Assembly (NCBI RefSeq): GCF_002934365.1
Contig: NZ_PTIY01000001.1
Span: 1-64,000, forward strand
From: Methylobacter tundripaludum
GTDB taxonomy: Bacteria; Pseudomonadota; Gammaproteobacteria; Methylococcales; Methylomonadaceae
Direction: 5' to 3'
Length of the DNA: 64,000 nucleotides
The notes under the pieces were generated by a model, which was not told where the DNA came from, did no database searches, and worked only from the letters and a program-made list of their open reading frames with translations. A program made the position numbers and the translations under genes. This document shows, one piece after another, positions 1 to 64,000 of this stretch; position 1 is the first letter of the stretch, and each line of letters opens with the position of its first letter.

Positions 1-90
1 ACTCAAAATTAAGCTACCAATCCCCGCTGGAATTTGAGCGGGAATTTTACAAGAAGACTGCTTAAGAAAGTGTCCTGTTTTAGTTGACCA
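1..90 (+). mobile_element. Right end of an IS3-family insertion sequence (partial)
   Basis: The window opens inside an IS. Codons 3-65 read SKLSYQSPLEFEREFYKKTA then stop, which resembles the C-terminus of IS3-family OrfB transposases (the HSxLGYxSPxxFE region). Just after the stop, positions 70-90 read GTGTCCTGTTTTAGTTGACCA. The last 20 bases, read in reverse, begin TGGTCAACTAAAACAGGACA, a form typical of IS3-family terminal inverted repeats (TG..CA ends). The IS therefore probably ends at base 90. The left end lies outside the window, so a target duplication cannot be checked. Confidence 0.75.
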
Positions 91-150
91 TTACACCGAA
101 GCTAAGATGCCTAAAACAGGAATCGCTAAGGAATGATTTTGATGAGGTTT

Positions 151-783
151 TTAATCCGCCATGCCGTGGGCGATAGCGTATTGCATGAGCTTGACATCGC
201 TATCGAGATACATTTTTTGCATCAGCCGCGCCTTGTGGGTACTGACAGTCTTGCTGCTGATATTGAGTTCACGGGCGATTTCGATGACCTTTTGTCCTTT
301 GCCCAGCATGCGCAGGATGACAAGTTCCCTGCCGGTCAATAGCTCATGAAGTTGCATCGTCGTGGCGCTACCGGCCTCGAATGCGATATTTTCTGCAATA
401 TCTCCGGCAATAAAGCGTCCTCCGGCAGCCACTTTGCGTACCGCACTCAGCAAATCCTGAGGCGAACTATCCTTGGTCATATACCCCGAAGCACCGGCTT
501 TAAGCATGCTTATGACAACAGACGACTCGTTGTGCATGCTCAGCATCAGAATCGGCGGGCTGTTTGGCAGCTTCTTGATTTTTTTTACCAGCTCAGCGCC
601 ATGAATGCCGGGCATGGTGACGTCTAGCAGAACCAGATCGGCCGTCTTGTTCTGCAGAAATTCCAGGATTTCTTCGCCATCTCTGGCCTCCCCACTAACA
701 ACGATGCCATCTTCCCCATCGAACAGCTGTTTTAATCCTTCGCGCATCAGCTTATGATCGTCCACAATTAATACTCCTATCAT
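151..783 (-). CDS. NarL/FixJ-family response regulator (LuxR-type HTH)
   Basis: This is a two-component response regulator that binds DNA. From the ATG at 783 it is 210 aa. The receiver domain is at about 1-120, with acidic residues in LIVDDH, the phospho-acceptor Asp54 in LLDVTMPG and Lys in MTKDSS. A LuxR/GerE helix-turn-helix follows at about 145-205 (LTGRELVILRML, then SSKTVSTHKARL). A TTG at 801 would add six residues; ATG at 783 is preferred because MIGVLIVDD is the usual family start. Its likely partner, a histidine kinase immediately upstream on the same strand (930-1202), is decayed, so this regulator looks orphaned. Target genes cannot be inferred. Confidence 0.88.
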   Translation of the reverse strand: MIGVLIVDDHKLMREGLKQLFDGEDGIVVSGEARDGEEILEFLQNKTADLVLLDVTMPGIHGAELVKKIKKLPNSPPILMLSMHNESSVVISMLKAGASGYMTKDSSPQDLLSAVRKVAAGGRFIAGDIAENIAFEAGSATTMQLHELLTGRELVILRMLGKGQKVIEIARELNISSKTVSTHKARLMQKMYLDSDVKLMQYAIAHGMAD

Positions 784-929
784 CTTGATTACTCGCTTCA
801 ATTTTTAGTTGTGTTTGATTGTTTAAATTTGAATGGCAATTCATCCCCTATTCAAGGCCGATTTCTTGCTATTTGAGTATATCCATACTCCGCCTCAGCT
901 GACAACGACGCCCCGGCTCCAGGCAAGTT

Positions 930-1202
930 TCATCCTATTCCTCGATAGGTATGCGTAATTTCAATACCATACCTCCACTCAACCTTCATGATATCCAATG
1001 TTCCGTTCAGACTCAGTGTCCGCTCCTGCATGCCGATTATACCGAGGGAACCGCGTATACCGAGGGAACCGCGTCTACCGACACGGGCGGGTCGAAACCT
1101 TTGCCGTTGTCCTTCACGTCCACTTTACAGACACCCGCTTCATTGCGTAACGTAATATCGACGCGATCAGCCCCTGAATGGCGCAGCACATTGGTGAGCG
1201 AT
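930..1202 (-). pseudogene. Decayed histidine kinase C-terminus (NarX-type HATPase)
   Basis: On the minus strand the sequence reads LTNVLRHSGADRV (N box) and then VDVKDNGKGFDPP (G1 box). After a change of frame it reads GSLGIIGMQERTLSLNG and ends at a stop at 930. This is the order expected for the ATPase domain of NarX/LiaS-type kinases, the usual partners of the adjacent regulator. Two lesions are visible: a tandem 18-bp duplication at 1038-1073, and a frameshift in the same area. The N-terminal three quarters is gone; similarity stops at about 1202, where IS1-like sequence begins. The gene cannot make a functional kinase. Confidence 0.75.
1038..1073. repeat. Tandem 18-bp duplication inside the kinase remnant
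   Basis: Two perfect adjacent copies of TATACCGAGGGAACCGCG lie at 1038-1055 and 1056-1073. The length is a multiple of three, so the duplication alone keeps frame. It sits where the ATP-lid of the kinase should be, and the reading frame also changes in this stretch. Confidence 0.85.
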
Positions 1203-1745
1203 TACTGGGGATTAACAAAAACACCGTCATCAGCACGTTAAAAAAAAGCAACCCCTGCTGACCCAGGTCAACCCTATAGTGAATACCCTGGCTGCATCAG
1301 GTGACAGGGAGGTTAGGCTTGAAGCTTTCTGTGAAGCCGAAATGGACGAACGGTGGTCTTTTGTCGGTAAGAAATCTGAGCCGCGTTGGTTGTGGTATGC
1401 GATTGATCATGTGACAGGCATCATACTGGCTTATGTTTTTGGTTGACGTAAAGATGAGGTCTTCCTGCAACTGAAGACATTGCTTCAACCGTTCAACATT
1501 AGCCGTTATTACACCGATGATTGGGGGCCTACGAACGTCATTTAGACATGACCAAGCATGATGTTGGCAAGCGGAATACTCAAAAAATAGAACGCAAAAA
1601 CTTGAATCTACGAACCTGGGTCAAACGTTTGACAAGGAAAACCATCTGTTTTTCCAAGTCAGTTTTGATGCACGATATCGTCATTGGCTTGCTTATCAAT
1701 AAGGTAGAATTTAACGTCGATATTCATGCTAGATTACAGGTTTGA
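1201..1745 (+). pseudogene. Decayed IS1-family transposase (InsAB'-type)
   Basis: The protein-level reading is LLGINKNTVISTLKK, then after a frame change TQVNPIVNTLAASG, MDERWSFVGKKSEPRWLWYA, DHVTGIILAYVFG, stop (TGA 1444-1446), RKDEVFLQLKTLLQPF, YYTDDWG, frame change near 1521-1526, then AYERHLDMTKHDVGKRNTQK and TWVKRLTRKTICFSKS. This is the IS1 DDE transposase order. The first frame change lies at a run of eight A (1240-1247), the place where IS1 elements use programmed -1 frameshifting, so it may be original design. The TGA and the one-base loss later are true lesions. The N-terminal zinc-finger part of InsA is missing. Confidence 0.85.
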
Positions 1746-1960
1746 CCCACTACCAAATAGACATAGCGGCAATAGAGTAAGCGCTTAAGTCCTCCTACCG
1801 GCAATCCCTTGCCACTTTGCCGCGTCAACTTTACGGCGCATCACGACTAAATACCAAAATAAAAAATCCAACCATTTGATTATTAAAATTATTTAGTTAA
1901 ATGGCACAGGCTTCGCTTTAGCTATTGCAACGTAATGCATCAATCCACGAGGAAGCGGTC

Positions 1961-2848
1961 ATGGGCAATAAATCAGCAAACTTAGCGATTATCAGCAACA
2001 ACACTTTTGAAGCAACAAAAGCAATCAACCTGGATAATTATGACATCAGCAGCGCCTTGCAAACGACTCTGGAATTTAATGAGCTGATCGCTATTTTCAG
2101 CAGCAAAATCGCCAACAAAATTCCTCATAGCGCTTATGTTTATATCAATCCTGAATTTGACCTGGAAATAAAAAGCGGCGTTTTTACACGGCATTCCTGC
2201 AACTACGCACTTAAGGTCGAGCAACAACAACTGGGCGAATTAAAGCTGATGAGCAACCACAGATTCAGCGATACCGATCTTCAGGTGCTGGAAACAATGC
2301 TTTGCTGCTTAATTTATCCGTTGAAAAATGCAACCTTATTTCATCAAGCGTTAAAAATGGCTTATACGGATCCGCTGACCCAAACCCATAACAGAGCTTC
2401 GTTTAACGATTCCATTAGCCGGGAAATGAGTCTTGCCGTGCGCAATGCCAAAAATTTGTCGGTTATTTTCTTTGACATCGATCATTTTAAAACCATCAAC
2501 GATACCTACGGCCACGATTGCGGAGACACCACGCTAGCGCTGAGTGCAAAATGGATTAAAGAAAGCCTGAGAGACAGCGATATTGTGTTCCGTTATGGCG
2601 GCGAAGAATTCGTGATTTTATTAAGCGATACCGACGCTCACGGCGCGGAATTGCTGGCTGAACGGATTCGCGCCTCAATTGAGCATCACACAATCGCTTA
2701 CGGCATGGAAGCGGTTAAAATCACTGCAAGCCTGGGTGTCAGCACCTTGCGCGAAAATGATACGATCGAGTCTTTCATCAAACGCGCTGATGACGCCATG
2801 TATACCGCTAAAAAAAGAGGCCGAAACCAAGTTGTCTCAAGCAAATGA
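1961..2848 (+). CDS. Diguanylate cyclase (GGDEF domain)
   Basis: This enzyme makes c-di-GMP from two GTP. The start at 1961 (MGNKSANLAI) is preferred over 1925 because it follows GAGGAAGCGG; the protein is 295 aa. The N-terminal 130 residues have no transmembrane segment and look like a small GAF-type sensory module, a guess from length and helix/strand pattern. The GGDEF domain at about 130-292 has the substrate region FFDIDHFKTINDTYGHDCGD and the active motif YGGEEF. An inhibitory I-site RDSD lies exactly five residues before GGEEF, so product feedback inhibition is expected. The gene stands alone downstream of IS1 debris. Confidence 0.92.
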   Translation: MGNKSANLAIISNNTFEATKAINLDNYDISSALQTTLEFNELIAIFSSKIANKIPHSAYVYINPEFDLEIKSGVFTRHSCNYALKVEQQQLGELKLMSNHRFSDTDLQVLETMLCCLIYPLKNATLFHQALKMAYTDPLTQTHNRASFNDSISREMSLAVRNAKNLSVIFFDIDHFKTINDTYGHDCGDTTLALSAKWIKESLRDSDIVFRYGGEEFVILLSDTDAHGAELLAERIRASIEHHTIAYGMEAVKITASLGVSTLRENDTIESFIKRADDAMYTAKKRGRNQVVSSK

Positions 2849-2913
2849 ATCAAAGACAAATCGGGTTGCACCCCGGCACGATTATGCCTTGCGGGTAAAC
2901 CCGAATCGCGCCG

Positions 2914-3882
2914 TTAATGTTTCCCAGGCTTATGAGTCTTAAATTCGGGTTTTGATGCGCGCACCGGTTTCTCAGCCTCCATACCGGCAAATTCAAACAA
3001 CAATTCCAGTTCTTTATCAGTCAGTTCATAGAATGTACGGGCTTTCAATCGCTCGGGCAATACCACCGGCCCATAGCGCACGCGCATCAAGCGGCTGACG
3101 ATCACTTCCTGCGACTCCCACAAACGCCTTACCAGTCTGTTGCGACCTTCGGTAACGACAACGTTGTACCATTTATTGGCGCCTTCCCCCCCGAAAAACC
3201 GAATATCGTCAAACTTGGCTTTGCCGTCTTCAAGTTCCACGCCCTGCTTGAGTTTGGCCAGGGTAGCGTCTGAAACCTCGCCCAAAATGCGCACCGCATA
3301 TTCACGCTCCACTTCCGTTGACGGATGCATCAATCGATTGGCCAGCTCGCCGTTATTGGTGACCAATAACAATCCCGAGGTATTGATGTCCAGGCGGCCA
3401 ACGGCTATCCAGCGGCTGACAGACAGTTTCGGCAGTTGCGTAAAAATAACCGGCCGACCTTCCGGGTCGCGGCGCGTAACCACCTCGCCGACAGGTTTGT
3501 GATAAAGCAGCACGCGGGTGGGTTGTTCGACAAATTTTTCCCAGTGAACAACCCGGTCATTGATCGTCAAATGATCGCCGTCCTTCAACCGGTCGCCCAA
3601 ACCGACAGGGTTGCCGTTAATCTTCAAGCGCCCTTCATCTATCCAGCGTTCGATTTCGCGCCGGGAGCCGACGCCGCCGCGCGCTAATACCTTCTGGATA
3701 CGCTCTCCATCGGCTGACTGGTTCGCGTCAATTTTTTTCGACGCCACGGCAGCCTTGCCTTCAGTCTGTTTAGGAGACCTGCTCGCCGGTTTCGCTGTCG
3801 TCGGCTTTGGCGGCCTGTTCGGCTGTTTCGCTGAGCTGTTCGATGGTTTCGGCGATCTGTTCGGTTGTTTCTTGCTCTTCAC
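2914..3882 (-). CDS. rluB: Ribosomal large subunit pseudouridine synthase B
   Basis: This enzyme converts a uridine of 23S rRNA helix 89 (U2605 in E. coli numbering) to pseudouridine. It has 322 aa: a basic, Pro/Lys-rich N-terminal tail (1-55), an S4 RNA-binding domain (about 59-105) and an RsuA/RluB catalytic domain with the nucleophile Asp165 in GRLDINTSG. The start is GTG at 3882 with AGG nine bases upstream. The first 113 bp overlap the 3' end of scpB in another frame, so both low-complexity tails are encoded by the same DNA. It is last in the minus-strand block yciO/site-2 protease/scpA/scpB/rluB, an order common in gammaproteobacteria. RluE or RsuA is less likely given the context. Confidence 0.92.
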   Translation of the reverse strand: MKSKKQPNRSPKPSNSSAKQPNRPPKPTTAKPASRSPKQTEGKAAVASKKIDANQSADGERIQKVLARGGVGSRREIERWIDEGRLKINGNPVGLGDRLKDGDHLTINDRVVHWEKFVEQPTRVLLYHKPVGEVVTRRDPEGRPVIFTQLPKLSVSRWIAVGRLDINTSGLLLVTNNGELANRLMHPSTEVEREYAVRILGEVSDATLAKLKQGVELEDGKAKFDDIRFFGGEGANKWYNVVVTEGRNRLVRRLWESQEVIVSRLMRVRYGPVVLPERLKARTFYELTDKELELLFEFAGMEAEKPVRASKPEFKTHKPGKH

Positions 3883-4441
3883 TCTTTACCTGCATGGGTT
3901 GTTGCGTATTATCTAACGACAAATCAAGCTGCTGAATCTCTTGCAATGTCGGCAGTTCATTTAATGATGAAATATTAAAATAATCCAGAAATTGTTTGGT
4001 TGTGCCGTATAAAGCCGGCCTGCCCGGCACCTCTTTGTGCGCCACCACCCGGATCCACTCGCGCTCAAGCAGCGTATGAATGATATTGGAGCTGACGCCG
4101 ACACCGCGAATATCTTCAATATCTCCGCGTGTTGCCGGTTGACGATAGGCGATAATCGCCAGCGTCTCCAGCAATGCGCGGGAATATCGTGGCGGCTTTT
4201 CTTCAAACAACCTCGATACCCAGCGCGACAATTCCTGCTTGACCTGAAAACGATAACCGCTGGCTACCCGCTTTAATTCAACCGGCCTGAATCGATAATC
4301 CTCTTTGATCGCCTCGCAAGCGTCCTGTATTTCCTGTAGCGGCGGCTGCTCGATTTCAGGAAAAACCTGTTGCAGCTGTTTGCAGGTCATCGGGCGGTTT
4401 GCTGCGAATAAAATGGCTTCAACTACACGTTTAATTTCCAC
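3770..4441 (-). CDS. scpB: Segregation and condensation protein B
   Basis: This is a winged-helix kleisin-associated subunit working with ScpA and SMC or MukB-like condensin in chromosome segregation. The conserved core starts VEIKRVVEAILFAANRPMT and includes LLETLAIIAYRQPATRGDIE and RGVGVSSNIIHTLLEREW, the ScpB signatures. No ATG exists before the core. I choose GTG at 4441, giving 223 aa; the open frame continues to 4711, but that part overlaps scpA out of frame. The C-terminal 45 residues are an acidic Glu/Thr-rich repeat tail (TEQIAETIEQLSETAEQ) that overlaps rluB by 113 bp. Start choice is uncertain. Confidence 0.88.
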   Translation of the reverse strand: MEIKRVVEAILFAANRPMTCKQLQQVFPEIEQPPLQEIQDACEAIKEDYRFRPVELKRVASGYRFQVKQELSRWVSRLFEEKPPRYSRALLETLAIIAYRQPATRGDIEDIRGVGVSSNIIHTLLEREWIRVVAHKEVPGRPALYGTTKQFLDYFNISSLNELPTLQEIQQLDLSLDNTQQPMQVKSEEQETTEQIAETIEQLSETAEQAAKADDSETGEQVS

Positions 4442-4502
4442 ATTAATGTCACGTTGTTCAGTTACGGAAGACCTGTCCTGAGTTGTCTCGGCCGGCGATG
4501 GC

Positions 4503-5321
4503 TCAGCTCTCGGCGGTGGCGGCGGTTCTGACGCGTAATTCGGCAAAGGGCTCGGGCTGGATAATATCGATGAGTCGTTCTTTGCTGAGTTCGAGGATGG
4601 CCAGAAACGAGACAACGACTCCGTGTCGACCTTCTTTTCGGATAAATAATTGCGAGAAAAGGAGACTATCCGCTCCTTTAAGGTTTTCCAAAATGGTTGA
4701 CATGCGTTCACGGACAGATAAGGGTTCTTTGGTAATTTGATGGTGACTGAGCTGCTCGACTCTTTTAAGTACGTCCTGAAACGCCAGCAGCATTTCTTTT
4801 AGCTGAATATCCGGCAAGTTTTGTTCGGCACTTTTCAGCGCCGAAACATCGACGTTGATTTCAAATATATCACGTTCAACTCTGGGCAACTGATCAATTT
4901 CTTCAGCCGCATTTTTAATCAGCTCATATTCCTGCAACCGGCGAATCAACGTTGCTCTCGGGTCTTCCTCTTCGTCTTCGGCATCGGGCTGCCTGGGCAA
5001 CAGCATTCTTGACTTGATTTCCGCCAACAGCGCGGCCATCACCAGATATTCCGCCGCCAGCTCCAGGTTTAATTCAGTCATCACCTGAATATAGGCGATG
5101 TATTGATGAGTGATCCGGGCTATCGGTATGTTGACAATATCCAGATTCTGCCTTCGTATCAGGTACAGCAATAAATCCAGCGGCCCCTCAAAGGTTTCCA
5201 GCAGCACTTCCAGTGCATCAGGCGGGATATAAAGATCGTCCGGCAGCTTGTTAAAAGGCGCACCGTTAACGATCGCAAACGCCGGCGGCGGGTCTAAAAC
5301 TTCGACTGCGTCTTGGCTCAT
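4503..5321 (-). CDS. scpA: Segregation and condensation protein A (kleisin)
   Basis: This is the kleisin bridge of the condensin-like complex, partner of ScpB. From the ATG at 5321 (MSQDAVEVLD, with GAAAGCGAG upstream) it is 272 aa. The frame is open to 5420, but that extension would run into the upstream protease gene. The N-terminal signature LLETFEGPLDLLLYLIRRQN and AAEYLVMAALLAEIKSRMLL are classic ScpA, followed by an acidic linker (DAEDEEEDP) and a C-terminal winged helix (VVVSFLAILELSKERLI). It ends 62 bp before the chosen scpB start. Confidence 0.93.
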   Translation of the reverse strand: MSQDAVEVLDPPPAFAIVNGAPFNKLPDDLYIPPDALEVLLETFEGPLDLLLYLIRRQNLDIVNIPIARITHQYIAYIQVMTELNLELAAEYLVMAALLAEIKSRMLLPRQPDAEDEEEDPRATLIRRLQEYELIKNAAEEIDQLPRVERDIFEINVDVSALKSAEQNLPDIQLKEMLLAFQDVLKRVEQLSHHQITKEPLSVRERMSTILENLKGADSLLFSQLFIRKEGRHGVVVSFLAILELSKERLIDIIQPEPFAELRVRTAATAES

Positions 5322-5379
5322 ATGCTCGCTTTCAAGCGCTAGCTTTGCGAATACAGGAAAGGTCGCCGAAAAACAAACC

Positions 5380-6039
5380 TTACAACCCGGCAATCGAAAA
5401 GAACGCTTGCTGTGCAACAAACATCGGATAAGCCAAAATCAGGCCCAAAACCTTCGTGTATAACAGCACCAGCAAAATAATAAACCCGAAACGCTCCAGG
5501 CGGTTGTATTGCCACGCCCAGTAACTGGGCAAAATGCCGGTCAGAATCCGGCTGCCATCCAACGGCGGAATGGGCAACAGATTAATCAGCGCCAGCACCA
5601 GGTTAATCGAAATACCGGCAACTCCGGTATAAATCAGCGGCAATGAAACGGCTTCGGCTTGCATACCTATCGTCACCCCCACCCTGGCTATTAATGCCCA
5701 ACCGACAGCCATCAACAAATTGGAAACAGGACCCGCCAAGGCGACTATCGCCATATCGCGCCTAGGATTTTTAAAATTCCTCGGATCGACGGGGACCGGC
5801 TTTGCCCAGCCGAAAATAAAACCGGAAAAAGAAAGCAGCAGCAAACCGGGGATAATAAGGGTTCCGAGCACATCGATATGCTTGATCGGGTTTAAGGTCA
5901 GCCTGCCCAGCATCGAAGCGGTGTTATCGCCATATTTTTTCGCTACCCAGCCATGCGCCACTTCATGCACGGTAATTGCGAAAATGACCGGCAAAATCCA
6001 GACCACTATGCGTTGCAACAGCGTCAATTCATCCATCAT
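5380..6039 (-). CDS. Site-2 protease family zinc metalloprotease (M50)
   Basis: This is an integral membrane protein of 219 aa with about five to six hydrophobic segments. The zinc motif HEVAH (H25-E26-H29) lies in the first helix and a second metal ligand in NLLPIPPLDG near 165. This is the compact S2P/YwhC-type rhomboid-sized M50 family without a PDZ domain. Such genes are commonly found between yciO and scpA; the substrate is unknown. Two ATG codons are adjacent at 6039 and 6036; GAGG lies about 12 bp upstream. It is spaced 13 bp from yciO, consistent with one operon. Confidence 0.9.
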   Translation of the reverse strand: MMDELTLLQRIVVWILPVIFAITVHEVAHGWVAKKYGDNTASMLGRLTLNPIKHIDVLGTLIIPGLLLLSFSGFIFGWAKPVPVDPRNFKNPRRDMAIVALAGPVSNLLMAVGWALIARVGVTIGMQAEAVSLPLIYTGVAGISINLVLALINLLPIPPLDGSRILTGILPSYWAWQYNRLERFGFIILLVLLYTKVLGLILAYPMFVAQQAFFSIAGL

Positions 6040-6052
6040 GCCTGCATCCTCA

Positions 6053-6673
6053 TCAGCTCAACATCGGCGCAAGGCCCTTGCCCTGCCTGATGATCTCGGC
6101 GCCATTAGCGGAAAACTCGATAATAGTCGTTTGTTCAAACTCAATAATACCGGCGTCAATGATCAAATCCAGCTCATGGTCCAATTTATCCTTGATTTCA
6201 TAAGGGTCGGTCAGCGCTTCATCCTCTCCCGGCAACATCAACGTAGAACTGAACAAAGGCTCGCCCAACTCCTGCACCAGCAATTGCGCGACTGGGTGGC
6301 CGGGAACGCGTATGCCTATGGTTTTTTTCTTCGGATGCTGCAACCGGCGCGGCACCTCGCGCGTAGCATCCAAAATAAAGGTGAAAGCGCCCGGCGTTAA
6401 CGCCTTAATCAACCGGTATGCATCATTGCTGATTTTGGTAAACATCGACACCTGCGCCAAGTCTTTACACACCAGAGTAAAATTATGCTTATCGTCCAAC
6501 TGCCGGATACGGCGGATTTTATCCAGCGCCTGCTTATCGCCTATATGACAGGCGATCGCATACGAAGAATCCGTCGGGTAAACGATAACGCCGCCCTTAC
6601 GGATTATTTCCACGGCGCGATGTATCAAACGCAGCTGCGGACTTTCTGGGTGTATTTCAAAAAACTGAGCCAT
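6053..6673 (-). CDS. yciO: YciO/Sua5-family L-threonylcarbamoyladenylate synthase-like protein
   Basis: It has 206 aa and a single YrdC/Sua5 fold domain: KGGVIVYPTDSSYAIAC for nucleotide and threonine binding, KHNFTLVCKDL, and a late GIRVPGHP loop. Family members condense Thr, bicarbonate and ATP to threonylcarbamoyl-AMP for t6A tRNA modification; the YciO branch is a paralogue with weak activity. Length without a Sua5 C-terminal domain and position at the head of the scpAB block support YciO rather than TsaC. Confidence 0.88.
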   Translation of the reverse strand: MAQFFEIHPESPQLRLIHRAVEIIRKGGVIVYPTDSSYAIACHIGDKQALDKIRRIRQLDDKHNFTLVCKDLAQVSMFTKISNDAYRLIKALTPGAFTFILDATREVPRRLQHPKKKTIGIRVPGHPVAQLLVQELGEPLFSSTLMLPGEDEALTDPYEIKDKLDHELDLIIDAGIIEFEQTTIIEFSANGAEIIRQGKGLAPMLS

Positions 6674-7020
6674 TTATTGAATGCCAGGTTGTGGAATATT
6701 GGGCGATTATAGCGTACATCCGCACAAGCTTGCAGTTGAAAACCGCGCAGATGTCAAACAGCATCAGAAACTTAAGCCCGCCAACACCTTCCGCAACCGC
6801 GGCAGCATTCAAAAATAACGGCAATTTAAAATTTCAGGCGTATGCTTACCCGACCGTAAAAATATCTGGACGGCCGGGGCAGCTTTGGAATAGCTTATTG
6901 CCTGACCACCATCAAACGGTTTTAGAAAAGACAAACCAAGTCTTGCAAACGAATCAATGACAATCAAAAAAAACCATGCAACCGGTGCCGATGCCCGCCG
7001 CTCGTGAACGAGAAGATGCA
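6674..7020. other. Intergenic region between divergent yciO and GGDEF-EAL gene
   Basis: About 350 bp separate two divergent genes, so both promoters should lie here. I see no strong consensus promoter, tRNA, riboswitch or conserved ORF. The short open frames present have no recognisable content. Confidence 0.5.
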
Positions 7021-10000
7021 ATGACGATTTATGACCGCTCTTCACGATTTTCCAAAAACCTCTGGCTGACCTTGGCCATGTTTATTATTTTCGCGGTTGT
7101 TTTTGTCATGTACGTCCAGGCGGAAAAACAGATTGATCACTCCCTCGAAACTCGGCTTCAATCGTTCTTGCTGGCCGATGAATTGCGTCAGTCATCCGAC
7201 GATCTTTCCCGTATGGCCCGCAGCTACGTGACAACCGACAACCCCATTTACAAACAATATTTTCAGGAAATCCTCGACATTCGCGAAGGCAAAAAGCCCC
7301 GCCCCGTTGATTATCACAACATCTATTGGGATCTGGTGCTGACTGACGGCCGTCGACCGCGACCGGATAGCGGACAAACGATCGCCTTGCTGGAACTGAT
7401 GCGGCAAGCGGGATTTACCGACCAGGAATTAGCCAAACTGGCGGAAGCCAAGGCCAATTCCGACGCGTTGACCGACACCGAACATGCCGCGATGAAGTTG
7501 GTCGAATCAGCGCCGCCGGCTACCGAAGCCGACCGTATCAAAGCCAGCCGCATGCTGTCCGATGAGCATTATCATCAAGCCAAAGCCGACATCATGCGAC
7601 CGATCAACGAGCTCTACCAGATAATCAATCAGCGCAGCCTGGATGCCGTGCATACCGCCACGGCCACCGCCTCGCTTTTGCGTGCGGCGTTCATCGCCTT
7701 CGGTGTGCTGCTGGTCGTTCTGCTCTGGCGCAGTTACCGGGTTTTACATACCACGCTGGGCGGCTCGGTGGACAATCTGCAAAAGCATATCGCCCGCCTC
7801 GGCAGCGGGGATTTTGAACGCCCGATTCCCGTCGGCGAAGGCATGAAAAACAGCGTCATGGCCTGGCTATCGGAAACCCAAGCCAAACTGGCTCAGCTCG
7901 ATAACGAACACAAACAGGATGAAGCGAAAAATCAACGCCTGACCCAGCTTTACGCCGCACTGAGCCAGTGCAATCAAGCCATCGTGCGTTCAAATAATGA
8001 AGCCGAGCTGTTTGCGCAAATCTGCCGCGACGCGGTGATCTTCGGCGGCATGAAGATGGCGTGGATAGGCATGCTGGATGAACCGAGTAAAAAGGTCAGG
8101 CCGATTGCCTGTTATGGCAGCGGCACCGAATACCTGGACGGAATCAACATCTCGGTTGATGAACACGACCCTGCCGGGCGCGGCCCAACCGGAATCTCCA
8201 TGCGTGAAGACCGCCCCTTCTGGTGTCAGGATTTTCAGCACGACCCGGTCACGGCGGTCTGGCATGAACGCGGCTCAACGTATGGCTGGAAAGCGTCCGC
8301 CGCGCTACCGCTGCACAAAAACGGCGCGGTTATCGGCGTTTTCACACTCTATGCTTCCGGGATCGATTTCTTTGATGAACCCGCACGCAACCTGCTGGAT
8401 GAAATGGTGATGGACATCGACTTCGCGTTAAATAACTTTGAGCGCGAAGCACAACGCAATCATGCTGAAAATGCGCTTGCAGAGTCGCACAATCTACTCC
8501 AAACCATCATCGACACCGCGCCCATAAGCATTTTCTGGAAGGATAAGCAATGCCAGTACATGGGTTGCAACCCGGCTTTTGCCAGAGATGCGGGCGAAGC
8601 CTCGCTGAACAATATAATCGGCAAGAACGACTTTCAGCTGTGCTGGAAAGAACACGCCGAATTATATCAAGCCGACGACCAACAGGTCATGGCTACAGGC
8701 ATCGCCAAATTGGCCTACGAACAGCTTATAACCACGCCTGACGGAAAAATCACCTGGTTGCGCACGTCTAAAGTACCCCTTCAAAATCAGGCTAGCGAAG
8801 TTACCGGTGTTTTAGGGGTATCCGAGGACATCACCGAGCAAAAACAGGCCGAGGAACATATTCAGTACCTGGCGAATTTCGACCCGCTCACCGGGCTGCC
8901 GAATCGTACCCGGCTCAACGATCACCTCAAATACGCCCTCGGCTTGGCGAAGCGCACCAATGGACAATTGGCCTTGATGTTTCTTGACCTTGACCGTTTC
9001 AAGGACATTAACGACACCCTCGGCCACAGTGTCGGCGACGCCTTGCTGGTTGAGCTGGCGAAACGCCTGCGTGCAACTGTGTATAAAGAAGATACCGTGA
9101 CGCGCCTGGGCGGGGACGAATTCATTTTCCTGCTACCCGGCACCGAGGCGCGTGCCGCCGCTCATGTGGCGCAAAAACTGTTGGACGCCATCGCCGAGCC
9201 CTTTCGGATTGAGCATTACGACCTGACCCTGACCGCATCAATCGGCATTGCGCTCTATCCCGGCGATGGCGATGATCTGGAAACGCTGTCCAAGTCTGCC
9301 GATATCGCCATGTATCGCGCCAAACAGGAAGGCCGCCACAGCTTCTGTTTCTTTACTCCGGAAATGCATGCCCGTCTGGCGCGTAATCTACAGCTGGTCA
9401 GCGCCCTGCGCCAGGCCTTGAATCTCGGCCAATTTGAAATTCACTACCAGCCGCAAGTGTCCATAGCCGACGGCCGGATTATCGGGGCGGAAGCCTTGCT
9501 GCGTTGGCGGCATCCCGAACTGGGAACGGTGTCGCCCGCCGAATTCATCCCGGTCGCGGAAGACAGCGGACTGATTTTACCGATCGGGGAATGGGTGCTC
9601 AGGTGCGCCGTGCGGCAAGCGAAAGCATGGCTGGAAACCGGCTTAGCGCCATTGATCATGGCCGTAAATCTGTCGGTGGTGCAGTTTCGTCATCCCGACC
9701 TGCCCAAGCTGGTTACCCGCATACTCGACGAAGAAGGCTTGCCGCCCGAATATCTGGAACTCGAACTGACCGAAGGCGTGGCCATGCAGAACCCGCAAGG
9801 CGCGATCGACGTCATGAACAATCTGCACGAATGCGGCATCCGAATGTCTATTGATGACTTCGGCACCGGTTATTCGTCGCTGAGTTACCTAAAAAAGTTT
9901 AAGGTTTACAAGCTCAAGATCGACCAGTCTTTTGTGCGGGACATCAGCACCGACCCTGAAGACAAAGCTATTGTCATTGCCGTCATCAGCCTGGCCCGGA

Positions 10001-10155
10001 GCCTGGGCCTAAAAACCATTGCCGAAGGCGTGGAAACAGCGGAACAGTTGGCTTTCCTGCGTAATCAGGGGTGTAACGAGATGCAAGGCTATTTATTCAG
10101 CAAGCCGTTACCCGCTGAGCAGTTTGAAGCGTTACTGAAGCGGGATACTGATTAA
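7021..10155 (+). CDS. Membrane sensor with HAMP, GAF, PAS, GGDEF and EAL domains
   Basis: This is a likely bifunctional or EAL-dominant c-di-GMP enzyme of 1044 aa. I use ATG 7021 (MTIYDRSSRF), preceded by GAGAAG; upstream in-frame ATGs at 6976 and 6991 lack a clear site. Order: transmembrane helix at 14-34, periplasmic part to about 210, second helix (LLRAAFIAFGVLLVVLLW), HAMP-like linker, GAF (about 310-475), PAS (about 490-610; IFWKDKQCQYMGCNPAF), GGDEF (about 625-785) with intact RLGGDEFIF, and EAL (about 800-1040) with EALLRWRHPE and DDFGTGYSSL. The I-site RxxD before GGDEF is not conserved (YKED). The EAL metal and catalytic motifs look intact, so phosphodiesterase activity is likely. 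The ligand is unknown. Confidence 0.93.
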   Translation: MTIYDRSSRFSKNLWLTLAMFIIFAVVFVMYVQAEKQIDHSLETRLQSFLLADELRQSSDDLSRMARSYVTTDNPIYKQYFQEILDIREGKKPRPVDYHNIYWDLVLTDGRRPRPDSGQTIALLELMRQAGFTDQELAKLAEAKANSDALTDTEHAAMKLVESAPPATEADRIKASRMLSDEHYHQAKADIMRPINELYQIINQRSLDAVHTATATASLLRAAFIAFGVLLVVLLWRSYRVLHTTLGGSVDNLQKHIARLGSGDFERPIPVGEGMKNSVMAWLSETQAKLAQLDNEHKQDEAKNQRLTQLYAALSQCNQAIVRSNNEAELFAQICRDAVIFGGMKMAWIGMLDEPSKKVRPIACYGSGTEYLDGINISVDEHDPAGRGPTGISMREDRPFWCQDFQHDPVTAVWHERGSTYGWKASAALPLHKNGAVIGVFTLYASGIDFFDEPARNLLDEMVMDIDFALNNFEREAQRNHAENALAESHNLLQTIIDTAPISIFWKDKQCQYMGCNPAFARDAGEASLNNIIGKNDFQLCWKEHAELYQADDQQVMATGIAKLAYEQLITTPDGKITWLRTSKVPLQNQASEVTGVLGVSEDITEQKQAEEHIQYLANFDPLTGLPNRTRLNDHLKYALGLAKRTNGQLALMFLDLDRFKDINDTLGHSVGDALLVELAKRLRATVYKEDTVTRLGGDEFIFLLPGTEARAAAHVAQKLLDAIAEPFRIEHYDLTLTASIGIALYPGDGDDLETLSKSADIAMYRAKQEGRHSFCFFTPEMHARLARNLQLVSALRQALNLGQFEIHYQPQVSIADGRIIGAEALLRWRHPELGTVSPAEFIPVAEDSGLILPIGEWVLRCAVRQAKAWLETGLAPLIMAVNLSVVQFRHPDLPKLVTRILDEEGLPPEYLELELTEGVAMQNPQGAIDVMNNLHECGIRMSIDDFGTGYSSLSYLKKFKVYKLKIDQSFVRDISTDPEDKAIVIAVISLARSLGLKTIAEGVETAEQLAFLRNQGCNEMQGYLFSKPLPAEQFEALLKRDTD

Positions 10156-10658
10156 GCGTGAGAATTGGGCGTAGACAGGCGCAATGACTAACAAATAGGA
10201 AAAGCCCCGATCAGACCGGAGCCTCTGGAATTCATGGTGTCCAGGGGTGAAATCGAAGATTCTCAATTACACGCTCTAAAAAACTCCGGTACCGGCTCCG
10301 GCGTAACCAGAAGTAAAGCTTCGTTCAAAAAAAACGGCTATTGGCGCTTCAATAGACAAGACAGTGCCGGGAGCAGAACTACGCTATTCCCAACTGATCG
10401 CGAAGGCCATTGGTGAACATCCGGTTACGACCCTAAGCAGCCTGATCGGTTGGAGTTTTGATTGGCAACTCAGTTTCACATTGCAGACCCTCATAAAAGC
10501 AGCTAATTGGCGCCGATTGAAAATGGATTCAAATGATGGTGTCATTAGATTGTAACCTCATGGTTCATTGATGAATGCCCCCCCCGATTTGAGGGATGAG
10601 GTCATATTTTATTAGGTTAACCAGGTGCTTCGGGGCTTTTCTTCGCGCTAGCGGCTTC
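10156..10658. other. Gene-poor junction at the left border of the island
   Basis: About 500 bp without a convincing gene. It contains the degenerate tRNA-Phe-like segment (10228-10258) and a weak hairpin just before it (GCCCCG...CGGAGC, 10205-10223, one mismatch) that may be a decayed terminator. Small open frames at 10234-10555 have no recognisable domain. Confidence 0.55.
10228..10258 (-). repeat. Degenerate tRNA-Phe 3' end, candidate att site
   Basis: These 31 bp match 21894-21924 at 28 positions and in the same orientation. The latter segment is the 3' end of an intact tRNA-Phe gene plus seven bases of downstream flank. The shared block starts GGAATTCATGGTG and covers CCA, acceptor and T-arm sequence. 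After it, similarity continues weakly (GATTCTCA, then GCTCT at 10259-10278) if a gap is allowed, so it may be a decayed tRNA copy. Together with the tandem tRNA-Phe genes at 21.9-22.1 kb it would bracket an 11.6-kb island. No integrase gene is present. Confidence 0.55.
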
Positions 10659-10721
10659 GTCCAACCCTGGGCTCAAGCGGGACTGCATAAAAGCGCGCAG
10701 CCCCTTAGCTTCACGTTATAC
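10659..10721 (+). repeat. Integron attC-like recombination site
   Basis: The 63-bp site begins GTCCAAC (R'' type, RYYYAAC) and ends GTTATAC (R' type). The arms GGGCTCAAGCGGGACTG and CAGCCCCTTAGCTTC pair with a few bulges, with a short central loop around ATAAAAGCG. Length, imperfect palindrome and conserved ends are those of gene-cassette attC sites. The R' core is off consensus (GTTRRRY) at one base. No integron integrase is in the window. Confidence 0.62.
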
Positions 10722-10727
10722 ATCATC

Positions 10728-10820
10728 ATGCAACGACACTATCGCTGGCTTGTCTTGCTGGTCTTCGTCTTGTCAGGCTGCGCCACTAGCCTCTTACTTC
10801 AAACGTTATGCATTGTTTGA
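10728..10820 (+). pseudogene. Truncated lipoprotein-like cassette ORF
   Basis: The ORF starts seven bases after the attC-like site, as first genes of cassettes often do. It reads MQRHYRWLVLLVFVLSGCAT, a signal peptide with lipobox LSGC, and then stops after ten more residues. Just before the stop the sequence becomes CTCTTACTTCAAACGTTATGC (10791-10811). This resembles the 3' half of another attC site (R' GTTATGC at 10805-10811), which suggests a deletion joined a lipoprotein start to an attC end. A functional product is doubtful. Confidence 0.4.
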
Positions 10821-10973
10821 GAAAGCTCATTTTGGCAATAAATATAGTGTCCGCAATGTATTAGGCTACTCCGTTTTTAACAAGTGATTAGATTAGAGGG
10901 TCTTTGCTCGTTATAATGCCAAGCTGGTTATGACCAGAGGGCTATCTAAACGTATTTAAACAGGAATTCCAGA

Positions 10974-12524
10974 ATGACAAGTACCCAACAACGAGCGGAA
11001 CTACAACGCCAAATTTGGCAAATTGCGAATGAGGTACGTGGCTCCGTCGATGGCTGGGATTTTAAGCAGTATGTATTAGGCACGTTGTTCTATCGGTTTA
11101 TTAGCGAAAACTTTGCCAGTTACATTGAAGGCGGTGATGAAAGCGTTAAATATGCCGAGCTCAAAGATGATGTCATTACCGCAGAAATCAAAGACGACGC
11201 CATTAAAACCAAAGGCTATTTCATCTACCCCAGCCAGCTGTTTGCAAACGTTGCCGCCAACGCCAACAAGAACGAAAACCTGAACATCGATTTAGCCGCT
11301 ATATTTTCCGCCATTGAAAGCTCGGCCAATGGCTACCCATCCGAAATGGATATTAAAGGCCTGTTTGCCGATTTTGATACCACCAGTAACCGACTGGGCA
11401 ACACCGTTGCCGATAAAAACAGCCGCTTGGCCGCTGTGTTGAAAGGCGTAGCGGGTCTTAGATTTGGCAATTTTGAGGAAAGCCATATCGACCTGTTTGG
11501 GGATGCCTACGAGTTTTTAATTTCTAATTACGCCGCCAATGCCGGTAAATCGGGTGGCGAGTTTTTCACCCCGCAACACGTGTCCAAGCTGATTGCACAG
11601 CTGGCCATGCATCAGCAAAAAACCGTCAATAAAATTTACGACCCGGCAGCCGGTTCAGGCTCTTTATTGTTACAAGCCAAAAAACACTTTGATGCCCATA
11701 TCATTGAAGAAGGCTTTTTTGGTCAAGAAATTAACCACACCACCTATAACCTTGCGCGTATGAATATGTTTTTGCACAACATTAACTACGACAAGTTTAA
11801 TATCGCGCTGGGTAACACCTTGTTAGATCCGCATTTTGGTGATGACAAGCCCTTTGATGCGATTGTGTCTAACCCGCCCTATTCGGTGAACTGGATTGGC
11901 AGCGACGACCCAACCCTGATTAATGATGAACGCTTTGCCCCCGCAAGCGTGTTAGCGCCCAAATCCAAAGCCGACTTTGCTTTTGTGTTGCATGCCTTAA
12001 GTTATTTATCCAGCAAAGGCCGCGCCGCCATTGTCTGCTTCCCCGGCATTTTTTACCGCGGCGGTGCCGAGCAGAAAATCCGCCAATATCTAGTGGATAA
12101 CAACTACGTTGAAACGGTAATTTCTTTAGCGCCCAACCTGTTTTTTGGCACCTCCATTGCCGTCAATATCTTGGTGCTTTCCAAACACAAAACCGACAGC
12201 CTTACCCAGTTTATCGACGCAAGCAGCCTGTTTAAAAAAGAGACCAATAACAATACCCTCACCGATGACCACATCACGCAAATCATGGCGGTTTTTGACG
12301 ACAAGGCCGACGTCGAACACTTTGCCAAGTCCGTGGAGTACGCTGCCATCACCGCCAACGACTACAACCTATCGGTAAGCTCCTATGTGGAAGCCAAAGA
12401 CACCCGCGAAGTGATTGATATACAAAAGCTCAATGCCGAGCTTAAAACCACGGTTGCGAAAATTGATCAGCTACGCGCTGAGATTGATACTATTGTGGCA
12501 GAGATTGAGGGCGCTGCTGCATGA
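10974..12524 (+). CDS. hsdM: Type I restriction-modification methyltransferase subunit M (type IC)
   Basis: This is the N6-adenine methyltransferase subunit of 516 aa, which forms M2S1 with HsdS and R2M2S1 with HsdR. An N-terminal helical HsdM_N domain (about 7-150) precedes the methylase core: AdoMet motif [10 protein letters not shown] at about 224-233 and catalytic NPPY at about 307-310. The family is that of EcoR124I/EcoprrI (PrrA). Its stop overlaps the next start by four bases (ATGA), so the operon is translationally coupled. It begins the hsdM-rhuM-hsdS-prrC-hsdR operon within the putative island. Confidence 0.96.
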
Positions 12525-13522
12525 GCAATAGTGCCAAGCAAATCGTCATTTTTAAGGCGGATGATGGAAAAATATCCGTTGAAGCTCATTTCGACGCGGA
12601 AACCACATGGCTATCGCTCGACCAGATGGCGGAGTTGTTTGATCGAGACAAATCCACGATTTCCCGCCATATAAAAAATATATTTGACGAGGGTGAATTA
12701 CTGCGGGATTCAGTTGTTGCAAATTTTGCAACAACTGCCGCTGACGAAAAAACCTATCAGGTGGATCATTACAATCTGGATGTCATTATCTCGGTTGGCT
12801 ACCGGGTCAAATCCCTGCGCGGTACGCAATTTCGCATCTGGGCGACCAATATCCTAAAAGAGTATCTCAAAAAAGGGTTTGTACTGAATGACGAGCGATT
12901 AAAAAACCTTGGTGGTGGCAGCTACTGGAAAGAGCTGCTCGATCGTATTCGTGACATTCGCTCCAGCGAAAAAGTCATGTACCGCCAAGTGCTGGAATTG
13001 TACTCAACGGCAATCGATTACGACCCCAATAGTCAGGAAAGCATCACTTTTTTTAAAATCGTACAAAACAAACTGCACTATGCCGCCCACGGCCATACCG
13101 CCAGCGAAGTGATTTATCTGCGTGTGGACAGCGACAAACCCTTTTCAGGCTTAACCAACTTTAAAGGCAGCCAACCCACGCAAGCCGAAGCGATGATTGC
13201 TAAAAACTACCTGAGTGAGCAAGAGTTGCGCGTGCTGAATAACCTTGTGTCGGCGTATTTTGACTTGGCGGAGTTGAACGCTATCGAAGAACGTGAGATG
13301 CGCATGGCGGATTATATTCGTGAGTTGGACAATATCCTTTCAAGCACGGGGCGAAAATTACTCACCAATGCGGGAACCATCGCTCACGCCCAAGCCGAGA
13401 ACAAAGCCAAAGTGGAATATAAAAAATACAAAGCCAAAACGCTGGAGCAAGTCGAAGAAGAATACCTAAAAACCATCAATGCCTTGGAAATCAAAGCCCA
13501 AAATGAGAGTCGAAAAAAATGA
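12521..13522 (+). CDS. rhuM: RhuM-family protein in the hsd operon
   Basis: It has 333 aa and is of the virulence RhuM family, named from Salmonella SPI-3 and often embedded in type I RM loci; its biochemical role is unknown. The N-terminal half carries [20 protein letters not shown] with RHIKNIF, a helix-turn-helix-like DNA-binding pattern, followed by [16 protein letters not shown], a family signature. The C-terminus is helical and charged. It overlaps both hsdM and hsdS by four bases, so it is co-translated with them. A regulatory or auxiliary anti-phage role is inference. Confidence 0.9.
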
Positions 13523-14649
13523 GTGCAATAATGGAACGGCTTAAAGGCGTTGAGGTGGAATGGAAACCTTTGGGGAAAGTGCTAGTTCGTACCAAAGGGA
13601 CAAACATTACTGCTGGTCGAATGAGAGAATTGCACAAAGAAGGCGCACCATTGAAAATTTTTGCCGGTGGTAAGACTTTTGCGCTTGTTGATTTTGACGA
13701 TATACCTGAAAAAGATATAAATAAAGAGCCATCTATTATCGTAAAATCTCGTGGCGTTATTGAATTTGAGTATTATGACAAATCGTTTTCACATAAAAAT
13801 GAAATGTGGTCATACCATTCAAAAAATGAAAATATCAATATAAAGTTTGTTTATTACTTCTTGAAAATACATGAGCCTTATTTTCAAGGCCTTGGAAGTA
13901 AAATGCAAATGCCTCAAATAGCAACGCCAGACACTGATAAGTTCGAAATCCCCATCCCACCCCTCGATATTCAAGGTGAAATTGTCCGAATTTTGGACAA
14001 TTTCACCGAGCTTACCGCCGAGCTTACCGCCGAGCTTACCGCACGGAAAAAGCAATACAACTACTATCGCGACCAGTTGTTGAGTTTTGAAGAGGGTGAG
14101 TGGAAGGCGTTGGGGGAAGTGGCGGAGAATCTTGATTCAATGCGAAAACCGATAACGAGTGGCCTAAGAGAGTCTGGTGAAATCCCATATTACGGAGCAT
14201 CTGGAATTGTTGATTATGTAAAAGACTATATTTTTGATGGTGATTTCTTGCTTGTTTCGGAAGATGGCGCAAATTTGGTCGCAAGAAGTACTCCCATAGC
14301 ATTTAGTATCAGCGGGAAAAGCTGGGTAAATAATCACGCTCATGTACTTAAATTCAATACCTATGCTGAACGTAGATATGTTGAATTCTATTTAAATAGT
14401 ATTGACTTAACTCCATACATCTCGGGAGCAGCTCAACCGAAATTAAACCAAAAGAGTTTAAACAGTATCAGAATTCCAAATCTTTCACCTGCCGAAAAAG
14501 CCCGTATTGTTGACATCCTGGATAAATTCGATGCGCTGACGAACTCAATCACCGAAGGCTTGCCGCGTGAAATTGCATTGCGCCAACAGCAATATGCCTA
14601 TTATCGCGATTTACTTTTGAGCTTTCCAAAAGCAGAAGTAGAGGCATAG
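13519..14649 (+). CDS. hsdS: Type I RM specificity subunit S (type IC)
   Basis: This is the DNA-recognition subunit of 376 aa: target recognition domain 1 (about 12-155), a central conserved spacer (about 160-195), domain 2 (about 196-340) and a distal conserved region similar to the central one ([14 protein letters not shown] and [15 protein letters not shown]). Domain 2 boundaries include [12 protein letters not shown] and [14 protein letters not shown]. The spacer contains [13 protein letters not shown], encoded by 12-bp direct repeats, the element whose copy number sets spacer length in EcoR124-type enzymes. The target sequence cannot be predicted by eye. Two bases separate it from prrC. 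Confidence 0.95.
14008..14043 (+). repeat. 12-bp tandem repeat in hsdS (TAEL repeat)
   Basis: Three consecutive units of GAGCTTACCGCC (14008-14019, 14020-14031, and 14032-14043 with one mismatch at the last base) encode [12 protein letters not shown]. In EcoR124I versus EcoR124/3I, two or three such TAEL units change the non-specific spacer of the target by one base (established knowledge). Unequal recombination or slippage here would switch methylation specificity without breaking frame. Confidence 0.9.
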
Positions 14650-14650
14650 T

Positions 14651-15841
14651 ATGGGAAAGTCGTTAACGGAAATTGCACAGCAACTCAAGGCTGCCAATAA
14701 AAAAGTGCAATTGATCTATGCTTTTAATGGCACGGGTAAAACACGTCTTTCGCGGGAGTTTAAGCAGCAGTTCATTGCTTCCAAAAATGATGATGCAGAT
14801 GACGACGGTGATCAACCTGAGTTAGCGCGTAACAAAATCCTCTATTACAACGCCTTTACCGAAGACTTGTTCTATTGGGATAACGATTTGGAAGGAGATG
14901 CCGAGCCCAAACTAAAAATTCAGCCCAATTCGTTTACTAATTGGATTCTGATAGATCAGGGGCAAGATCAAAATATCATTACTTATTTTCAGCGATTTTC
15001 TAATGGAAAACTAACGCCTCGTTTTAATTCAGAGTATACGGTTAAAGGCGAGCATGATCAAGAGATCAAAGTCAAAGCTTTCTCTGAGGTTACATTCTCG
15101 CTAGAGCGCGGTGATGATGAACACTCCGGAAATCTGAAAATCTCCAAAGGTGAAGAAAGCAATTTCATCTGGAGTATTTTTTACACGCTTCTTGAACAGG
15201 TGATTGGCATTCTCAATGTTGCAGAACCCGGTGATCGTGAAACCAACGATTTTGACCAGTTGGAATATGTGTTTATTGATGACCCGGTAAGCTCGCTAGA
15301 TGAAAACCATCTAATTGAATTGGCGGTAAATTTCGCCGCACTAATAAAAGCTAGCTATTTCTCAACAAATGGAAGCGAAGGGCTGAAATTCATTATTGCC
15401 ACGCACAGCCCAATTTTCTATAACGTGCTTTACAATGAGCTACAAGTAAAGGGTGGATACATTCTAAGCCGATTTGACGATGGAACCTTTGAGCTTGAAG
15501 AAAAGCAAGGCGACTCAAACAAAAGCTTTTCGTATCACCTGCATATCAAGAAACTAATTGAGCAAGCAATAGAACAAAATAGTGTACAGCGCTACCATTT
15601 TGCGCTTCTTCGTAATCTATATGAGAAAACCGCTAATTTCCTAGGGTATAAAAGCTGGTCAGACTTATTGCCTGGTGATCAAAAGGCTTACGCAAGTCGG
15701 ATTATGAATTTTTACCCCCACAACACCTTGTCCAACGAAGAAATTGCAGAGCCGACACCGCCAGAGAAAGAGATGGTTCGTACTCTACTTGAAAACCTAA
15801 ATAAATATGGCTACTGGCAGCAGGCACAACAGAATGGTTGA
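14651..15841 (+). CDS. prrC: PrrC-type anticodon nuclease (latent tRNA-Lys ACNase)
   Basis: It has 396 aa and closely matches E. coli PrrC as I recall it. The N-terminus is [12 protein letters not shown]. An ABC-type ATPase follows, with P-loop AFNGTGKT (24-31), signature region [10 protein letters not shown] and Walker B/D-loop [11 protein letters not shown]. The C-terminal nuclease has the anticodon-recognition peptide [12 protein letters not shown] with Asp288, and the triad Arg321, Glu325 (LLRNLYEKT) and His357 ([10 protein letters not shown]). These equal R320, E324 and H356 of E. coli PrrC. In E. coli the nuclease is held silent by EcoprrI and released by the T4 Stp peptide to cut tRNA-Lys. 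Here it is between hsdS and hsdR; its end overlaps hsdR by 8 bp. Confidence 0.95.
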
Positions 15842-18800
15842 CTACACCAAACCCATCGCAGAATCGAATAACTTTATCGTCCTTGATAAATACACCAAAT
15901 GTTCACAGGTGAATGAACCCTATCAAAGCGAATACGACTTAGAGCGTGAGTTTATCAGCGACTTGGAAAACCAAGGCTATGAATATCTACGCGATTTAAA
16001 CACCCACGAAAAAATGCTGACTAATGTGCGCGTGCAGCTGCAAGCCCTGAATAATGTGCAGTTTTTAGAGGGTGAATGGCAGCGCTTTGTTGAGGACTAT
16101 TTAGATAAGCCCAGCGATAACAGTATCGACAAAACCCGTAAAATTCATGACGACTATATCCACGATTTTGTGTTTGATGATGGGCATATCCAAAACATTT
16201 ACCTATTGGATAAAAAAAATATTGCCCGCAACAACAACAAAGTGCAAGTGATTAAACAGTTTGAACAAAAGGGCACGCAGGCTAATCGCTACGATGTCAC
16301 CATTTTGGTGAATGGTTTGCCATTGGTGCAAATTGAGCTGAAAAAACGCGGTGTGGCGATTCGTGAAGCCTTTAATCAAGTACACCGCTATAGCAAAGAA
16401 AGTTTTAATACAGACAATTCACTGTTTAAATATTTGCAGCTTTTCGTCATTTCAAACGGTACCGATAGTCGTTATTTTGCCAATACCACCAAGCGCGATA
16501 AAAACAGTTTTGATTTCACCATGAATTGGGCGAAGTCTGATAACACCTTGATAAAAGACTTAAAGGATTTTACCGCGACGTTTTTTCAGAAAAGCGCCTT
16601 ATTAAAGGTGCTGTTGCATTATTCGGTGTTTGACGTTAATGATACGTTATTGGTGATGCGTCCTTACCAAATTGCCGCAACCGAGCGCATTTTATGGAAA
16701 ATAAACAGTGCTTACCAAGCAAAAAGTTGGAGCACGCTTGAGGGTGGCGGCTTTATTTGGCATACCACGGGTTCTGGCAAAACCTTAACCAGTTTTAAAG
16801 CGGCACGCTTGGCGACTGAGCTGGATTATATTGATAAGGTTTTTTTTGTGGTTGACCGTAAAGATCTCGACTATCAGACCATGAAAGAATATCAGCGTTT
16901 TTCGCCCGATAGCGTTAATGGTTCAGAAAGCACCGCAGGGCTAAAGCGTAATCTGGATAAAGATGACAATAAAATCATCGTGACCACGATTCAAAAGCTG
17001 AATAACTTAATGAAAAGTGAAGGCGACTTGCCCATTTACAGCAAGCAAGTGGTCTTTATTTTTGACGAAGCGCACCGTTCGCAATTTGGCGAAGCCCAAA
17101 AAAACTTAAAGAAAAAGTTCAAAAAGTTTTATCAGTTTGGCTTTACCGGCACGCCAATTTTCCCGCAAAACGCTCTGGGCGCGGAAACCACGGCCAGCGT
17201 GTTTGGGCGTGAGTTGCATTCTTATGTGATTACCGACGCCATACGCGATGAAAAAGTATTGAAGTTTAAAGTGGACTACAACGATGTACGCCCTCAGTTT
17301 AAAGCAATTGAGTCTGAACAAGACGAGAAGAAACTCACGGCGGCGGAAAACAAACAAGCGTTGCTGCACCCTGACCGTATTCGGGAAATTTCGCAATACA
17401 TCTTAAATAACTTCAAGCAAAAAACCCATCGCCTGCAAGCTAATGGCAAGGGCTTTAATGCCATGTTTGCTGTGAGCAGTGTGGATGCTGCCAAGCTGTA
17501 CTATGAATCGTTCAAGCAGTTACAAAAGGACAGTAATAAGCCGTTCAACGTTGCCACCATTTTTTCTTTTGCAGCCAATGAAGCACAGGATGCCGTAGGG
17601 GACATTGTTGATGAAAGCTTTGAACTCACGGCCATGGAGAGTAGCGCTAAAGAGTTTTTAAGTGTGGCCATTGCTGACTATAACGCGCTGTTTAAAACCA
17701 ATTACGGCGTTGATAGCAATGCGTTTCAAAACTATTACCGCGACCTTGCGCTGCGCGTGAAGAATCAGGAAATTGATTTATTGATTGTGGTGGGCATGTT
17801 TTTAACAGGCTTTGATGCGCCCACGTTGAACACCTTATTCGTGGATAAAAACCTGCGCTACCACGGCTTGTTGCAAGCCTATTCACGCACTAACCGCATA
17901 TATGATGCCACCAAGACGTTTGGCAATATCGTCACCTTCCGTGATTTAGAACAAGCCACAATTGATGCCATTACCTTATTTGGTGACAAGAACACCAAAA
18001 ACGTGGTGCTGGAGAAAAGCTACAAAGAATACATGCAAGGCTTTACCGATGTGGCAACAGGTGAAGCACGACGTGGTTATTTGGACGTGGTGGCGGAGTT
18101 ACAACAACGTTTCTCCAATCCTGATGACATTGTTAAAGAAAAAGATAAAAAAGACTTCGCTAAATTATTTAGTGAGTATTTGCGTGTAGACAATATTTTG
18201 CAAAACTACGACGAATTTGCAGGGTTAAAAGCGTTACAAGGCTTAGATATGACCGATCCTAAAGCTGTAGAGGCGTTTAAAGCTAAGCACTATTTAAGCG
18301 ATGACGACTTAGCCGCTATGCAAGCGATTAAGATGCCAGCCGAGCGCACTATTCAAGATTACCGTTCAACGTATAACGATATTCGCGATTGGCTTCGCCG
18401 TGAAAAAACCGCCAACGAAAAAGCCGCCTCCACGATTGATTGGGATGATGTGGTTTTTGAGGTGGATCTGCTTAAATCACAAGAGATTAATCTGGATTAC
18501 ATTCTGGAATTGATTTTTGAACACAATAAAAAGCTTAAAGATAAAGCGGCATTGGTTGAAGAAGTACGCCGTTTAATTCGTGCCAGCCTTGGCAACCGTG
18601 CCAAAGAAAGTTTGCTGGTTGATTTTATTAACCAAACCAACTTGGACAAGATTCTCGATAAAGCCAGTATTATTGAGGCTTTCTTTACCTTTGCTCAAGC
18701 TGAACAACAACGTGAAGCAGAAGAATTAATTAGTGATGAAAACCTGAATGCAGAAGCGGCTAAGCGTTATATCACTGCATCGTTAAAACGAGAATATGCC

Positions 18801-18941
18801 AGTGAAAATGGCACTGAGCTAAATGCAATCCTTCCCAAAATGAGCCCGCTGAATCCGCAATACTTAACCAAAAAACAAAGCGTTTTCCAACAAATTGCTG
18901 CTTTTGTTGAGAAGTTTAAAGGCGTGGGTGGGCGGGTATAA
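15834..18941 (+). CDS. hsdR: Type I restriction endonuclease subunit R
   Basis: This is the motor-nuclease subunit of 1035 aa from ATG 15834 ([10 protein letters not shown]), overlapping the prrC end; an upstream frame extension is disregarded. The N-terminal PD-(D/E)xK nuclease contains [11 protein letters not shown] and QIELKKRG. Superfamily 2 helicase motifs follow: TTGSGKT (Walker A), [21 protein letters not shown] (DEAH) and GFTGTPIF, then [20 protein letters not shown] and QAYSRTNRI. The helical C-terminus holds MTase contacts. Length is normal for type IC HsdR, with no lesion seen. Confidence 0.96.
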
Positions 18942-19267
18942 TCCAAGCGTTGTAAGGTGTTAACGTTTTTAAAGCGGTTATACAACTGTACAAAGCAATC
19001 CGAGAAGATATCGTCGCCACCGTTTAGGCATGCTTTCATGTCAAGCAAGTTGTGGTTTAAGCATGCATAACAATGAGCTACATGCGGATGGCAATTCCGC
19101 TTGGCTCCATTGCCGCCGGTGAGCTCGGCGTTGAATGCCCGCTATCGGGAAGACCAGCCGTACAAAAGATTTATATGACTGTCTCTTGATGGCCGAAAGC
19201 CGATATTGCCAATAGCTCAAAAATATCCTTAATAATAAGGAAGGGAAGAGCGTTGGCACTTGTTGAA
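18942..19267. other. Spacer between hsdR and HAD gene with attC-like site
   Basis: About 325 bp. On the minus strand a short frame from ATG 19039 (MKACLNGGDDIFSDCFVQLY) runs into the hsdR 3' end. Its first 33 codons lie outside hsdR, so it may be the surviving start of a cassette cut off by the RM operon. The attC-like site is at 19065-19136. The remaining 130 bp up to the HAD stop codon show nothing recognisable. Confidence 0.4.
19065..19136 (-). repeat. Integron attC-like recombination site
   Basis: On the plus strand the 72-bp site begins GCATAAC and ends GTTGAAT; read on the minus strand it runs from ATTCAAC (RYYYAAC) to GTTATGC. The two halves pair: AATGAGCTACATGCGG with CCGGTGAGCTCGG, and GGCAAT with ATTGCC flanking the central loop TCCGCTTGGCTC. 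The sequence strongly resembles attC sites of proteobacterial chromosomal integrons. In minus orientation it follows the HAD gene, as an attC should follow its cassette gene. No integrase is visible. Confidence 0.72.
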
Positions 19268-19882
19268 TCATCGTTCGACTGCATTGGAAAGCAAGCCTTG
19301 GCTGAGTAAGACATTCTGGAGCGATTGAAAACCATCAACGTGAAACGCGGTTATACCAAGGCTTTGCGCGGTATCGACATTGGCCGAACAATCATCGAAG
19401 AAATAGACTTCGGCCGGATCAACATCACACCTGCCCAGTGCTAACGTAAATATTTCGAGATCCGGTTTGATGGCTCCGAGCAAGTGCGAAAATAGGGCAA
19501 TATCGAAATCATCCTCTAACCCTCGGAACCGTTCCCAGTGCAATGGATTCGAATTACTCAGGCATCCTACCTGGTAATTTTTTCGCAAATGATGGATCGT
19601 TTCGCGCGCACCGGGAAAGAATTCTCTAGGCCAGGATGCAAATTCCTTAACGAAGACTTGAGGCGTCATCCGAAGCCCCCATTCAGCAATGAAACTTTCG
19701 GCAAACTCACAAGATGACATTTCCCCGCGCTCAAATCGCCGGACTGAGGACGAAAACAGCCATCGATCTTTAATAGCTGTACGATCAAGAGGTTCGGGCA
19801 GTAAGCGGCTCAAACTCTCGAATGCAGAACTTTCAATTAATACACCGCCGAGATCAAACAGCAAAAGCGAGGGGAAATTCAT
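19268..19882 (-). CDS. HAD-superfamily hydrolase (subfamily IA, YihX-like)
   Basis: It has 204 aa. The nucleophile loop LLFDLGGVLIE (Asp9, with Gly in place of the second Asp) and DDCSANVDTAQSLGITAFHV near the C-terminus match HAD-IA proteins of the YihX/epoxide-hydrolase-like group. Motif II is CLSNSN and motif III Lys is in GAIKPD. It is probably a sugar-phosphate or other small-molecule phosphatase. It lies on the minus strand 130 bp before an attC-like site, so it may be a cassette gene. The start at 19882 has GGAGAT upstream. Confidence 0.87.
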   Translation of the reverse strand: MNFPSLLLFDLGGVLIESSAFESLSRLLPEPLDRTAIKDRWLFSSSVRRFERGEMSSCEFAESFIAEWGLRMTPQVFVKEFASWPREFFPGARETIHHLRKNYQVGCLSNSNPLHWERFRGLEDDFDIALFSHLLGAIKPDLEIFTLALGRCDVDPAEVYFFDDCSANVDTAQSLGITAFHVDGFQSLQNVLLSQGLLSNAVER

Positions 19883-20199
19883 CCATATCTCCTAGATGGT
19901 GCCAAAATGGGTTTGCATATGCTATGAGACCAATGTGTCATTAATATTTCATTGAGAGGCTTTGCCAGGAATTTGCTGATGACCGGTTTGAAATTCACGC
20001 ATCGGTACGGGAAAATTATTCCGCTCCGGTTAGCTTGGTGAAATCCAAATATCATTTACAGGTGAAGGGCATCCGTTGCGCCCCCTTCAAATCAAAGCGA
20101 CCAGCGCCGGCCCGGGATGCTTCGCCCGGCATTCGGAAACGTCACTTCGACCCGGTGGTGAGTGTTCAAATCCCCCCCCGCCAGCCCTGTTACGAGCAA
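19883..20199. other. Intergenic stretch without a recognised feature
   Basis: About 317 bp between two minus-strand genes. A GC-rich part at 20090-20180 with a run of C resembles intergenic repeat debris, but no inverted repeat, tRNA or ORF can be supported. Confidence 0.4.
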
Positions 20200-20655
20200 T
20201 CAATGCTCACCACGACTGATATTGTGTTGATGTTCAATACCTTCGGTTAAATTATAACCTTCGTTATTGAATAGATCGCCGGTAAAAAACAAACGCATCT
20301 CTATAATCCAAGCAATTTTTTTTAGCTTATTGTTTTCTATGATAATGGTTGAAAGTTTATGATTGTTATCAATAATCTGATCCACAATTGTTTTGGGGTT
20401 AGCAGGATCTTCTTTTAGCGCACCGGACACAATACGCTGAGCGGATTCCATTGTCAGCACTGGATAGGTAGTCGGTAGCTCAGCGTTTTTATCATTTTTA
20501 AGCGACTGCGCGTTAAAATAACCAATATCATAAACAACCTTAAATAGCACACCAATCATAATCAAAACCCCGTAAACGGAGAGACCGATTTTTAATCGCC
20601 TTCTAACGCGGGGGTTTGATAGTTTTTTTATAATATCGCGAGTTTTCATATTCAT
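20200..20655 (-). CDS. Hypothetical single-pass membrane protein
   Basis: It has 151 aa and I do not recognise it. A basic N-terminus (KKLSNPRVRRRLKIG) precedes one transmembrane helix (GLSVYGVLIMIGVLFKVVY, about 24-43). The rest would be periplasmic: a helical stretch with SAQRIVSGALKEDPANPKTI and a His-rich tail (GIEHQHNISRGEH). The AT-rich composition differs from the neighbouring housekeeping genes and fits an acquired region. Confidence 0.55.
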   Translation of the reverse strand: MNMKTRDIIKKLSNPRVRRRLKIGLSVYGVLIMIGVLFKVVYDIGYFNAQSLKNDKNAELPTTYPVLTMESAQRIVSGALKEDPANPKTIVDQIIDNNHKLSTIIIENNKLKKIAWIIEMRLFFTGDLFNNEGYNLTEGIEHQHNISRGEH

Positions 20656-20810
20656 TTTTATTGCGGTTCCATAGCTTTATTTGTCATTTTTTAACATTTA
20701 AGAGAGCCTTAACTGCATATTTTCCGGTATCTAATGATATTAGTTTTCTTATTATCTTAACGGCTGCATGTTATTCGGCAATATCCGCGATACTTATTAA
20801 TCGATGCTAA

Positions 20811-21578
20811 TCACTCAATTGGAAAGTCAAAATAAGTGTCAGGATACGGCTCATCATCAAGTGTAAAATGCCACCATTCTTTAGCATAATTTTTGAAACC
20901 GTGTTTTTCCATCAGAGTCTTTAGCAGCATTCTGTTGACTCTTTGCTGATATCCAATCTCTTTATTTTCAGTGTGCGATTGCGTATGAAAGCAGTCAAAA
21001 CCTGTTCCCATGTCAATGCTATTGTCTTTAAAGCGTTTATTAATGTCCAGATAGCATTCGCGTAAGCCTTGTTCCGGGAAATATTCCTCTTGTTTTGGAA
21101 CGGGCAAAGGAACAATAGTAAGGTCTATAGTGCTGCCGCGACTATGACCTGATTTTTCTGAAATATAGCCGTCTTTGAATAAATTGATTTTGTCTAATGC
21201 GGGATAAAACTCCTTCTTCGTTTTAACGTCATCAACGTCCTTAGCCCATCTTACAAAGTGATCCACCGCTTGTTGGGGACGATAGCAGTCATATATTTTG
21301 AGTGTTAGCGCATGCTTATTTAGCTCGTGCTGCACATTTAAAAGCGCGGATGCAGCTTCTTTTGTTAATAGGCATTTTGGAGCCGGATAACCATCCACTC
21401 TGGCGCCAAGAAAATTATGTTCGCCAAAATAGCGAATATCAAGCTCAAGACCAGGAATATTTTGTGCAACGTCTACAAAATTATCTTGATGACGAATTTG
21501 TGTAGCCGAGGAACAAGACGATAATGTTAATACATTGAATGCACAGCATAAAACAATCACAAATACTGACTTTTTCAT
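20811..21578 (-). CDS. D-Ala-D-Ala dipeptidase family lipoprotein (VanX/DdpX-like, M15D)
   Basis: It has 255 aa. The N-terminal signal peptide ends in lipobox-like LSSC, so it is probably a lipoprotein facing the periplasm. The zinc site is SGHSRGSTIDL (His and Asp ligands) and EWWHFT (catalytic Glu and His). Other family signatures are LDIRYFGEHNFLG and KIYDCYRPQQAVDHFVRWA. The family cleaves D-Ala-D-Ala dipeptides, used in cell-wall recycling or nutrition. No vanA/vanH-like partner is near, so vancomycin resistance is not implied. Low GC supports acquisition. Confidence 0.88.
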   Translation of the reverse strand: MKKSVFVIVLCCAFNVLTLSSCSSATQIRHQDNFVDVAQNIPGLELDIRYFGEHNFLGARVDGYPAPKCLLTKEAASALLNVQHELNKHALTLKIYDCYRPQQAVDHFVRWAKDVDDVKTKKEFYPALDKINLFKDGYISEKSGHSRGSTIDLTIVPLPVPKQEEYFPEQGLRECYLDINKRFKDNSIDMGTGFDCFHTQSHTENKEIGYQQRVNRMLLKTLMEKHGFKNYAKEWWHFTLDDEPYPDTYFDFPIE

Positions 21579-21861
21579 AAAATGTTACAAATAACCCATG
21601 ATAGACATCCGAGACGGTAAGCGCTTAACAATAAGTCGGCGCCCCTACGCGGCAAGAGCCGCATTATAGCAATGATGAAAGACGGCTTAGGATAGAAATC
21701 AGAAGTTCACATTTTTGCTTTTACAATGTCAATGCAATTTGAGAGGAGCGTGCAACTATAGGCCACCCAAGCATAACTGCGATTACCTGAACTATCGAGA
21801 TTACGGCGGCAGAAATCGGCTTCGTGAACAGTGAATAACCGGGACAGAAATTTAAGGCATA
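21579..21861. other. Intergenic region between dipeptidase and tRNA cluster
   Basis: About 280 bp. It includes a small GC-rich inverted segment (GCGGC and GCCGC at 21650-21663) and no convincing gene. Confidence 0.4.
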
Positions 21862-21890
21862 AAAAAACCGACTCATTGGTCGGTCTTTTT
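21862..21890 (-). terminator. Rho-independent terminator of the tRNA-Phe pair
   Basis: The stem ACCGAC/GTCGGT encloses TCATTG, flanked by A-rich and T-rich runs on both sides, so it could work in both directions. On the minus strand it lies just beyond the 3' end of the first tRNA gene. Confidence 0.8.
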
Positions 21891-21901
21891 AAGGGAATTC
21901 A

Positions 21902-21977
<76 letters not shown>

Positions 21978-22003
21978 ATTTTAAGGTTTCTTAGTTTTTG
22001 CAG

Positions 22004-22079
<76 letters not shown>

Positions 22080-22098
22080 GGAACTACAAAAGAGCGCC

Positions 22099-22127
22099 AT
22101 TAGACTCGATTATGCGGCGGCAGTCAA
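22099..22127 (-). promoter_or_regulatory. Sigma-70 promoter of the tRNA-Phe genes
   Basis: On the minus strand there is TTGACT (-35, 22127-22122), a 17-bp spacer, then TCTAAT (-10, 22104-22099), about 20 bp before the tRNA 5' end at 22079. Spacing is ideal and both hexamers match consensus at five of six positions. Confidence 0.75.
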
Positions 22128-22140
22128 TAAATAATGTTTT

Positions 22141-22779
22141 TCACTGAGACGGATTTTGGCCGTTCGGGATGTTTTCCTTGCCGAACAAGCTGATAATAAA
22201 ACCAAAGACTTTTTTCACGCCGCTCCAAATACGCGGCAACAGCCAGATCATCAGCAGGATAAAACCGGCCAACGCTATTAAAAATAATATCGGATGATTG
22301 ATGCACGCCCAGACGCCGGTTATCACGACGACATCCTCGCCGATCGAGGCAATCCAGTTGCTAAAGGGTTCCGGCGATGTGTTAATCAACACCCTGCTCC
22401 CGGATTTGGTTGCATGTGAGCCTGCCGCCAGGCCGCCGCCCACGATGGCCGCGGCCAATTCAACGGCGGGATTCAACTCGCCGATCGCCCCGGCCGCGAG
22501 CATGGCCCCGGCCGGAATGCGGATAAACGTGTGTATCGCATCCCAACCGGTGTCTACGCCCGGCGTTTTATCGGCAAAAAATTCGATGAAATACATGAGT
22601 CCCGCCGCTCCCATGACCATCGGGTTGGCGACTATCTGTAAATCGGGCGGCAAATCAATATTGCCGGTATTGGCAAGATAGCCCAGCGTAAACAGCGTCG
22701 CGTACAGGTTAATACCGCTGGCCCACGCCAGCCCCATCGATAATGCCAGAGTTGTTGATATGTGATCCAGTGCGTCCAT
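22141..22779 (-). CDS. DUF4126 family membrane protein
   Basis: It has 212 aa and is a conserved integral membrane protein with about five hydrophobic segments (GINLYATLFTLGYLA near the N-terminus; LFLIALAGFILLMIWLLP near the C-terminus). The glycine-rich centre AAAIVGGGLAAGSHATKSGS is the recognisable part of the DUF4126 family. The function is unknown. It lies directly upstream of the tRNA-Phe promoter on the same strand and is divergent from hslV. Confidence 0.8.
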   Translation of the reverse strand: MDALDHISTTLALSMGLAWASGINLYATLFTLGYLANTGNIDLPPDLQIVANPMVMGAAGLMYFIEFFADKTPGVDTGWDAIHTFIRIPAGAMLAAGAIGELNPAVELAAAIVGGGLAAGSHATKSGSRVLINTSPEPFSNWIASIGEDVVVITGVWACINHPILFLIALAGFILLMIWLLPRIWSGVKKVFGFIISLFGKENIPNGQNPSQ

Positions 22780-22947
22780 TAGAGCGGCCTTTTTCCGACT
22801 GTTTTGCTCAGCGTAGCATATTTTTCTGAACCTCCGTTAAACCGTATCCCGATCGCTAATAGAGCTACGCCCTCATTTTTTCGCACATTTAAATTCAGAC
22901 CATGTAAAATTAACCCTTATGTATTTGGCAACTTTTAGGATGTTAAC

Positions 22948-23496
22948 GTGAGCTTTAGAGGAACAACGATACTTTCTGTTCGCCGGGGCGACAAAGTCGT
23001 GATCGGCGGTGACGGTCAAGTCACCTTGGGCAACACGGTGATGAAAGGCAATGCCCGCAAGGTGCGCCGTTTATATCACGACAAAGTCATCGCCGGTTTT
23101 GCCGGTGCAACTGCGGACGCGTTCACTTTATTCGAGCATTTTGAAGGCAAGCTGGAAAAACACCGCGGCAATTTAACCCGCGCCGCCGTCGAAATGGCTA
23201 AGGACTGGCGTACCGACCGCGCCTTGCGCAAACTGGAAGCCTTGCTGACCATTGCCGACGCCAAAACTTCGCTGATTATTTCCGGCACCGGCGACGTAAT
23301 CGAGCCTGAACATGATTTGATGGCGATCGGTTCCGGCGGCGCTTTTGCCCAGGCTGCCGCACGCGCATTACTCGAAAACACCGATCTTAGCGCCCGCGAA
23401 ATTGTCGAACGGTCCTTAAATATAGCCGCAGATATTTGTATTTATACCAACCACAATTTGCGTATTGAAGAACTCGACGCCGAACCTAACGAGTAA
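22948..23496 (+). CDS. hslV: ATP-dependent protease subunit HslV (ClpQ)
   Basis: This is the proteasome-like peptidase of the HslVU cytoplasmic protease, 182 aa. The start is GTG at 22948, eight bases after AGGA. The N-terminus [13 protein letters not shown] implies removal of a short propeptide to expose the catalytic Thr6. [20 protein letters not shown] and [17 protein letters not shown] are family signatures. hslU follows after four bases. No convincing sigma-32 promoter was found. Confidence 0.97.
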
Positions 23497-23500
23497 ATAA

Positions 23501-24820
23501 ATGACTCAAATGACACCCAAAGAAATTGTAAGCGAGCTGGACAAGCATATTGTCGGCCAGGCCAATGCCAAGCGTGCAGTCGCGATCGCGTTGCGCAACC
23601 GCTGGCGTCGCCAGCAGGTCGATCCTGCCCTGCGTGAAGAAATCACCCCTAAAAATATTTTAATGATCGGCCCCACCGGCGTCGGCAAGACCGAAATCGC
23701 CCGCCGCCTGGCGCGTCTGGCCAATGCGCCGTTCATTAAAATTGAAGCCACCAAATTTACCGAAGTCGGCTACGTCGGCCGTGATGTCGATTCCATAATC
23801 CGCGACTTGGTCGATACCGCCGTCAAGATGACCCGCACGGCGGAAATGGACAAGGTCGAAAACAAGGCTTTCGATGCCGCCGAAGACAGAATCCTGGACA
23901 TTCTGCTGCCCAGAGCGAATGCCGGCATGCTGTCCGACACCGAAGAATCGACCCGCCAAAAAATGCGCAAAAAATTACGCGAAGGCGATCTGGACGACAA
24001 GGAAATTGAAATTGACGTGCATCTTGCGCCGGTAGGCGTTGAAATCATGGCGCCTCCCGGCATGGAAGAAATGACCAGCCAATTGCAGGGCATGTTCCAG
24101 AACCTGGGTTCGGGCAAAACCCGCTCCCGCAAAATGAAGATCAACAAAGCCCTGAAAGTATTGCAGGACGAGGAAGCGTCAAAACTGGTTAACGAGGATG
24201 ACATCCGCTTGCGCGCGGTGGAATCCGTTGAGCAAAACGGTATCGTGTTCCTGGACGAAATCGACAAAATCTGCAAACGTTCCGATGTGGGCGGCGGCGA
24301 AGTCTCCCGCGAAGGCGTACAAAGAGACTTACTGCCTTTGGTTGAAGGAACCACGGTCAGCACCAAATACGGCTCGATCAAAACCGACCACATCTTGTTT
24401 ATCGCCTCGGGTGCGTTCCACTTGACCAAACCGTCGGATTTAATCCCCGAACTGCAAGGCCGCTTCCCTATCCGCGTTGAGCTGGATGCGCTGTCAGCCG
24501 ATGATTTTGTGCGTATCCTGACCGAGCCTGATGCCTCGTTAACCGAGCAATATATAGCGTTATTGGATACCGAAGGCGTATCGTTATCGTTTTCCGCCGA
24601 CGGCATCAAACGCATTGCCGAATTCGGCTGGCAAGTGAATGAATCCACCGAAAATATCGGCGCCAGAAGATTGCACACCGTTCTGGAGCGGTTACTGGAA
24701 GACATTTCCTATAACGCCCCGGATCTTTTTGGCAAAAACATCCTGATCGATGCCGCTTATGTTGATGATCATTTGGCCGAGTTTGTTGAAGATGAGGATT
24801 TGAGTCGTTATATTCTGTAG
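23501..24820 (+). CDS. hslU: ATP-dependent protease ATPase subunit HslU (ClpY)
   Basis: This AAA+ unfoldase has 439 aa and feeds substrates to HslV. Walker A is GPTGVGKTE (about 56-64), followed by the pore motif GYVGRDVDS, the I-domain (about 110-240), Walker [12 protein letters not shown] and sensor 2 [11 protein letters not shown]. The C-terminal SRYIL is the HslV-docking tail. Length and ending are normal. Confidence 0.97.
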
Positions 24821-24885
24821 ACGCAAGGCGAAAGGCAAAAACACTTGCCCTTCGCCTTGTGTCCTTAGCCCTTAGCCTTTCCCTT
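24821..24885. repeat. Heptad-type inverted repeat downstream of hslU
   Basis: The arms ACGCAAGGCGAAAGGCAA and TTGCCCTTCGCCTTGTGT pair imperfectly around AAACAC and are followed by more units (CCTTAGCCCTTAGCCTT). It is one of four loci in the window with AAGGGCR/GGCGAAA heptads in inverted arrangement. It lies one base after the hslU stop and could act as a terminator or mRNA stabiliser. Confidence 0.75.
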
Positions 24886-24894
24886 ATATTGCTT

Positions 24895-25284
24895 ATGCGC
24901 CTAACCGCAAAACCCAGCAACACCCACCCGACCGAAATCAAGCTGCATCAGGTTTCCAACATTTTGGAGATCAGCTTTGACGACGGCAGCGTGTTTAAAT
25001 TGCCGTCCGAATATCTGCGCGTCTACACGCCTTCGGCGGAAGCGGTCGGTCACGCGCCCGGACAGGAAGTTCTGCAGGTCGGCAAGGAAGACATCACCAT
25101 CAAGGAAATCAAGCCTGTAGGTAACTATGCGATAGCCCCGGTATTTAGCGATGGTCACAACAGCGGCATTTATACCTGGGATTTGCTGTATAAATTGGGC
25201 GCCGAATATCAAACTTTATGGGCTGATTATCTTCATAATCTTGAATCCGCCGGCTATAAACGCAAAGAACCGCGGCAAAACTAA
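24895..25284 (+). CDS. DUF971 family protein (gamma-butyrobetaine hydroxylase-like N-terminal domain)
   Basis: It has 129 aa from ATG 24895 (MRLTAKPSNT); an upstream extension to 24859 would lie in the repeat. The conserved DUF971 pattern is visible: LEISFDDGSVFKLPSEYLRV, then ITIKEIKPVGNYAIAPVFSD and SGIYTWDLLYKLG. Small stand-alone proteins of this family are common in proteobacteria, often near ubiE or hslVU; a link to Fe-S or electron carrier metabolism is only suggested. No catalytic residues are assigned. Confidence 0.85.
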   Translation: MRLTAKPSNTHPTEIKLHQVSNILEISFDDGSVFKLPSEYLRVYTPSAEAVGHAPGQEVLQVGKEDITIKEIKPVGNYAIAPVFSDGHNSGIYTWDLLYKLGAEYQTLWADYLHNLESAGYKRKEPRQN

Positions 25285-25289
25285 GACAT

Positions 25290-25386
25290 ATGCATAAATT
25301 AATTTAAGCAATTACCATGAAGGACATGGAGACTTAAATCCTTCATTCTCTACATGTTCTTCATGGTTTAAAAATAAGACTTGCTC
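25290..25386 (+). repeat. Dispersed palindromic repeat, copy 1
   Basis: The sequence starts ATGCATAAATTAATTTAAGC, contains the inverted pair ACCATGAAG and CTTCATGGT, and ends GGTTTAAAAATAA..TTGCTC. A second copy in opposite orientation is at 31245-31323; it lacks about 18 central bases of this copy. It is non-coding, between the DUF971 gene and ubiE. Confidence 0.85.
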
Positions 25387-25441
25387 GGTCATCACAACGC
25401 CGGAGCCCTTCGGAAAGGCTCAGGACAGGCTTGCAGAGTGC

Positions 25442-25465
25442 GTTCCCACGCCGGAGCATGGGAAC
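25442..25465. repeat. Short palindrome upstream of ubiE
   Basis: GTTCCCACGCCGGAGCATGG is followed by GAAC, giving GTTCCCA/TGGGAAC arms around CGCCGGAGCA. It has the form of a dispersed REP-like unit. It is 35 bp before the ubiE start and may affect the leader mRNA. Confidence 0.6.
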
Positions 25466-25500
25466 AATATAATTACGATATAAACAAATCAGGTATAACC

Positions 25501-26244
25501 ATGACCAACACCACCCATTTCGGATTTAAACAAGTCGCCACAGAAGATAAGGTCAAGCTGGTGCGCGGCGTATTCGATTCCGTTGCCGGACAATACGACA
25601 TCATGAACGACCTGATGTCGATGGGCATCCACCGCATCTGGAAACGCGTTGCGGTGCAGCTAAGCAATGTGCGCAAAGGCGATCAGGTGCTTGATCTGGC
25701 CGGCGGCACAGGCGATTTAACCACGCTGTTCGAAAAACGCGTCGGTAAAGAAGGCCAGATAGTTCTGGCCGATATTAATTCGGAAATGCTGCGCACCGGA
25801 CGCGACCGCCTGATCGACAGAGGCTTGGTCGGCAATATCCGCTATGCGCAAGTCAACGCCGAATGCCTGCCCTTTGAAGACAATACTTTCGACTGCGTCT
25901 GTATCGCCTTTGGCCTCCGTAACGTCACCGACAAAGATGCGGCATTGCGCTCCATGTACCGCGTGCTGAAACCCGGCGGCCGCGTCATCGTGCTGGAATT
26001 TTCGCACCCGGTCGATAAAATCACCGAGACAGTTTACGATTTTTACTCATTCAAGCTGCTGCCCAAGATCGGCAAGATTGTCGCCAAAGATGAGGACAGT
26101 TATCGTTATCTGGCCGAATCGATCCGCATGCATCCCAAACAGGATGATCTGAAGAAAATGATGGAGAACGCAGGCCTGGAACGCTGCGAATACTTCAACA
26201 TGACGCAGGGCATCGTCGCCGTTCATAGAGGTTATAAAATCTAG
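25501..26244 (+). CDS. ubiE: Bifunctional demethylmenaquinone/2-polyprenyl-benzoquinol methyltransferase
   Basis: This is the C-methyltransferase of ubiquinone (and, if present, menaquinone) synthesis, 247 aa from ATG 25501 ([10 protein letters not shown]). UbiE signatures are [20 protein letters not shown], the AdoMet loop [11 protein letters not shown] and [20 protein letters not shown]. The upstream open frame is repeat sequence and is not used. It starts the ubiE-ubiJ-ubiB cluster; ubiJ begins two bases after the stop. Confidence 0.96.
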
Positions 26245-26245
26245 C

Positions 26246-26866
26246 ATGACTATCAAGCCATTGCTGATTGGCGCACTGGAAGCCACGCTGAATCAATATC
26301 TTTCGTTGGATCAGGACAGCGGCTATTTTTTGACGCCACTGGCCGGCAAGGTCATTGCTGTTAATATTCAGCCGTTTGATGAAACCGTTTACCTGTGCCC
26401 GACGACCGATTCCATTCAGTGTCTGGATCAGTTCCCGGACCCACCCGACACCCGGCTGACCGGTTCAATTTGGGCGCTGGGCTTAATGGGCCTCAGCTCG
26501 ACACCGATGCGTTCCGTTTTCTCAGGCGAGGTAAAAATTGAAGGCGATATGCAAACCGGCCGCAAGTTCCAGGAACTGTTCGCCAAACTGGACATCGATC
26601 TGGAAGAAAAACTGTCGCAATTCACCGGCGACATCATCGCGCATAAGACGGCCAATTTTTTCCGCGCCGGGCAAAACTGGAGCAAAGATTCGCTCGAAAC
26701 CTTCAGGCTGAATGCCAAAGAATTTTTGCAGGAAGAAACCCGCGATTTGCCGGCAGCGCCCGAAGCGGATATTTTTTACGCCCAGGTCGATGAATTGCGC
26801 ACCGATTTTGACCGCCTGCAAAGCCGGATTGATCGCCTGAAAAGTACGTTGCAAAATAAATCTTAA
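26246..26866 (+). CDS. ubiJ: Ubiquinone biosynthesis accessory factor UbiJ (SCP2 domain)
   Basis: It has 206 aa. The N-terminal SCP2-like lipid-binding fold (about 10-110) precedes a helical C-terminus ending in a coiled-coil-like DELRTDFDRLQSRIDRLKS. UbiJ binds polyprenyl intermediates in the soluble Ubi complex with UbiK. Identification rests on position between ubiE and ubiB and on overall pattern, since the family is divergent. Confidence 0.88.
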   Translation: MTIKPLLIGALEATLNQYLSLDQDSGYFLTPLAGKVIAVNIQPFDETVYLCPTTDSIQCLDQFPDPPDTRLTGSIWALGLMGLSSTPMRSVFSGEVKIEGDMQTGRKFQELFAKLDIDLEEKLSQFTGDIIAHKTANFFRAGQNWSKDSLETFRLNAKEFLQEETRDLPAAPEADIFYAQVDELRTDFDRLQSRIDRLKSTLQNKS

Positions 26867-26869
26867 TTA

Positions 26870-26942
26870 TTCACCACGAAGGCACGGAGACACGAAGTTT
26901 TACCTTATCTTTTCTTCGTGAACTTCGTGTCTTCGTGGTGAA
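26870..26942. repeat. CACGAAG-type palindrome between ubiJ and ubiB
   Basis: Long arms TTCACCACGAAGGCACGGAG.. and ..GTGTCTTCGTGGTGAA pair with minor mismatches around an AT-rich loop (TTTTACCTTATCTTTT), with internal CACGAAG repeats. It forms a strong hairpin inside the ubi operon. Confidence 0.8.
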
Positions 26943-26987
26943 TTTAGGACTTAAAAACACAGCCCGCCCTACAAACAAAGGTAACTC

Positions 26988-28538
26988 GTGATCCGCCCTA
27001 AATTATTATTGCGCCTGATTCACATTAACTGGGTTCTGGTCTTTCACGGCCTGGACGAAATCGTTTTAAAAACCCATTTATTCCGGCCTGTCCGTTATTT
27101 GGCGGTTTTCTCGCCCAACTACTGGTTCAGAAGCTCGTCAGACTCCCGCGGCGCCAGAATCCGCCGCGCACTGGAAGATTTGGGGCCTATTTATGTCAAG
27201 TTCGGCCAGGCCTTGTCCACCCGGAAAGACCTGCTGCCCGAGGACATTGCCGACGAATTGGTCAAACTGCAAGACCGCGTCCCGCCCTTTGACAACGCGA
27301 TTGCCCGCAGCATTATTGAAAAAGAACTCGACATGTCTATCAGCGAGGCCTTTGCCGAGTTTGACGCCGAACCGCTGGCCTCCGCATCCGTCGCACAGGT
27401 CCATACCGCCGTCCTGCACAGCGGCGAAAGCGTCGTCGTTAAAGTGCTGCGCCCCGGCATAGAAAACCGCATCCGCTCGGACATAGGCCTGCTCTACGAA
27501 CTGGCCCGTTTTGCCGAACGCTTCTGGTCTGACGCAAGAAGATTGCGCCCTGTCGATGTCGTAGCCGAGTTTGAACGGACCACACTCGACGAACTCGACT
27601 TGGTCAGGGAAGCGGCCAATGCGGCCAAATTGCGCCGCAATTTCGAAAACTCCGACATTATCTATATACCGGAAATCCACTGGCCGTTAACGCGTCAAAA
27701 AGTCATGGTCATGGAGCGGATTCACGGCATACCGGTCGGTGAAATCGAACAGCTTCGGGTGGGCGGCGCCGATTTTAAATTACTCGCAGAACGCGGCGTG
27801 GAAATCTTTTTCACCCAGGTATTCAGGGATAATTTCTTTCATGCCGACATGCATCCGGGCAATATTTTCGTCGATCTGCCGGCCAAATATATTGCCGTCG
27901 ATTTCGGCATCATCGGCACCCTGTCGCCGTCCGACCAGCACTATCTCGCCAAAAACTTTCTGGCTTTTTTCAACCGGGATTACCGCAAAGTGGCCGAAAT
28001 GCATGTCGAATCCGGCTGGGTTTCCGAATCGACCCGGATAGAAGAGTTTGAATCCGCGATACGCAGCGTTTGCGAGCCGATCTTTGAAAAACCCCTGAAA
28101 GACATTTCCTTCGGACAATTGCTGCTGCGTTTATTCCAGACTGCGCGCCGTTTCGATATGCATGTGCAACCGCAACTGGTGCTGCTGCAAAAAACCCTGC
28201 TCAATATCGAGGGCCTGGGACGGCAGCTTTATCCCGAGCTGGACTTGTGGCAGACCGCCAAGCCGTTTCTTGAGAAATGGTTTCATCAGCGCGTAGGCCC
28301 TAAAGCCAAAATCGACAGGCTGATCAAACAGTTCCCCGACTTTGCCGAGCAGTTTCCCGAGATTCCTTCGCTGATTTACAAAGCGCTGGACAATGCCGCG
28401 AACGCCAAGCAACAAGCAGAAATGCAAAACAAGGAATTAATCCTGCTGCGCCGACAAATGGCTAGAAACCACCGCAGAACGGTCTGGGCGATGCTGATCA
28501 GCGCGGCGGCCATCAGCGCGGCGGTGCTATTTCGGTGA
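26988..28538 (+). CDS. ubiB: Ubiquinone biosynthesis regulatory kinase-like protein UbiB
   Basis: This is an ABC1/ADCK-type atypical kinase needed for ubiquinone synthesis, 516 aa. The start is GTG at 26988 with AAAGG upstream. It has the KxGQ-type motif [16 protein letters not shown], Ala-rich loop [21 protein letters not shown], catalytic [10 protein letters not shown] and metal-binding VDFGIIG. A C-terminal transmembrane helix ([19 protein letters not shown]) anchors it to the inner membrane. The native downstream neighbour may have been the thioredoxin-like gene now joined to rloB. Confidence 0.96.
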
Positions 28539-28698
28539 AGACACAAAAATAGAACACGAATACCCTAAAAGAAGATGCTTTCTGATTGATTGGAACCTTG
28601 CAACATTAAAATTACAAATTAAACAAATATACTTGATTTATCCTATATTTTGCATGAAACTTACAAAATATAATCCTATTATTTATCTCTAGATCATT

Positions 28699-29970
28699 AT
28701 GCTATTGCAATTTAGCGTTAACAATTTCCGTTCCATTAAAGATACAGTCACTTTTAGCATGAACACCGCTTCAAACGAAGCGAGCAAACATAGCTTTCAA
28801 GCAAGAGATTGCCACCTACTAAATAGCGCGGTGATATACGGAGCAAATGCCAGCGGCAAAAGCAATGTCTTAAAAGCCATGAGCTTCATGCGAAATTTGG
28901 TTTTAAACAAACCTAAAATTACCCAATCAACTGACGATTTACCGCATCAGCCTTTTCGTTTAAATACCGAAACGGAGCAGGCTTCCAGTTATTTTGAAAT
29001 CGTGTTTTTCTTAGAGGATGTTAAATATCGCTACGGTTTTGAAGCCGACAGTACAACTGTCTACGCTGAATGGCTTTATAGCGATGAAAAGAGCAAGGAA
29101 TCTCGATTATTTGAGCGCGATAACGAGCAGAATATTCATTACGTTAATAAGCAAAAATTTAAAGAAGGCGTAGGACTAAAAGTCCTCGACAATCATTTGT
29201 TTATTTGGAAGTGCGATCAAAATAACGGCGATATTTCAAAGAAAATCCTGCAATGGTTTAATAATTTTAATTTAATTAATGGGTTGGAAAACGAAGGTTA
29301 TTTACATATTGCTTTAAAGCAAATGGAAAATACCGATGCTAAGTCTGAGCTGCTTAAATTGGTTAAAATTGCCGACTTGGGAATCGACGAAATAGAAATT
29401 GAAGAAAATGATGTCCCTCAAGATATTATTAAAAACCTGCCTATTCCTGAAGAATTGAAGCAAAAAATGCTCGACGATGGCGGTGTAACTACAGTTGAAT
29501 TACAAACTCGTCATAAAAAATTTAGCTCTAAAAATCAACCAATAGGCGCAGTTTTATTTAAGTTAAGTGAGGATGAATCACAAGGTACACAAAAATTCTT
29601 CGCACTTTCCGCCCCAATTTTGGATACGTTAGATAAGGGAAAGGTGTTATTAATTGATGAACTTGATGCAAGTCTGCATCCGATGCTAACGGAATGTTTT
29701 ATCAAGCTCTTTAATAATAAAGATCTGAATAAACACAACGCACAATTGATTTTTGTCACTCATGATATTCACTTGTTATCAGTTCCAGAGCTTTTTGAAC
29801 GCGATCAAATTTGGTTTACTGAAAAAGACCAATACGGCAGCACCAATCTTTATTCATTACTTGAGTTTAGAAAAAAGAATAAAGGTAAAGATGTCAGGGC
29901 AACAGATAATTTAGAAAAGCATTATCTACAAGGACGATACGGCGCCGTGCCTTATATAGGTGAGATGTAA
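28699..29970 (+). CDS. RloA-like ABC-type ATPase (AbiLi-type defence ATPase)
   Basis: It has 423 aa. The N-terminus MLLQFSVNNFRSIKDTVTF is typical of AAA_15/AAA_21 (OLD/RecF-like) ATPases. Walker A is GANASGKSN (about 49-57) and Walker B with D-loop is VLLIDELDASLHP, followed by the switch His in LIFVTHDIHLL. The ATPase is split by a helical insertion. Paired with an overlapping RloB-like TOPRIM gene (TAATG overlap) it forms a RloAB/AbiL-type two-gene defence module, related in layout to OLD and PARIS systems. AT-rich, with codon use unlike flanking ubiB and pgk, so likely acquired. Confidence 0.85.
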   Translation: MLLQFSVNNFRSIKDTVTFSMNTASNEASKHSFQARDCHLLNSAVIYGANASGKSNVLKAMSFMRNLVLNKPKITQSTDDLPHQPFRLNTETEQASSYFEIVFFLEDVKYRYGFEADSTTVYAEWLYSDEKSKESRLFERDNEQNIHYVNKQKFKEGVGLKVLDNHLFIWKCDQNNGDISKKILQWFNNFNLINGLENEGYLHIALKQMENTDAKSELLKLVKIADLGIDEIEIEENDVPQDIIKNLPIPEELKQKMLDDGGVTTVELQTRHKKFSSKNQPIGAVLFKLSEDESQGTQKFFALSAPILDTLDKGKVLLIDELDASLHPMLTECFIKLFNNKDLNKHNAQLIFVTHDIHLLSVPELFERDQIWFTEKDQYGSTNLYSLLEFRKKNKGKDVRATDNLEKHYLQGRYGAVPYIGEM

Positions 29971-31223
29971 TGTCAAGAAGACAAGGTGCCGAAGGTTTTG
30001 AAAGTAACAAAAAAGCAAGAAAACGGGCAAAAATAGCCCAAAGAACACAAAACACTCAAAATGAGCGCGAAACTCTCATTATCGCATGTGAAGATAGCGT
30101 ATCAGCGCCCCTATATTTCAACGCTATTTTTGACGACCTCAAAATAAATCATGCCATTGCGGCATCCTCGCTGGTTATTGTTAATCATAAACATACCGAC
30201 CCTGCTGGCGTTTTAGATGACTTGCTTAATCATCCCAACTACCAAGACTTTGATCACCAATGGATAGTAATTGATCGTGACGAAGAAAGGACAAATGGCG
30301 GCGGGCATACTTTAGAAAGCTTTAACCAAGCGATAGCAAGGGCTAAGAATAAAAATATTAAAGTTGCTTATTCCAACCCTTGCTTTGAAATCTGGTATTT
30401 ACTGCATTTTGACTACAGAAATACAGCCATTGATAGGGATGAGCTTGTAGAACAGTTAGAACATAAGTATCAATATAAAAAGAATGCGTTATTTATCCTA
30501 AATCAAGATCAACAGGATGCTGCAATCAGAAATGCCGCCAACCTAATTCAATCATGGGTTGATACTTATGGCATCACAAAACCGGCAACGGATAATCCAA
30601 GTACAACTGTGCATGATTTAGTTGAGCAGTTGAATTCGTTTAAACAAGATCAACCACAAGCAGGTGCAAAAATGGTAACACTGGAAACGCCGATCTGTGA
30701 TTTCGGCAAAAAAGCCATCGATTTTGAATTGACCGGCGTTGACGGGCGAACCTGGACACTGCAACAGTGCATGGGCGAAAAGGGTCTGTTGGTGATGTTC
30801 ATCTGTAACCATTGCCCGTATGTCAAAGCCGTGCAAGACCGGATAGTCCGGGATGCGCGGGAACTTAAAGCGCTGGGGGTTGAAACGGTCGCAATCATGC
30901 CCAATGATACGGTCGAATACCCTGCCGATTCTTTCGACAACATAAAAAAACTGTCCGAACAGCTAGGTTTTTGTTTTCCTTACTTGCTTGATGAAACCCA
31001 GCAGGTCGCCAGGGCTTACGGCGCCATCTGTACGCCGGACTTTTTTGGCTATAATGCCGACTATGAACTGCAATACCGCGGACGACTGGACGCCAGCCGC
31101 AAGGAAACCGCGCCGGAAGGCGCCAAACGTGAATTATTCGAGGCGATGAAGCTGATTGCCGAAACCGGCCACGGCCCCAAAGAGCAAATCAACAGCATCG
31201 GCTGCTCGATCAAATGGAAGTAG
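29970..31223 (+). CDS. Chimeric ORF: RloB-like TOPRIM protein fused to a thioredoxin-like domain
   Basis: It has 417 aa. Residues 1 to about 230 are RloB/AbiLii-like: a basic N-terminus (KKARKRAKIAQRTQ), TOPRIM-type acidic motifs (IIACEDS, then VIDRDE) and NPCFEIWYLLHFDYR. From Met235 (ATG 30672) the frame continues as a thioredoxin/AhpC-like protein with FICNHCPYVKAVQD (CxxC), MPNDTVEYPADSFD and FFGYNADYELQYRGRL. AGG lies nine bases before that ATG, so the redoxin was probably a separate gene whose start is still usable. The rloAB insertion lost its stop codon and joined in frame. Composition changes at the junction from AT-rich to the host type. Confidence 0.82.
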   Translation: MSRRQGAEGFESNKKARKRAKIAQRTQNTQNERETLIIACEDSVSAPLYFNAIFDDLKINHAIAASSLVIVNHKHTDPAGVLDDLLNHPNYQDFDHQWIVIDRDEERTNGGGHTLESFNQAIARAKNKNIKVAYSNPCFEIWYLLHFDYRNTAIDRDELVEQLEHKYQYKKNALFILNQDQQDAAIRNAANLIQSWVDTYGITKPATDNPSTTVHDLVEQLNSFKQDQPQAGAKMVTLETPICDFGKKAIDFELTGVDGRTWTLQQCMGEKGLLVMFICNHCPYVKAVQDRIVRDARELKALGVETVAIMPNDTVEYPADSFDNIKKLSEQLGFCFPYLLDETQQVARAYGAICTPDFFGYNADYELQYRGRLDASRKETAPEGAKRELFEAMKLIAETGHGPKEQINSIGCSIKWK

Positions 31224-31244
31224 GGATCGTGCATGAAATAACTT

Positions 31245-31323
31245 GAGCAAATTTTATTTTTAAACCATGAAGGATTTAAGTCTTTATGCGCTTCATGGTG
31301 ATTGCTTAAATTAATTTATGCAT
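31245..31323 (-). repeat. Dispersed palindromic repeat, copy 2
   Basis: Reverse-complement copy of the 25290-25386 element, sharing ATGCATAAATTAATTTAAGC, the ACCATGAAG arm, GACTTAAATCCTTC and GGTTTAAAAATAA, but lacking about 18 central bases. It lies between the redoxin part and pgk; no ORF is supported. The rest of the 297-bp gap to pgk likely holds the pgk promoter. Confidence 0.85.
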
Positions 31324-31520
31324 GTTCCTTAAATTAACCCTAAAAAACAAATGGAGCATGGATGTAACTGATAATTACGGATAAAAAACCCGTTTAAATC
31401 CGTCTAATCTGTGTCATCCGTCGACTGCATGAATGCAGGAGGTAGAGCAATGCAGGAGCAATTGCCGAGTTCCATTGAGAAAGCTAATACCTACACAACC
31501 CACAACAATGAGAGCGTAAT

Positions 31521-32690
31521 ATGTCAATTAAGAGAATGGTAGATCTGGACTTGTCAGGCAAACGGGTGTTAATCCGTCAGGATCTGAACGTACCGGTAAA
31601 AAACGGCAAAGTGACCAGCGACATTCGTATCCAGGCCAGCGTACCGACCATTGAAAAAGCCCTGGCTGCTGGCGCGGCTGTCATGCTGATGTCGCATCTG
31701 GGCCGTCCGGTCGAAGGACAGTACGACGAAGAGTCTTCGTTGAAACCGGTCGCCGAACGTTTATCCGAGTTGCTGGGCAAGCCGGTCAGACTGGAAAAAG
31801 ACTGGATCGACGGCATCACTATCCAGCCGGGCGAAGTCGTGCTGTGCGAAAACGTGCGTTTTAATGCCGGCGAAGGCAAAAACAACGACGATCTGGGCAA
31901 AAAAATGGCGACTCTTTGCGACATCTTCGTGATGGATGCATTCGGCACCGCACACAGAGCGCAGTCCTCAACCCACAGCGTGGCTAAATTCGCGCCGATT
32001 GCCTGTGCGGGACCGTTATTGGCCAGCGAACTGGACGCACTGGGCAAAGCCCTGGAAACACCGACTAAGCCGCTGGTTGCGATTGTCGGCGGTTCTAAAG
32101 TATCGACCAAATTAACCGTATTAGAATCTTTATCGGAAAAAGTCGACCAGTTGATCGTCGGCGGCGGCATCGCCAACACCTTTATTGCGGCAGCCGGTTT
32201 CCCGGTCGGCAAATCGCTGTATGAACCCGATCTGCTTGATGAAGCCAAACGACTGATGGCGGCAGCCAAAAGCAACGGTTCCGATATTCCCGTCCCTGTC
32301 GACGTGGTTTGCGCCAAGGAATTTTCAGAAACCGCAGTCGCCACCGTTAAAAATGTCGCCGATGTCGAAGCCGACGACATGATTATGGACATAGGCCCTG
32401 AAACCGCAAAACAGTATGCCGAAATTTTAAAAACCGCAGGCACCATCGTCTGGAACGGTCCGGTCGGCGTATTTGAATTCGACCAGTTCGGCGAAGGCAC
32501 CAAGGCCCTTGCGGCGGCAATCGCCGAAAGTCCTGCTTTTTCGATTGCAGGCGGCGGCGATACTTTGGCGGCTATCGACAAATACGGCATTAACGATGAC
32601 GTGTCTTACACCTCGACCGGCGGCGGCGCTTTTCTTGAATTTCTTGAAGGCAAAGAACTTCCAGCCGTTTCTGTGTTAAAATCGCGATAA
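31521..32690 (+). CDS. pgk: Phosphoglycerate kinase
   Basis: This cytosolic glycolytic/gluconeogenic enzyme interconverts 1,3-bisphosphoglycerate and ADP with 3-phosphoglycerate and ATP; 389 aa, full length. Signatures are [27 protein letters not shown], substrate Arg in [27 protein letters not shown]-type loop, GGSKVSTKL, and the C-terminal nucleotide loop [13 protein letters not shown] with [15 protein letters not shown]. The spacing of GAGAGCG before ATG 31521 is acceptable. It stands alone here, with gap or epd not adjacent. Confidence 0.97.
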
Positions 32691-32696
32691 CAAGTT

Positions 32697-32760
32697 AGGC
32701 GAAGGGCGAAGGGCGAAAGGCGAAAAAGCCTTTCACCCTTCGCTTTTTGCCTTTTGCCTT
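32697..32760. repeat. Heptad-type inverted repeat downstream of pgk
   Basis: The arms are built of GGCGAAG/GGCGAAA heptads (left: AGGCGAAGGGCGAAGGGCGA) and the complementary CCTTTCACCCTTCGC..GCCTT on the right, with a short A-rich loop near 32726. It is one of four such loci. It lies seven bases after the pgk stop and 24 bp before rpoZ. Confidence 0.8.
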
Positions 32761-32784
32761 AACTACAACGCATCAGGATTAAAA

Positions 32785-33036
32785 ATGGCCAGAGTCACTA
32801 TCGAAGATTGTTTGGAACACGTTGAAAACCGTTTCAAACTGGTTTTATTAGCCAGCACGAGGGCGCGCCAACTGAGCCACGGCGCGACTGAATTTGTGCC
32901 GCGCGGCAAGGATAAAGATACGGTGGTCGCATTACGCGAAATTGCGGCAGGCCATGTCTCGCCCGAAAACATCAACCTTCTGCACCGTGTCGGCGAAGCT
33001 CATGAGCATCAGCCTAGCCAAAACCCGATGTTCTAA
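32785..33036 (+). CDS. rpoZ: DNA-directed RNA polymerase omega subunit
   Basis: It has 83 aa and is an RNA polymerase assembly factor and ppGpp-site contributor. [20 protein letters not shown] and [13 protein letters not shown] are the omega signature. It is followed 12 bp later by spoT, as in most gammaproteobacteria except that gmk is absent upstream. Confidence 0.96.
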
Positions 33037-33048
33037 ATCGCAGAGCCT

Positions 33049-35217
33049 ATGCTGGAAATAGCCGACCCGATCGAGCTCGAACGCCCCCAGGACAAATTGA
33101 TCCGGCGTTTATGCACGACCTTGTCCGGCTATCTGGATCAAACCCAAATCGACCAATGCGTCCATGCTTATGAAGTTGGCGAAGCCGCTCATGCCGGTCA
33201 ATTCCGTAAAAGCGGCGAAGCCTATATCTGCCATCCGGTCTCCGTCGCGATCAGTCTTGCCGAAATGCGCATGGACGCCAACGGCATCATGGCCGCCATC
33301 CTGCATGACGTTATTGAAGACACCCCGGTCAGTAAAAAAGAGCTGGCCGAACAGTTCGGCGCAGAAGTCGCAGATCTGGTCGATGGGGTTACCAAATTAA
33401 CCAAAATCGACAGTAAATCACATGCCGAAACGCAAGCGGAAAATGTCCGCAAAATGTTTCTGGCCATGGCCATAGATTTACGCGTCATCATCGTCAAACT
33501 GGCGGACCGCCTGCACAACATGCAGACGCTCGGCGTCATGCCTGCGGCAAAAAAACGCCGCATTGCCCGTGAAACCCTGGATATTTACGCCCCAATCGCC
33601 AATCGGCTGGGCATGAACAATATCCGGCAAAAACTCGAAGCGCTGAGTTTTGAGGCGATGTACCCGATGCGCCACGCGGTGTTAAACAATGCCGTAAAAA
33701 AAGCGCGGGGCAACCGCCGCAAAATTGTCGACATCATCGAAAGCACGATAAAAAACCGTTTGGAACAAGTAGGTTTAAACTGTGAAGTTGCCGGACGGGA
33801 AAAAAATCTTTACAGCATTTATAAAAAAATGCTCAACAAAAGAATTTCCCTGGCCGATGTGTTTGATGTCTATGCGTTCAGGATTTTTTGCGATGACGTC
33901 GATACCTGCTACCGCGTGCTTGGCGTCATGCATAACCTGTACAAGCCGATTCCGGGGCGCTTCAAGGATTATATCGCCTTGCCCAAAGCCAATGGCTACC
34001 AATCCCTGCATTCGATCTTAATGGGACCCTATGGCGTGCCTATCGAGATTCAGATCCGAACGCACGAAATGCACCGCATGTCGGAATCGGGCATCGCCGC
34101 GCACTGGCTGTATAAATCCGACGATGACAAAGCCCAAAAATTTCGGGATCGCGCCAACGAGTGGCTCCGCGACTTGCTGGAAATCCAGAAATCCGCCGGC
34201 GATTCGCTGGAATTTATCGACAACCTGAAAGTGGACCTGTTCCCGCAGGAAGTGTTCGTGTTCACCCCGCAGGGCGCCATTATTAAAATGCCCCGCGGTG
34301 CGACCATTATTGATTTTGCCTACGCGGTGCATACCGATGTGGGCAATGCCTGCGTTTCGGCCAGAATCGACAAGCAGCTGGTGCCGTTACAGACCAAACT
34401 GGAAAACGGCTTCACCGTCGAAGTCATTACCGCATCGTGGGCCCGGCCCAACCCGCTTTGGCTCAATTACGTGGTCACCGCCAAAGCCCGCTCCGGCATC
34501 CGCAATTACCTGAAAAACTTTAAACAACTGGAAGCGATTAACCTGGGACGCCGGCTGCTGGAAAAAGAACTGCAAGCCATGCACCTGCACCTGGAAGACA
34601 TCGACAAAAACAAAATACAAGCCTTGCTTCAAGTCATGTCCAAGCAATCGCTGGATGAATTGCTTGAAGACATAGGCTTGGGCAACAAAATGCCGTTTTT
34701 GATCGCCAAACGCATCGCCCAGGACGACATTAACGCCACCGTCAAGCTGGACGACAACGACCAGGCCCAAAAAAAGCCGCTGATCATAAAAGGCACGGAA
34801 GACATGGTCATTACCCTGGCCAAATGTTGCAGGCCGATTCCGGGCGATTCGATCATCGGCTATTTCAACCCCGGCAAAGGCATCGTCGTGCATCATCACG
34901 AATGCCGTAACAGCAATCTGGTCAGAAAAAAACAAACCAACTGGCTGGATGTTGAATGGAGCGAGGACGCCGTCGGCGATTTCCCGGTTGAAATCCGCAT
35001 AGAAATACTCAATCAACGCGGCTCGCTGGCGACCGTCGCCTCGACGATTTCCGAACTGAATTCGAATATTGAAAACGTCAACGTTGTTGACCAGGATGAC
35101 CGTATCTGCGTCGATTTAATCACCTTGACCGTCAAAGACCGGGTGCATCTGGCCAAAATCATGCGACGTTTGAAAGAATTATCGATCGTGTTAAAAATTA
35201 CCCGCGTTAAAGCCTAA
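33049..35217 (+). CDS. spoT: Bifunctional (p)ppGpp synthetase/hydrolase
   Basis: It has 722 aa. The HD hydrolase domain at about 45-195 includes [13 protein letters not shown] and [11 protein letters not shown]; the metal-binding HD pair is intact, so hydrolysis is expected. The synthetase domain at about 240-355 has [20 protein letters not shown] and [16 protein letters not shown] (about 400-460; [16 protein letters not shown]), a conserved Cys/helical region with KCCRPIPGD and a C-terminal ACT domain ([16 protein letters not shown]) follow. Domain order and length are standard. It is coupled with rpoZ upstream and ridA downstream (10 bp). Confidence 0.96.
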
Positions 35218-35227
35218 AGGATCAAAA

Positions 35228-35632
35228 ATGACCAGACAAATCATCCAGACTGATAAAGCGCCGCAAGCCATCGGCACCTATTCGCAGGCCGTCAGGGTTG
35301 ATCGCACCGTTTATCTTTCGGGACAAATTCCGTTGGTGCCCGAAACCATGACCATTATTGAAGGCGATATAAGCGCGCAAATCACCCAGGTGTTCGATAA
35401 CCTGCAAGCCGTTGCGGAAGCTGCGGGCGGCGATTTCTCGGACATCGTCAAGCTGAATGTTTTCTTGACCGATTTGGCGCACTTTCCGATAGTCAACGAA
35501 ATCATGGGGCATTATTTCCAAGCACCCTACCCCGCACGCGCGGTTGTCCAGGTTGCCGCGTTGCCTAAAGCCGCCGGCGTGGAGATGGATGCGATTATGG
35601 TGTTAAAGCCGCAGGAATATCCGGCTTCTTAA
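35228..35632 (+). CDS. ridA: RidA family 2-iminopropanoate deaminase
   Basis: It has 134 aa. RidA hydrolyses reactive enamine/imine intermediates from PLP enzymes such as threonine dehydratase. Visible hallmarks are [39 protein letters not shown] and catalytic Arg in [22 protein letters not shown] lies upstream of ATG 35228. It is in the conserved spoT-ridA-recG order. Confidence 0.95.
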
Positions 35633-35644
35633 TGCTCCCGGTTA

Positions 35645-37744
35645 ATGAAAAAACCGAACCCCCTGAATCAACCGGTCGGCATATTGACCGGGATAGGCGC
35701 TCAAACTGTAAACCGCCTGCAAAAACTCGGCCTTTGCGTCATTCAGGATCTGCTTTTTCACCTGCCGCTGCGCTATGAAGACCGAACCCGTGTTTATGCT
35801 ATCGGCTCATTAAAGCCGGGCATGACTGCGCTGATCAGCGGCAAAGTCGAATTTATCGATGTTTTGCCCAGAGGCAGAAAAAGCCTGGTCTGCCGTATCA
35901 GCGACGGTACCGGCTTTATCAACCTGAAGTTCTTCCACTTTACCGCCAGCCAGCACAACGCGCTACAACCCGGCACGGCAATCAGCTGCTTTGCCGAAGT
36001 GCGCTACGGTTTTGCCGGGCTGGAAATGGTTCATCCCGAATACAAGGTTATCGCCAACCCCGACGACTGCATCACCCAAACGCGCCTGACCCCGGTTTAT
36101 CCGCTGACCGAAGGCCTCAGCCAGAATGTCATCCGCAAAGCAGTCAAGCAGGCTTTAGACCTGTGCAACCGGGAACCTGAACTGCTGACCGACTGGATAC
36201 CCGAGTCCATCCTAAAGCGATACCGTTACCCTAGCCTCGCAGACGCGATCCAGACGCTTCATGCGCCGGACGAATCGGTGTCGGTTGAAGCCTTGCAAAA
36301 CGGCAGCGTACCCGCGCTGAAACGACTGGCCTTTGAAGAACTGCTGGCGCATTATTTAGTCTTAAGAGCAACCCGGAATAAAACCAAAGCCTGGCAAGCG
36401 CCCTCTTTCTCTGTAGGGACTACCGGCAAAATCGCCACCGAGCATTTCATCCGCTCCCTGCCGTTTAAACTGACCGGCGCGCAGCAACGGGTCATTGCCG
36501 AAATCGAAGCCGATTGCAACCGGCAACACCCGATGATGCGCCTGGTGCAGGGCGATGTCGGCTCCGGCAAAACCGTAGTCTCCGCCTACGCGGCGCTGCT
36601 GGCGTTGACGGCGGGCTATCAGGTTGCGGTGATGGCGCCGACCGAGTTGCTGGCAGAACAACACTTCCGCAACTTCAGCGCCTGGTTTGACGGCTTTCAA
36701 ACCCAGGTGCTGTACTTGACCGGACAGCTCAAAGGCAACGCCAGAAAAACCGTATTACAGGCACTGGAGGACGGCACGGCCAATATTATCATCGGCACTC
36801 ACGCCTTGTTCCAGGACAGCGTGAACTTTCATCGCCTGGGCCTGATTATTATCGATGAACAACACCGTTTCGGCGTCCATCAGCGGCTGGCGCTCAGGGA
36901 GAAAGGCCAGCAAGGCAATATCAGGCCGCACCAGTTAGTGATGACCGCCACGCCGATTCCCCGCACCCTGGCGATGCTGCAATATTCCGACCTGGACATA
37001 TCGATTATCGACGAACTGCCTCCGGGCAGAAAGCCGATCGTGACCAGCGTGATCCCGTCCGAGCGGCGCGCCGATGTAATCGACCGGATCAACAGCTGGG
37101 TCGGCAAAAAAAGGCAGGTCTATTGGGTCTGTACGCTGATTGAAGAGTCGGAAGTTTTGCAATGCGAGGCTGCGGAAAAAACCGCAGAAACGCTGACAGA
37201 GGCCTTGCCGGATGTGCGCGTGGCGCTGATTCACGGGCGCATGAAATCCGCCGAAAAAGACGCCGTCATGCAGGATTTTAAAAACCACCGGATCGATTTG
37301 CTGGTCGCCACGACCGTCATTGAAGTCGGCGTCGATGTGCCCAATGCCGGGCTAATGATCATCGAAAACCCGGAACGCTTAGGCCTGTCCCAGCTGCACC
37401 AGTTGCGCGGCCGGGTCGGCCGAGGCAACGACGACAGTTATTGCCTGCTGATGTATCAAGCGCCGCTGTCCGATACCGCCCGCCATCGCCTGGGGGTTCT
37501 ACGGGACAGCAACGACGGCTTTGTGATCGCCGAAAAAGACCTAGAACTGCGCGGCCCCGGCGAAGTCATGGGTACCCGGCAAACCGGGCAAATGCATTTT
37601 AAAATTGCCGATTTGGCCAGGGATTCCGAGTTGCTGGATACCGTCCAACAGATCGGCGACGATTTTTTCACCCAAGCGCCTCAGTCCATACAACCCTTGT
37701 GCGACCGCTGGCTGGGCGCATCCACCGAATATTCAGAGGTTTAA
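35645..37744 (+). CDS. recG: ATP-dependent DNA helicase RecG
   Basis: This branch-migration and fork-reversal helicase has 699 aa. The N-terminal wedge/OB domain (about 50-150) includes SLVCRISDGTGFINLKFFHF. Helicase motifs are QGDVGSGKTVVSAYAA (I), APTELLAEQHF (Ia), IIIDEQHRFGV (DEQH, II), MTATPIPRTLAM (III), LVATTVIEVGVDVPNA (V) and QLRGRVGRG (VI). The C-terminus is intact. ubiC begins four bases after the stop. Confidence 0.97.
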   Translation: MKKPNPLNQPVGILTGIGAQTVNRLQKLGLCVIQDLLFHLPLRYEDRTRVYAIGSLKPGMTALISGKVEFIDVLPRGRKSLVCRISDGTGFINLKFFHFTASQHNALQPGTAISCFAEVRYGFAGLEMVHPEYKVIANPDDCITQTRLTPVYPLTEGLSQNVIRKAVKQALDLCNREPELLTDWIPESILKRYRYPSLADAIQTLHAPDESVSVEALQNGSVPALKRLAFEELLAHYLVLRATRNKTKAWQAPSFSVGTTGKIATEHFIRSLPFKLTGAQQRVIAEIEADCNRQHPMMRLVQGDVGSGKTVVSAYAALLALTAGYQVAVMAPTELLAEQHFRNFSAWFDGFQTQVLYLTGQLKGNARKTVLQALEDGTANIIIGTHALFQDSVNFHRLGLIIIDEQHRFGVHQRLALREKGQQGNIRPHQLVMTATPIPRTLAMLQYSDLDISIIDELPPGRKPIVTSVIPSERRADVIDRINSWVGKKRQVYWVCTLIEESEVLQCEAAEKTAETLTEALPDVRVALIHGRMKSAEKDAVMQDFKNHRIDLLVATTVIEVGVDVPNAGLMIIENPERLGLSQLHQLRGRVGRGNDDSYCLLMYQAPLSDTARHRLGVLRDSNDGFVIAEKDLELRGPGEVMGTRQTGQMHFKIADLARDSELLDTVQQIGDDFFTQAPQSIQPLCDRWLGASTEYSEV

Positions 37745-37748
37745 CCCC

Positions 37749-38312
37749 TTGTCCAGCAAAAGTTTTTTATTTAACCGGGAACCCTTGTGGCTTGAAAACC
37801 GCTCCGGCACCCGCCACATCTTGCCTGAAAATGTCCAGTCGTGGACTTATGAGCCGGGCTCGCTGACCCAGCGCATGCGCGATTATTACGGCGGTGCGGT
37901 TGGCGTTAAAGTCCTGTTGCAGCAATGGAATACGCCGTTCTTAAGCGAGCGCAGGCTGCTCAAGTTACACGAAAACAGGTACAGCCTGATCCGTGAAGTC
38001 TTGCTGCACGCCGACGGCAAACCGCTGATTCTAGCCAGGACCATCATCCCGGCAAACACCGTAAAAATCGCCAAAAGCAACTTGTCTCATCTGGGCAACC
38101 GCCCGCTGGGGGAAGTGATTTTTTCCTATCCCAAACTGGAGCGCATCGAGATGGATGTCACCTTGATTAATCCGCCGACTTGGACGCAGCCTGCGATAGC
38201 TGAAGGTCATATCGACCAGCCGATCTGGGGCAGAAGAACAGTCTACGCGATAGCGCATCGGCAAATGCTGGTCAGCGAGTTTTTTTTACCGGGGGTTTTG
38301 GAAGTCTGTTAG
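37749..38312 (+). CDS. ubiC: Chorismate--pyruvate lyase
   Basis: It converts chorismate to 4-hydroxybenzoate, the first step of ubiquinone synthesis. I place the start at TTG 37749 (LSSKSFLFNREPLWL), giving 187 aa with AGAGG upstream; the longer open frame lies within recG. Conserved residues include GSLTQRMRDYYGG and VREVLLHADGKP-like IREVLLHADGKP (catalytic Arg region) and LGNRPLGEVIF. Length and position after recG support UbiC over other chorismate lyases. Confidence 0.9.
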   Translation: MSSKSFLFNREPLWLENRSGTRHILPENVQSWTYEPGSLTQRMRDYYGGAVGVKVLLQQWNTPFLSERRLLKLHENRYSLIREVLLHADGKPLILARTIIPANTVKIAKSNLSHLGNRPLGEVIFSYPKLERIEMDVTLINPPTWTQPAIAEGHIDQPIWGRRTVYAIAHRQMLVSEFFLPGVLEVC

Positions 38313-38347
38313 CTGGAGAAGCAGGGCGTATCCATCGAGCTTTAACA

Positions 38348-38412
38348 GGAGTACAAGCTTCGCCTAAAGCGCCTACTTTTGGTGCTTGCAAGGCAGGCGA
38401 AGCCTGCACTCC
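38348..38412. repeat. Inverted repeat between convergent ubiC and cmoB
   Basis: The left arm GGAGTACAAGCTTCGCC (38348-38364) and right arm GGCGAAGCCTGCACTCC (38396-38412) match at 15 of 17 positions as inverted repeats with a 31-bp loop. It is probably a REP-like unit that also serves as a bidirectional transcription barrier. Confidence 0.75.
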
Positions 38413-38435
38413 AACACCCTGACGCCTATTCCGGT

Positions 38436-39410
38436 CTACGCCACATTCGCAATAACAATAGCCCGTTTAGGAGCAGGCAAGCCTTCGCAAGTCAGCTGCG
38501 GATTTTTCGCATCCAGAAAGTCTTTCAACGAATGGAAGATCATCCACTCCGTAGTCCGTTGCTCTTCGATGCTGGTTACAGTAACGTCAACCACACGGAT
38601 ATTTTTAAACCCGCAGCGCTTTAGCCAGCTAACCAGCGTGTCGCAACTGGGCAGGAACCAGACGTTGCGCATTCTGGCGTAACGGTCTTCCGGCAATAAG
38701 ACTTGGCCTAAGCCGCCGTCGATAACCAGGGTTTCCAACACCAGTTCGCCGCCGGGTTGCAGACAGTCTCTTAATTCCATCAGATGATCGATAGGCGAAC
38801 GGCGATGGTACAACACGCCCATCGAAAATACCGTGTCGAACGCCTTCAAGCCGTAAGGCATGTCTTCGATGCCCATCGGCAGGACGTAAACCGGCGCTTC
38901 GCCATACAATTTTCTGACCAGTTGAAACTGCATGACATTGAGCATCATCGGATCGATTCCGACCACTGTTTTGGCACCCGCGCCGAGCATGCGCCAGCAA
39001 TGATAGCCGTTGCCGCAGCCGACATCCAACACCAGACGGTGTTCCAGCGGCGCGATATGATCTTTCAGTCGGTTCCACTTCCAGTCTGAGCGCCATTCGG
39101 TGTCTACATGGATGCCGAATAGGTTGTACGGGCCTTTACGCCAGGGATGCAGGGCTTTTAACTGGCTTTCAAGCTGATTTTTTGCTGTCGCGGACAGGTC
39201 GTCCGAACCGCCTATCTGCACCGCATCAGTATCCAGCACGCGTTGTGCGGCAGGCAATACCGGCACGCTGTCGACCAGCGCCTGCCACTCCGCCAAATTG
39301 CCATGCCTGGACTGATCAAAGCCTCGTTCAAGCTGCTCGGGAAGTATCTTTACCCAAGCGTCGGCCTTGGCATCGATCAGCGCATCGTATAAGGGTTGAT
39401 AATCGATCAT
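38436..39410 (-). CDS. cmoB: tRNA U34 carboxymethyltransferase CmoB
   Basis: It has 324 aa. It transfers the carboxymethyl group from carboxy-S-adenosylmethionine to 5-hydroxyuridine at tRNA position 34, making cmo5U. Signatures are LHPWRKGPYNLFGIHVDTEW, VLDVGCGNGYHCWRMLGAGA (cofactor loop), VFSMGVLYHRRSPIDHL and RNVWFLPS. It overlaps cmoA by four bases, and the two enzymes act in sequence. Confidence 0.96.
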   Translation of the reverse strand: MIDYQPLYDALIDAKADAWVKILPEQLERGFDQSRHGNLAEWQALVDSVPVLPAAQRVLDTDAVQIGGSDDLSATAKNQLESQLKALHPWRKGPYNLFGIHVDTEWRSDWKWNRLKDHIAPLEHRLVLDVGCGNGYHCWRMLGAGAKTVVGIDPMMLNVMQFQLVRKLYGEAPVYVLPMGIEDMPYGLKAFDTVFSMGVLYHRRSPIDHLMELRDCLQPGGELVLETLVIDGGLGQVLLPEDRYARMRNVWFLPSCDTLVSWLKRCGFKNIRVVDVTVTSIEEQRTTEWMIFHSLKDFLDAKNPQLTCEGLPAPKRAIVIANVA

Positions 39411-40138
39411 TTCAGCGCAATGATCGAGGCGAAGTTGAAGTATTGGAACCAGACTTCGGCGCTGCTGAATCCGACTTCGCGCAAGCGGTTTTGATGCTGG
39501 GCAAAGGTCTCGGGAATCAGCACATTTTCCAGTGCTGTGCGTTTTTGACTGACTTCCAGATCGCTGTAACCTTGGGCCTTTTTAAAGGCATGATGCATTT
39601 GGGTTTGCAATTCCTGTTGCCGGTCGTCATCGAATTTGAGTTTTTCCGACAGGATTAAAATGCCGCCGGGCAACAGTCCCTGATAGATTTTTTGCAACAG
39701 ACAGAACCGATCTTCAAGCGGAATAAACTGTAGCGTGAAGTTCAAGACCACCACCGAGGCGTTTTCAATAGCGACTTCTCGAATGTCTCTGCACTGCACA
39801 TCGACTGCAACCGGCGCATGGTCTTTTTGCAATGCCTGCTGAAAACGCGTCACCATCGCTTCGGAGTTATCGACGGCGATAATGCGGCAGTTTTCAGCTT
39901 CAATCTGGTGGCGCATCGACAAGGTTGCCGCGCCTAAAGAGCAGCCCAGGTCGTAGCAGACGCTATGTTCACGGGCAAAGCGCCCGGCCAAAAGACCTAT
40001 CGCGGAAATAATCGCACTGTAACCGGGAACGGACCGTTGAATCATGTCCGGGAAGACGCCGGCTACCGTTTCGTCAAATTTAAAAGCGCCGACTTCGCCA
40101 ATGGGGCTGGCATAAATGGAGTCTTTCGGGAAGTTCAT
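39407..40138 (-). CDS. cmoA: Carboxy-S-adenosyl-L-methionine synthase CmoA
   Basis: It has 243 aa. It makes carboxy-SAM from SAM and prephenate for CmoB. SIYASPIGEVGAFKFDETVA and FPDMIQRSVPGYSAIISAIG are family motifs, the cofactor loop is YDLGCSLGAATL, and NFTLQFIPLEDR follows. It is first of the two-gene operon on the minus strand. Confidence 0.96.
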   Translation of the reverse strand: MNFPKDSIYASPIGEVGAFKFDETVAGVFPDMIQRSVPGYSAIISAIGLLAGRFAREHSVCYDLGCSLGAATLSMRHQIEAENCRIIAVDNSEAMVTRFQQALQKDHAPVAVDVQCRDIREVAIENASVVVLNFTLQFIPLEDRFCLLQKIYQGLLPGGILILSEKLKFDDDRQQELQTQMHHAFKKAQGYSDLEVSQKRTALENVLIPETFAQHQNRLREVGFSSAEVWFQYFNFASIIALK

Positions 40139-40176
40139 GAATTAAAAAGCAGGACGGAACCGCTGTTGGGTTGAGT

Positions 40177-40204
40177 AAGGGCGACCTATCGGCCGCCCTT
40201 TTGT
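40177..40204 (+). terminator. Hairpin terminator between mlaC-like gene and cmoA
   Basis: AAGGGCGACCTATCGG is followed by CCGCCCTTTT, giving GGGCG..CGCCC arms and a T-run on the plus strand. Both flanking genes are on the minus strand, where only two T follow the stem, so its termination strength for them is uncertain. Confidence 0.55.
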
Positions 40205-40237
40205 TCTGTGGGTATGCGGGGTAAACCGGGTGTAGCT

Positions 40238-40882
40238 TTAAGAATTCGCAGCCGTTTTATCCGACAATGCTTCGGCATTACGTTTAACCAATCCTTCAAT
40301 AACCGCGTTTAATGAGCCTTTGGTTTGAACCTCATTGCTGAAGGTAGTGCGGTAGTTGGTCACCAGACTCACGCCTTCAATCATAATGTCGTAAGCTTTC
40401 CATTCACCATCACGCAGCACCATCCGGTAATTAACGCCGATCGGCTGTATTCCGGGTTGTAATACTTCGGTTTTTACAATGACTTTTGTTTCGCCGTCTT
40501 GCATTTCAAGCGGCAGGAAACGAACCGACCAATCGGTAAATTCGACAAAAGCGCGGGAATAGGTTCTTACCAGCAGCGTTTGGAACTCATGCTTAAACCG
40601 CTCGCGTTCATCATTAGACGCCGTTTTCCAGAGCTTGCCCAAAACTAATTCTGAAATCCTGTCGAAATCTGTATGTGGATAAATAACTTCGTTGACGAAT
40701 TGCGTAATCTTGGCAAAGTCTTTGGTAAACGACTTATCTTGAAGTTTTTCCTGTAATTTCGCAGAAGCCTCTTGTATCGCTTGTTGTGGAGGCAACAAGT
40801 CAGCCGCGTTTACCTTGGCAACAGGCATTACACCAAGTAATACCGCAAATAAACCCAATATTGTAACTTGCTTAGCTTTCAT
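40238..40882 (-). CDS. MlaC/Ttg2D-family phospholipid-binding periplasmic protein
   Basis: It has 214 aa from ATG 40882 (MKAKQVTILG), preceded by GAGGG. The Sec signal peptide is cleaved near VNAADLL. The domain pattern VNEVIYPHTDFDRISELVLG and FKHEFQTLLVRTYSRAF is that of MlaC, the soluble carrier of phospholipids between outer and inner membrane. No mlaFEDB genes are adjacent, so it is a stand-alone paralogue; a hopanoid-type HpnM role is another possibility. Confidence 0.85.
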   Translation of the reverse strand: MKAKQVTILGLFAVLLGVMPVAKVNAADLLPPQQAIQEASAKLQEKLQDKSFTKDFAKITQFVNEVIYPHTDFDRISELVLGKLWKTASNDERERFKHEFQTLLVRTYSRAFVEFTDWSVRFLPLEMQDGETKVIVKTEVLQPGIQPIGVNYRMVLRDGEWKAYDIMIEGVSLVTNYRTTFSNEVQTKGSLNAVIEGLVKRNAEALSDKTAANS

Positions 40883-40939
40883 AAAACCCTCTAAAATCAA
40901 ACTGACGAATACGTTTACTCTCAAATATCGCCGTGGTAA

Positions 40940-42013
<1,074 letters not shown>

Positions 42014-42066
42014 TGCGTCTATTTTAAATAATCTTTTAATTTAACAACTGAAATGGAGCTTGTTTC

Positions 42067-42600
42067 ATGTCAGAAGACATTCTAATCACCGAAAAAAAAA
42101 AATTTCACATTGAAGAAGCCATTTTGGTTTTACTGCTGATCCTGTCGCTGGTCGGCATCGGGATCATGGATTTTTCTCCGGCCGACGGCTATGGCTACTG
42201 GCTCATTTTAGTTGTCGTATTTTGCCTGTTCGCAATGATTATCGGCTGGCTGCAATCCAAACACCGCGCCGACGACTTCAAGATCATACTCCGCGAACAA
42301 TCCATACACTGGTTCACCTCATTGCTGATCGTTGGCGGAATATTTTTAATCCATCAATCCGGGCGGATAGCCGAAGAAGACGCCGGCCTGATTATCCTAC
42401 TGATTTTATCGCTTTCGACCATACTCGACGGCCTGCGCGTAGGCTGGCGTTTTAGTCTGGTAGGGCTTTTTCTCGGGGTTGCCGCTGTGGTTTCGGTTTA
42501 TACGCCGCACTTTCTCTGGGTGGAATTGGGCATAGCCATTTTGATTGTTGCGGTGACCATTGCATGGGAGTTATGGATGGAGAAAAAAGCACAGTTATGA
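42067..42600 (+). CDS. Hypothetical five-helix inner-membrane protein
   Basis: It has 177 aa. After a charged N-terminus (EDILITEKKKFHIEE) there are about five hydrophobic helices (AILVLLLILSLVGIGI, YWLILVVVFCLFAMIIGW, WFTSLLIVGGIFLI, a segment around 103-135 and ELGIAILIVAVTIAW). The layout resembles TctB-type small subunits of tripartite tricarboxylate transporters, but no partner genes are near and I do not claim that function. Its stop overlaps the aroE start (ATGA), so the two are translationally coupled. Confidence 0.75.
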   Translation: MSEDILITEKKKFHIEEAILVLLLILSLVGIGIMDFSPADGYGYWLILVVVFCLFAMIIGWLQSKHRADDFKIILREQSIHWFTSLLIVGGIFLIHQSGRIAEEDAGLIILLILSLSTILDGLRVGWRFSLVGLFLGVAAVVSVYTPHFLWVELGIAILIVAVTIAWELWMEKKAQL

Positions 42601-43430
42601 TGCCCACTGACCGCTACGCCGTATTTGGCCACCCTATCAAACACAGCAAATCGCCGCGCATTCACCGTCTTTTTGCCGCACAAACCGGACAAACGCTCGA
42701 ATACATCGCCGAGGAAGTCCCGGCCGAACAATTCCAGGCCGCCGTTGAGGCGTTTTTTGCCGCGGGCGGCAAGGGTTTAAATTGCACCGTGCCGCTGAAA
42801 GAACTCGCCTGGAGCTACGCAGACCATAAAACCGAACGCGCCCAGCTGAGCAAGGCGGTCAACACGCTCGCGCTTCAACCGGACGGCGCTATTTTGGGCG
42901 ACAACACCGACGGCATCGGCTTGGTAACCGACCTGACCACTAATCATGGCATCGCCTTATCGGGCGCCCGTATCCTGATTTTGGGCGCCGGCGGCGCCAG
43001 CCGGGGCATCATACTTCCAATACTTGAGAAATCTCCGAAAACCCTGGTTATCGCCAACCGCACCAAGGATAAGGCCGTCAAGCTGGCGGCTGAATTTCAC
43101 GGCAAAGGTCCTGTTACCGGCTGCGGCTTTGACGATTTAGCAAACCGGCAGTTCGATTTGATTTTAAACGCGACCTCAGCCAGTTTGAGCGGCCAGTTAC
43201 CGCCACTGCCGACCGGTTTACTCGCAGCGGGCGGCATGTGTTACGACCTCGCCTACGGCAACGAGCCGACCGCTTTTGTGCGTTGGGGACAGGATAATCA
43301 TGCGGCAAAAAGCCTGGATGGATTGGGTATGTTGGTTGAGCAGGCGGCGGAAGCTTTTTTTATCTGGCGCGGCGTTCGGCCTAAAACCCGGCCTGTTATT
43401 GAACTGCTGAATTCAGAGCGGCAAGCTTGA
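42597..43430 (+). CDS. aroE: Shikimate dehydrogenase (NADP+)
   Basis: It has 277 aa from ATG 42597 (overlapping ATGA); a second ATG follows at once. It reduces 3-dehydroshikimate in the chorismate pathway. Substrate motif YAVFGHPIKHSKSPRIH, catalytic Lys in NCTVPLKELAW, Asp in LGDNTDGIGLV, and the NADP loop ILGAGGASRGI with ANRT specificity motif are all present. Heptad repeats follow directly after the stop. Confidence 0.95.
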   Translation: MMPTDRYAVFGHPIKHSKSPRIHRLFAAQTGQTLEYIAEEVPAEQFQAAVEAFFAAGGKGLNCTVPLKELAWSYADHKTERAQLSKAVNTLALQPDGAILGDNTDGIGLVTDLTTNHGIALSGARILILGAGGASRGIILPILEKSPKTLVIANRTKDKAVKLAAEFHGKGPVTGCGFDDLANRQFDLILNATSASLSGQLPPLPTGLLAAGGMCYDLAYGNEPTAFVRWGQDNHAAKSLDGLGMLVEQAAEAFFIWRGVRPKTRPVIELLNSERQA

Positions 43431-43545
43431 AGGGCAAAGGGCAAAGGGCAAAGGGCAAAGGGCAAAGGGCAAAAATAGCTTGCATTGAAATTTAAGAAGC
43501 CGTCAAATTTTTCGCCTTTCGCCTTTCGCCTTTCGCCTTTCGCCT
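43431..43545. repeat. Heptanucleotide tandem repeats in inverted arrangement (aroE/yrdA)
   Basis: Six perfect AGGGCAA units (43431-43472) begin right after the aroE stop, and five perfect TTCGCCT units (43511-43545) end exactly at the stop codon of the convergent yrdA gene. The two arms are complementary at five of seven positions per unit, separated by 38 bp. The region is the clearest example of the heptad family in the window; unit number is likely variable. Confidence 0.92.
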
Positions 43546-44082
43546 TTACTCCTGCACCTTCAAATACTCATTTTTCAACTGAATATACTGCCGGGAAGAA
43601 TATTCCAGAAACTCCTTTTCGGATTCCTTTAAAGGCCTGGCTTGTTGGGCCGGAACACCCACATAAAGATAGCCGCTCTCCAGTTTTTTCCCCGGCGGCA
43701 CGAGCGCACCTGCGCCCAGCATCACATAATCTTCAAGAACGGCGCCGTCCATAATAATCGCGCCTATCCCTACCAGACAATAATCGCCGACAGTGCAGGC
43801 ATGAACCACCGCCCTGTGCCCTATCGTTACGCCCTTGCCTATGATTAAGGGATGGCCTTGAGCCGTATATTTTCCGGCGTGAGTGACATGCAATACCGAA
43901 CCGTCCTGAACATTGGTGCCGGCGCCAATCGTGATGCTTTCAACATCGCCCCTGACCACCGTCGTTGGCCATATAGAGACATCGTCACCCAAGGTGACAT
44001 CGCCGATCACCACGGCGCTGTCATCTATAAAAACCGAGCTGCCGATTTCAGGTTGTTTATCGTTAAATTTTCTAACCGCCAC
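43546..44082 (-). CDS. Gamma-class carbonic anhydrase-like protein (YrdA family)
   Basis: It has 178 aa from GTG 44082 (AVRKFNDKQPEIG), with GGGAG upstream; a further GTG at 44103 is possible. It is a left-handed beta-helix of hexapeptide repeats (VVIGDVTLGDDVSIWPTTVV, ITIGAGTNVQDGSVLH). Metal-binding His residues are in VLHVTHAG and GHRAVVHACTVG. Family members bind zinc or iron; carbonic anhydrase activity is not certain for the YrdA branch. It is convergent with aroE. Confidence 0.9.
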   Translation of the reverse strand: MAVRKFNDKQPEIGSSVFIDDSAVVIGDVTLGDDVSIWPTTVVRGDVESITIGAGTNVQDGSVLHVTHAGKYTAQGHPLIIGKGVTIGHRAVVHACTVGDYCLVGIGAIIMDGAVLEDYVMLGAGALVPPGKKLESGYLYVGVPAQQARPLKESEKEFLEYSSRQYIQLKNEYLKVQE

Positions 44083-44115
44083 TTCGCTCTCCCGCTTGCA
44101 CACTCAATGGACTCA

Positions 44116-45189
44116 TTACGCCTGCACCCGGCCCAACGCATATAAAGCCGCGGCCAAAGCAATCAGACTGGGAGCAACCGCCATAAACGGTGGATTAAGG
44201 TCATAAATCAGCCCGAGATGCCCGACAATTTTATCAATAATATTAAATGTCATACCGATCACAACGCCTATCATCATCCTGCCGCCAACGTTAACGCCGC
44301 GCTTAACACCGATAACAAAGGGCGCAGACACCAGCAACATAACGAAAACGACCAGGGGATTGACCACGCGTCCCCAGAAAGCCAGCTCAAAATCGTGCGA
44401 TTTTTGATGATTATCCTTTAAAAAATCAATATACATAGCCAGATCATACATGGATAGATTATTCGGATTGACCACAACAATATCCAATAAATCAGGAGCA
44501 ACGGTTGAACGCCATATTTGCTCACTTTGATGGCTTGCAGCCATCTGCTCTATTGAAATGTCCGATTGTTTGATTTGATCTAATTTCCATTGCTCATTGC
44601 CTTGAAAAACAGCCTTTTCTGCATGTGTTGAATGGCGCAAATGACGCTGGTCGTCAATCTCATAAATGCTGATGTCAGCCAAACTTCCGTCATCTTGTAC
44701 TGTGCGGACATTGATGAATTTTTTGCCTTCGCGCAACCAAAGTCCATATTTGGCACTCATAATAATCTTGCCTTCATCGACGGCGGTGACCTTGATCATT
44801 TGCGCCATCCGCTCGGCTTCCGGCGCGATAAACTCGCCGACCAGTATCGAAATCAGGACCAGAATCGCGCCTGCCGCCATAACCGCCCTGATAATACCCA
44901 GAATGGATAAGCCTGCCGCCCGCATGGCGATAAGCTCGCGGTTATTGCCCATCGCGCCCAATATGAACAGACTGCCTAATAAGGCCGATGCGGGCATTAA
45001 CTCATAAAAAACGGAAGGCGATCCCAAAGCGACATAATAAAAAATCTCTGTTAAACCGTAGTGTCCTTTACCCAAATCCTTTAGCTGATCACTGAAGGTA
45101 AACAAATTGAATAAGGTCAACAATAATACAACGGCGACAAAAGAACCCTTTAATATTTCCCGGACTATATAGCCTGTTAATACATTCAC
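44116..45189 (-). CDS. lptG: LPS export ABC transporter permease LptG
   Basis: It has 357 aa. With LptF and the LptB ATPase it extracts LPS from the inner membrane. Six transmembrane helices in two triplets (about 15-110 and 270-350) flank a periplasmic beta-jellyroll. The start YIVREILKGSFVAVVLL and ELMPASALLGSLFILGAMGN with ELIAMRAAGLS (coupling helix) are LptG/F signatures. It overlaps lptF by four bases. LptG and LptF are assigned by order. Confidence 0.94.
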   Translation of the reverse strand: MNVLTGYIVREILKGSFVAVVLLLTLFNLFTFSDQLKDLGKGHYGLTEIFYYVALGSPSVFYELMPASALLGSLFILGAMGNNRELIAMRAAGLSILGIIRAVMAAGAILVLISILVGEFIAPEAERMAQMIKVTAVDEGKIIMSAKYGLWLREGKKFINVRTVQDDGSLADISIYEIDDQRHLRHSTHAEKAVFQGNEQWKLDQIKQSDISIEQMAASHQSEQIWRSTVAPDLLDIVVVNPNNLSMYDLAMYIDFLKDNHQKSHDFELAFWGRVVNPLVVFVMLLVSAPFVIGVKRGVNVGGRMMIGVVIGMTFNIIDKIVGHLGLIYDLNPPFMAVAPSLIALAAALYALGRVQA

Positions 45190-46295
45190 TTATGCACCAT
45201 TGCCTTGACTTGCATAAACAGCCATCGCCATCCGTATAATCTCGCCAATAAAATTCCGCCGATTACCAACAACAGGGTATTGACGCCGAAAGCACCCAGC
45301 CACGCGGGGATGGTTTGGTTCATGACCCAGCTCTGGCTGACGCGAATAAGATTTCCATAGCTGAAATAGATTAGGAAACCAGCCAGCATATTGCCGTAAA
45401 CACCGCCGCGAGGCGACATCTGGGCCAAAGGCACCGCAATAAAACTAAGCAACATGACCCCCATAGGAACGGAGAATCGGCGTTGCAATTCGGCAATATC
45501 GGTTACTTCACCGGAACTTATCAGCTGGTCGCTGGCCGCCGATTCCTTGCCTAATTTAACCGCAGTTGCTTCTTTGGTCTCCATTCTCACCGCATATTCG
45601 GAGAACTGCTCAACCACATAGTCCAAGGCTCCCGGCTGTCCCTGTATGCGCTCGCCATTTTCCAAAACGACATAGCGGCCGTCAGGCAAATCTTTCATCG
45701 TGCCCACTTCAGCGTTAATAATCGCCAAGCGGTTTCCCTGCCTATGTTGGACAAAAACCTGATACATCTTTTTATCGTCATCAATCTTTTCCACATAAAA
45801 AACCAAGTCCCCCTGGCTGTACTCGCTAAACTTTCCGGCGGCAACACCTCGAACATCGGACGACTCCTTATCCTCGTGCATGAGCAGCTCCATCTTGGCT
45901 TCCGCCCAGGGCGAGATGTAGAATGACAAGCCGGCTGCAGACACGCTTAACGGGAAAATCATCAGGAATATAGCCCGATAGACCGTTCCCGCTCCGCCTC
46001 CGGCTGAAGCCACTGCCGACATTTCCTGATCCCTGTACATTCTGCCCATAACCATCAACACCGCCATAAACAAGGCCGCCGGTAAAAAGGTCGCACTGGC
46101 GATAATCGTTTTCAAGCCAAGAACAGTCAACAGGGTTTCATTGGACACCTGTCCTTGAATAGCCTTGTCAAGAATCCTGATAAACTGGCGGCTGACGATA
46201 ATAACGACAATCACCGACCAAACCGCCATTAATGTTTTCAGCAAATCCATCGCAATCAGCTTATCCAGAACGGTGATTAACTTACGCCGTCCCAT
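45186..46295 (-). CDS. lptF: LPS export ABC transporter permease LptF
   Basis: It has 369 aa from ATG 46295 (MGRRKLITVL); the open frame to 46379 adds no conserved residues. The coupling segment LMVMGRMYRDQEMSAVASAG, periplasmic jellyroll (about 120-250) and PMGVMLLSFIAVPLAQMSPR are typical. It is divergent from arnT, so export and modification of LPS sit side by side. Confidence 0.93.
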   Translation of the reverse strand: MGRRKLITVLDKLIAMDLLKTLMAVWSVIVVIIVSRQFIRILDKAIQGQVSNETLLTVLGLKTIIASATFLPAALFMAVLMVMGRMYRDQEMSAVASAGGGAGTVYRAIFLMIFPLSVSAAGLSFYISPWAEAKMELLMHEDKESSDVRGVAAGKFSEYSQGDLVFYVEKIDDDKKMYQVFVQHRQGNRLAIINAEVGTMKDLPDGRYVVLENGERIQGQPGALDYVVEQFSEYAVRMETKEATAVKLGKESAASDQLISSGEVTDIAELQRRFSVPMGVMLLSFIAVPLAQMSPRGGVYGNMLAGFLIYFSYGNLIRVSQSWVMNQTIPAWLGAFGVNTLLLVIGGILLARLYGWRWLFMQVKAMVHK

Positions 46296-46639
46296 TTTAT
46301 GGCCTTTAGCCCAATTCGCTTCCAAGCGTATCTCCCCAATCGAAAATGTGTGTGTTGTAAAATAAAAACTTAAAATCAAAAAGATCGTTTTTTACCCGAA
46401 CCTGTAAATTATCGACCATTTTATAGAAACAGTACCATTAGAAGTAGCTTATTGTGTCCGCCCGGTATTTTGCAAACCGTGAGAAAATCATGTCTGCTGC
46501 AACAATGCAATACTAACAACATGATTATATTGGCTTTTTATCTATGCTCTTTGATATAAAAGTGTATAGAACCGCGGATTGTATTATCATTGTAAGCATT
46601 TACCAACACCTGCGACTCGATCTAAAGGAACAGCCAAAC
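46296..46639. other. Divergent promoter region lptF/arnT
   Basis: About 344 bp separate divergent lptF and arnT starts, AT-rich as expected for two promoters. I looked for tandem PmrA-type half sites (CTTAAG spaced by five bases) and did not find a convincing pair, so PmrAB control cannot be claimed. Confidence 0.5.
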
Positions 46640-48316
46640 ATGACACCAGCGTCTTTCCGTCAATACGGGATAAAGGGGGCAGTAATCGTTATTGCCGGAT
46701 TTATATGGTTTCTTTTGCTGGGTTACCGTGACCTGATAGAGCCGGATGAAGGGCGTTACGCCGAAATCGCCCGGGAAATGCTGAGCTCCGGCGACTGGGT
46801 TACGCCGCGCCTGAACGGCTTCAAGTATTTTGAAAAACCGCCTTTGCAGTATTGGGGCTCCGCGATCAGCATGGCCATATTAGGCGAAACCAATGCCGCC
46901 GCCAGGGTATGGTGTTCGGGACTTGGATTTGTCGCGGCCTTATGGGCCGGTTTTGTCGGCAAACGCCTTTATGGCGGCAGCGCCGGTTATTTCGCATTCC
47001 TGTTTTCAATCAGTACGGTTCTTTATGCCGGGATGGGGCACGCCAACAGTCTGGACATGGGCGTTAGCGCGCTACTGTTCATCGCCATGGGAGCCTTGGT
47101 ATTGGCGCAGACAGAACGGCATCGGCCGAACCAGGAACGAAACTGGATGCTGCTGGCCTGGGTCGCGCTTGCCGGAGCGACGCTGAGCAAAGGCCTGATC
47201 GGCCTGGTGCTGCCCGGCGGAACCCTGGTTCTGTACACCCTTTGGCAGCGCGACTGGGCGTTGTGGCGGCATTTGCATCTGGGCAAAGGTTTGCTGGTCT
47301 ATTTATTAGTAGCGGCACCCTGGTTTGTTGCGGTCAGCTACGCGAACCCCGAGTTCCCGCATTTCTTTTTCATTCATGAACATTTCGAGCGTTTTACCAG
47401 CGACGTTCACGGACGCACCAAGTCAAACTGGTATTTCTTCGCCGTCTTTGCGATAGGCGCAATGCCCTGGCTGTTCTCGGCAATAAACGGCGTGATTAAA
47501 CCACCGTTCTCCTGGCGCGCCGAACCGGGAAAATTCGAAGCCTCACGATTGCTTTGGGTTTATGCAATCTTTGTTTTCTTCTTCTTCTCAATTTCCCATT
47601 CCAAATTACCGGGCTATATCTTGCCGATGTTTCCGGCGCTGGCGCTGTTGGTCGGCGAGAACATGGCCAAGCGCAAACATTTTATTGCCGACGGCATTGT
47701 GGCTATAGTGCTTGCAAGCATTATCTTCATTTTCTTTATCTGGCAAGCCGATGATACCGCCAAGATTGGCCGATTAGCGGCGCACCTGCCATTGTTCCGT
47801 CCCTGGATTATTGCAACGGCTGTTTTAGCAGCTACTGCCGGTATTTCTACGCTGGTGTTCAGACACAAAAAGGATCTGGCTGTCTCCGTGTTTGCCCTGT
47901 GCGCGTTGCTTGGCATACAAATGCTTTCATGGGGCTATCAAAGCATCAGCGAACTGCGCTCCAGCCGGGCTATGGCGGAAGCGATTCAGTCCTACATCGC
48001 CCAAAGCGGCAAGAACAACGTGGAAATTTACGATATCGCGCGCTACGATCAATCGCTACCCTATTACTTGGGCCGAACCATTACCTTGGTCAATTTCACA
48101 GGGGAACTGGAATTCGGCATTAAACAGGAACCGCAAAAATGGCTAAGCGAGGCGGATTTCCTGCCTTTATGGTTAAACTCAGACCAGGCGATCGGCATAC
48201 TTAATCAGAAGACCTATAATGAATTGAACCTAGTGAACTTTCCATGGAATCAACCGAACTTTCCCATGCGTATAATCTATCAAAACTCCCGTTATATCGC
48301 GGTGGCCCGTCAATGA
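46640..48316 (+). CDS. arnT: Lipid A Ara4N transferase-like glycosyltransferase (ArnT/PMT family)
   Basis: This is an integral membrane GT-C glycosyltransferase of 558 aa from ATG 46640, with AAAGGA upstream. It moves 4-amino-4-deoxy-L-arabinose from undecaprenyl phosphate to lipid A on the periplasmic side. The first periplasmic loop DLIEPDEGRYAEIAREML carries the Asp/Glu metal residues, with EKPPLQYWGSA next. About 12 hydrophobic helices and a C-terminal periplasmic domain follow. The arn gene context makes ArnT more likely than a generic PMT. It overlaps the next gene by four bases. Confidence 0.9.
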   Translation: MTPASFRQYGIKGAVIVIAGFIWFLLLGYRDLIEPDEGRYAEIAREMLSSGDWVTPRLNGFKYFEKPPLQYWGSAISMAILGETNAAARVWCSGLGFVAALWAGFVGKRLYGGSAGYFAFLFSISTVLYAGMGHANSLDMGVSALLFIAMGALVLAQTERHRPNQERNWMLLAWVALAGATLSKGLIGLVLPGGTLVLYTLWQRDWALWRHLHLGKGLLVYLLVAAPWFVAVSYANPEFPHFFFIHEHFERFTSDVHGRTKSNWYFFAVFAIGAMPWLFSAINGVIKPPFSWRAEPGKFEASRLLWVYAIFVFFFFSISHSKLPGYILPMFPALALLVGENMAKRKHFIADGIVAIVLASIIFIFFIWQADDTAKIGRLAAHLPLFRPWIIATAVLAATAGISTLVFRHKKDLAVSVFALCALLGIQMLSWGYQSISELRSSRAMAEAIQSYIAQSGKNNVEIYDIARYDQSLPYYLGRTITLVNFTGELEFGIKQEPQKWLSEADFLPLWLNSDQAIGILNQKTYNELNLVNFPWNQPNFPMRIIYQNSRYIAVARQ

Positions 48317-48684
48317 ACCTTATTAGTTTCTGCATTATCCTGACCGGCGTCATGCTGAACGCCGTCGCGCAATTGGCGCTCAAAGCCAGCGTCAAGGAAA
48401 TGGGCGCTATCGGCTTGAATTTTGCTTCATCCTCCACGGCATTTCTGAAATTGGCGTTTGAGCCTTTTCTCTGGATCGGATTGTTTTGTTACGGTATCAG
48501 TGTCGTTGTCTGGATCTTGGCGCTGTCCAGGGTCGATGTCAGTATCGCCTATCCGATGCTGTCCATGGGCTATGTCGTCAATGCACTGTTCGCGTGGCAG
48601 TTGTTCGGCGAAGCCATGAATCCCGCCCGCATCATCGGGATGAGCATCGTCCTTCTCGGCGTTTACGTCTTGGCAAGGAGTTAA
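48313..48684 (+). CDS. Small four-helix transporter, ArnE/ArnF-like (EamA/SMR)
   Basis: It has 123 aa from ATG 48313, overlapping the arnT stop. The four transmembrane helices include MLNAVAQLALKASVKEMG and SRVDVSIAYPMLSMGYVVNA, as in ArnE/ArnF and other SMR-type proteins. ArnE and ArnF together are thought to flip undecaprenyl-phosphate-Ara4N; here only one such gene is present, so it may act as a homodimer or the partner is elsewhere. Confidence 0.85.
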   Translation: MNLISFCIILTGVMLNAVAQLALKASVKEMGAIGLNFASSSTAFLKLAFEPFLWIGLFCYGISVVVWILALSRVDVSIAYPMLSMGYVVNALFAWQLFGEAMNPARIIGMSIVLLGVYVLARS

Positions 48685-48685
48685 G

Positions 48686-49801
48686 ATGCTGCCATTCACC
48701 CGTCCCACCATTGATACAGAAGAATTTGAAGCGATCAAAGAAGTGCTGCAATCAGGCTGGCTGGCAACCGGCCCCAAGGTTGCCGCTTTTGAAACCGCGT
48801 TGACCGATTATATCGGCGGCGATGTCCAGCTTCGGGTGTTCAACTCGGGCACCAGCGCGCTGGAAGCCGTTTTGCTGGCCTACGGCATCGGGCCGGGCGA
48901 CGAAGTTATCGTACCCGCGATGAGCTTTGTCGCCAGCGCCAATGTCATCGTTCGCTGCGGAGCAACGCCCAAATTCGTCGATGTCGACCTGATCTCCCGC
49001 AATATCGATGCGGCTGCGATTGCAGCGGCAATCACGCCCAACACCAAAGCCGTTATCCCTGTGCATTTTGCCGGTCGCGCCGTCGATATGGACCCTATTT
49101 ATCAACTGGCCGAACAGCATAATCTGCTGGTGCTTGAGGATGCGGCCCAGGCCATCGGCACTCAATATAAAGGCCGCCGGATCGGCAGCTCGGGCAATCC
49201 GGTCTGCTTCAGCTTTCATCCCAATAAAAACATGACCACGATTGAAGGCGGCGCGCTGTCCATCAACGATCCTGTGTTGCTGAAGAAAATCGAAGGCATT
49301 CGTTTCCACGGCATCGAAAGAGACTCGCTGGGCGGCATGGATGTGCCTGCCTGGGGCGGCAAAATGAATATGCCTGATGTGGGCGCGGCGCTGGGTTTGG
49401 TGCAACTGAAAAAACTGGACGGTTTTAACCTAAAACGCCGGACGCTGGTTGAGCGTTATTTACAGCAACTGCCGGAACATGATGCGCTGGTGTTGCCCGC
49501 CGACGCCGAAGGCCACAGCTGGCATATGTTCTGTATACTGCTCGACTGGGGGAAGATAGGCTTAAGCCGCAATCAGGCTCTCGAAGTCTTCAAGCAGCAA
49601 GACATCGCTGCGGGCATTCATTACCCGGCCATTCACCTGTTCTCGTTTTACCGCCAATACGGCTACAAGCCGGGCGATTTTCCTAATGCCGAAAGAATCG
49701 GCGAGCAAACCTTAACGCTCCCGTTATTTCCCGGCATGGAGGAACAAGACGTCGACCGGGTCTGTTCGGCGGTACTTTCACTACTGAACGGCTCTTATTA
49801 A
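48686..49801 (+). CDS. arnB: UDP-4-amino-4-deoxy-L-arabinose--oxoglutarate aminotransferase
   Basis: This is a PLP aminotransferase of the DegT/DnrJ/EryC1 family, 371 aa. It aminates UDP-4-ketopentose with glutamate. The N-terminus MLPFTRPTIDTEEFEAIKEV resembles ArnB; the PLP Lys lies in CFSFHPNKNMTTIEGG and LEDAAQAIGTQYKG binds the cofactor. Position among arn genes supports ArnB over other sugar aminotransferases. Confidence 0.93.
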   Translation: MLPFTRPTIDTEEFEAIKEVLQSGWLATGPKVAAFETALTDYIGGDVQLRVFNSGTSALEAVLLAYGIGPGDEVIVPAMSFVASANVIVRCGATPKFVDVDLISRNIDAAAIAAAITPNTKAVIPVHFAGRAVDMDPIYQLAEQHNLLVLEDAAQAIGTQYKGRRIGSSGNPVCFSFHPNKNMTTIEGGALSINDPVLLKKIEGIRFHGIERDSLGGMDVPAWGGKMNMPDVGAALGLVQLKKLDGFNLKRRTLVERYLQQLPEHDALVLPADAEGHSWHMFCILLDWGKIGLSRNQALEVFKQQDIAAGIHYPAIHLFSFYRQYGYKPGDFPNAERIGEQTLTLPLFPGMEEQDVDRVCSAVLSLLNGSY

Positions 49802-49810
49802 TAAATCGCA

Positions 49811-49843
49811 TAGGATGTGCCGGATGCGGTGAATCGCATTAAT
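49811..49843. repeat. REP-like short repeat downstream of arnB
   Basis: TAGGATGTGCCGGATGCGG then TGAATCGCATTAAT; the palindrome ATGCG-GTGAAT-CGCAT is at 49824-49839. It has the look of dispersed GGATGTGCCG-type intergenic units, though no second copy is in this window. It is in the 204-bp gap between arnB and arnC, which also must carry any arnC promoter. Confidence 0.45.
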
Positions 49844-50005
49844 ATTAAATGCCTTTGGCGCCCTACCGCCTTTATTAATGAAGCAGTTAAGCCTGTTTCC
49901 GAATAGGATAACAGTGCGTTTTTATATTACAATGAGAGCCGTTAACTTGCCTCGCTAGGTTTTACGGCGCACTCACCGATTTAAAATCATACTCTCTTGA
50001 TCTAA

Positions 50006-50965
50006 ATGACCGACAATTCCGAAACAGAAGTATCCATCGTTATTCCTGTTTATAACGAAGAAGCCGTTTTATCGTTGCTGTTTGAAAGACTTTATCCCGT
50101 GCTGGAAAACCTTCAGCGCAGCTACGAAGTCATTTTTATTGACGACGGCAGCCAAGACAACTCGGCGGCATTGCTGCGCAAGCAATTTCAACTGTTCCCG
50201 AGCACAACCCGCGTCGTGTTCCTCCGCGCCAACGCCGGACAACACGCGGCGCTGATCGCCGGTTTTGAGCGGGCCAGGGGCCGTTATATCCTGACCCTCG
50301 ATGCGGACTTGCAAAATCCCCCTGAAGAAATCCCCAATCTGCTGGTTCAAATGGATGCCGGTTTCGATTACGTCGGCACTATCCGGCGGGAACGAAAAGA
50401 CAGTCTCTGGCGGCATTGGGCCTCGCTGGCGATGAACCGCCTGCGCGAAAAAATTACCCGCATTCACATTACCGACCAGGGCTGCATGATGCGGGGCTAT
50501 CACCGCGACATTATCAATGCGGTTTTAGCCACCACTGAAACCAACACCTTCATACCGGCGCTGGCCTATCTTTATGCCGGAAATCCGACTGAAATCGTCA
50601 TTAACCATGAAGAACGCGCGGCCGGGGAATCGAAATATTCTCTGTTCAAACTGATCCATCTCAATTTCGACTTGATGACAGGATTCTCCATTGCTCCTTT
50701 ACAGGCGTTCTCCCTGATCGGTATCGGCGTTTCGATACTGTCGCTGCTTTTTGTCTGTTATCTGGGCTGGCGCAGGCTGACCGTAGGTCCCGAAGCGGAG
50801 GGGGTTTTTACGCTGTTCGCGATTGTATTTTTTTTGATCGGCATTTTGCTGTTCGGTATCGGACTGCTGGGCGAGTACATCGGGCGGATTTATTCCCAGA
50901 CCCGCTCGCGCCCTCGTTACCTGGTTAAAGCCATCCTGGATAACACCCAAGGCGATAAATCTTGA
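50006..50965 (+). CDS. arnC: Undecaprenyl-phosphate Ara4N-formyl transferase (GT2)
   Basis: It has 319 aa. It attaches Ara4-formyl-N to undecaprenyl phosphate at the inner membrane. The GT2 domain has EVSIVIPVYNEEAVLSLLFE, the DDGSQDNSA motif, LDADLQNPPEEIP (DXD-type) and TDQGCMMRGYH. Two C-terminal transmembrane helices (SLIGIGVSILSLLFVCYL and TLFAIVFFLIGILLFGIGLL) anchor it. It overlaps the formyltransferase gene by four bases. A DPMS-like GtrB is possible, but the neighbours favour ArnC. Confidence 0.93.
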   Translation: MTDNSETEVSIVIPVYNEEAVLSLLFERLYPVLENLQRSYEVIFIDDGSQDNSAALLRKQFQLFPSTTRVVFLRANAGQHAALIAGFERARGRYILTLDADLQNPPEEIPNLLVQMDAGFDYVGTIRRERKDSLWRHWASLAMNRLREKITRIHITDQGCMMRGYHRDIINAVLATTETNTFIPALAYLYAGNPTEIVINHEERAAGESKYSLFKLIHLNFDLMTGFSIAPLQAFSLIGIGVSILSLLFVCYLGWRRLTVGPEAEGVFTLFAIVFFLIGILLFGIGLLGEYIGRIYSQTRSRPRYLVKAILDNTQGDKS

Positions 50966-51897
50966 AGCCGTCAGCCGTCGTTTTTGCCTACCACAACATC
51001 GGCGTCACCGGCATAGAGTGCCTGTTGCAAACCGGCGTCGAGATTAAACTGGTCGTCACCCATCAGGATGACCCCGAGGAAAACATCTGGTTCGGCAGCG
51101 TTGCCGAATTGGCGGGCAGGCATCAAATTCCAGTCATAACGCCGGACGCCCCCAATCAGGCGGAAGTCATCAAACACATTGCCGACCTTCATCCGCAATG
51201 GTTTTTTTCCTTTTATTACCGGCACATGCTGAGCCCCGAGCTGCTGGCGATTCCGCCCCGAGGCGCTTACAACCTGCACGGCTCGCTGCTGCCGAAATAC
51301 CGTGGCCGCGCGCCGGTCAACTGGGCGGTTTTGCACGGCGAATCGACCACCGGCGTCAGCCTCCATCAAATGGTGGAAAAGCCCGATGCCGGCTCACTGA
51401 TCGACCAGGAAGCCGTCGCCATTCTGCCCAACGATACCGCACACGATGTTTTTTTGAAGCTGACGCCAGCCGCAAAAACGCTGTTGGACCGCTGCTTGCC
51501 GTTGTTGTTGGCCGGGAAGATAGAGCCCAAGCCCCTGGATCTTGCTCAAGGCAATTATTTCGGCGGCCGTAAGCCGGAACACGGACGCATCGACTGGCAT
51601 CAATCGGCCTGGAACATCCATAATCTGGTCAGGGCCGTCGCGCCGCCTTATCCGGGCGCATTTTTCGATTTCGACGGCAAGCGGTTTTTCCTGTTCGGCA
51701 GCCATTACAGCGGCGAAACCGCTTTAAATCCGGGCAAGGTTCGCATCTATTGGGCGGACGGTCATTTTTACGCCGACTGCGCCGACAACAACCGCTTCCG
51801 CATCGAACAGCTCAGCTGCGACGGCATAGCCCTGGATCAGGCCGCTTTCAACGCTATAACCAACAATGGACAGTTATTTCCAAACGCAAATAGCTAA
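50962..51897 (+). CDS. arnA: UDP-Ara4N formyltransferase (ArnA N-terminal half as a separate gene)
   Basis: It has 311 aa. It formylates UDP-Ara4N using 10-formyl-THF. The start is TTG 50962 overlapping the arnC stop. Formyltransferase motifs: NLHGSLLPKYRGRAPVNWA (catalytic Asn and His) and EKPDAGSLIDQ (catalytic Asp), plus a C-terminal OB-like subdomain. In E. coli this activity is the N-terminal half of bifunctional ArnA; here it is a separate protein, with the decarboxylase half encoded 29 bp downstream. Confidence 0.92.
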   Translation: MKPSAVVFAYHNIGVTGIECLLQTGVEIKLVVTHQDDPEENIWFGSVAELAGRHQIPVITPDAPNQAEVIKHIADLHPQWFFSFYYRHMLSPELLAIPPRGAYNLHGSLLPKYRGRAPVNWAVLHGESTTGVSLHQMVEKPDAGSLIDQEAVAILPNDTAHDVFLKLTPAAKTLLDRCLPLLLAGKIEPKPLDLAQGNYFGGRKPEHGRIDWHQSAWNIHNLVRAVAPPYPGAFFDFDGKRFFLFGSHYSGETALNPGKVRIYWADGHFYADCADNNRFRIEQLSCDGIALDQAAFNAITNNGQLFPNANS

Positions 51898-51926
51898 CAA
51901 TTTTTAATATAACCCATCAGGAACTT

Positions 51927-52970
51927 ATGAACGTACTCATACTCGGTGTCAACGGCTTTATCGGCCACCATCTTTCAAAGCGCATACTCGAAACCACCGA
52001 TTGGCATGTCTATGGCATGGATATGCAATCCAACCGCGTTGAAGCCTTCCGCGACAACGAACGCTTCCATTTTTTTGAAGGCGACATCACCATTAACCAT
52101 GAGTGGATGGAATATCACATTAAAAAATGCGACGTGATCCTGCCGCTGGTTGCAATCGCCACGCCCGCCACTTATGTGAACCGCCCGCTGGCGGTATTCG
52201 AACTGGATTTTGAGGCGAATCTGCCGATTATCCGCGCCTGCGTAAAATACAGAAAACGCGTGCTGTTCCCGTCAACGTCCGAAGTTTACGGCATGTGCCA
52301 AGACGAGGAGTTTCATCCTTATGAATCCGACCTGATCTTAGGGCCGATGAACAAACCGCGCTGGATTTACTCCTGCTCCAAGCAATTGATGGACCGGGTT
52401 ATCTGCGCTTACGGGCAGGAACAGGGTTTCGATTACACCCTGTTCAGACCCTTTAACTGGATAGGCCCCGGCCTCGACAGCATCCATACGCCGAAAGAAG
52501 GCAGTTCGCGCGTGGTCACCCAATTTCTGGGCCATATCGCCCGAGGCGAATCCATTAAACTGGTCGACGGCGGACAGCAACGCCGCAGCTTCACCTTCGT
52601 CAGCGACGGTATCGATGCGCTGGTGCGCATCATCAAAAATGAAAACGGCAAGGCCACCGGCAGTATCTACAATATCGGCAATCCGGCCAACGACCTGTCC
52701 ATCAGGGAACTGGCCGAGCTGATGCTGAAAATCGCCAAAGAGCATCCCGAATATAAGGATCTGGCCGCCAAAGTCGAATTAATCGATACCACCGCCAATG
52801 AATACTACGGCAAAGGCTATCAGGATGTTAAAACCCGTGTGCCCTGGATCGGCAACACCATCGATGACCTGGGCTGGAAACCTGAAGTCACCGTGGAAAA
52901 CGCGTTGCGCAATATTTTCGATGCCTACAGCTACGAAGTTGCCGCCGCCAGGGCGCTGATCGACCAATGA
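51927..52970 (+). CDS. arnA: UDP-glucuronate oxidative decarboxylase (ArnA C-terminal half as a separate gene)
   Basis: It has 347 aa and is an extended SDR that oxidises and decarboxylates UDP-glucuronate to UDP-4-keto-pentose. NVLILGVNGFIGHHLSKRIL binds NAD, VLFPSTSEVYGMCQDEEF carries catalytic Ser and Glu, and WIYSCSKQLMDRVI holds Tyr and Lys. DGGQQRRSFTFVSDGIDAL contains the decarboxylase Arg region. A separate ORF from the formyltransferase. A four-base overlap couples it to arnD. Confidence 0.93.
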   Translation: MNVLILGVNGFIGHHLSKRILETTDWHVYGMDMQSNRVEAFRDNERFHFFEGDITINHEWMEYHIKKCDVILPLVAIATPATYVNRPLAVFELDFEANLPIIRACVKYRKRVLFPSTSEVYGMCQDEEFHPYESDLILGPMNKPRWIYSCSKQLMDRVICAYGQEQGFDYTLFRPFNWIGPGLDSIHTPKEGSSRVVTQFLGHIARGESIKLVDGGQQRRSFTFVSDGIDALVRIIKNENGKATGSIYNIGNPANDLSIRELAELMLKIAKEHPEYKDLAAKVELIDTTANEYYGKGYQDVKTRVPWIGNTIDDLGWKPEVTVENALRNIFDAYSYEVAAARALIDQ

Positions 52971-53872
52971 AAATCGCGCTGAAAGTCGACGTAGATACAC
53001 TGCGCGGTACGCTGGAAGGCGTACCCGCATTGCTGGATCTGTATCAACGCTACGGCGTAAAGGCCACATTCCTGTTCAGCCTCGGCCCCGACCATACCGG
53101 CCGGGCGCTGCGCCGGGCATTCCGCCCCGGATTTTTCAGCAAGGTTCAACGCACCTCGGTACTGAGCCACTACGGACTGAAAACCCTGCTGTACGGCACA
53201 TTGCTTCCCGGCCCGCATATCGGCCGCCGGGGCCGCGACATCATGCGCCAAGCCGAACAGGCCGGGCATGAAGTCGGCGTCCATTGCTACGACCACGTCC
53301 GCTGGCAGGATTTTGTCGCCAACCGCGATGCCGAGTGGACCCGGAAAGAAATGCAGGCGGCCATCGATTCATTTCAGGGCATTTTCGGCCATCCGCCGTC
53401 AGTACACGGCGCGGCCGGCTGGCAGTTGAACAAACACGCGCTGCAACTGGAGCAGCAATTGGGTTTTCGCTATGCCAGCGACTGCCGGGGCCAATCTCCG
53501 TTTATCCCGCAAATGGAAGGCGAAACCTTCCAATGCCCGCAAATACCGACCACCCTGCCAACGCTGGACGAACTGCTCGGTTGCAACGGCATAACCGAAG
53601 CCAATGTGCATGAATCGGTATTCGCCGCCAGCCGCCAGCCCGCCCCGGAAGGCCATGTCTATACCTTGCATGCCGAACTGGAAGGCATGAAATTGCTGCC
53701 GGTTATGGAAAAGCTGCTGCAACTGTGGCAACAAGCCGAGGATGACATCGGTACGCTGGAAGATTATGTCGCCGACATTGACACCGCCGCGCTGCCCAGG
53801 CATGAGCTGGTCTGGGGCGAAGTGGAAGGGCGTTCGGGTGTGTTGGCCGTACAGGGATCGAAGGTTCCGTAG
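52967..53872 (+). CDS. arnD: 4-deoxy-4-formamido-L-arabinose-phosphoundecaprenol deformylase
   Basis: This is a polysaccharide-deacetylase-fold enzyme of 301 aa that removes the formyl group from undecaprenyl-P-Ara4FN. The N-terminal LKVDVDTLRGTLEGVPALLD (catalytic Asp region), YGVKATFLFSLGPDHTGRAL and HEVGVHCYDHVRWQDF (metal His) are typical ArnD. The stop codon TAG at 53870-53872 lies inside the terminal repeat of a MITE-like element, so the insertion may have set the present C-terminus (QGSKVP). Confidence 0.92.
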   Translation: MKIALKVDVDTLRGTLEGVPALLDLYQRYGVKATFLFSLGPDHTGRALRRAFRPGFFSKVQRTSVLSHYGLKTLLYGTLLPGPHIGRRGRDIMRQAEQAGHEVGVHCYDHVRWQDFVANRDAEWTRKEMQAAIDSFQGIFGHPPSVHGAAGWQLNKHALQLEQQLGFRYASDCRGQSPFIPQMEGETFQCPQIPTTLPTLDELLGCNGITEANVHESVFAASRQPAPEGHVYTLHAELEGMKLLPVMEKLLQLWQQAEDDIGTLEDYVADIDTAALPRHELVWGEVEGRSGVLAVQGSKVP

Positions 53873-53988
53873 GCCGGAATAAGCCTGTTTGAGCGATAGC
53901 GAAAACGGGTGTTTCCGGCGCACACTGCGCGAATCCGCCGGAAACGCCACCTCGCGCTACGCGCTTGGATGGCCTTATTCCGGCCTAC
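53869..53988. repeat. 120-bp MITE-like palindromic element, copy 1
   Basis: The element has perfect 15-bp terminal inverted repeats GTAGGCCGGAATAAG and CTTATTCCGGCCTAC, with an inner inverted pair (GTTTCCGGC and GCCGGAAAC). Nearly identical to 54361-54480, same orientation and same length. It has no coding capacity, so it is non-autonomous or a BIME-like structure. It supplies the arnD stop codon. Confidence 0.9.
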
Positions 53989-54009
53989 TTGACTACACGT
54001 CCGCCCTAT

Positions 54010-54293
54010 TCAAAGCAGCTTAACCAGAGCGGCAACGACACCAATGGAAAACGCCATCAGACCGCCTAGTTTAATGACCAGCCGCTGTTCCGTTTGGATA
54101 AAACGCGAATCCATATCATGACGCAAAACGTCAATGTCGCGCCTTAAATCATCGATGTCGCGTTTGGTTGCCAGATCGGCTTGCCCTGCGCTTCTTTAAA
54201 CGCTTCCGAGAAAGCCTCGGCTTGGCTTTCCGGCACACCGGCATCCTTGAGTGTGCGAACAAATTTATGGGTATCAAACGTAATGGCAGTCAT
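54010..54293 (-). pseudogene. Frameshifted DUF1640 coiled-coil protein gene
   Basis: From ATG 54293 (GGAGG seven bases upstream) it reads MTAITFDTHKFVRTLKDAG and ESQAEAFSEAFKEAQGK. About one base is missing near 54178-54186. In the next frame it continues DLATKRDIDDLRRDIDVL, RHDMDSRFIQTEQRLVIKLG and a C-terminal helix GLMAFSIGVVAALVKLL, stop at 54010. This is the full order of DUF1640 (CCDC90-like) bacterial proteins: coiled coil plus membrane anchor. Without the lesion the product would be about 94 aa. It sits between the two MITE copies. Confidence 0.8.
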
Positions 54294-54360
54294 CAGCTTA
54301 CCTCCTGCTTTTGATTTAGCGTCCAGTTTACCATGCTTGGCAGCCAAGACAAGTTGCCTT

Positions 54361-54480
54361 GTAGGCCGGAATAAGCCTGTTTGAGCGGTAGCGAAAATAG
54401 GTGTTTCCGGCACATACCACGCGAATCCGCCGGAAACGCCACCTCGCGCTACGCACTTGGATGGCCTTATTCCGACCTAC
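54361..54480. repeat. 120-bp MITE-like palindromic element, copy 2
   Basis: Direct second copy of the 53869-53988 element with a few substitutions; the right terminal repeat reads CTTATTCCGACCTAC (one mismatch). Both copies are followed by TTGACT. It begins six bases beyond the stop of the adjacent minus-strand peptidase-like gene. Confidence 0.9.
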
Positions 54481-54486
54481 TTGACT

Positions 54487-55068
54487 TCATAGATTCGCCG
54501 CAGCCTCCCACAAACGATCTTTGCCTACCTGACGAAACCAAGCCTCGAACTCAGTTCGGTCATGCTGCCACGGCTCACTCAGTACCGGACGGGGGTCTTC
54601 GCTGAGAGAATAGGCCATGCCCTCAACAAACCATTCGGGACTGACCATCCACACCTTGAGGCTACCTAGCCGTTCGTTCTGAACGTGATGGAACATTTCG
54701 TGGCGGACATAATGCGGCTGCCACGCGCGAGGACTAACCACGATAGCGACTGCTCCAAGCGTCGCAGCAGACCGCCTGCCAAGACCGAACGACTGGAAGC
54801 AACTGTCTGTGGAGCAGAAGACTACGCGAGGCTTGTGTTCCATTGGGCCGACTGCAGCTTCAACAAATTGGCGGGCACTCTCATAAAGATTCGACGCGAC
54901 AACAGAACGTGATGGATCGTCTGTGCAAATGATGTCGCTTACGCACGAGACACTATTCCACTCGGGAGCCAAGACTCGAACGGGCTTGAGGAATGCCCAA
55001 GCAGCAAAAGGGGCAGCCAGAAGTACTGCCAGCAATAGTCGTTTCAGCATGTGCGGATCAAGACGCAT
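54487..55068 (-). CDS. Putative secreted zinc metallopeptidase (gluzincin-like), cassette gene
   Basis: It has 193 aa; I do not recognise a named family. The N-terminus (MLKRLLLAVLLAAPFAAWAF) is a signal peptide or membrane anchor. HEMFH (H123-E124-H127) with WFVEG, Glu149, about 22 residues later fits the HExxH...E pattern of peptidase MA-like proteins. Four to five cysteines (about 42, 48, 85, 90) suggest periplasmic disulfides. The first ATG at 55068 lies inside the R' end of an attC-like site; ATG at 55050 is an alternative. Likely a gene cassette; nothing says what it cleaves. Confidence 0.6.
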   Translation of the reverse strand: MRLDPHMLKRLLLAVLLAAPFAAWAFLKPVRVLAPEWNSVSCVSDIICTDDPSRSVVASNLYESARQFVEAAVGPMEHKPRVVFCSTDSCFQSFGLGRRSAATLGAVAIVVSPRAWQPHYVRHEMFHHVQNERLGSLKVWMVSPEWFVEGMAYSLSEDPRPVLSEPWQHDRTEFEAWFRQVGKDRLWEAAANL

Positions 55069-55128
55069 AACGTAAAAGTGAGGGGGGGCCGCGCTTTTTC
55101 GGCGTCTCTCTCGACTGATGGGTTAGAC
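55065..55128 (-). repeat. Integron attC-like recombination site
   Basis: Read on the minus strand, the 64-bp site begins GTCTAAC (R'', matching RYYYAAC) and ends GTTATGC (R'). The arms GTCGAGAGAGACGCCG and CGCGGCCCCCCCTCAC pair imperfectly around GAAAAAG. It lies four bases after the stop of the gene at 55133-55495 and ends at the start of the next gene, the exact layout of integron cassettes. Its CCCCTCACTTTTACGTTATGC tail resembles those at 10.7-10.8 kb. Confidence 0.75.
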
Positions 55129-55132
55129 AGGG

Positions 55133-55495
55133 TCATTTGCTTTTATCTTGAATAGTCTTGACTTGCTTTACCAGTAACTCAATTTCTTCCGTGGTGTTGG
55201 CCTCGACAACAATCTTTCCGACTTTTAATTTCAATTTTCTTCCGTATTTCGCCCTTATCCAAATTCCACAAATGGATGTTAGAGCAACAATAACTGTCCC
55301 TGCATTGTCAAAGATAAACTCCCCGAGTGGACCGCCACCTCCAGAGATGCTATCCATCACAAATGCTCTTTGGCTGCGAGCACCAGCTTGCTTTGCAAAC
55401 TCTCTTAATTCTGTTTGATACTCTGAACTAAACGGGGGCGCATCGCTTGGTGCTGGTACCAAAATAAGCTCAATATCTTCATGCATTGGAATCAC
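55133..55495 (-). CDS. Small membrane-spanning hypothetical protein, cassette gene (EACC1-like?)
   Basis: It has 120 aa, start GTG 55495 with AAGGA upstream (ATG 55486 is possible). The layout is a short N-terminal domain (DIELILVPAPSDAPPFSSEY), a glycine-rich turn (SISGGGGPLG), one hydrophobic helix (AGTVIVALTSICGIWI), basic residues, then VGKIVVEANTTEEIELLVKQ. This resembles the effector-associated constant component (EACC1) proteins linked to counter-invader systems, but the match is by eye and weak. It is the first gene of the attC-flanked pair. Confidence 0.5.
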   Translation of the reverse strand: MIPMHEDIELILVPAPSDAPPFSSEYQTELREFAKQAGARSQRAFVMDSISGGGGPLGEFIFDNAGTVIVALTSICGIWIRAKYGRKLKLKVGKIVVEANTTEEIELLVKQVKTIQDKSK

Positions 55496-55885
55496 ATCAT
55501 TCCTTTCGTGAGATGTCTAACGTAATATATACAACATCACATATCGTATAAAAAAACCGCTGTGTCGTATATTCCCCATAACATCCATTACTTAATTGTT
55601 TTCATTAAACTTAAAATATCCAACAAGACATAGCGTAGAAACAAATACGACACTTGCGCCAGAACTGAATTGTAACCCAGCCCATAACGTTTTAGCTAAC
55701 GCGACAATCTGGAAATGACTTAATTAAACCCAGGGCTTCAATCCGGTTTTACCGCCAACCCTACCTCCCCAAGCAAAAACCAATATTTGTGTTGTATAAT
55801 CCCCGCTAAACGGCCCATCTTGTAGCGACTTATTTTCCGGCCCGCTCAAGATAACGCTCTATTCAACAAATAACCGAGTCAAGTC
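55496..55885. other. Intergenic region between cassette pocket and pepA
   Basis: About 390 bp. GTTAGAC (minus strand, 55521-55515) shortly upstream of the first cassette gene may be the core of an attI-like or partial attC site. On the minus strand 55720-55592 there is an open frame without a good start, reading IVALAKTLWAGLQFSSGASV and then VFVSTLCLVGYFKFNENN before the stop, like the end of a small membrane protein. Two GTTATGG motifs are near. No integrase gene remains. Confidence 0.4.
55795..55800 (+). promoter_or_regulatory. Candidate -10 element for pepA
   Basis: A perfect TATAAT lies 85 bp before the pepA start. No good -35 hexamer is found at 16-18 bp upstream, so this is tentative. 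Confidence 0.35.
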
Positions 55886-57373
55886 ATGGACTATTCAGTA
55901 GAAACCGCGCCATTAGAAGAACTGCAATGCGATTGTGTTATTGTCGGTGTTTATCAAGACCAGCAACTCAGCCCGTCGGCAACCGCGCTTAACAACAGCA
56001 CCGACGGACTGATTAACAAAATCGTCAGCCGCGGCGACCTGAGCGGAAAAAACGGCGAAACCGTGTTAATCAATGCGATTCCCGGCAGCAAGATTGAATC
56101 CATATTGCTGGTCGGATTGGGCGAAAATAAACCTTTATCCGGCAAAAACTACAAAAAAGCCCTGCTCGCCGCTGTCAACAGCCTGAAAAAACCGCAAATC
56201 AAATCGGTCGTTTGCAGCTTGGCCGAATGCGAGGTTGAAGGCCGCGACTGGCAATGGAAATCCCGGCATATCATCGAAGTCTTTAATGATGCCGCGTACC
56301 AATTTACCCACACCAAATCCGATAAAGAAACCGAAAGCAGGATTGCAAAAATCTCCATTGCCGCGCCGGAAACCGAACGCGCTTCAGCCCATGCCGGGTT
56401 GCTGCAAGGCAAGGCGGTTGCCGAAGGCATGGATTTGACCAAATATCTGGGCGATTTGCCGGGCAACATCTGCACGCCAACCTATCTTGCCGAACAGGCG
56501 ATTGAATTAAGTAAAAAATACGCCAGCCTGGACGTGAAAATCTTGGAAGAATCCGACATGGCGTCTCTGGGCATGGGCTCTTTTCTGTCGGTCTCGCGCG
56601 GCAGCCGTCAACCGGCAAAATTTATCACCCTGAGTTATCAAGGCGGCGATAAAAACGCCCAACCTATCGTGCTGATCGGCAAAGGCCTGACCTTCGATGC
56701 GGGCGGCATTTCATTGAAACAGGCAGCGGGCATGGAGGAAATGAAATACGACATGTGCGGCGGCGCATCCGTCCTGGGCACCTTGCTCGCCGTAGCGCAA
56801 ATGCAACTGCCGCTGAATATTGTCGGCCTGATTCCTTCATCGGAAAACATGCCCGACGGCGCCGCCAACAAACCTGGCGATATTGTGACCAGCATGTCCG
56901 GCAAAACCATTGAAATAATTAATACCGACGCCGAAGGCCGCCTGCTGCTTTGCGATGCACTGACCTATGCGGAACGCTACAACCCCGAGCTGGTGATAGA
57001 CATCGCCACGCTGACCGGCGCGGTTGGCGTCGCTTTGGGCCGCGTAGCCATGGGCGTGCTCGGCAATGACGACGCCTTATGCAACGATCTGGTTGCGGCC
57101 GGTGAAATCGCCAACGACAGCGCTTGGCGTTTGCCGCTCTGGGAAGAATACCAGGAGCTGCTTAAATCCAATTTCGCCGACATGAGCAATTCCGGCGGCA
57201 AAGACGCGGGCACCATTACCGCCGCCTGCTTTCTGGCCCGATTTGCCGAGAAGTTCCGCTGGGCGCACCTGGACGTTGCCGCCACCGCCTGGCGCACCGG
57301 CCCGACCAAAGGCGCGACCGGCCGCCCCGTGCCGTTATTAAGCCAATACCTGATCAACCGGGCCAACTCATAG
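55886..57373 (+). CDS. pepA: Leucyl aminopeptidase (M17)
   Basis: It has 495 aa and is a hexameric di-zinc aminopeptidase that in E. coli also binds DNA at Xer sites. The N-terminal macro-like domain (1-170) precedes the catalytic domain with VLIGKGLTFDAGGISLKQ, KYDMCGGASVLG, the M17 signature NTDAEGRLLLCDAL and GGKDAGTITAACFLARF. Full length. It is followed after eight bases by holC and then valS, a classic gammaproteobacterial order. Confidence 0.96.
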   Translation: MDYSVETAPLEELQCDCVIVGVYQDQQLSPSATALNNSTDGLINKIVSRGDLSGKNGETVLINAIPGSKIESILLVGLGENKPLSGKNYKKALLAAVNSLKKPQIKSVVCSLAECEVEGRDWQWKSRHIIEVFNDAAYQFTHTKSDKETESRIAKISIAAPETERASAHAGLLQGKAVAEGMDLTKYLGDLPGNICTPTYLAEQAIELSKKYASLDVKILEESDMASLGMGSFLSVSRGSRQPAKFITLSYQGGDKNAQPIVLIGKGLTFDAGGISLKQAAGMEEMKYDMCGGASVLGTLLAVAQMQLPLNIVGLIPSSENMPDGAANKPGDIVTSMSGKTIEIINTDAEGRLLLCDALTYAERYNPELVIDIATLTGAVGVALGRVAMGVLGNDDALCNDLVAAGEIANDSAWRLPLWEEYQELLKSNFADMSNSGGKDAGTITAACFLARFAEKFRWAHLDVAATAWRTGPTKGATGRPVPLLSQYLINRANS

Positions 57374-57381
57374 AACATAAA

Positions 57382-57813
57382 GTGGCTGAAGTCAGCTTTT
57401 ACATACTGCCGACCGAATCGCTACAGGACAGGCACCTGTTCGCCTGCAAACTGATCGAGAAAGCCTACCGTAGCGGCAGTTACTGTTATGTGCTGACCGA
57501 TTCGCCAGAACAAAGCCGAATCATAGACGACCTGCTCTGGACTTTCAGGGCGGGCAGTTTTATTCCGCACCAGCTGTACTCCGGCGAACAACCGGAAGTT
57601 GAGCAAGTCATCCTGATCGGTTCGCTAGATGCGCCCGAGAACTGGCAGAAAGTCCTGTTCAACCTGTCGTCCCGCTATCCTGACATAGCCCCGCAAACCG
57701 AGCGCATCCTTGAAATACTGGATAACAGCGAAACAACCAAAGAAGCGGGCAGGAGCCGTTACCGTCAGTATCAACAGTCCGGCATGAAAGTCACTACATA
57801 TAAAGATTGGTAG
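57382..57813 (+). CDS. holC: DNA polymerase III chi subunit
   Basis: It has 143 aa, start GTG 57382. Chi links the clamp loader to SSB. FYILPTESLQDRHLFACKLI, CYVLTDSPEQSRIIDDLLWT and SFIPHQLY are the HolC landmarks. Position between pepA and valS supports the call. Confidence 0.92.
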   Translation: MAEVSFYILPTESLQDRHLFACKLIEKAYRSGSYCYVLTDSPEQSRIIDDLLWTFRAGSFIPHQLYSGEQPEVEQVILIGSLDAPENWQKVLFNLSSRYPDIAPQTERILEILDNSETTKEAGRSRYRQYQQSGMKVTTYKDW

Positions 57814-57922
57814 CAAATACACGATCCTAAGCCGCCTATTAAGCACAGATGATTAAAGGCGGCAGCGATATATTTGCGGTCTATGCTGAAATCAGATTAA
57901 ATCGATTTAACTGGAGGCAAAC

Positions 57923-58132
57923 ATGAATTTGTCAGAAAAAATCTTAACAACCGTAGCCTCTCTACCCGAATCCAAACAGGTGGAAGTGCTTGATTTTGTA
58001 GAATACCTAAAACTAAAAACGGAAAAAGAAGAAAGTAGTAATTGGAATAGCTTTTCTATTGCATCCGCAATGAGAGGCATGGAAAATGAGGATTCCAATT
58101 ATTCCGTTACTGATTTGAAAGAAACATACTGA
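57923..58132 (+). CDS. DUF2281-like antitoxin
   Basis: It has 69 aa. MNLSEKILTTVASLPESKQ and VEVLDFVEYLKLKTEKEES are the DUF2281/VapB-type pattern; the C-terminus is disordered and probably wraps the toxin. GGAGG precedes the ATG. It overlaps the toxin gene by one base (TGATG), a standard antitoxin-first layout. The pair is inserted between holC and valS. Confidence 0.85.
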   Translation: MNLSEKILTTVASLPESKQVEVLDFVEYLKLKTEKEESSNWNSFSIASAMRGMENEDSNYSVTDLKETY

Positions 58133-58497
58133 TGATCTCAGAAGGCCAGATTGTTTTTTTTCGTTTTCCTCAAACGGATCAAAAAGACGGAAAACTTCGT
58201 CCCGCCCTTATACTTCGAAAACTGCCTGGGAAATTTGATGATTGGCTTATCTGCACGATTTCCAGCCAACTTCATCAAGCGATTCCAGAACTGGATGAAA
58301 TTATTAACTTGGGAGACTCGGATTTCCAGCAAACCGGTTTAAAGCATCCGAGCCTGATACGAGCAAGTAGACTGGCTGTTGTAGATGAAGACATTCTTAT
58401 TGGCAAACTGGGTACTATTGATGCACTCAGGTTTAATAAAATAAGGAGCAATATTGCTAAATGGCTCCAGAACCGACAATCCAATCCATCAGCCTGA
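58132..58497 (+). CDS. MazF/PemK-family toxin
   Basis: It has 121 aa and is likely an mRNA-cleaving endoribonuclease of the PemK fold. GQIVFFRFPQTDQKDGKLRP with PALIL contains the conserved Arg-Pro region; WLICTISSQL and LIRASRLAVVDEDIL follow. It pairs with the DUF2281 antitoxin. No lesion is seen. Confidence 0.87.
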   Translation: MISEGQIVFFRFPQTDQKDGKLRPALILRKLPGKFDDWLICTISSQLHQAIPELDEIINLGDSDFQQTGLKHPSLIRASRLAVVDEDILIGKLGTIDALRFNKIRSNIAKWLQNRQSNPSA

Positions 58498-58554
58498 TTA
58501 CCAGTCTTAATCCTGCTAGAATAGCTAATCTTTCACGAACACAATAACGCACCC

Positions 58555-61467
58555 ATGGAAAAAACATACGCCCCTCATTCGATCGAACAACGTTGGTATC
58601 AAACCTGGGAAGATAAAGGCTATTTTACCGCCAGGGATGGTGTGTATGCCGCAAGTCAGTCGGGAACTGACGCGGCGACCGCCAAGGATGGTGTGTATGC
58701 CGGAAACCTGCCGGGAGCAGGTTCGGCGGAGGTCAAGCCAAAAGGCGAGTCCTACTGCATCATGATCCCGCCGCCCAATGTCACCGGCAGCCTGCACATG
58801 GGCCATGCGTTCCAGGACACCATCATGGATGCGCTGACCCGCTATCACCGGATGAAAGGCTACAGCACTTTATGGCAGCCGGGTACCGACCATGCCGGTA
58901 TCGCCACGCAAATGGTGGTGGAGCGCTTGTGCAATGCCGAAGGCAAGACCCGTCATGATCTGGGCCGCGAAAAATTCCTGGAAAAAGTCTGGCAATGGAA
59001 GGAAGAATCGGGCGGTACGATTACCCGCCAGTTGCGGCGCATGGGCTCTTCGCTGGACTGGAACCGTGAGCGCTTCACGATGGACGAAGGCATGTCCGAC
59101 GCGGTGCAGGAAGTCTTTATACGCTTGTATGAAGAAGGCCTGATTTATCGCGGCAAGCGTCTGGTCAACTGGGACCCTGTTCTGCATACCGCCGTTTCCG
59201 ATCTGGAAGTATTGTCGGAAGAAGAAAACGGCTCGATGTGGCATCTGCGCTATCCGTTGTCGAACGGTCATGGGCATTTGATCGTCGCCACGACCCGCCC
59301 TGAAACCATGCTCGGCGATGCGGCGGTTGCGATACACCCTAATGACGAACGTTATAAACACCTGCTCGGCGAATTCGTGGAGCTGCCGCTAACCGGCCGC
59401 AGAATTCCGATTATTGCCGATGAATACGTCGATCCTGAATTCGGCACCGGCTGCGTCAAGATCACCCCTGCTCACGATTTTAACGATTACGAAGTCTGGA
59501 CGCGCCACCGGCATAACTCGGTTATCCAGGACTTGCCGCATGGCGGCTTGATTAACCTGTTTACCGTTGACGCAGCGATACGCGACAACGGTGAAGGCGA
59601 TAACAATCTGATTCCAGCCAAATACTGCGGCCTGGACCGCTTTGAAGCGCGTAAACAAATCGTCGCCGATCTCGATGCGGCAGGCTTGCTGGAAAAAATC
59701 GCCGACCACAAATTGATGGTGCCGCGCGGCGACCGCACTAACAGCGTGATAGAGCCCTTCTTGACCGACCAGTGGTATGTCAGGGTAGCACCGCTGGCGG
59801 AACCTGCGATTGCGGCCGTTGAAAACGGCGACATCAAGTTTGTGCCCGACAACTGGAAAAACACATATTTTGAATGGATGCGCAATATCCAGGACTGGTG
59901 CATCTCCCGGCAAATCTGGTGGGGACACCGCATCCCGGCCTGGTATGACGAGCTCGGCAATGTTTACGTCGGCAATTCCGAGCAGGACATCCGCGCCAAG
60001 CACGACCTGCCCGCCGACTATCCGCTTAAGCAGGACGAAGATGTGCTGGATACCTGGTTCTCATCGGCATTGTGGCCCTTTTCCACGCTGGGCTGGCCTG
60101 AACAAACCCCGGAACTGGCCAAACATTACCCGACCAGCGTACTGGTGACCGGTTTTGACATCATTTTCTTCTGGGTCGCGCGGATGATCATGATGGGGCT
60201 GAAATTCCAGGGCGAAGTGCCGTTCAAGGAAGTCTACATCCACGGCTTGGTGCGCGATGCGGAAGGGCAAAAAATGTCCAAATCCAAAGGCAACGTGCTC
60301 GACCCGATCGACATCATCGACGGCATTGACTTGGAATCTCTGGTTGCAAAACGTATTTCCGGCATGATGCAGCCGCATTTGGCAAAGAAAATCGAGCAGG
60401 ATACGCGCAAACATTTCCCGGACGGCATTCAGTCATACGGCACCGATGCACTGCGTTTTACCTTTGCTTCGCTGGCATCTACCGGCCGCGATATTCGCTT
60501 TGATCTTGCCCGTACCGAGGGTTATCGCAATTTCTGCAACAAGCTTTGGAACGCGGCGCGTTACGTGCTGATGAACACCGAGGGCCACGATACCGGTTTA
60601 TCCGGCGCTCCTTGCAAATACAGCCAGGTGGATCGCTGGATTACGTCCCGGCTGCATCAGGTAACGGCCGTAACCAGCAACGCGATCGACAACTACCGCT
60701 TCGACTTGGCCGCGCAGGCCATTTACGAGTTTACCTGGAATGAATACTGCGACTGGTATCTGGAACTGGCGAAAATATCCCTGCAATCCAGTGATGAGGC
60801 GCTGCAACGCGGCACGCGCAAAACCCTGCTGACGGTTTTGGAATCGATTCTGCGTTTGGCCCATCCGATCATGCCGTTTATCACCGAAGAAATCTGGCAA
60901 CGCGTTGCGCCTCTAACAGGGATTGAGGCGGATACCATCATGTTGCAGCCTTACCCGGTTGCCGATGAAACGCAAATCGACAACAACGCTATCGCCGAAA
61001 CCAGCTGGGTGATGAACTTTATTCTGGGTGTGCGCCGCATTCGCGGAGAAATGAATATCGCCCCCAGCAAGCCGCTGCCGATATTTCTGCAAAACGGCTC
61101 TCTTGCCGATCAGCATAGCCTGAACAACAACCGGGTTTACTTGCAAAAATTGGGCAAGCTGCATTCGATTACCTGGCTAACGCCTCATGATCGCGCGCCG
61201 GAGTCGGCCATTGCTTTGGTTGGCGAGATGAAAATCCTGATTCCGATGGCGGGCTTAATCGACAAGGAAGCGGAGCTGGCGCGATTGGAAAAGGAAATAC
61301 AAAAAATCCATAATGACCTGCCCAGAGTTGAAGGCAAGTTAAATAACCCGGCGTTTGTCGACAAAGCGCCGCCGGAAGTCATCGATAAAGAAAAAGCCAA
61401 ACTGGCTGATTTGCGCTCGATGCTGAACAATCTTGAGGAGCAGCAACGTAAAATTCGGGCTTTATAA
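58555..61467 (+). CDS. valS: Valine--tRNA ligase
   Basis: It has 970 aa and is a class I aminoacyl-tRNA synthetase. HIGH-type motif [13 protein letters not shown] (about 72-84), editing CP1 domain (about 200-370; [12 protein letters not shown]), [19 protein letters not shown], anticodon domain and the C-terminal coiled coil ([20 protein letters not shown]) are all present. Residues 26-62 are unusual: where other ValRS have a short linker between GYF and [10 protein letters not shown], there is an insertion with two DGVYA copies encoded by a repeat element. The insertion precedes the catalytic core and is in frame, so the enzyme should still work. Confidence 0.96.
58630..58735 (+). repeat. Repeat-derived insertion inside valS
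   Basis: Two 22-bp units sharing GGATGGTGTGTATGCCG (58630-58651 and 58681-58702) are 51 bp apart and in frame. Each is followed by a hairpin with the loop CGGGA: GTCAGT-CGGGA-ACTGAC and AACCTGC-CGGGA-GCAGGTT. The stretch encodes about 37 extra residues ([14 protein letters not shown].. and [14 protein letters not shown]..). Confidence 0.85.
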
Positions 61468-61482
61468 GAAAAACCGGCAAAA

Positions 61483-61554
61483 GACGAAGGGCGAAAGGCA
61501 AAGGGAAGCCTCCTAGCCTTTCGCCTTTAGCCTTTAGCCTTTCGCCTTGTACCC
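61483..61554. repeat. Heptad-type inverted repeat between valS and pilB
   Basis: The left arm GACGAAGGGCGAAAGGCAAA and right arm TAGCCTTTCGCCTTTAGCC.. (with further CCTTTAG/CCTTTCG units) are heptad arrays in inverted orientation, the fourth locus of this family. It starts 15 bp after the valS stop. Confidence 0.8.
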
Positions 61555-61605
61555 TCCTCCTTTTTCGCCTATATTTGCGTAAAAAACCGACAAAGCCATC
61601 ATCAT

Positions 61606-63318
61606 ATGACTACAGCATCGACAAATTTACCATTTAGCGGTCTTACCCGATGCTTGATTGAAAAAGGCTTGCTGACTGAGAGCGATGCGCAAATTCATAG
61701 CCAGGAAGCGAAAAAAAACCAGATTCCGTTAATACGCTATCTAGTCAGCCATCAGCTCATCCACAGCAAAGCCTTGGCGTCCCAGGCCTCGCAAGAATTC
61801 GGCATACCTTTTCTGGATTTGGACGCCATTGACTTCCGCAGGCTGCCTATAAACCTGGTCAGTGAAAAACTGATCCGCAAATACCATGTACTGCCCCTGT
61901 TCGCCAGAGGCAAAACACTGTTTGTCGCTGTCTCCGATCCGACCGACTTTCACGCGCTGGACGACATCAAGTTTCACAGCCGTCTTAATCCCGAAGCCAT
62001 TCTGGTTGAAGAAGACAAACTGACCAAAGCTATCGAAGCCTCCTTGGAAGCCGCCGATACGTCGATGACGGATATGCTGGATGAGGATCTGGACAATCTG
62101 GAAATCACCGGCGGCGAAGAAGATACGACTAAAGCTGACATTAATTCGGATATTGATGACGCGCCGATTGTCCGCTATGTAAACAAAATACTGCTGGATT
62201 CGATAAAACAGGGGGTATCCGACATCCATATGGAGCCCTACGAAAAAACTTTCCGCATCCGCTACAGGTCGGACGGCATGCTGCGCCAAGTCGCTTCGCC
62301 GCCGCCCAGTATCGCTGGCAGACTCATCTCCCGCATCAAGGTTATGTCCAAAATGGATATTGCCGAACGCAGGGTTCCGCAAGACGGCCGTATCAAAATG
62401 ACCTTATCCAAGAATCGCGCGATTGATTTCCGGGTCAATACCTGCCCTACGCTGTTCGGGGAAAAAGTCGTGCTGCGTATTTTGGACCCTACCAGCGCCC
62501 AGTTGGGTATCGAAAAGCTGGGTTTTGAGCCGGAACAACAACGGATTTTCCTTGAGGCCATTAACAAGCCCTACGGTTTAGTGCTGGTAACGGGGCCTAC
62601 GGGCAGCGGCAAAACAGTTTCGCTCTATACCGGTTTGAATATCCTCAATACCATGGAGCGCAATATTTCCACGGCCGAAGACCCTGTGGAAATTACTGTG
62701 GAAGGCATCAACCAGGTCAATATGAATCCTAAAGCCGGCCTGACTTTCGCCAGCGCTTTGCGCGCTTTTTTACGGCAGGATCCAGACATCATCATGGTGG
62801 GGGAAATTCGCGACCTGGAAACAGCCGAAATCGCCGTTAAAGCCGCACAAACCGGACATTTGGTACTATCAACCCTGCACACTAACGACGCGCCGCAAAC
62901 ATTGAACCGGCTGCTGCAAATGGGCATACCGGCGTTCAACATTGTGTCTGCGGTTAATTTGATTATGGCGCAACGTTTGGGCCGACGGCTCTGCGAACAC
63001 TGCAAAATCCCTGCCGACCTTCCCGATAAGGTACTTCTCGCTGCCGGCTTTAAACCAGAAGAGTTGCGCGATCTTAAAATCTATAGTGCGGTAGGCTGCG
63101 AACATTGCACCAACGGCTATAAAGGCCGGGTCGGTATTTATCAAGTCCTGACGCTGACCGACAAAATGCGCACACTGATATTGAACGGGGGGAATACCGA
63201 TCAACTGGCGGAGTGCGCCTTGGCCGAAGGCTTTAATGATTTGCGCCGGTCAGGATTAAACAAAGTCCGCATGGGCATAACCAGCCTGGAAGAAATCGAT
63301 CGCATCACCAAGGAATAG
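61606..63318 (+). CDS. pilB: Type IV pilus assembly ATPase PilB
   Basis: This hexameric cytoplasmic ATPase powers pilus extension; 570 aa. The N-terminal MshEN-type domain (about 10-150; YHVLPLFARGKTLFVAVSDP) can bind c-di-GMP in some homologues. Walker A GPTGSGKTVSLYTGL, Asp box STAEDPVEI, Walker B IIMVGEIRDLETAEIA and His box follow. A tetracysteine zinc motif (CEHCKIP and VGCEHC) is present, as in PilB. It is followed two bases later by pilC. The diguanylate cyclases nearby make c-di-GMP control plausible but unproven. Confidence 0.95.
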   Translation: MTTASTNLPFSGLTRCLIEKGLLTESDAQIHSQEAKKNQIPLIRYLVSHQLIHSKALASQASQEFGIPFLDLDAIDFRRLPINLVSEKLIRKYHVLPLFARGKTLFVAVSDPTDFHALDDIKFHSRLNPEAILVEEDKLTKAIEASLEAADTSMTDMLDEDLDNLEITGGEEDTTKADINSDIDDAPIVRYVNKILLDSIKQGVSDIHMEPYEKTFRIRYRSDGMLRQVASPPPSIAGRLISRIKVMSKMDIAERRVPQDGRIKMTLSKNRAIDFRVNTCPTLFGEKVVLRILDPTSAQLGIEKLGFEPEQQRIFLEAINKPYGLVLVTGPTGSGKTVSLYTGLNILNTMERNISTAEDPVEITVEGINQVNMNPKAGLTFASALRAFLRQDPDIIMVGEIRDLETAEIAVKAAQTGHLVLSTLHTNDAPQTLNRLLQMGIPAFNIVSAVNLIMAQRLGRRLCEHCKIPADLPDKVLLAAGFKPEELRDLKIYSAVGCEHCTNGYKGRVGIYQVLTLTDKMRTLILNGGNTDQLAECALAEGFNDLRRSGLNKVRMGITSLEEIDRITKE

Positions 63319-63320
63319 AC

Positions 63321-64000
63321 ATGGCCGAGCAAACTGAACAAATAGATTTCGTCTGGGAAGGAACCGACAAAAACAAAAAGAAAGCCGGAGGAACAATCTC
63401 TGCAAAAAGCGAAATCATTGCAAAAACCGAGCTGCGGCGGCAGGGCTATCGGGTTATTAAATTCAAGAAAAAACCCAAACCGTTATTCACCGAAAGAGTC
63501 CAGAAAATCACTCCAGGCGATATAGCCGTTTTTGCCCGGCAATTAGCCACCATGCTCAGCGCCGGCGTACCCTTGGTTCAATCATTCGATATTGTCGGCA
63601 AAGGCCACGACAATGCCAGCATGCAGGACCTGCTGCTGGGCATCAAGGCCGATATTGAGGGCGGCGACACCCTGGCCGAAGCGCTTAACAAAAGACCGCT
63701 GTATTTTGATGAATTATTTTGTAACTTGGTTGCCGCAGGCGAACAGGCCGGCGTACTGGAAACGCTGCTGGATAAGATCGCCACCTACAAAGAAAAAACC
63801 GAGTCGATGAAGAAAAAGATCAAAAAGGCGCTGACCTATCCGATCGCAGTAATCGTCGTCGCCTTTATCGTCACCACCATCCTGCTGATTTTTGTCGTAC
63901 CCGTATTTGCCGACATGTTTAAAAGCTTTGGCGCGGATTTGCCGGCTTTCACTAAAATGGTTGTCGCCATGTCGGAATGGATGCAGGCGTGGTGGTATGT
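63321..64000 (+). CDS. pilC: Type IV pilus inner-membrane platform protein PilC (partial)
   Basis: The first 226 codons are in the window; the gene runs off the end. The GspF/PilC fold is visible: cytoplasmic N-terminus (FVWEGTDKNKKKAGGTISAK), domain 1 with ITPGDIAVFARQLATMLSAG and VPLVQSFDIV, GEQAGVLETLLDKIATYKEK, KIKKALTYPIAVIVVAFIVT and the first transmembrane helix (TTILLIFVVPVFADMF). It is coupled to pilB; pilD would be expected downstream. Confidence 0.95.
   Translation, partial: MAEQTEQIDFVWEGTDKNKKKAGGTISAKSEIIAKTELRRQGYRVIKFKKKPKPLFTERVQKITPGDIAVFARQLATMLSAGVPLVQSFDIVGKGHDNASMQDLLLGIKADIEGGDTLAEALNKRPLYFDELFCNLVAAGEQAGVLETLLDKIATYKEKTESMKKKIKKALTYPIAVIVVAFIVTTILLIFVVPVFADMFKSFGADLPAFTKMVVAMSEWMQAWWY

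Follow-up and report, generated by a model that had tools for sequence, protein, structure and literature searches.

Why does a putative phage-defense protein of the RloB type run, with no stop codon between them, into an AhpC/TSA-type redoxin at positions 29970 to 31223 of the 64,000-nucleotide stretch of Methylobacter tundripaludum DNA analyzed here (the window)? The first-pass annotation, made from the sequence alone, had offered two answers: that a defense module came to lie upstream of the redoxin gene with its stop lost, so that both a long chimera and, from the internal start, a short redoxin are made, or that the fusion is functional and couples redox state to a nuclease. In our judgment it is probable that a cassette of the AbiL type inserted between ubiB and the redoxin gene, that such cassettes often lodge immediately before start codons in core operons, and that the two frames were joined by chance, with the redoxin part as a passenger tail.

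The frame itself is as had been described: it is open from the ATG at 29970 to the TAG at 31223 of the forward strand, passing through ATG 30672, and encodes 417 amino acids in which Pfam finds both domains, RloB at residues 37-221 (PF13707, E = 1.7e-36) and AhpC-TSA at residues 246-370 (E = 7.5e-18). We assigned 29970-30653 to the rloB, or AbiLii-type effector, part, which also matches AbiLii of PADLOC (E = 1.1e-24); the Pfam match stops at residue 221 and the C-termini of close sisters lie a few residues beyond. The native redoxin (30672-31223, forward strand, 183 amino acids) has its own start, preceded by the ribosome site AGGTG at 30662-30666, which was noted at first pass and is kept in relatives that lack the module. 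The calculated masses of 47.4 kDa for the fused protein and 20.6 kDa for the redoxin by itself agree with the approximately 47 and 20 kDa that had been expected. Upstream on the same strand are rloA (28699-29970, 423 amino acids), whose stop codon overlaps the rloB start as TAATG, and ubiB of the ABC1 kinase family (26988-28538; PF03109, E = 4.7e-79), the native left neighbor. The native right neighbor, also on the forward strand, is an ORF at 31521-32690 that we take to be pgk, with a DNA match at the redoxin loci of 21 relatives.

To establish the ancestral arrangement we took advantage of related genomes. The fused protein was matched in 22 of the 23 genomes of a genus search (its own included), and in 20 genus relatives ubiB and the redoxin gene are adjacent without any module, separated by gaps of 27-465 nt; the rloAB pair is therefore an insertion. 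In these 20 relatives the redoxin stands alone and is 80-96% identical to that of the window. Alignment with five empty sites places the right border at approximately 30648-30661, with native sequence from 30649-30662 onward, so that the junction at 30649-30671 (forward strand) comprises the end of the insert and the native redoxin leader with its ribosome site. The best hint of a left border comes from two of the five empty sites, L003 and L006, which match for 16-17 nt up to 28561; in the remaining ones the match is confined to ubiB or extends for only 7 nt. These alignments indicate that part of the native gap was replaced, whereas the redoxin ribosome site and start codon, conserved in the relatives without the module, were retained. 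GC content steps from about 0.52 to 0.34-0.39 across the module. The 20 empty sites, the native ribosome site, and the GC step fit the first of the two original answers, in which the module landed upstream and lost its stop. A search for terminal repeats in two short regions at the borders of the insert turned up, besides the arms of the palindrome described below, only short ones such as chance would produce.

Downstream of the redoxin gene, at 31340-31430, there is a repeat-like stretch (GTAACTGATAATTACGGATAAAAAACCCGTTTAAATCCGTCTAATCTGTGTCATCC), and by eye we recognized closely similar sequence between ubiB and the redoxin gene in L002, L003, and L006.

Because the genome is a draft in 45 contigs, we considered whether an error of sequencing or assembly at the junction hides a change of frame, and we regard this as quite improbable. 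Merely 10-23 nt or so of native leader are left before ATG 30672, and both of the other frames that lead out of the rloB end also pass the redoxin start and stop inside the redoxin gene; a single indel would consequently yield an overlap of the type found in L078 and L097 rather than a separate end followed by a spacer. Furthermore, another genome (L076) carries the same kind of fusion.

That second fusion came from a search for other long RloB frames. In the family-wide search 63 of 237 genomes were positive (the window's own included), and all of the frames listed were at most 286 amino acids long except those of the window (419 as listed) and of G143 (670). In a class-wide draw 30 of 369 genomes were positive (own included), and the 29 other RloB frames measured 101-258 amino acids. 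In a scan of named genomes, which partly overlaps the 237-genome family search, we kept the best 80 of 440 RloB relatives; among these only L076 (650 amino acids) and L102 (322 amino acids) exceeded 260 amino acids from the start of the match, with three frames (L075, L095, and L116) cut by contig ends. The G143 frame is that of L038/L076, from Methyloprofundus GLR996, where, immediately after purH, the RloB frame continues without a break into purD (TIGR00877, E = 2.7e-173), and where the native start codon of purD is retained inside the fused frame. Since purD beside purH is a different host gene, the RloB-PurD fusion is an event separate from that in the window. In a tree of 33 RloBs, many of whose inner forks are weak and whose bootstrap had not settled, L076 groups with L077 (96/91) and the window falls in a different, less firmly supported group (91/98). 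A fused RloB frame is thus rare, not unique, and the search for further fusions to AhpC/TSA proteins returned none among the best 80 of 440 relatives, the 237 family genomes, or the 369 class genomes.

Two of the other loci have extended RloB frames of their own: L102:1073-2041 encodes an RloB with a long additional C-terminal tail (322 amino acids overall), and the frame at L075:4827-5541, which has an extended tail and is still open where the contig stops, could be another fusion. At L121 a redoxin gene is followed, 2.6 kb further on, by a more distant RloAB pair from a gammaproteobacterium (5538-6101 and 8691-10672), in separate frames; this redoxin is of the same family and 66% identical to that of the window, and its pairing with RloAB is probably coincidence.

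A functional fusion, in which the redoxin domain would sense redox state and control the RloB nuclease, has in its favor that both domains are complete within one open frame and that the redoxin is under purifying selection. The dN/dS ratio is 0.05-0.07 in six comparisons with the window, but the ratios between two pairs of stand-alone relatives are 0.04 and 0.06; by these sequence comparisons, the redoxin of the window is under the same constraint as its unfused relatives. The absence of a second RloB-redoxin fusion among the genomes and loci searched, and the attachment of PurD in the sister fusion, likewise speak against a dedicated redox control.

The reading frames at other module junctions bear on this question as well. 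We compared the window with its 36 best loci (L068-L103, RloB 38-75% identical), for a set of 37 close modules, two of which (L075 and L095) are cut by contig ends. Ten of the 37 rloB genes have no stop before the start of the next gene, two of them in frame (the window and L076) and eight out of frame, with several start codons of the next genes being assumed, notably that of L085 (TTG). The out-of-frame stops lie within the next gene in L078 (holB), L082 (ribF), L087 and L091 (dgt), L085, and L097, and straddle its start codon in L080 (cas4) and L099 (ribF); in L091 dgt itself is interrupted after 23 codons. One site is common to L082 and L099, which belong to well separated branches of the RloB tree, and another to L087 and L091, which are only weakly separated; these junctions may therefore not be independent. 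With a probability of 1/3 for each frame, the chance of two or fewer in-frame junctions is 0.30 for ten cases and 0.47 for two of eight, when the shared sites are counted once. Two in ten therefore fits what random frame would give. With the in-frame joins at chance level and PurD in the only other recognized long fusion, the proposed coupling of redox state to a nuclease is unsupported, and we consider a functional fusion highly improbable. The fusion looks like a by-product of where the cassette lodged and not like a purpose-built, redox-controlled nuclease.

Eight further close modules (L068, L069, L072, L074, L079, L081, L086, and L101) have their own rloB stop 1-42 nt ahead of the next gene, although the start of that gene is uncertain in L069 and the L072 junction was set by eye; in the other 19 the gap is longer, there is no gene close downstream, or the contig ends. 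Abutting of the following gene is also seen at times among distant RloBs. What we claim is accordingly recurrence, not enrichment, and abutting is not proven to be special to the close clade.

An rloB gene without its own stop before the next gene might also indicate that the module is decaying and that the fusion is a dead end with an inactive RloB. However, rloA and rloB of the window are both full length with their conserved motifs present. Among 31 aligned RloBs D102 is invariant and E41 and D104 occur in at least 90%, residues that we presume, from the TOPRIM pattern (E then DxD), to be those of a TOPRIM site; a profile search among solved chains, taken up to E = 1, matched none. In comparison with the close relative L068, dN is well below dS for both rloB (0.16 versus 2.06) and rloA (0.10 versus 1.21), values that come from this one relative and with dS near saturation. 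We hold decay to be improbable on these grounds.

The module appears to bring a regulatory signal with it. At 28648-28668, upstream of rloA, lies the palindrome TTTTGCA-TGAAACT-TACAAAA, which we propose as an operator at the module promoter, and through which the module may regulate itself. The form TTTTGTA-N7-TACAAAA, with at most two mismatches, precedes rloA in 24 of 26 close modules, where shuffled sequence would give 0.76; the 26 comprise the window and the 25 of the 36 close loci that had enough upstream DNA and were listed. Nine modules from which the palindrome was first picked by eye are included in this count; of the 17 beyond them, 15 have it. It is missing in L089 and L096, and the best match in L094 is at an unusual place. 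Among 43 distant modules there was none, in a search that used the 7-nt spacer only, extrapolated two of the start positions, and left base composition unmatched. Within its own genome, 28648-28668 is the only match to TTTTGYATN5TTACAAAA with at most one mismatch. In 11 of the 15 sites for which it was computed, the palindrome begins 6-62 nt past the upstream stop codon (6 nt in L078, 7 in L097, 12 in L085, 21 in L068, and 29 in L072), and these short distances suggest that the left end of the cassette often lies at the palindrome; the distance is 109-235 nt in L069, L076, L100, and the window. A sigma-70 promoter scan called 8 sites, compared with 8.0 in shuffles, and no terminator-like site was seen on the forward strand from 28450 to 31600.

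These features suggest the following course of events. A cassette made up of a promoter with its palindromic putative operator, rloA, and rloB would have inserted in place of part of the native gap, with its right end at the redoxin ribosome site, so that no rloB stop precedes the redoxin start and the frame happens to continue. The rloAB genes would probably be transcribed both from their own promoter and by read-through from ubiB. Translation would probably yield the normal redoxin from ATG 30672 and also, because no stop intervenes, an RloB-redoxin chimera of about 47 kDa, which most likely carries its redoxin tail as a passenger. Having neither a terminator nor spare 3' DNA, such an insertion would be non-polar, which could explain how flush junctions survive within operons.

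By analogy with AbiL and PARIS, RloB may be a TOPRIM-like nuclease that the RloA ATPase holds or triggers at phage infection. The pair resembles AbiL (AbiLi/AbiLii, a Lactococcus abortive infection system) and RloAB in being a two-gene unit of an ATPase and an RloB-domain protein: the AAA-type ATPase lies directly upstream of the effector and matches both PF13304 (AAA_21, E = 1.1e-43) and AbiLi of PADLOC (E = 1.2e-100), and the effector carries the PF13707 domain and the conserved acidic residues. These matches bear out the earlier call of an RloA/RloB-type pair between ubiB and the redoxin gene. An rloB that ends before the next gene, a usual but not defining trait of these systems, is lacking in the window and in nine other close modules. 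Unlike AbiL/RloAB, the module of the window is chromosomal, sits between ubiB and a redoxin gene to which its RloB is fused, and has a palindrome that, among the modules compared, only its own clade shares.

RloB is described in PMC10440598 as known from type I restriction operons and as related to OLD-TOPRIM proteins, with AAA proteins acting as antitoxins of their TOPRIM partners in related pairs. A toxicity screen, as reported in PMC3985639, found that AbiLii of Fusobacterium inhibited E. coli and that of Lactococcus did not, and that Fusobacterium AbiLi showed no antitoxic effect. From these accounts we infer that RloA acts on RloB at infection, as a restraint or as a trigger; the result of PMC3985639 speaks against a simple neutralization. 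PARIS (AriA/AriB) similarly combines an AAA_21 ATPase with a TOPRIM-like effector, and PADLOC AriA also matches RloA (E = 4e-43), but the effector of the window matches RloB in Pfam and only AbiLii, not AriB, in PADLOC up to E = 1. AriB cuts tRNA, according to PMC12409363. As judged from its sequence, the module of the window is a member of AbiL/RloAB with an unusual, recurrent seating in core operons and a putative defense role.

Plasmids and phages were considered as sources and rejected. RloB relatives at E <= 1e-5 numbered 15 plasmid and 2 phage records, all less than 60% identical; a distant blastn search of the module against plasmids found nothing, and viral contigs gave a single weak partial match.

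Many of the closest modules lie inside co-directional runs of host genes. The junctions include nirC-like/rloAB/cytochrome d1-domain gene, rloAB/bluB (in two genomes), ligA/rloAB/SirB, sufB/rloAB/sufC, tmk/rloAB/holB, and purH/rloAB-purD, and in Campylobacterota tlyA/rloAB/ribF, rloAB/dgt, and rloAB/cas4. Family matches confirmed purH, purD, sufC, tmk, holB, ribF, tlyA, dgt, the d1 domain, and SirB, and the cas4 match was 2.5 bits under the cut-off; bluB, ligA, nirC, sufB, and the remaining neighbors are named by recognition and thus presumptive. Some close modules are beside what we take to be insertion sequences, hsdM-like genes, or phage-tail-like genes. The RloB-PurD module of L076 belongs to the same cassette clade as the window and has the same type of junction, and differs in its host gene and RloB tree group. 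The interrupted gene pairs are commonly intact elsewhere: of 20 other genomes, 18 have purH and purD adjacent with no module between them, 9-277 nt apart, and in the remaining two the flank showed no purH; tmk and holB are likewise adjacent in 18 of 20, mostly overlapping or at most 20 nt apart (of the other two, one has HicBA in a 529-nt gap and one has 278 nt between the genes). We found neither an RloB-host gene fusion nor a flush operon insertion described in the titles and abstract openings of open-licence papers.

A broader reading, which we offer tentatively and think rather unlikely as it stands, is that the operator, rloA, and rloB form a defined mobile cassette with fixed ends, running from the palindrome on its left to the final sense codons of rloB on its right, that lacks a terminator and often also a stop and is placed at intercistronic junctions before the starts of core genes in methanotrophs and Campylobacterota. 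Were it true, deletion of the cassette would be difficult wherever its nuclease overlaps or is fused to a gene such as purD, holB, or ribF. The fusion in the window, as most likely a passenger effect, counsels caution against taking chimeric ORFs for new domain architectures. The wider pattern is weightier: a putative defense cassette with its own conserved palindrome, at many sites lacking a stop ahead of the next gene, is found repeatedly in core operons. It offers a testable account of how defense genes may spread outside islands and mobile elements while host operons stay unbroken, and of why essential genes come to be fused with some of them or coupled to them in translation.

Other small modules occupy some of the same gaps in related methanotrophs. 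sufB and sufC are adjacent without a module in 11 of 15 genomes (gaps of 26-1269 nt; 413 nt in L216), and in L206-L209 the gap holds a PIN-type pair, Uma2, or HicAB, with the module of L209 assigned by its likeness to L206 and the matches of L208 HicA and L206 DUF2281 below cut-offs. Together with rloAB in L072, these different modules make the gap look like an insertion hotspot; the varied modules occur within one methanotroph genus, inside the suf operon. The HicAB, PIN-type toxin-antitoxin, and Uma2 modules of the sufB/sufC and tmk/holB gaps are likewise small, but their proteins are unrelated to RloAB and none is fused in their five loci. At L175:968-1501 (G024), between tmk and holB, the hicA stop of the HicBA module overlaps the holB start, a placement as flush as that of rloAB in L078.
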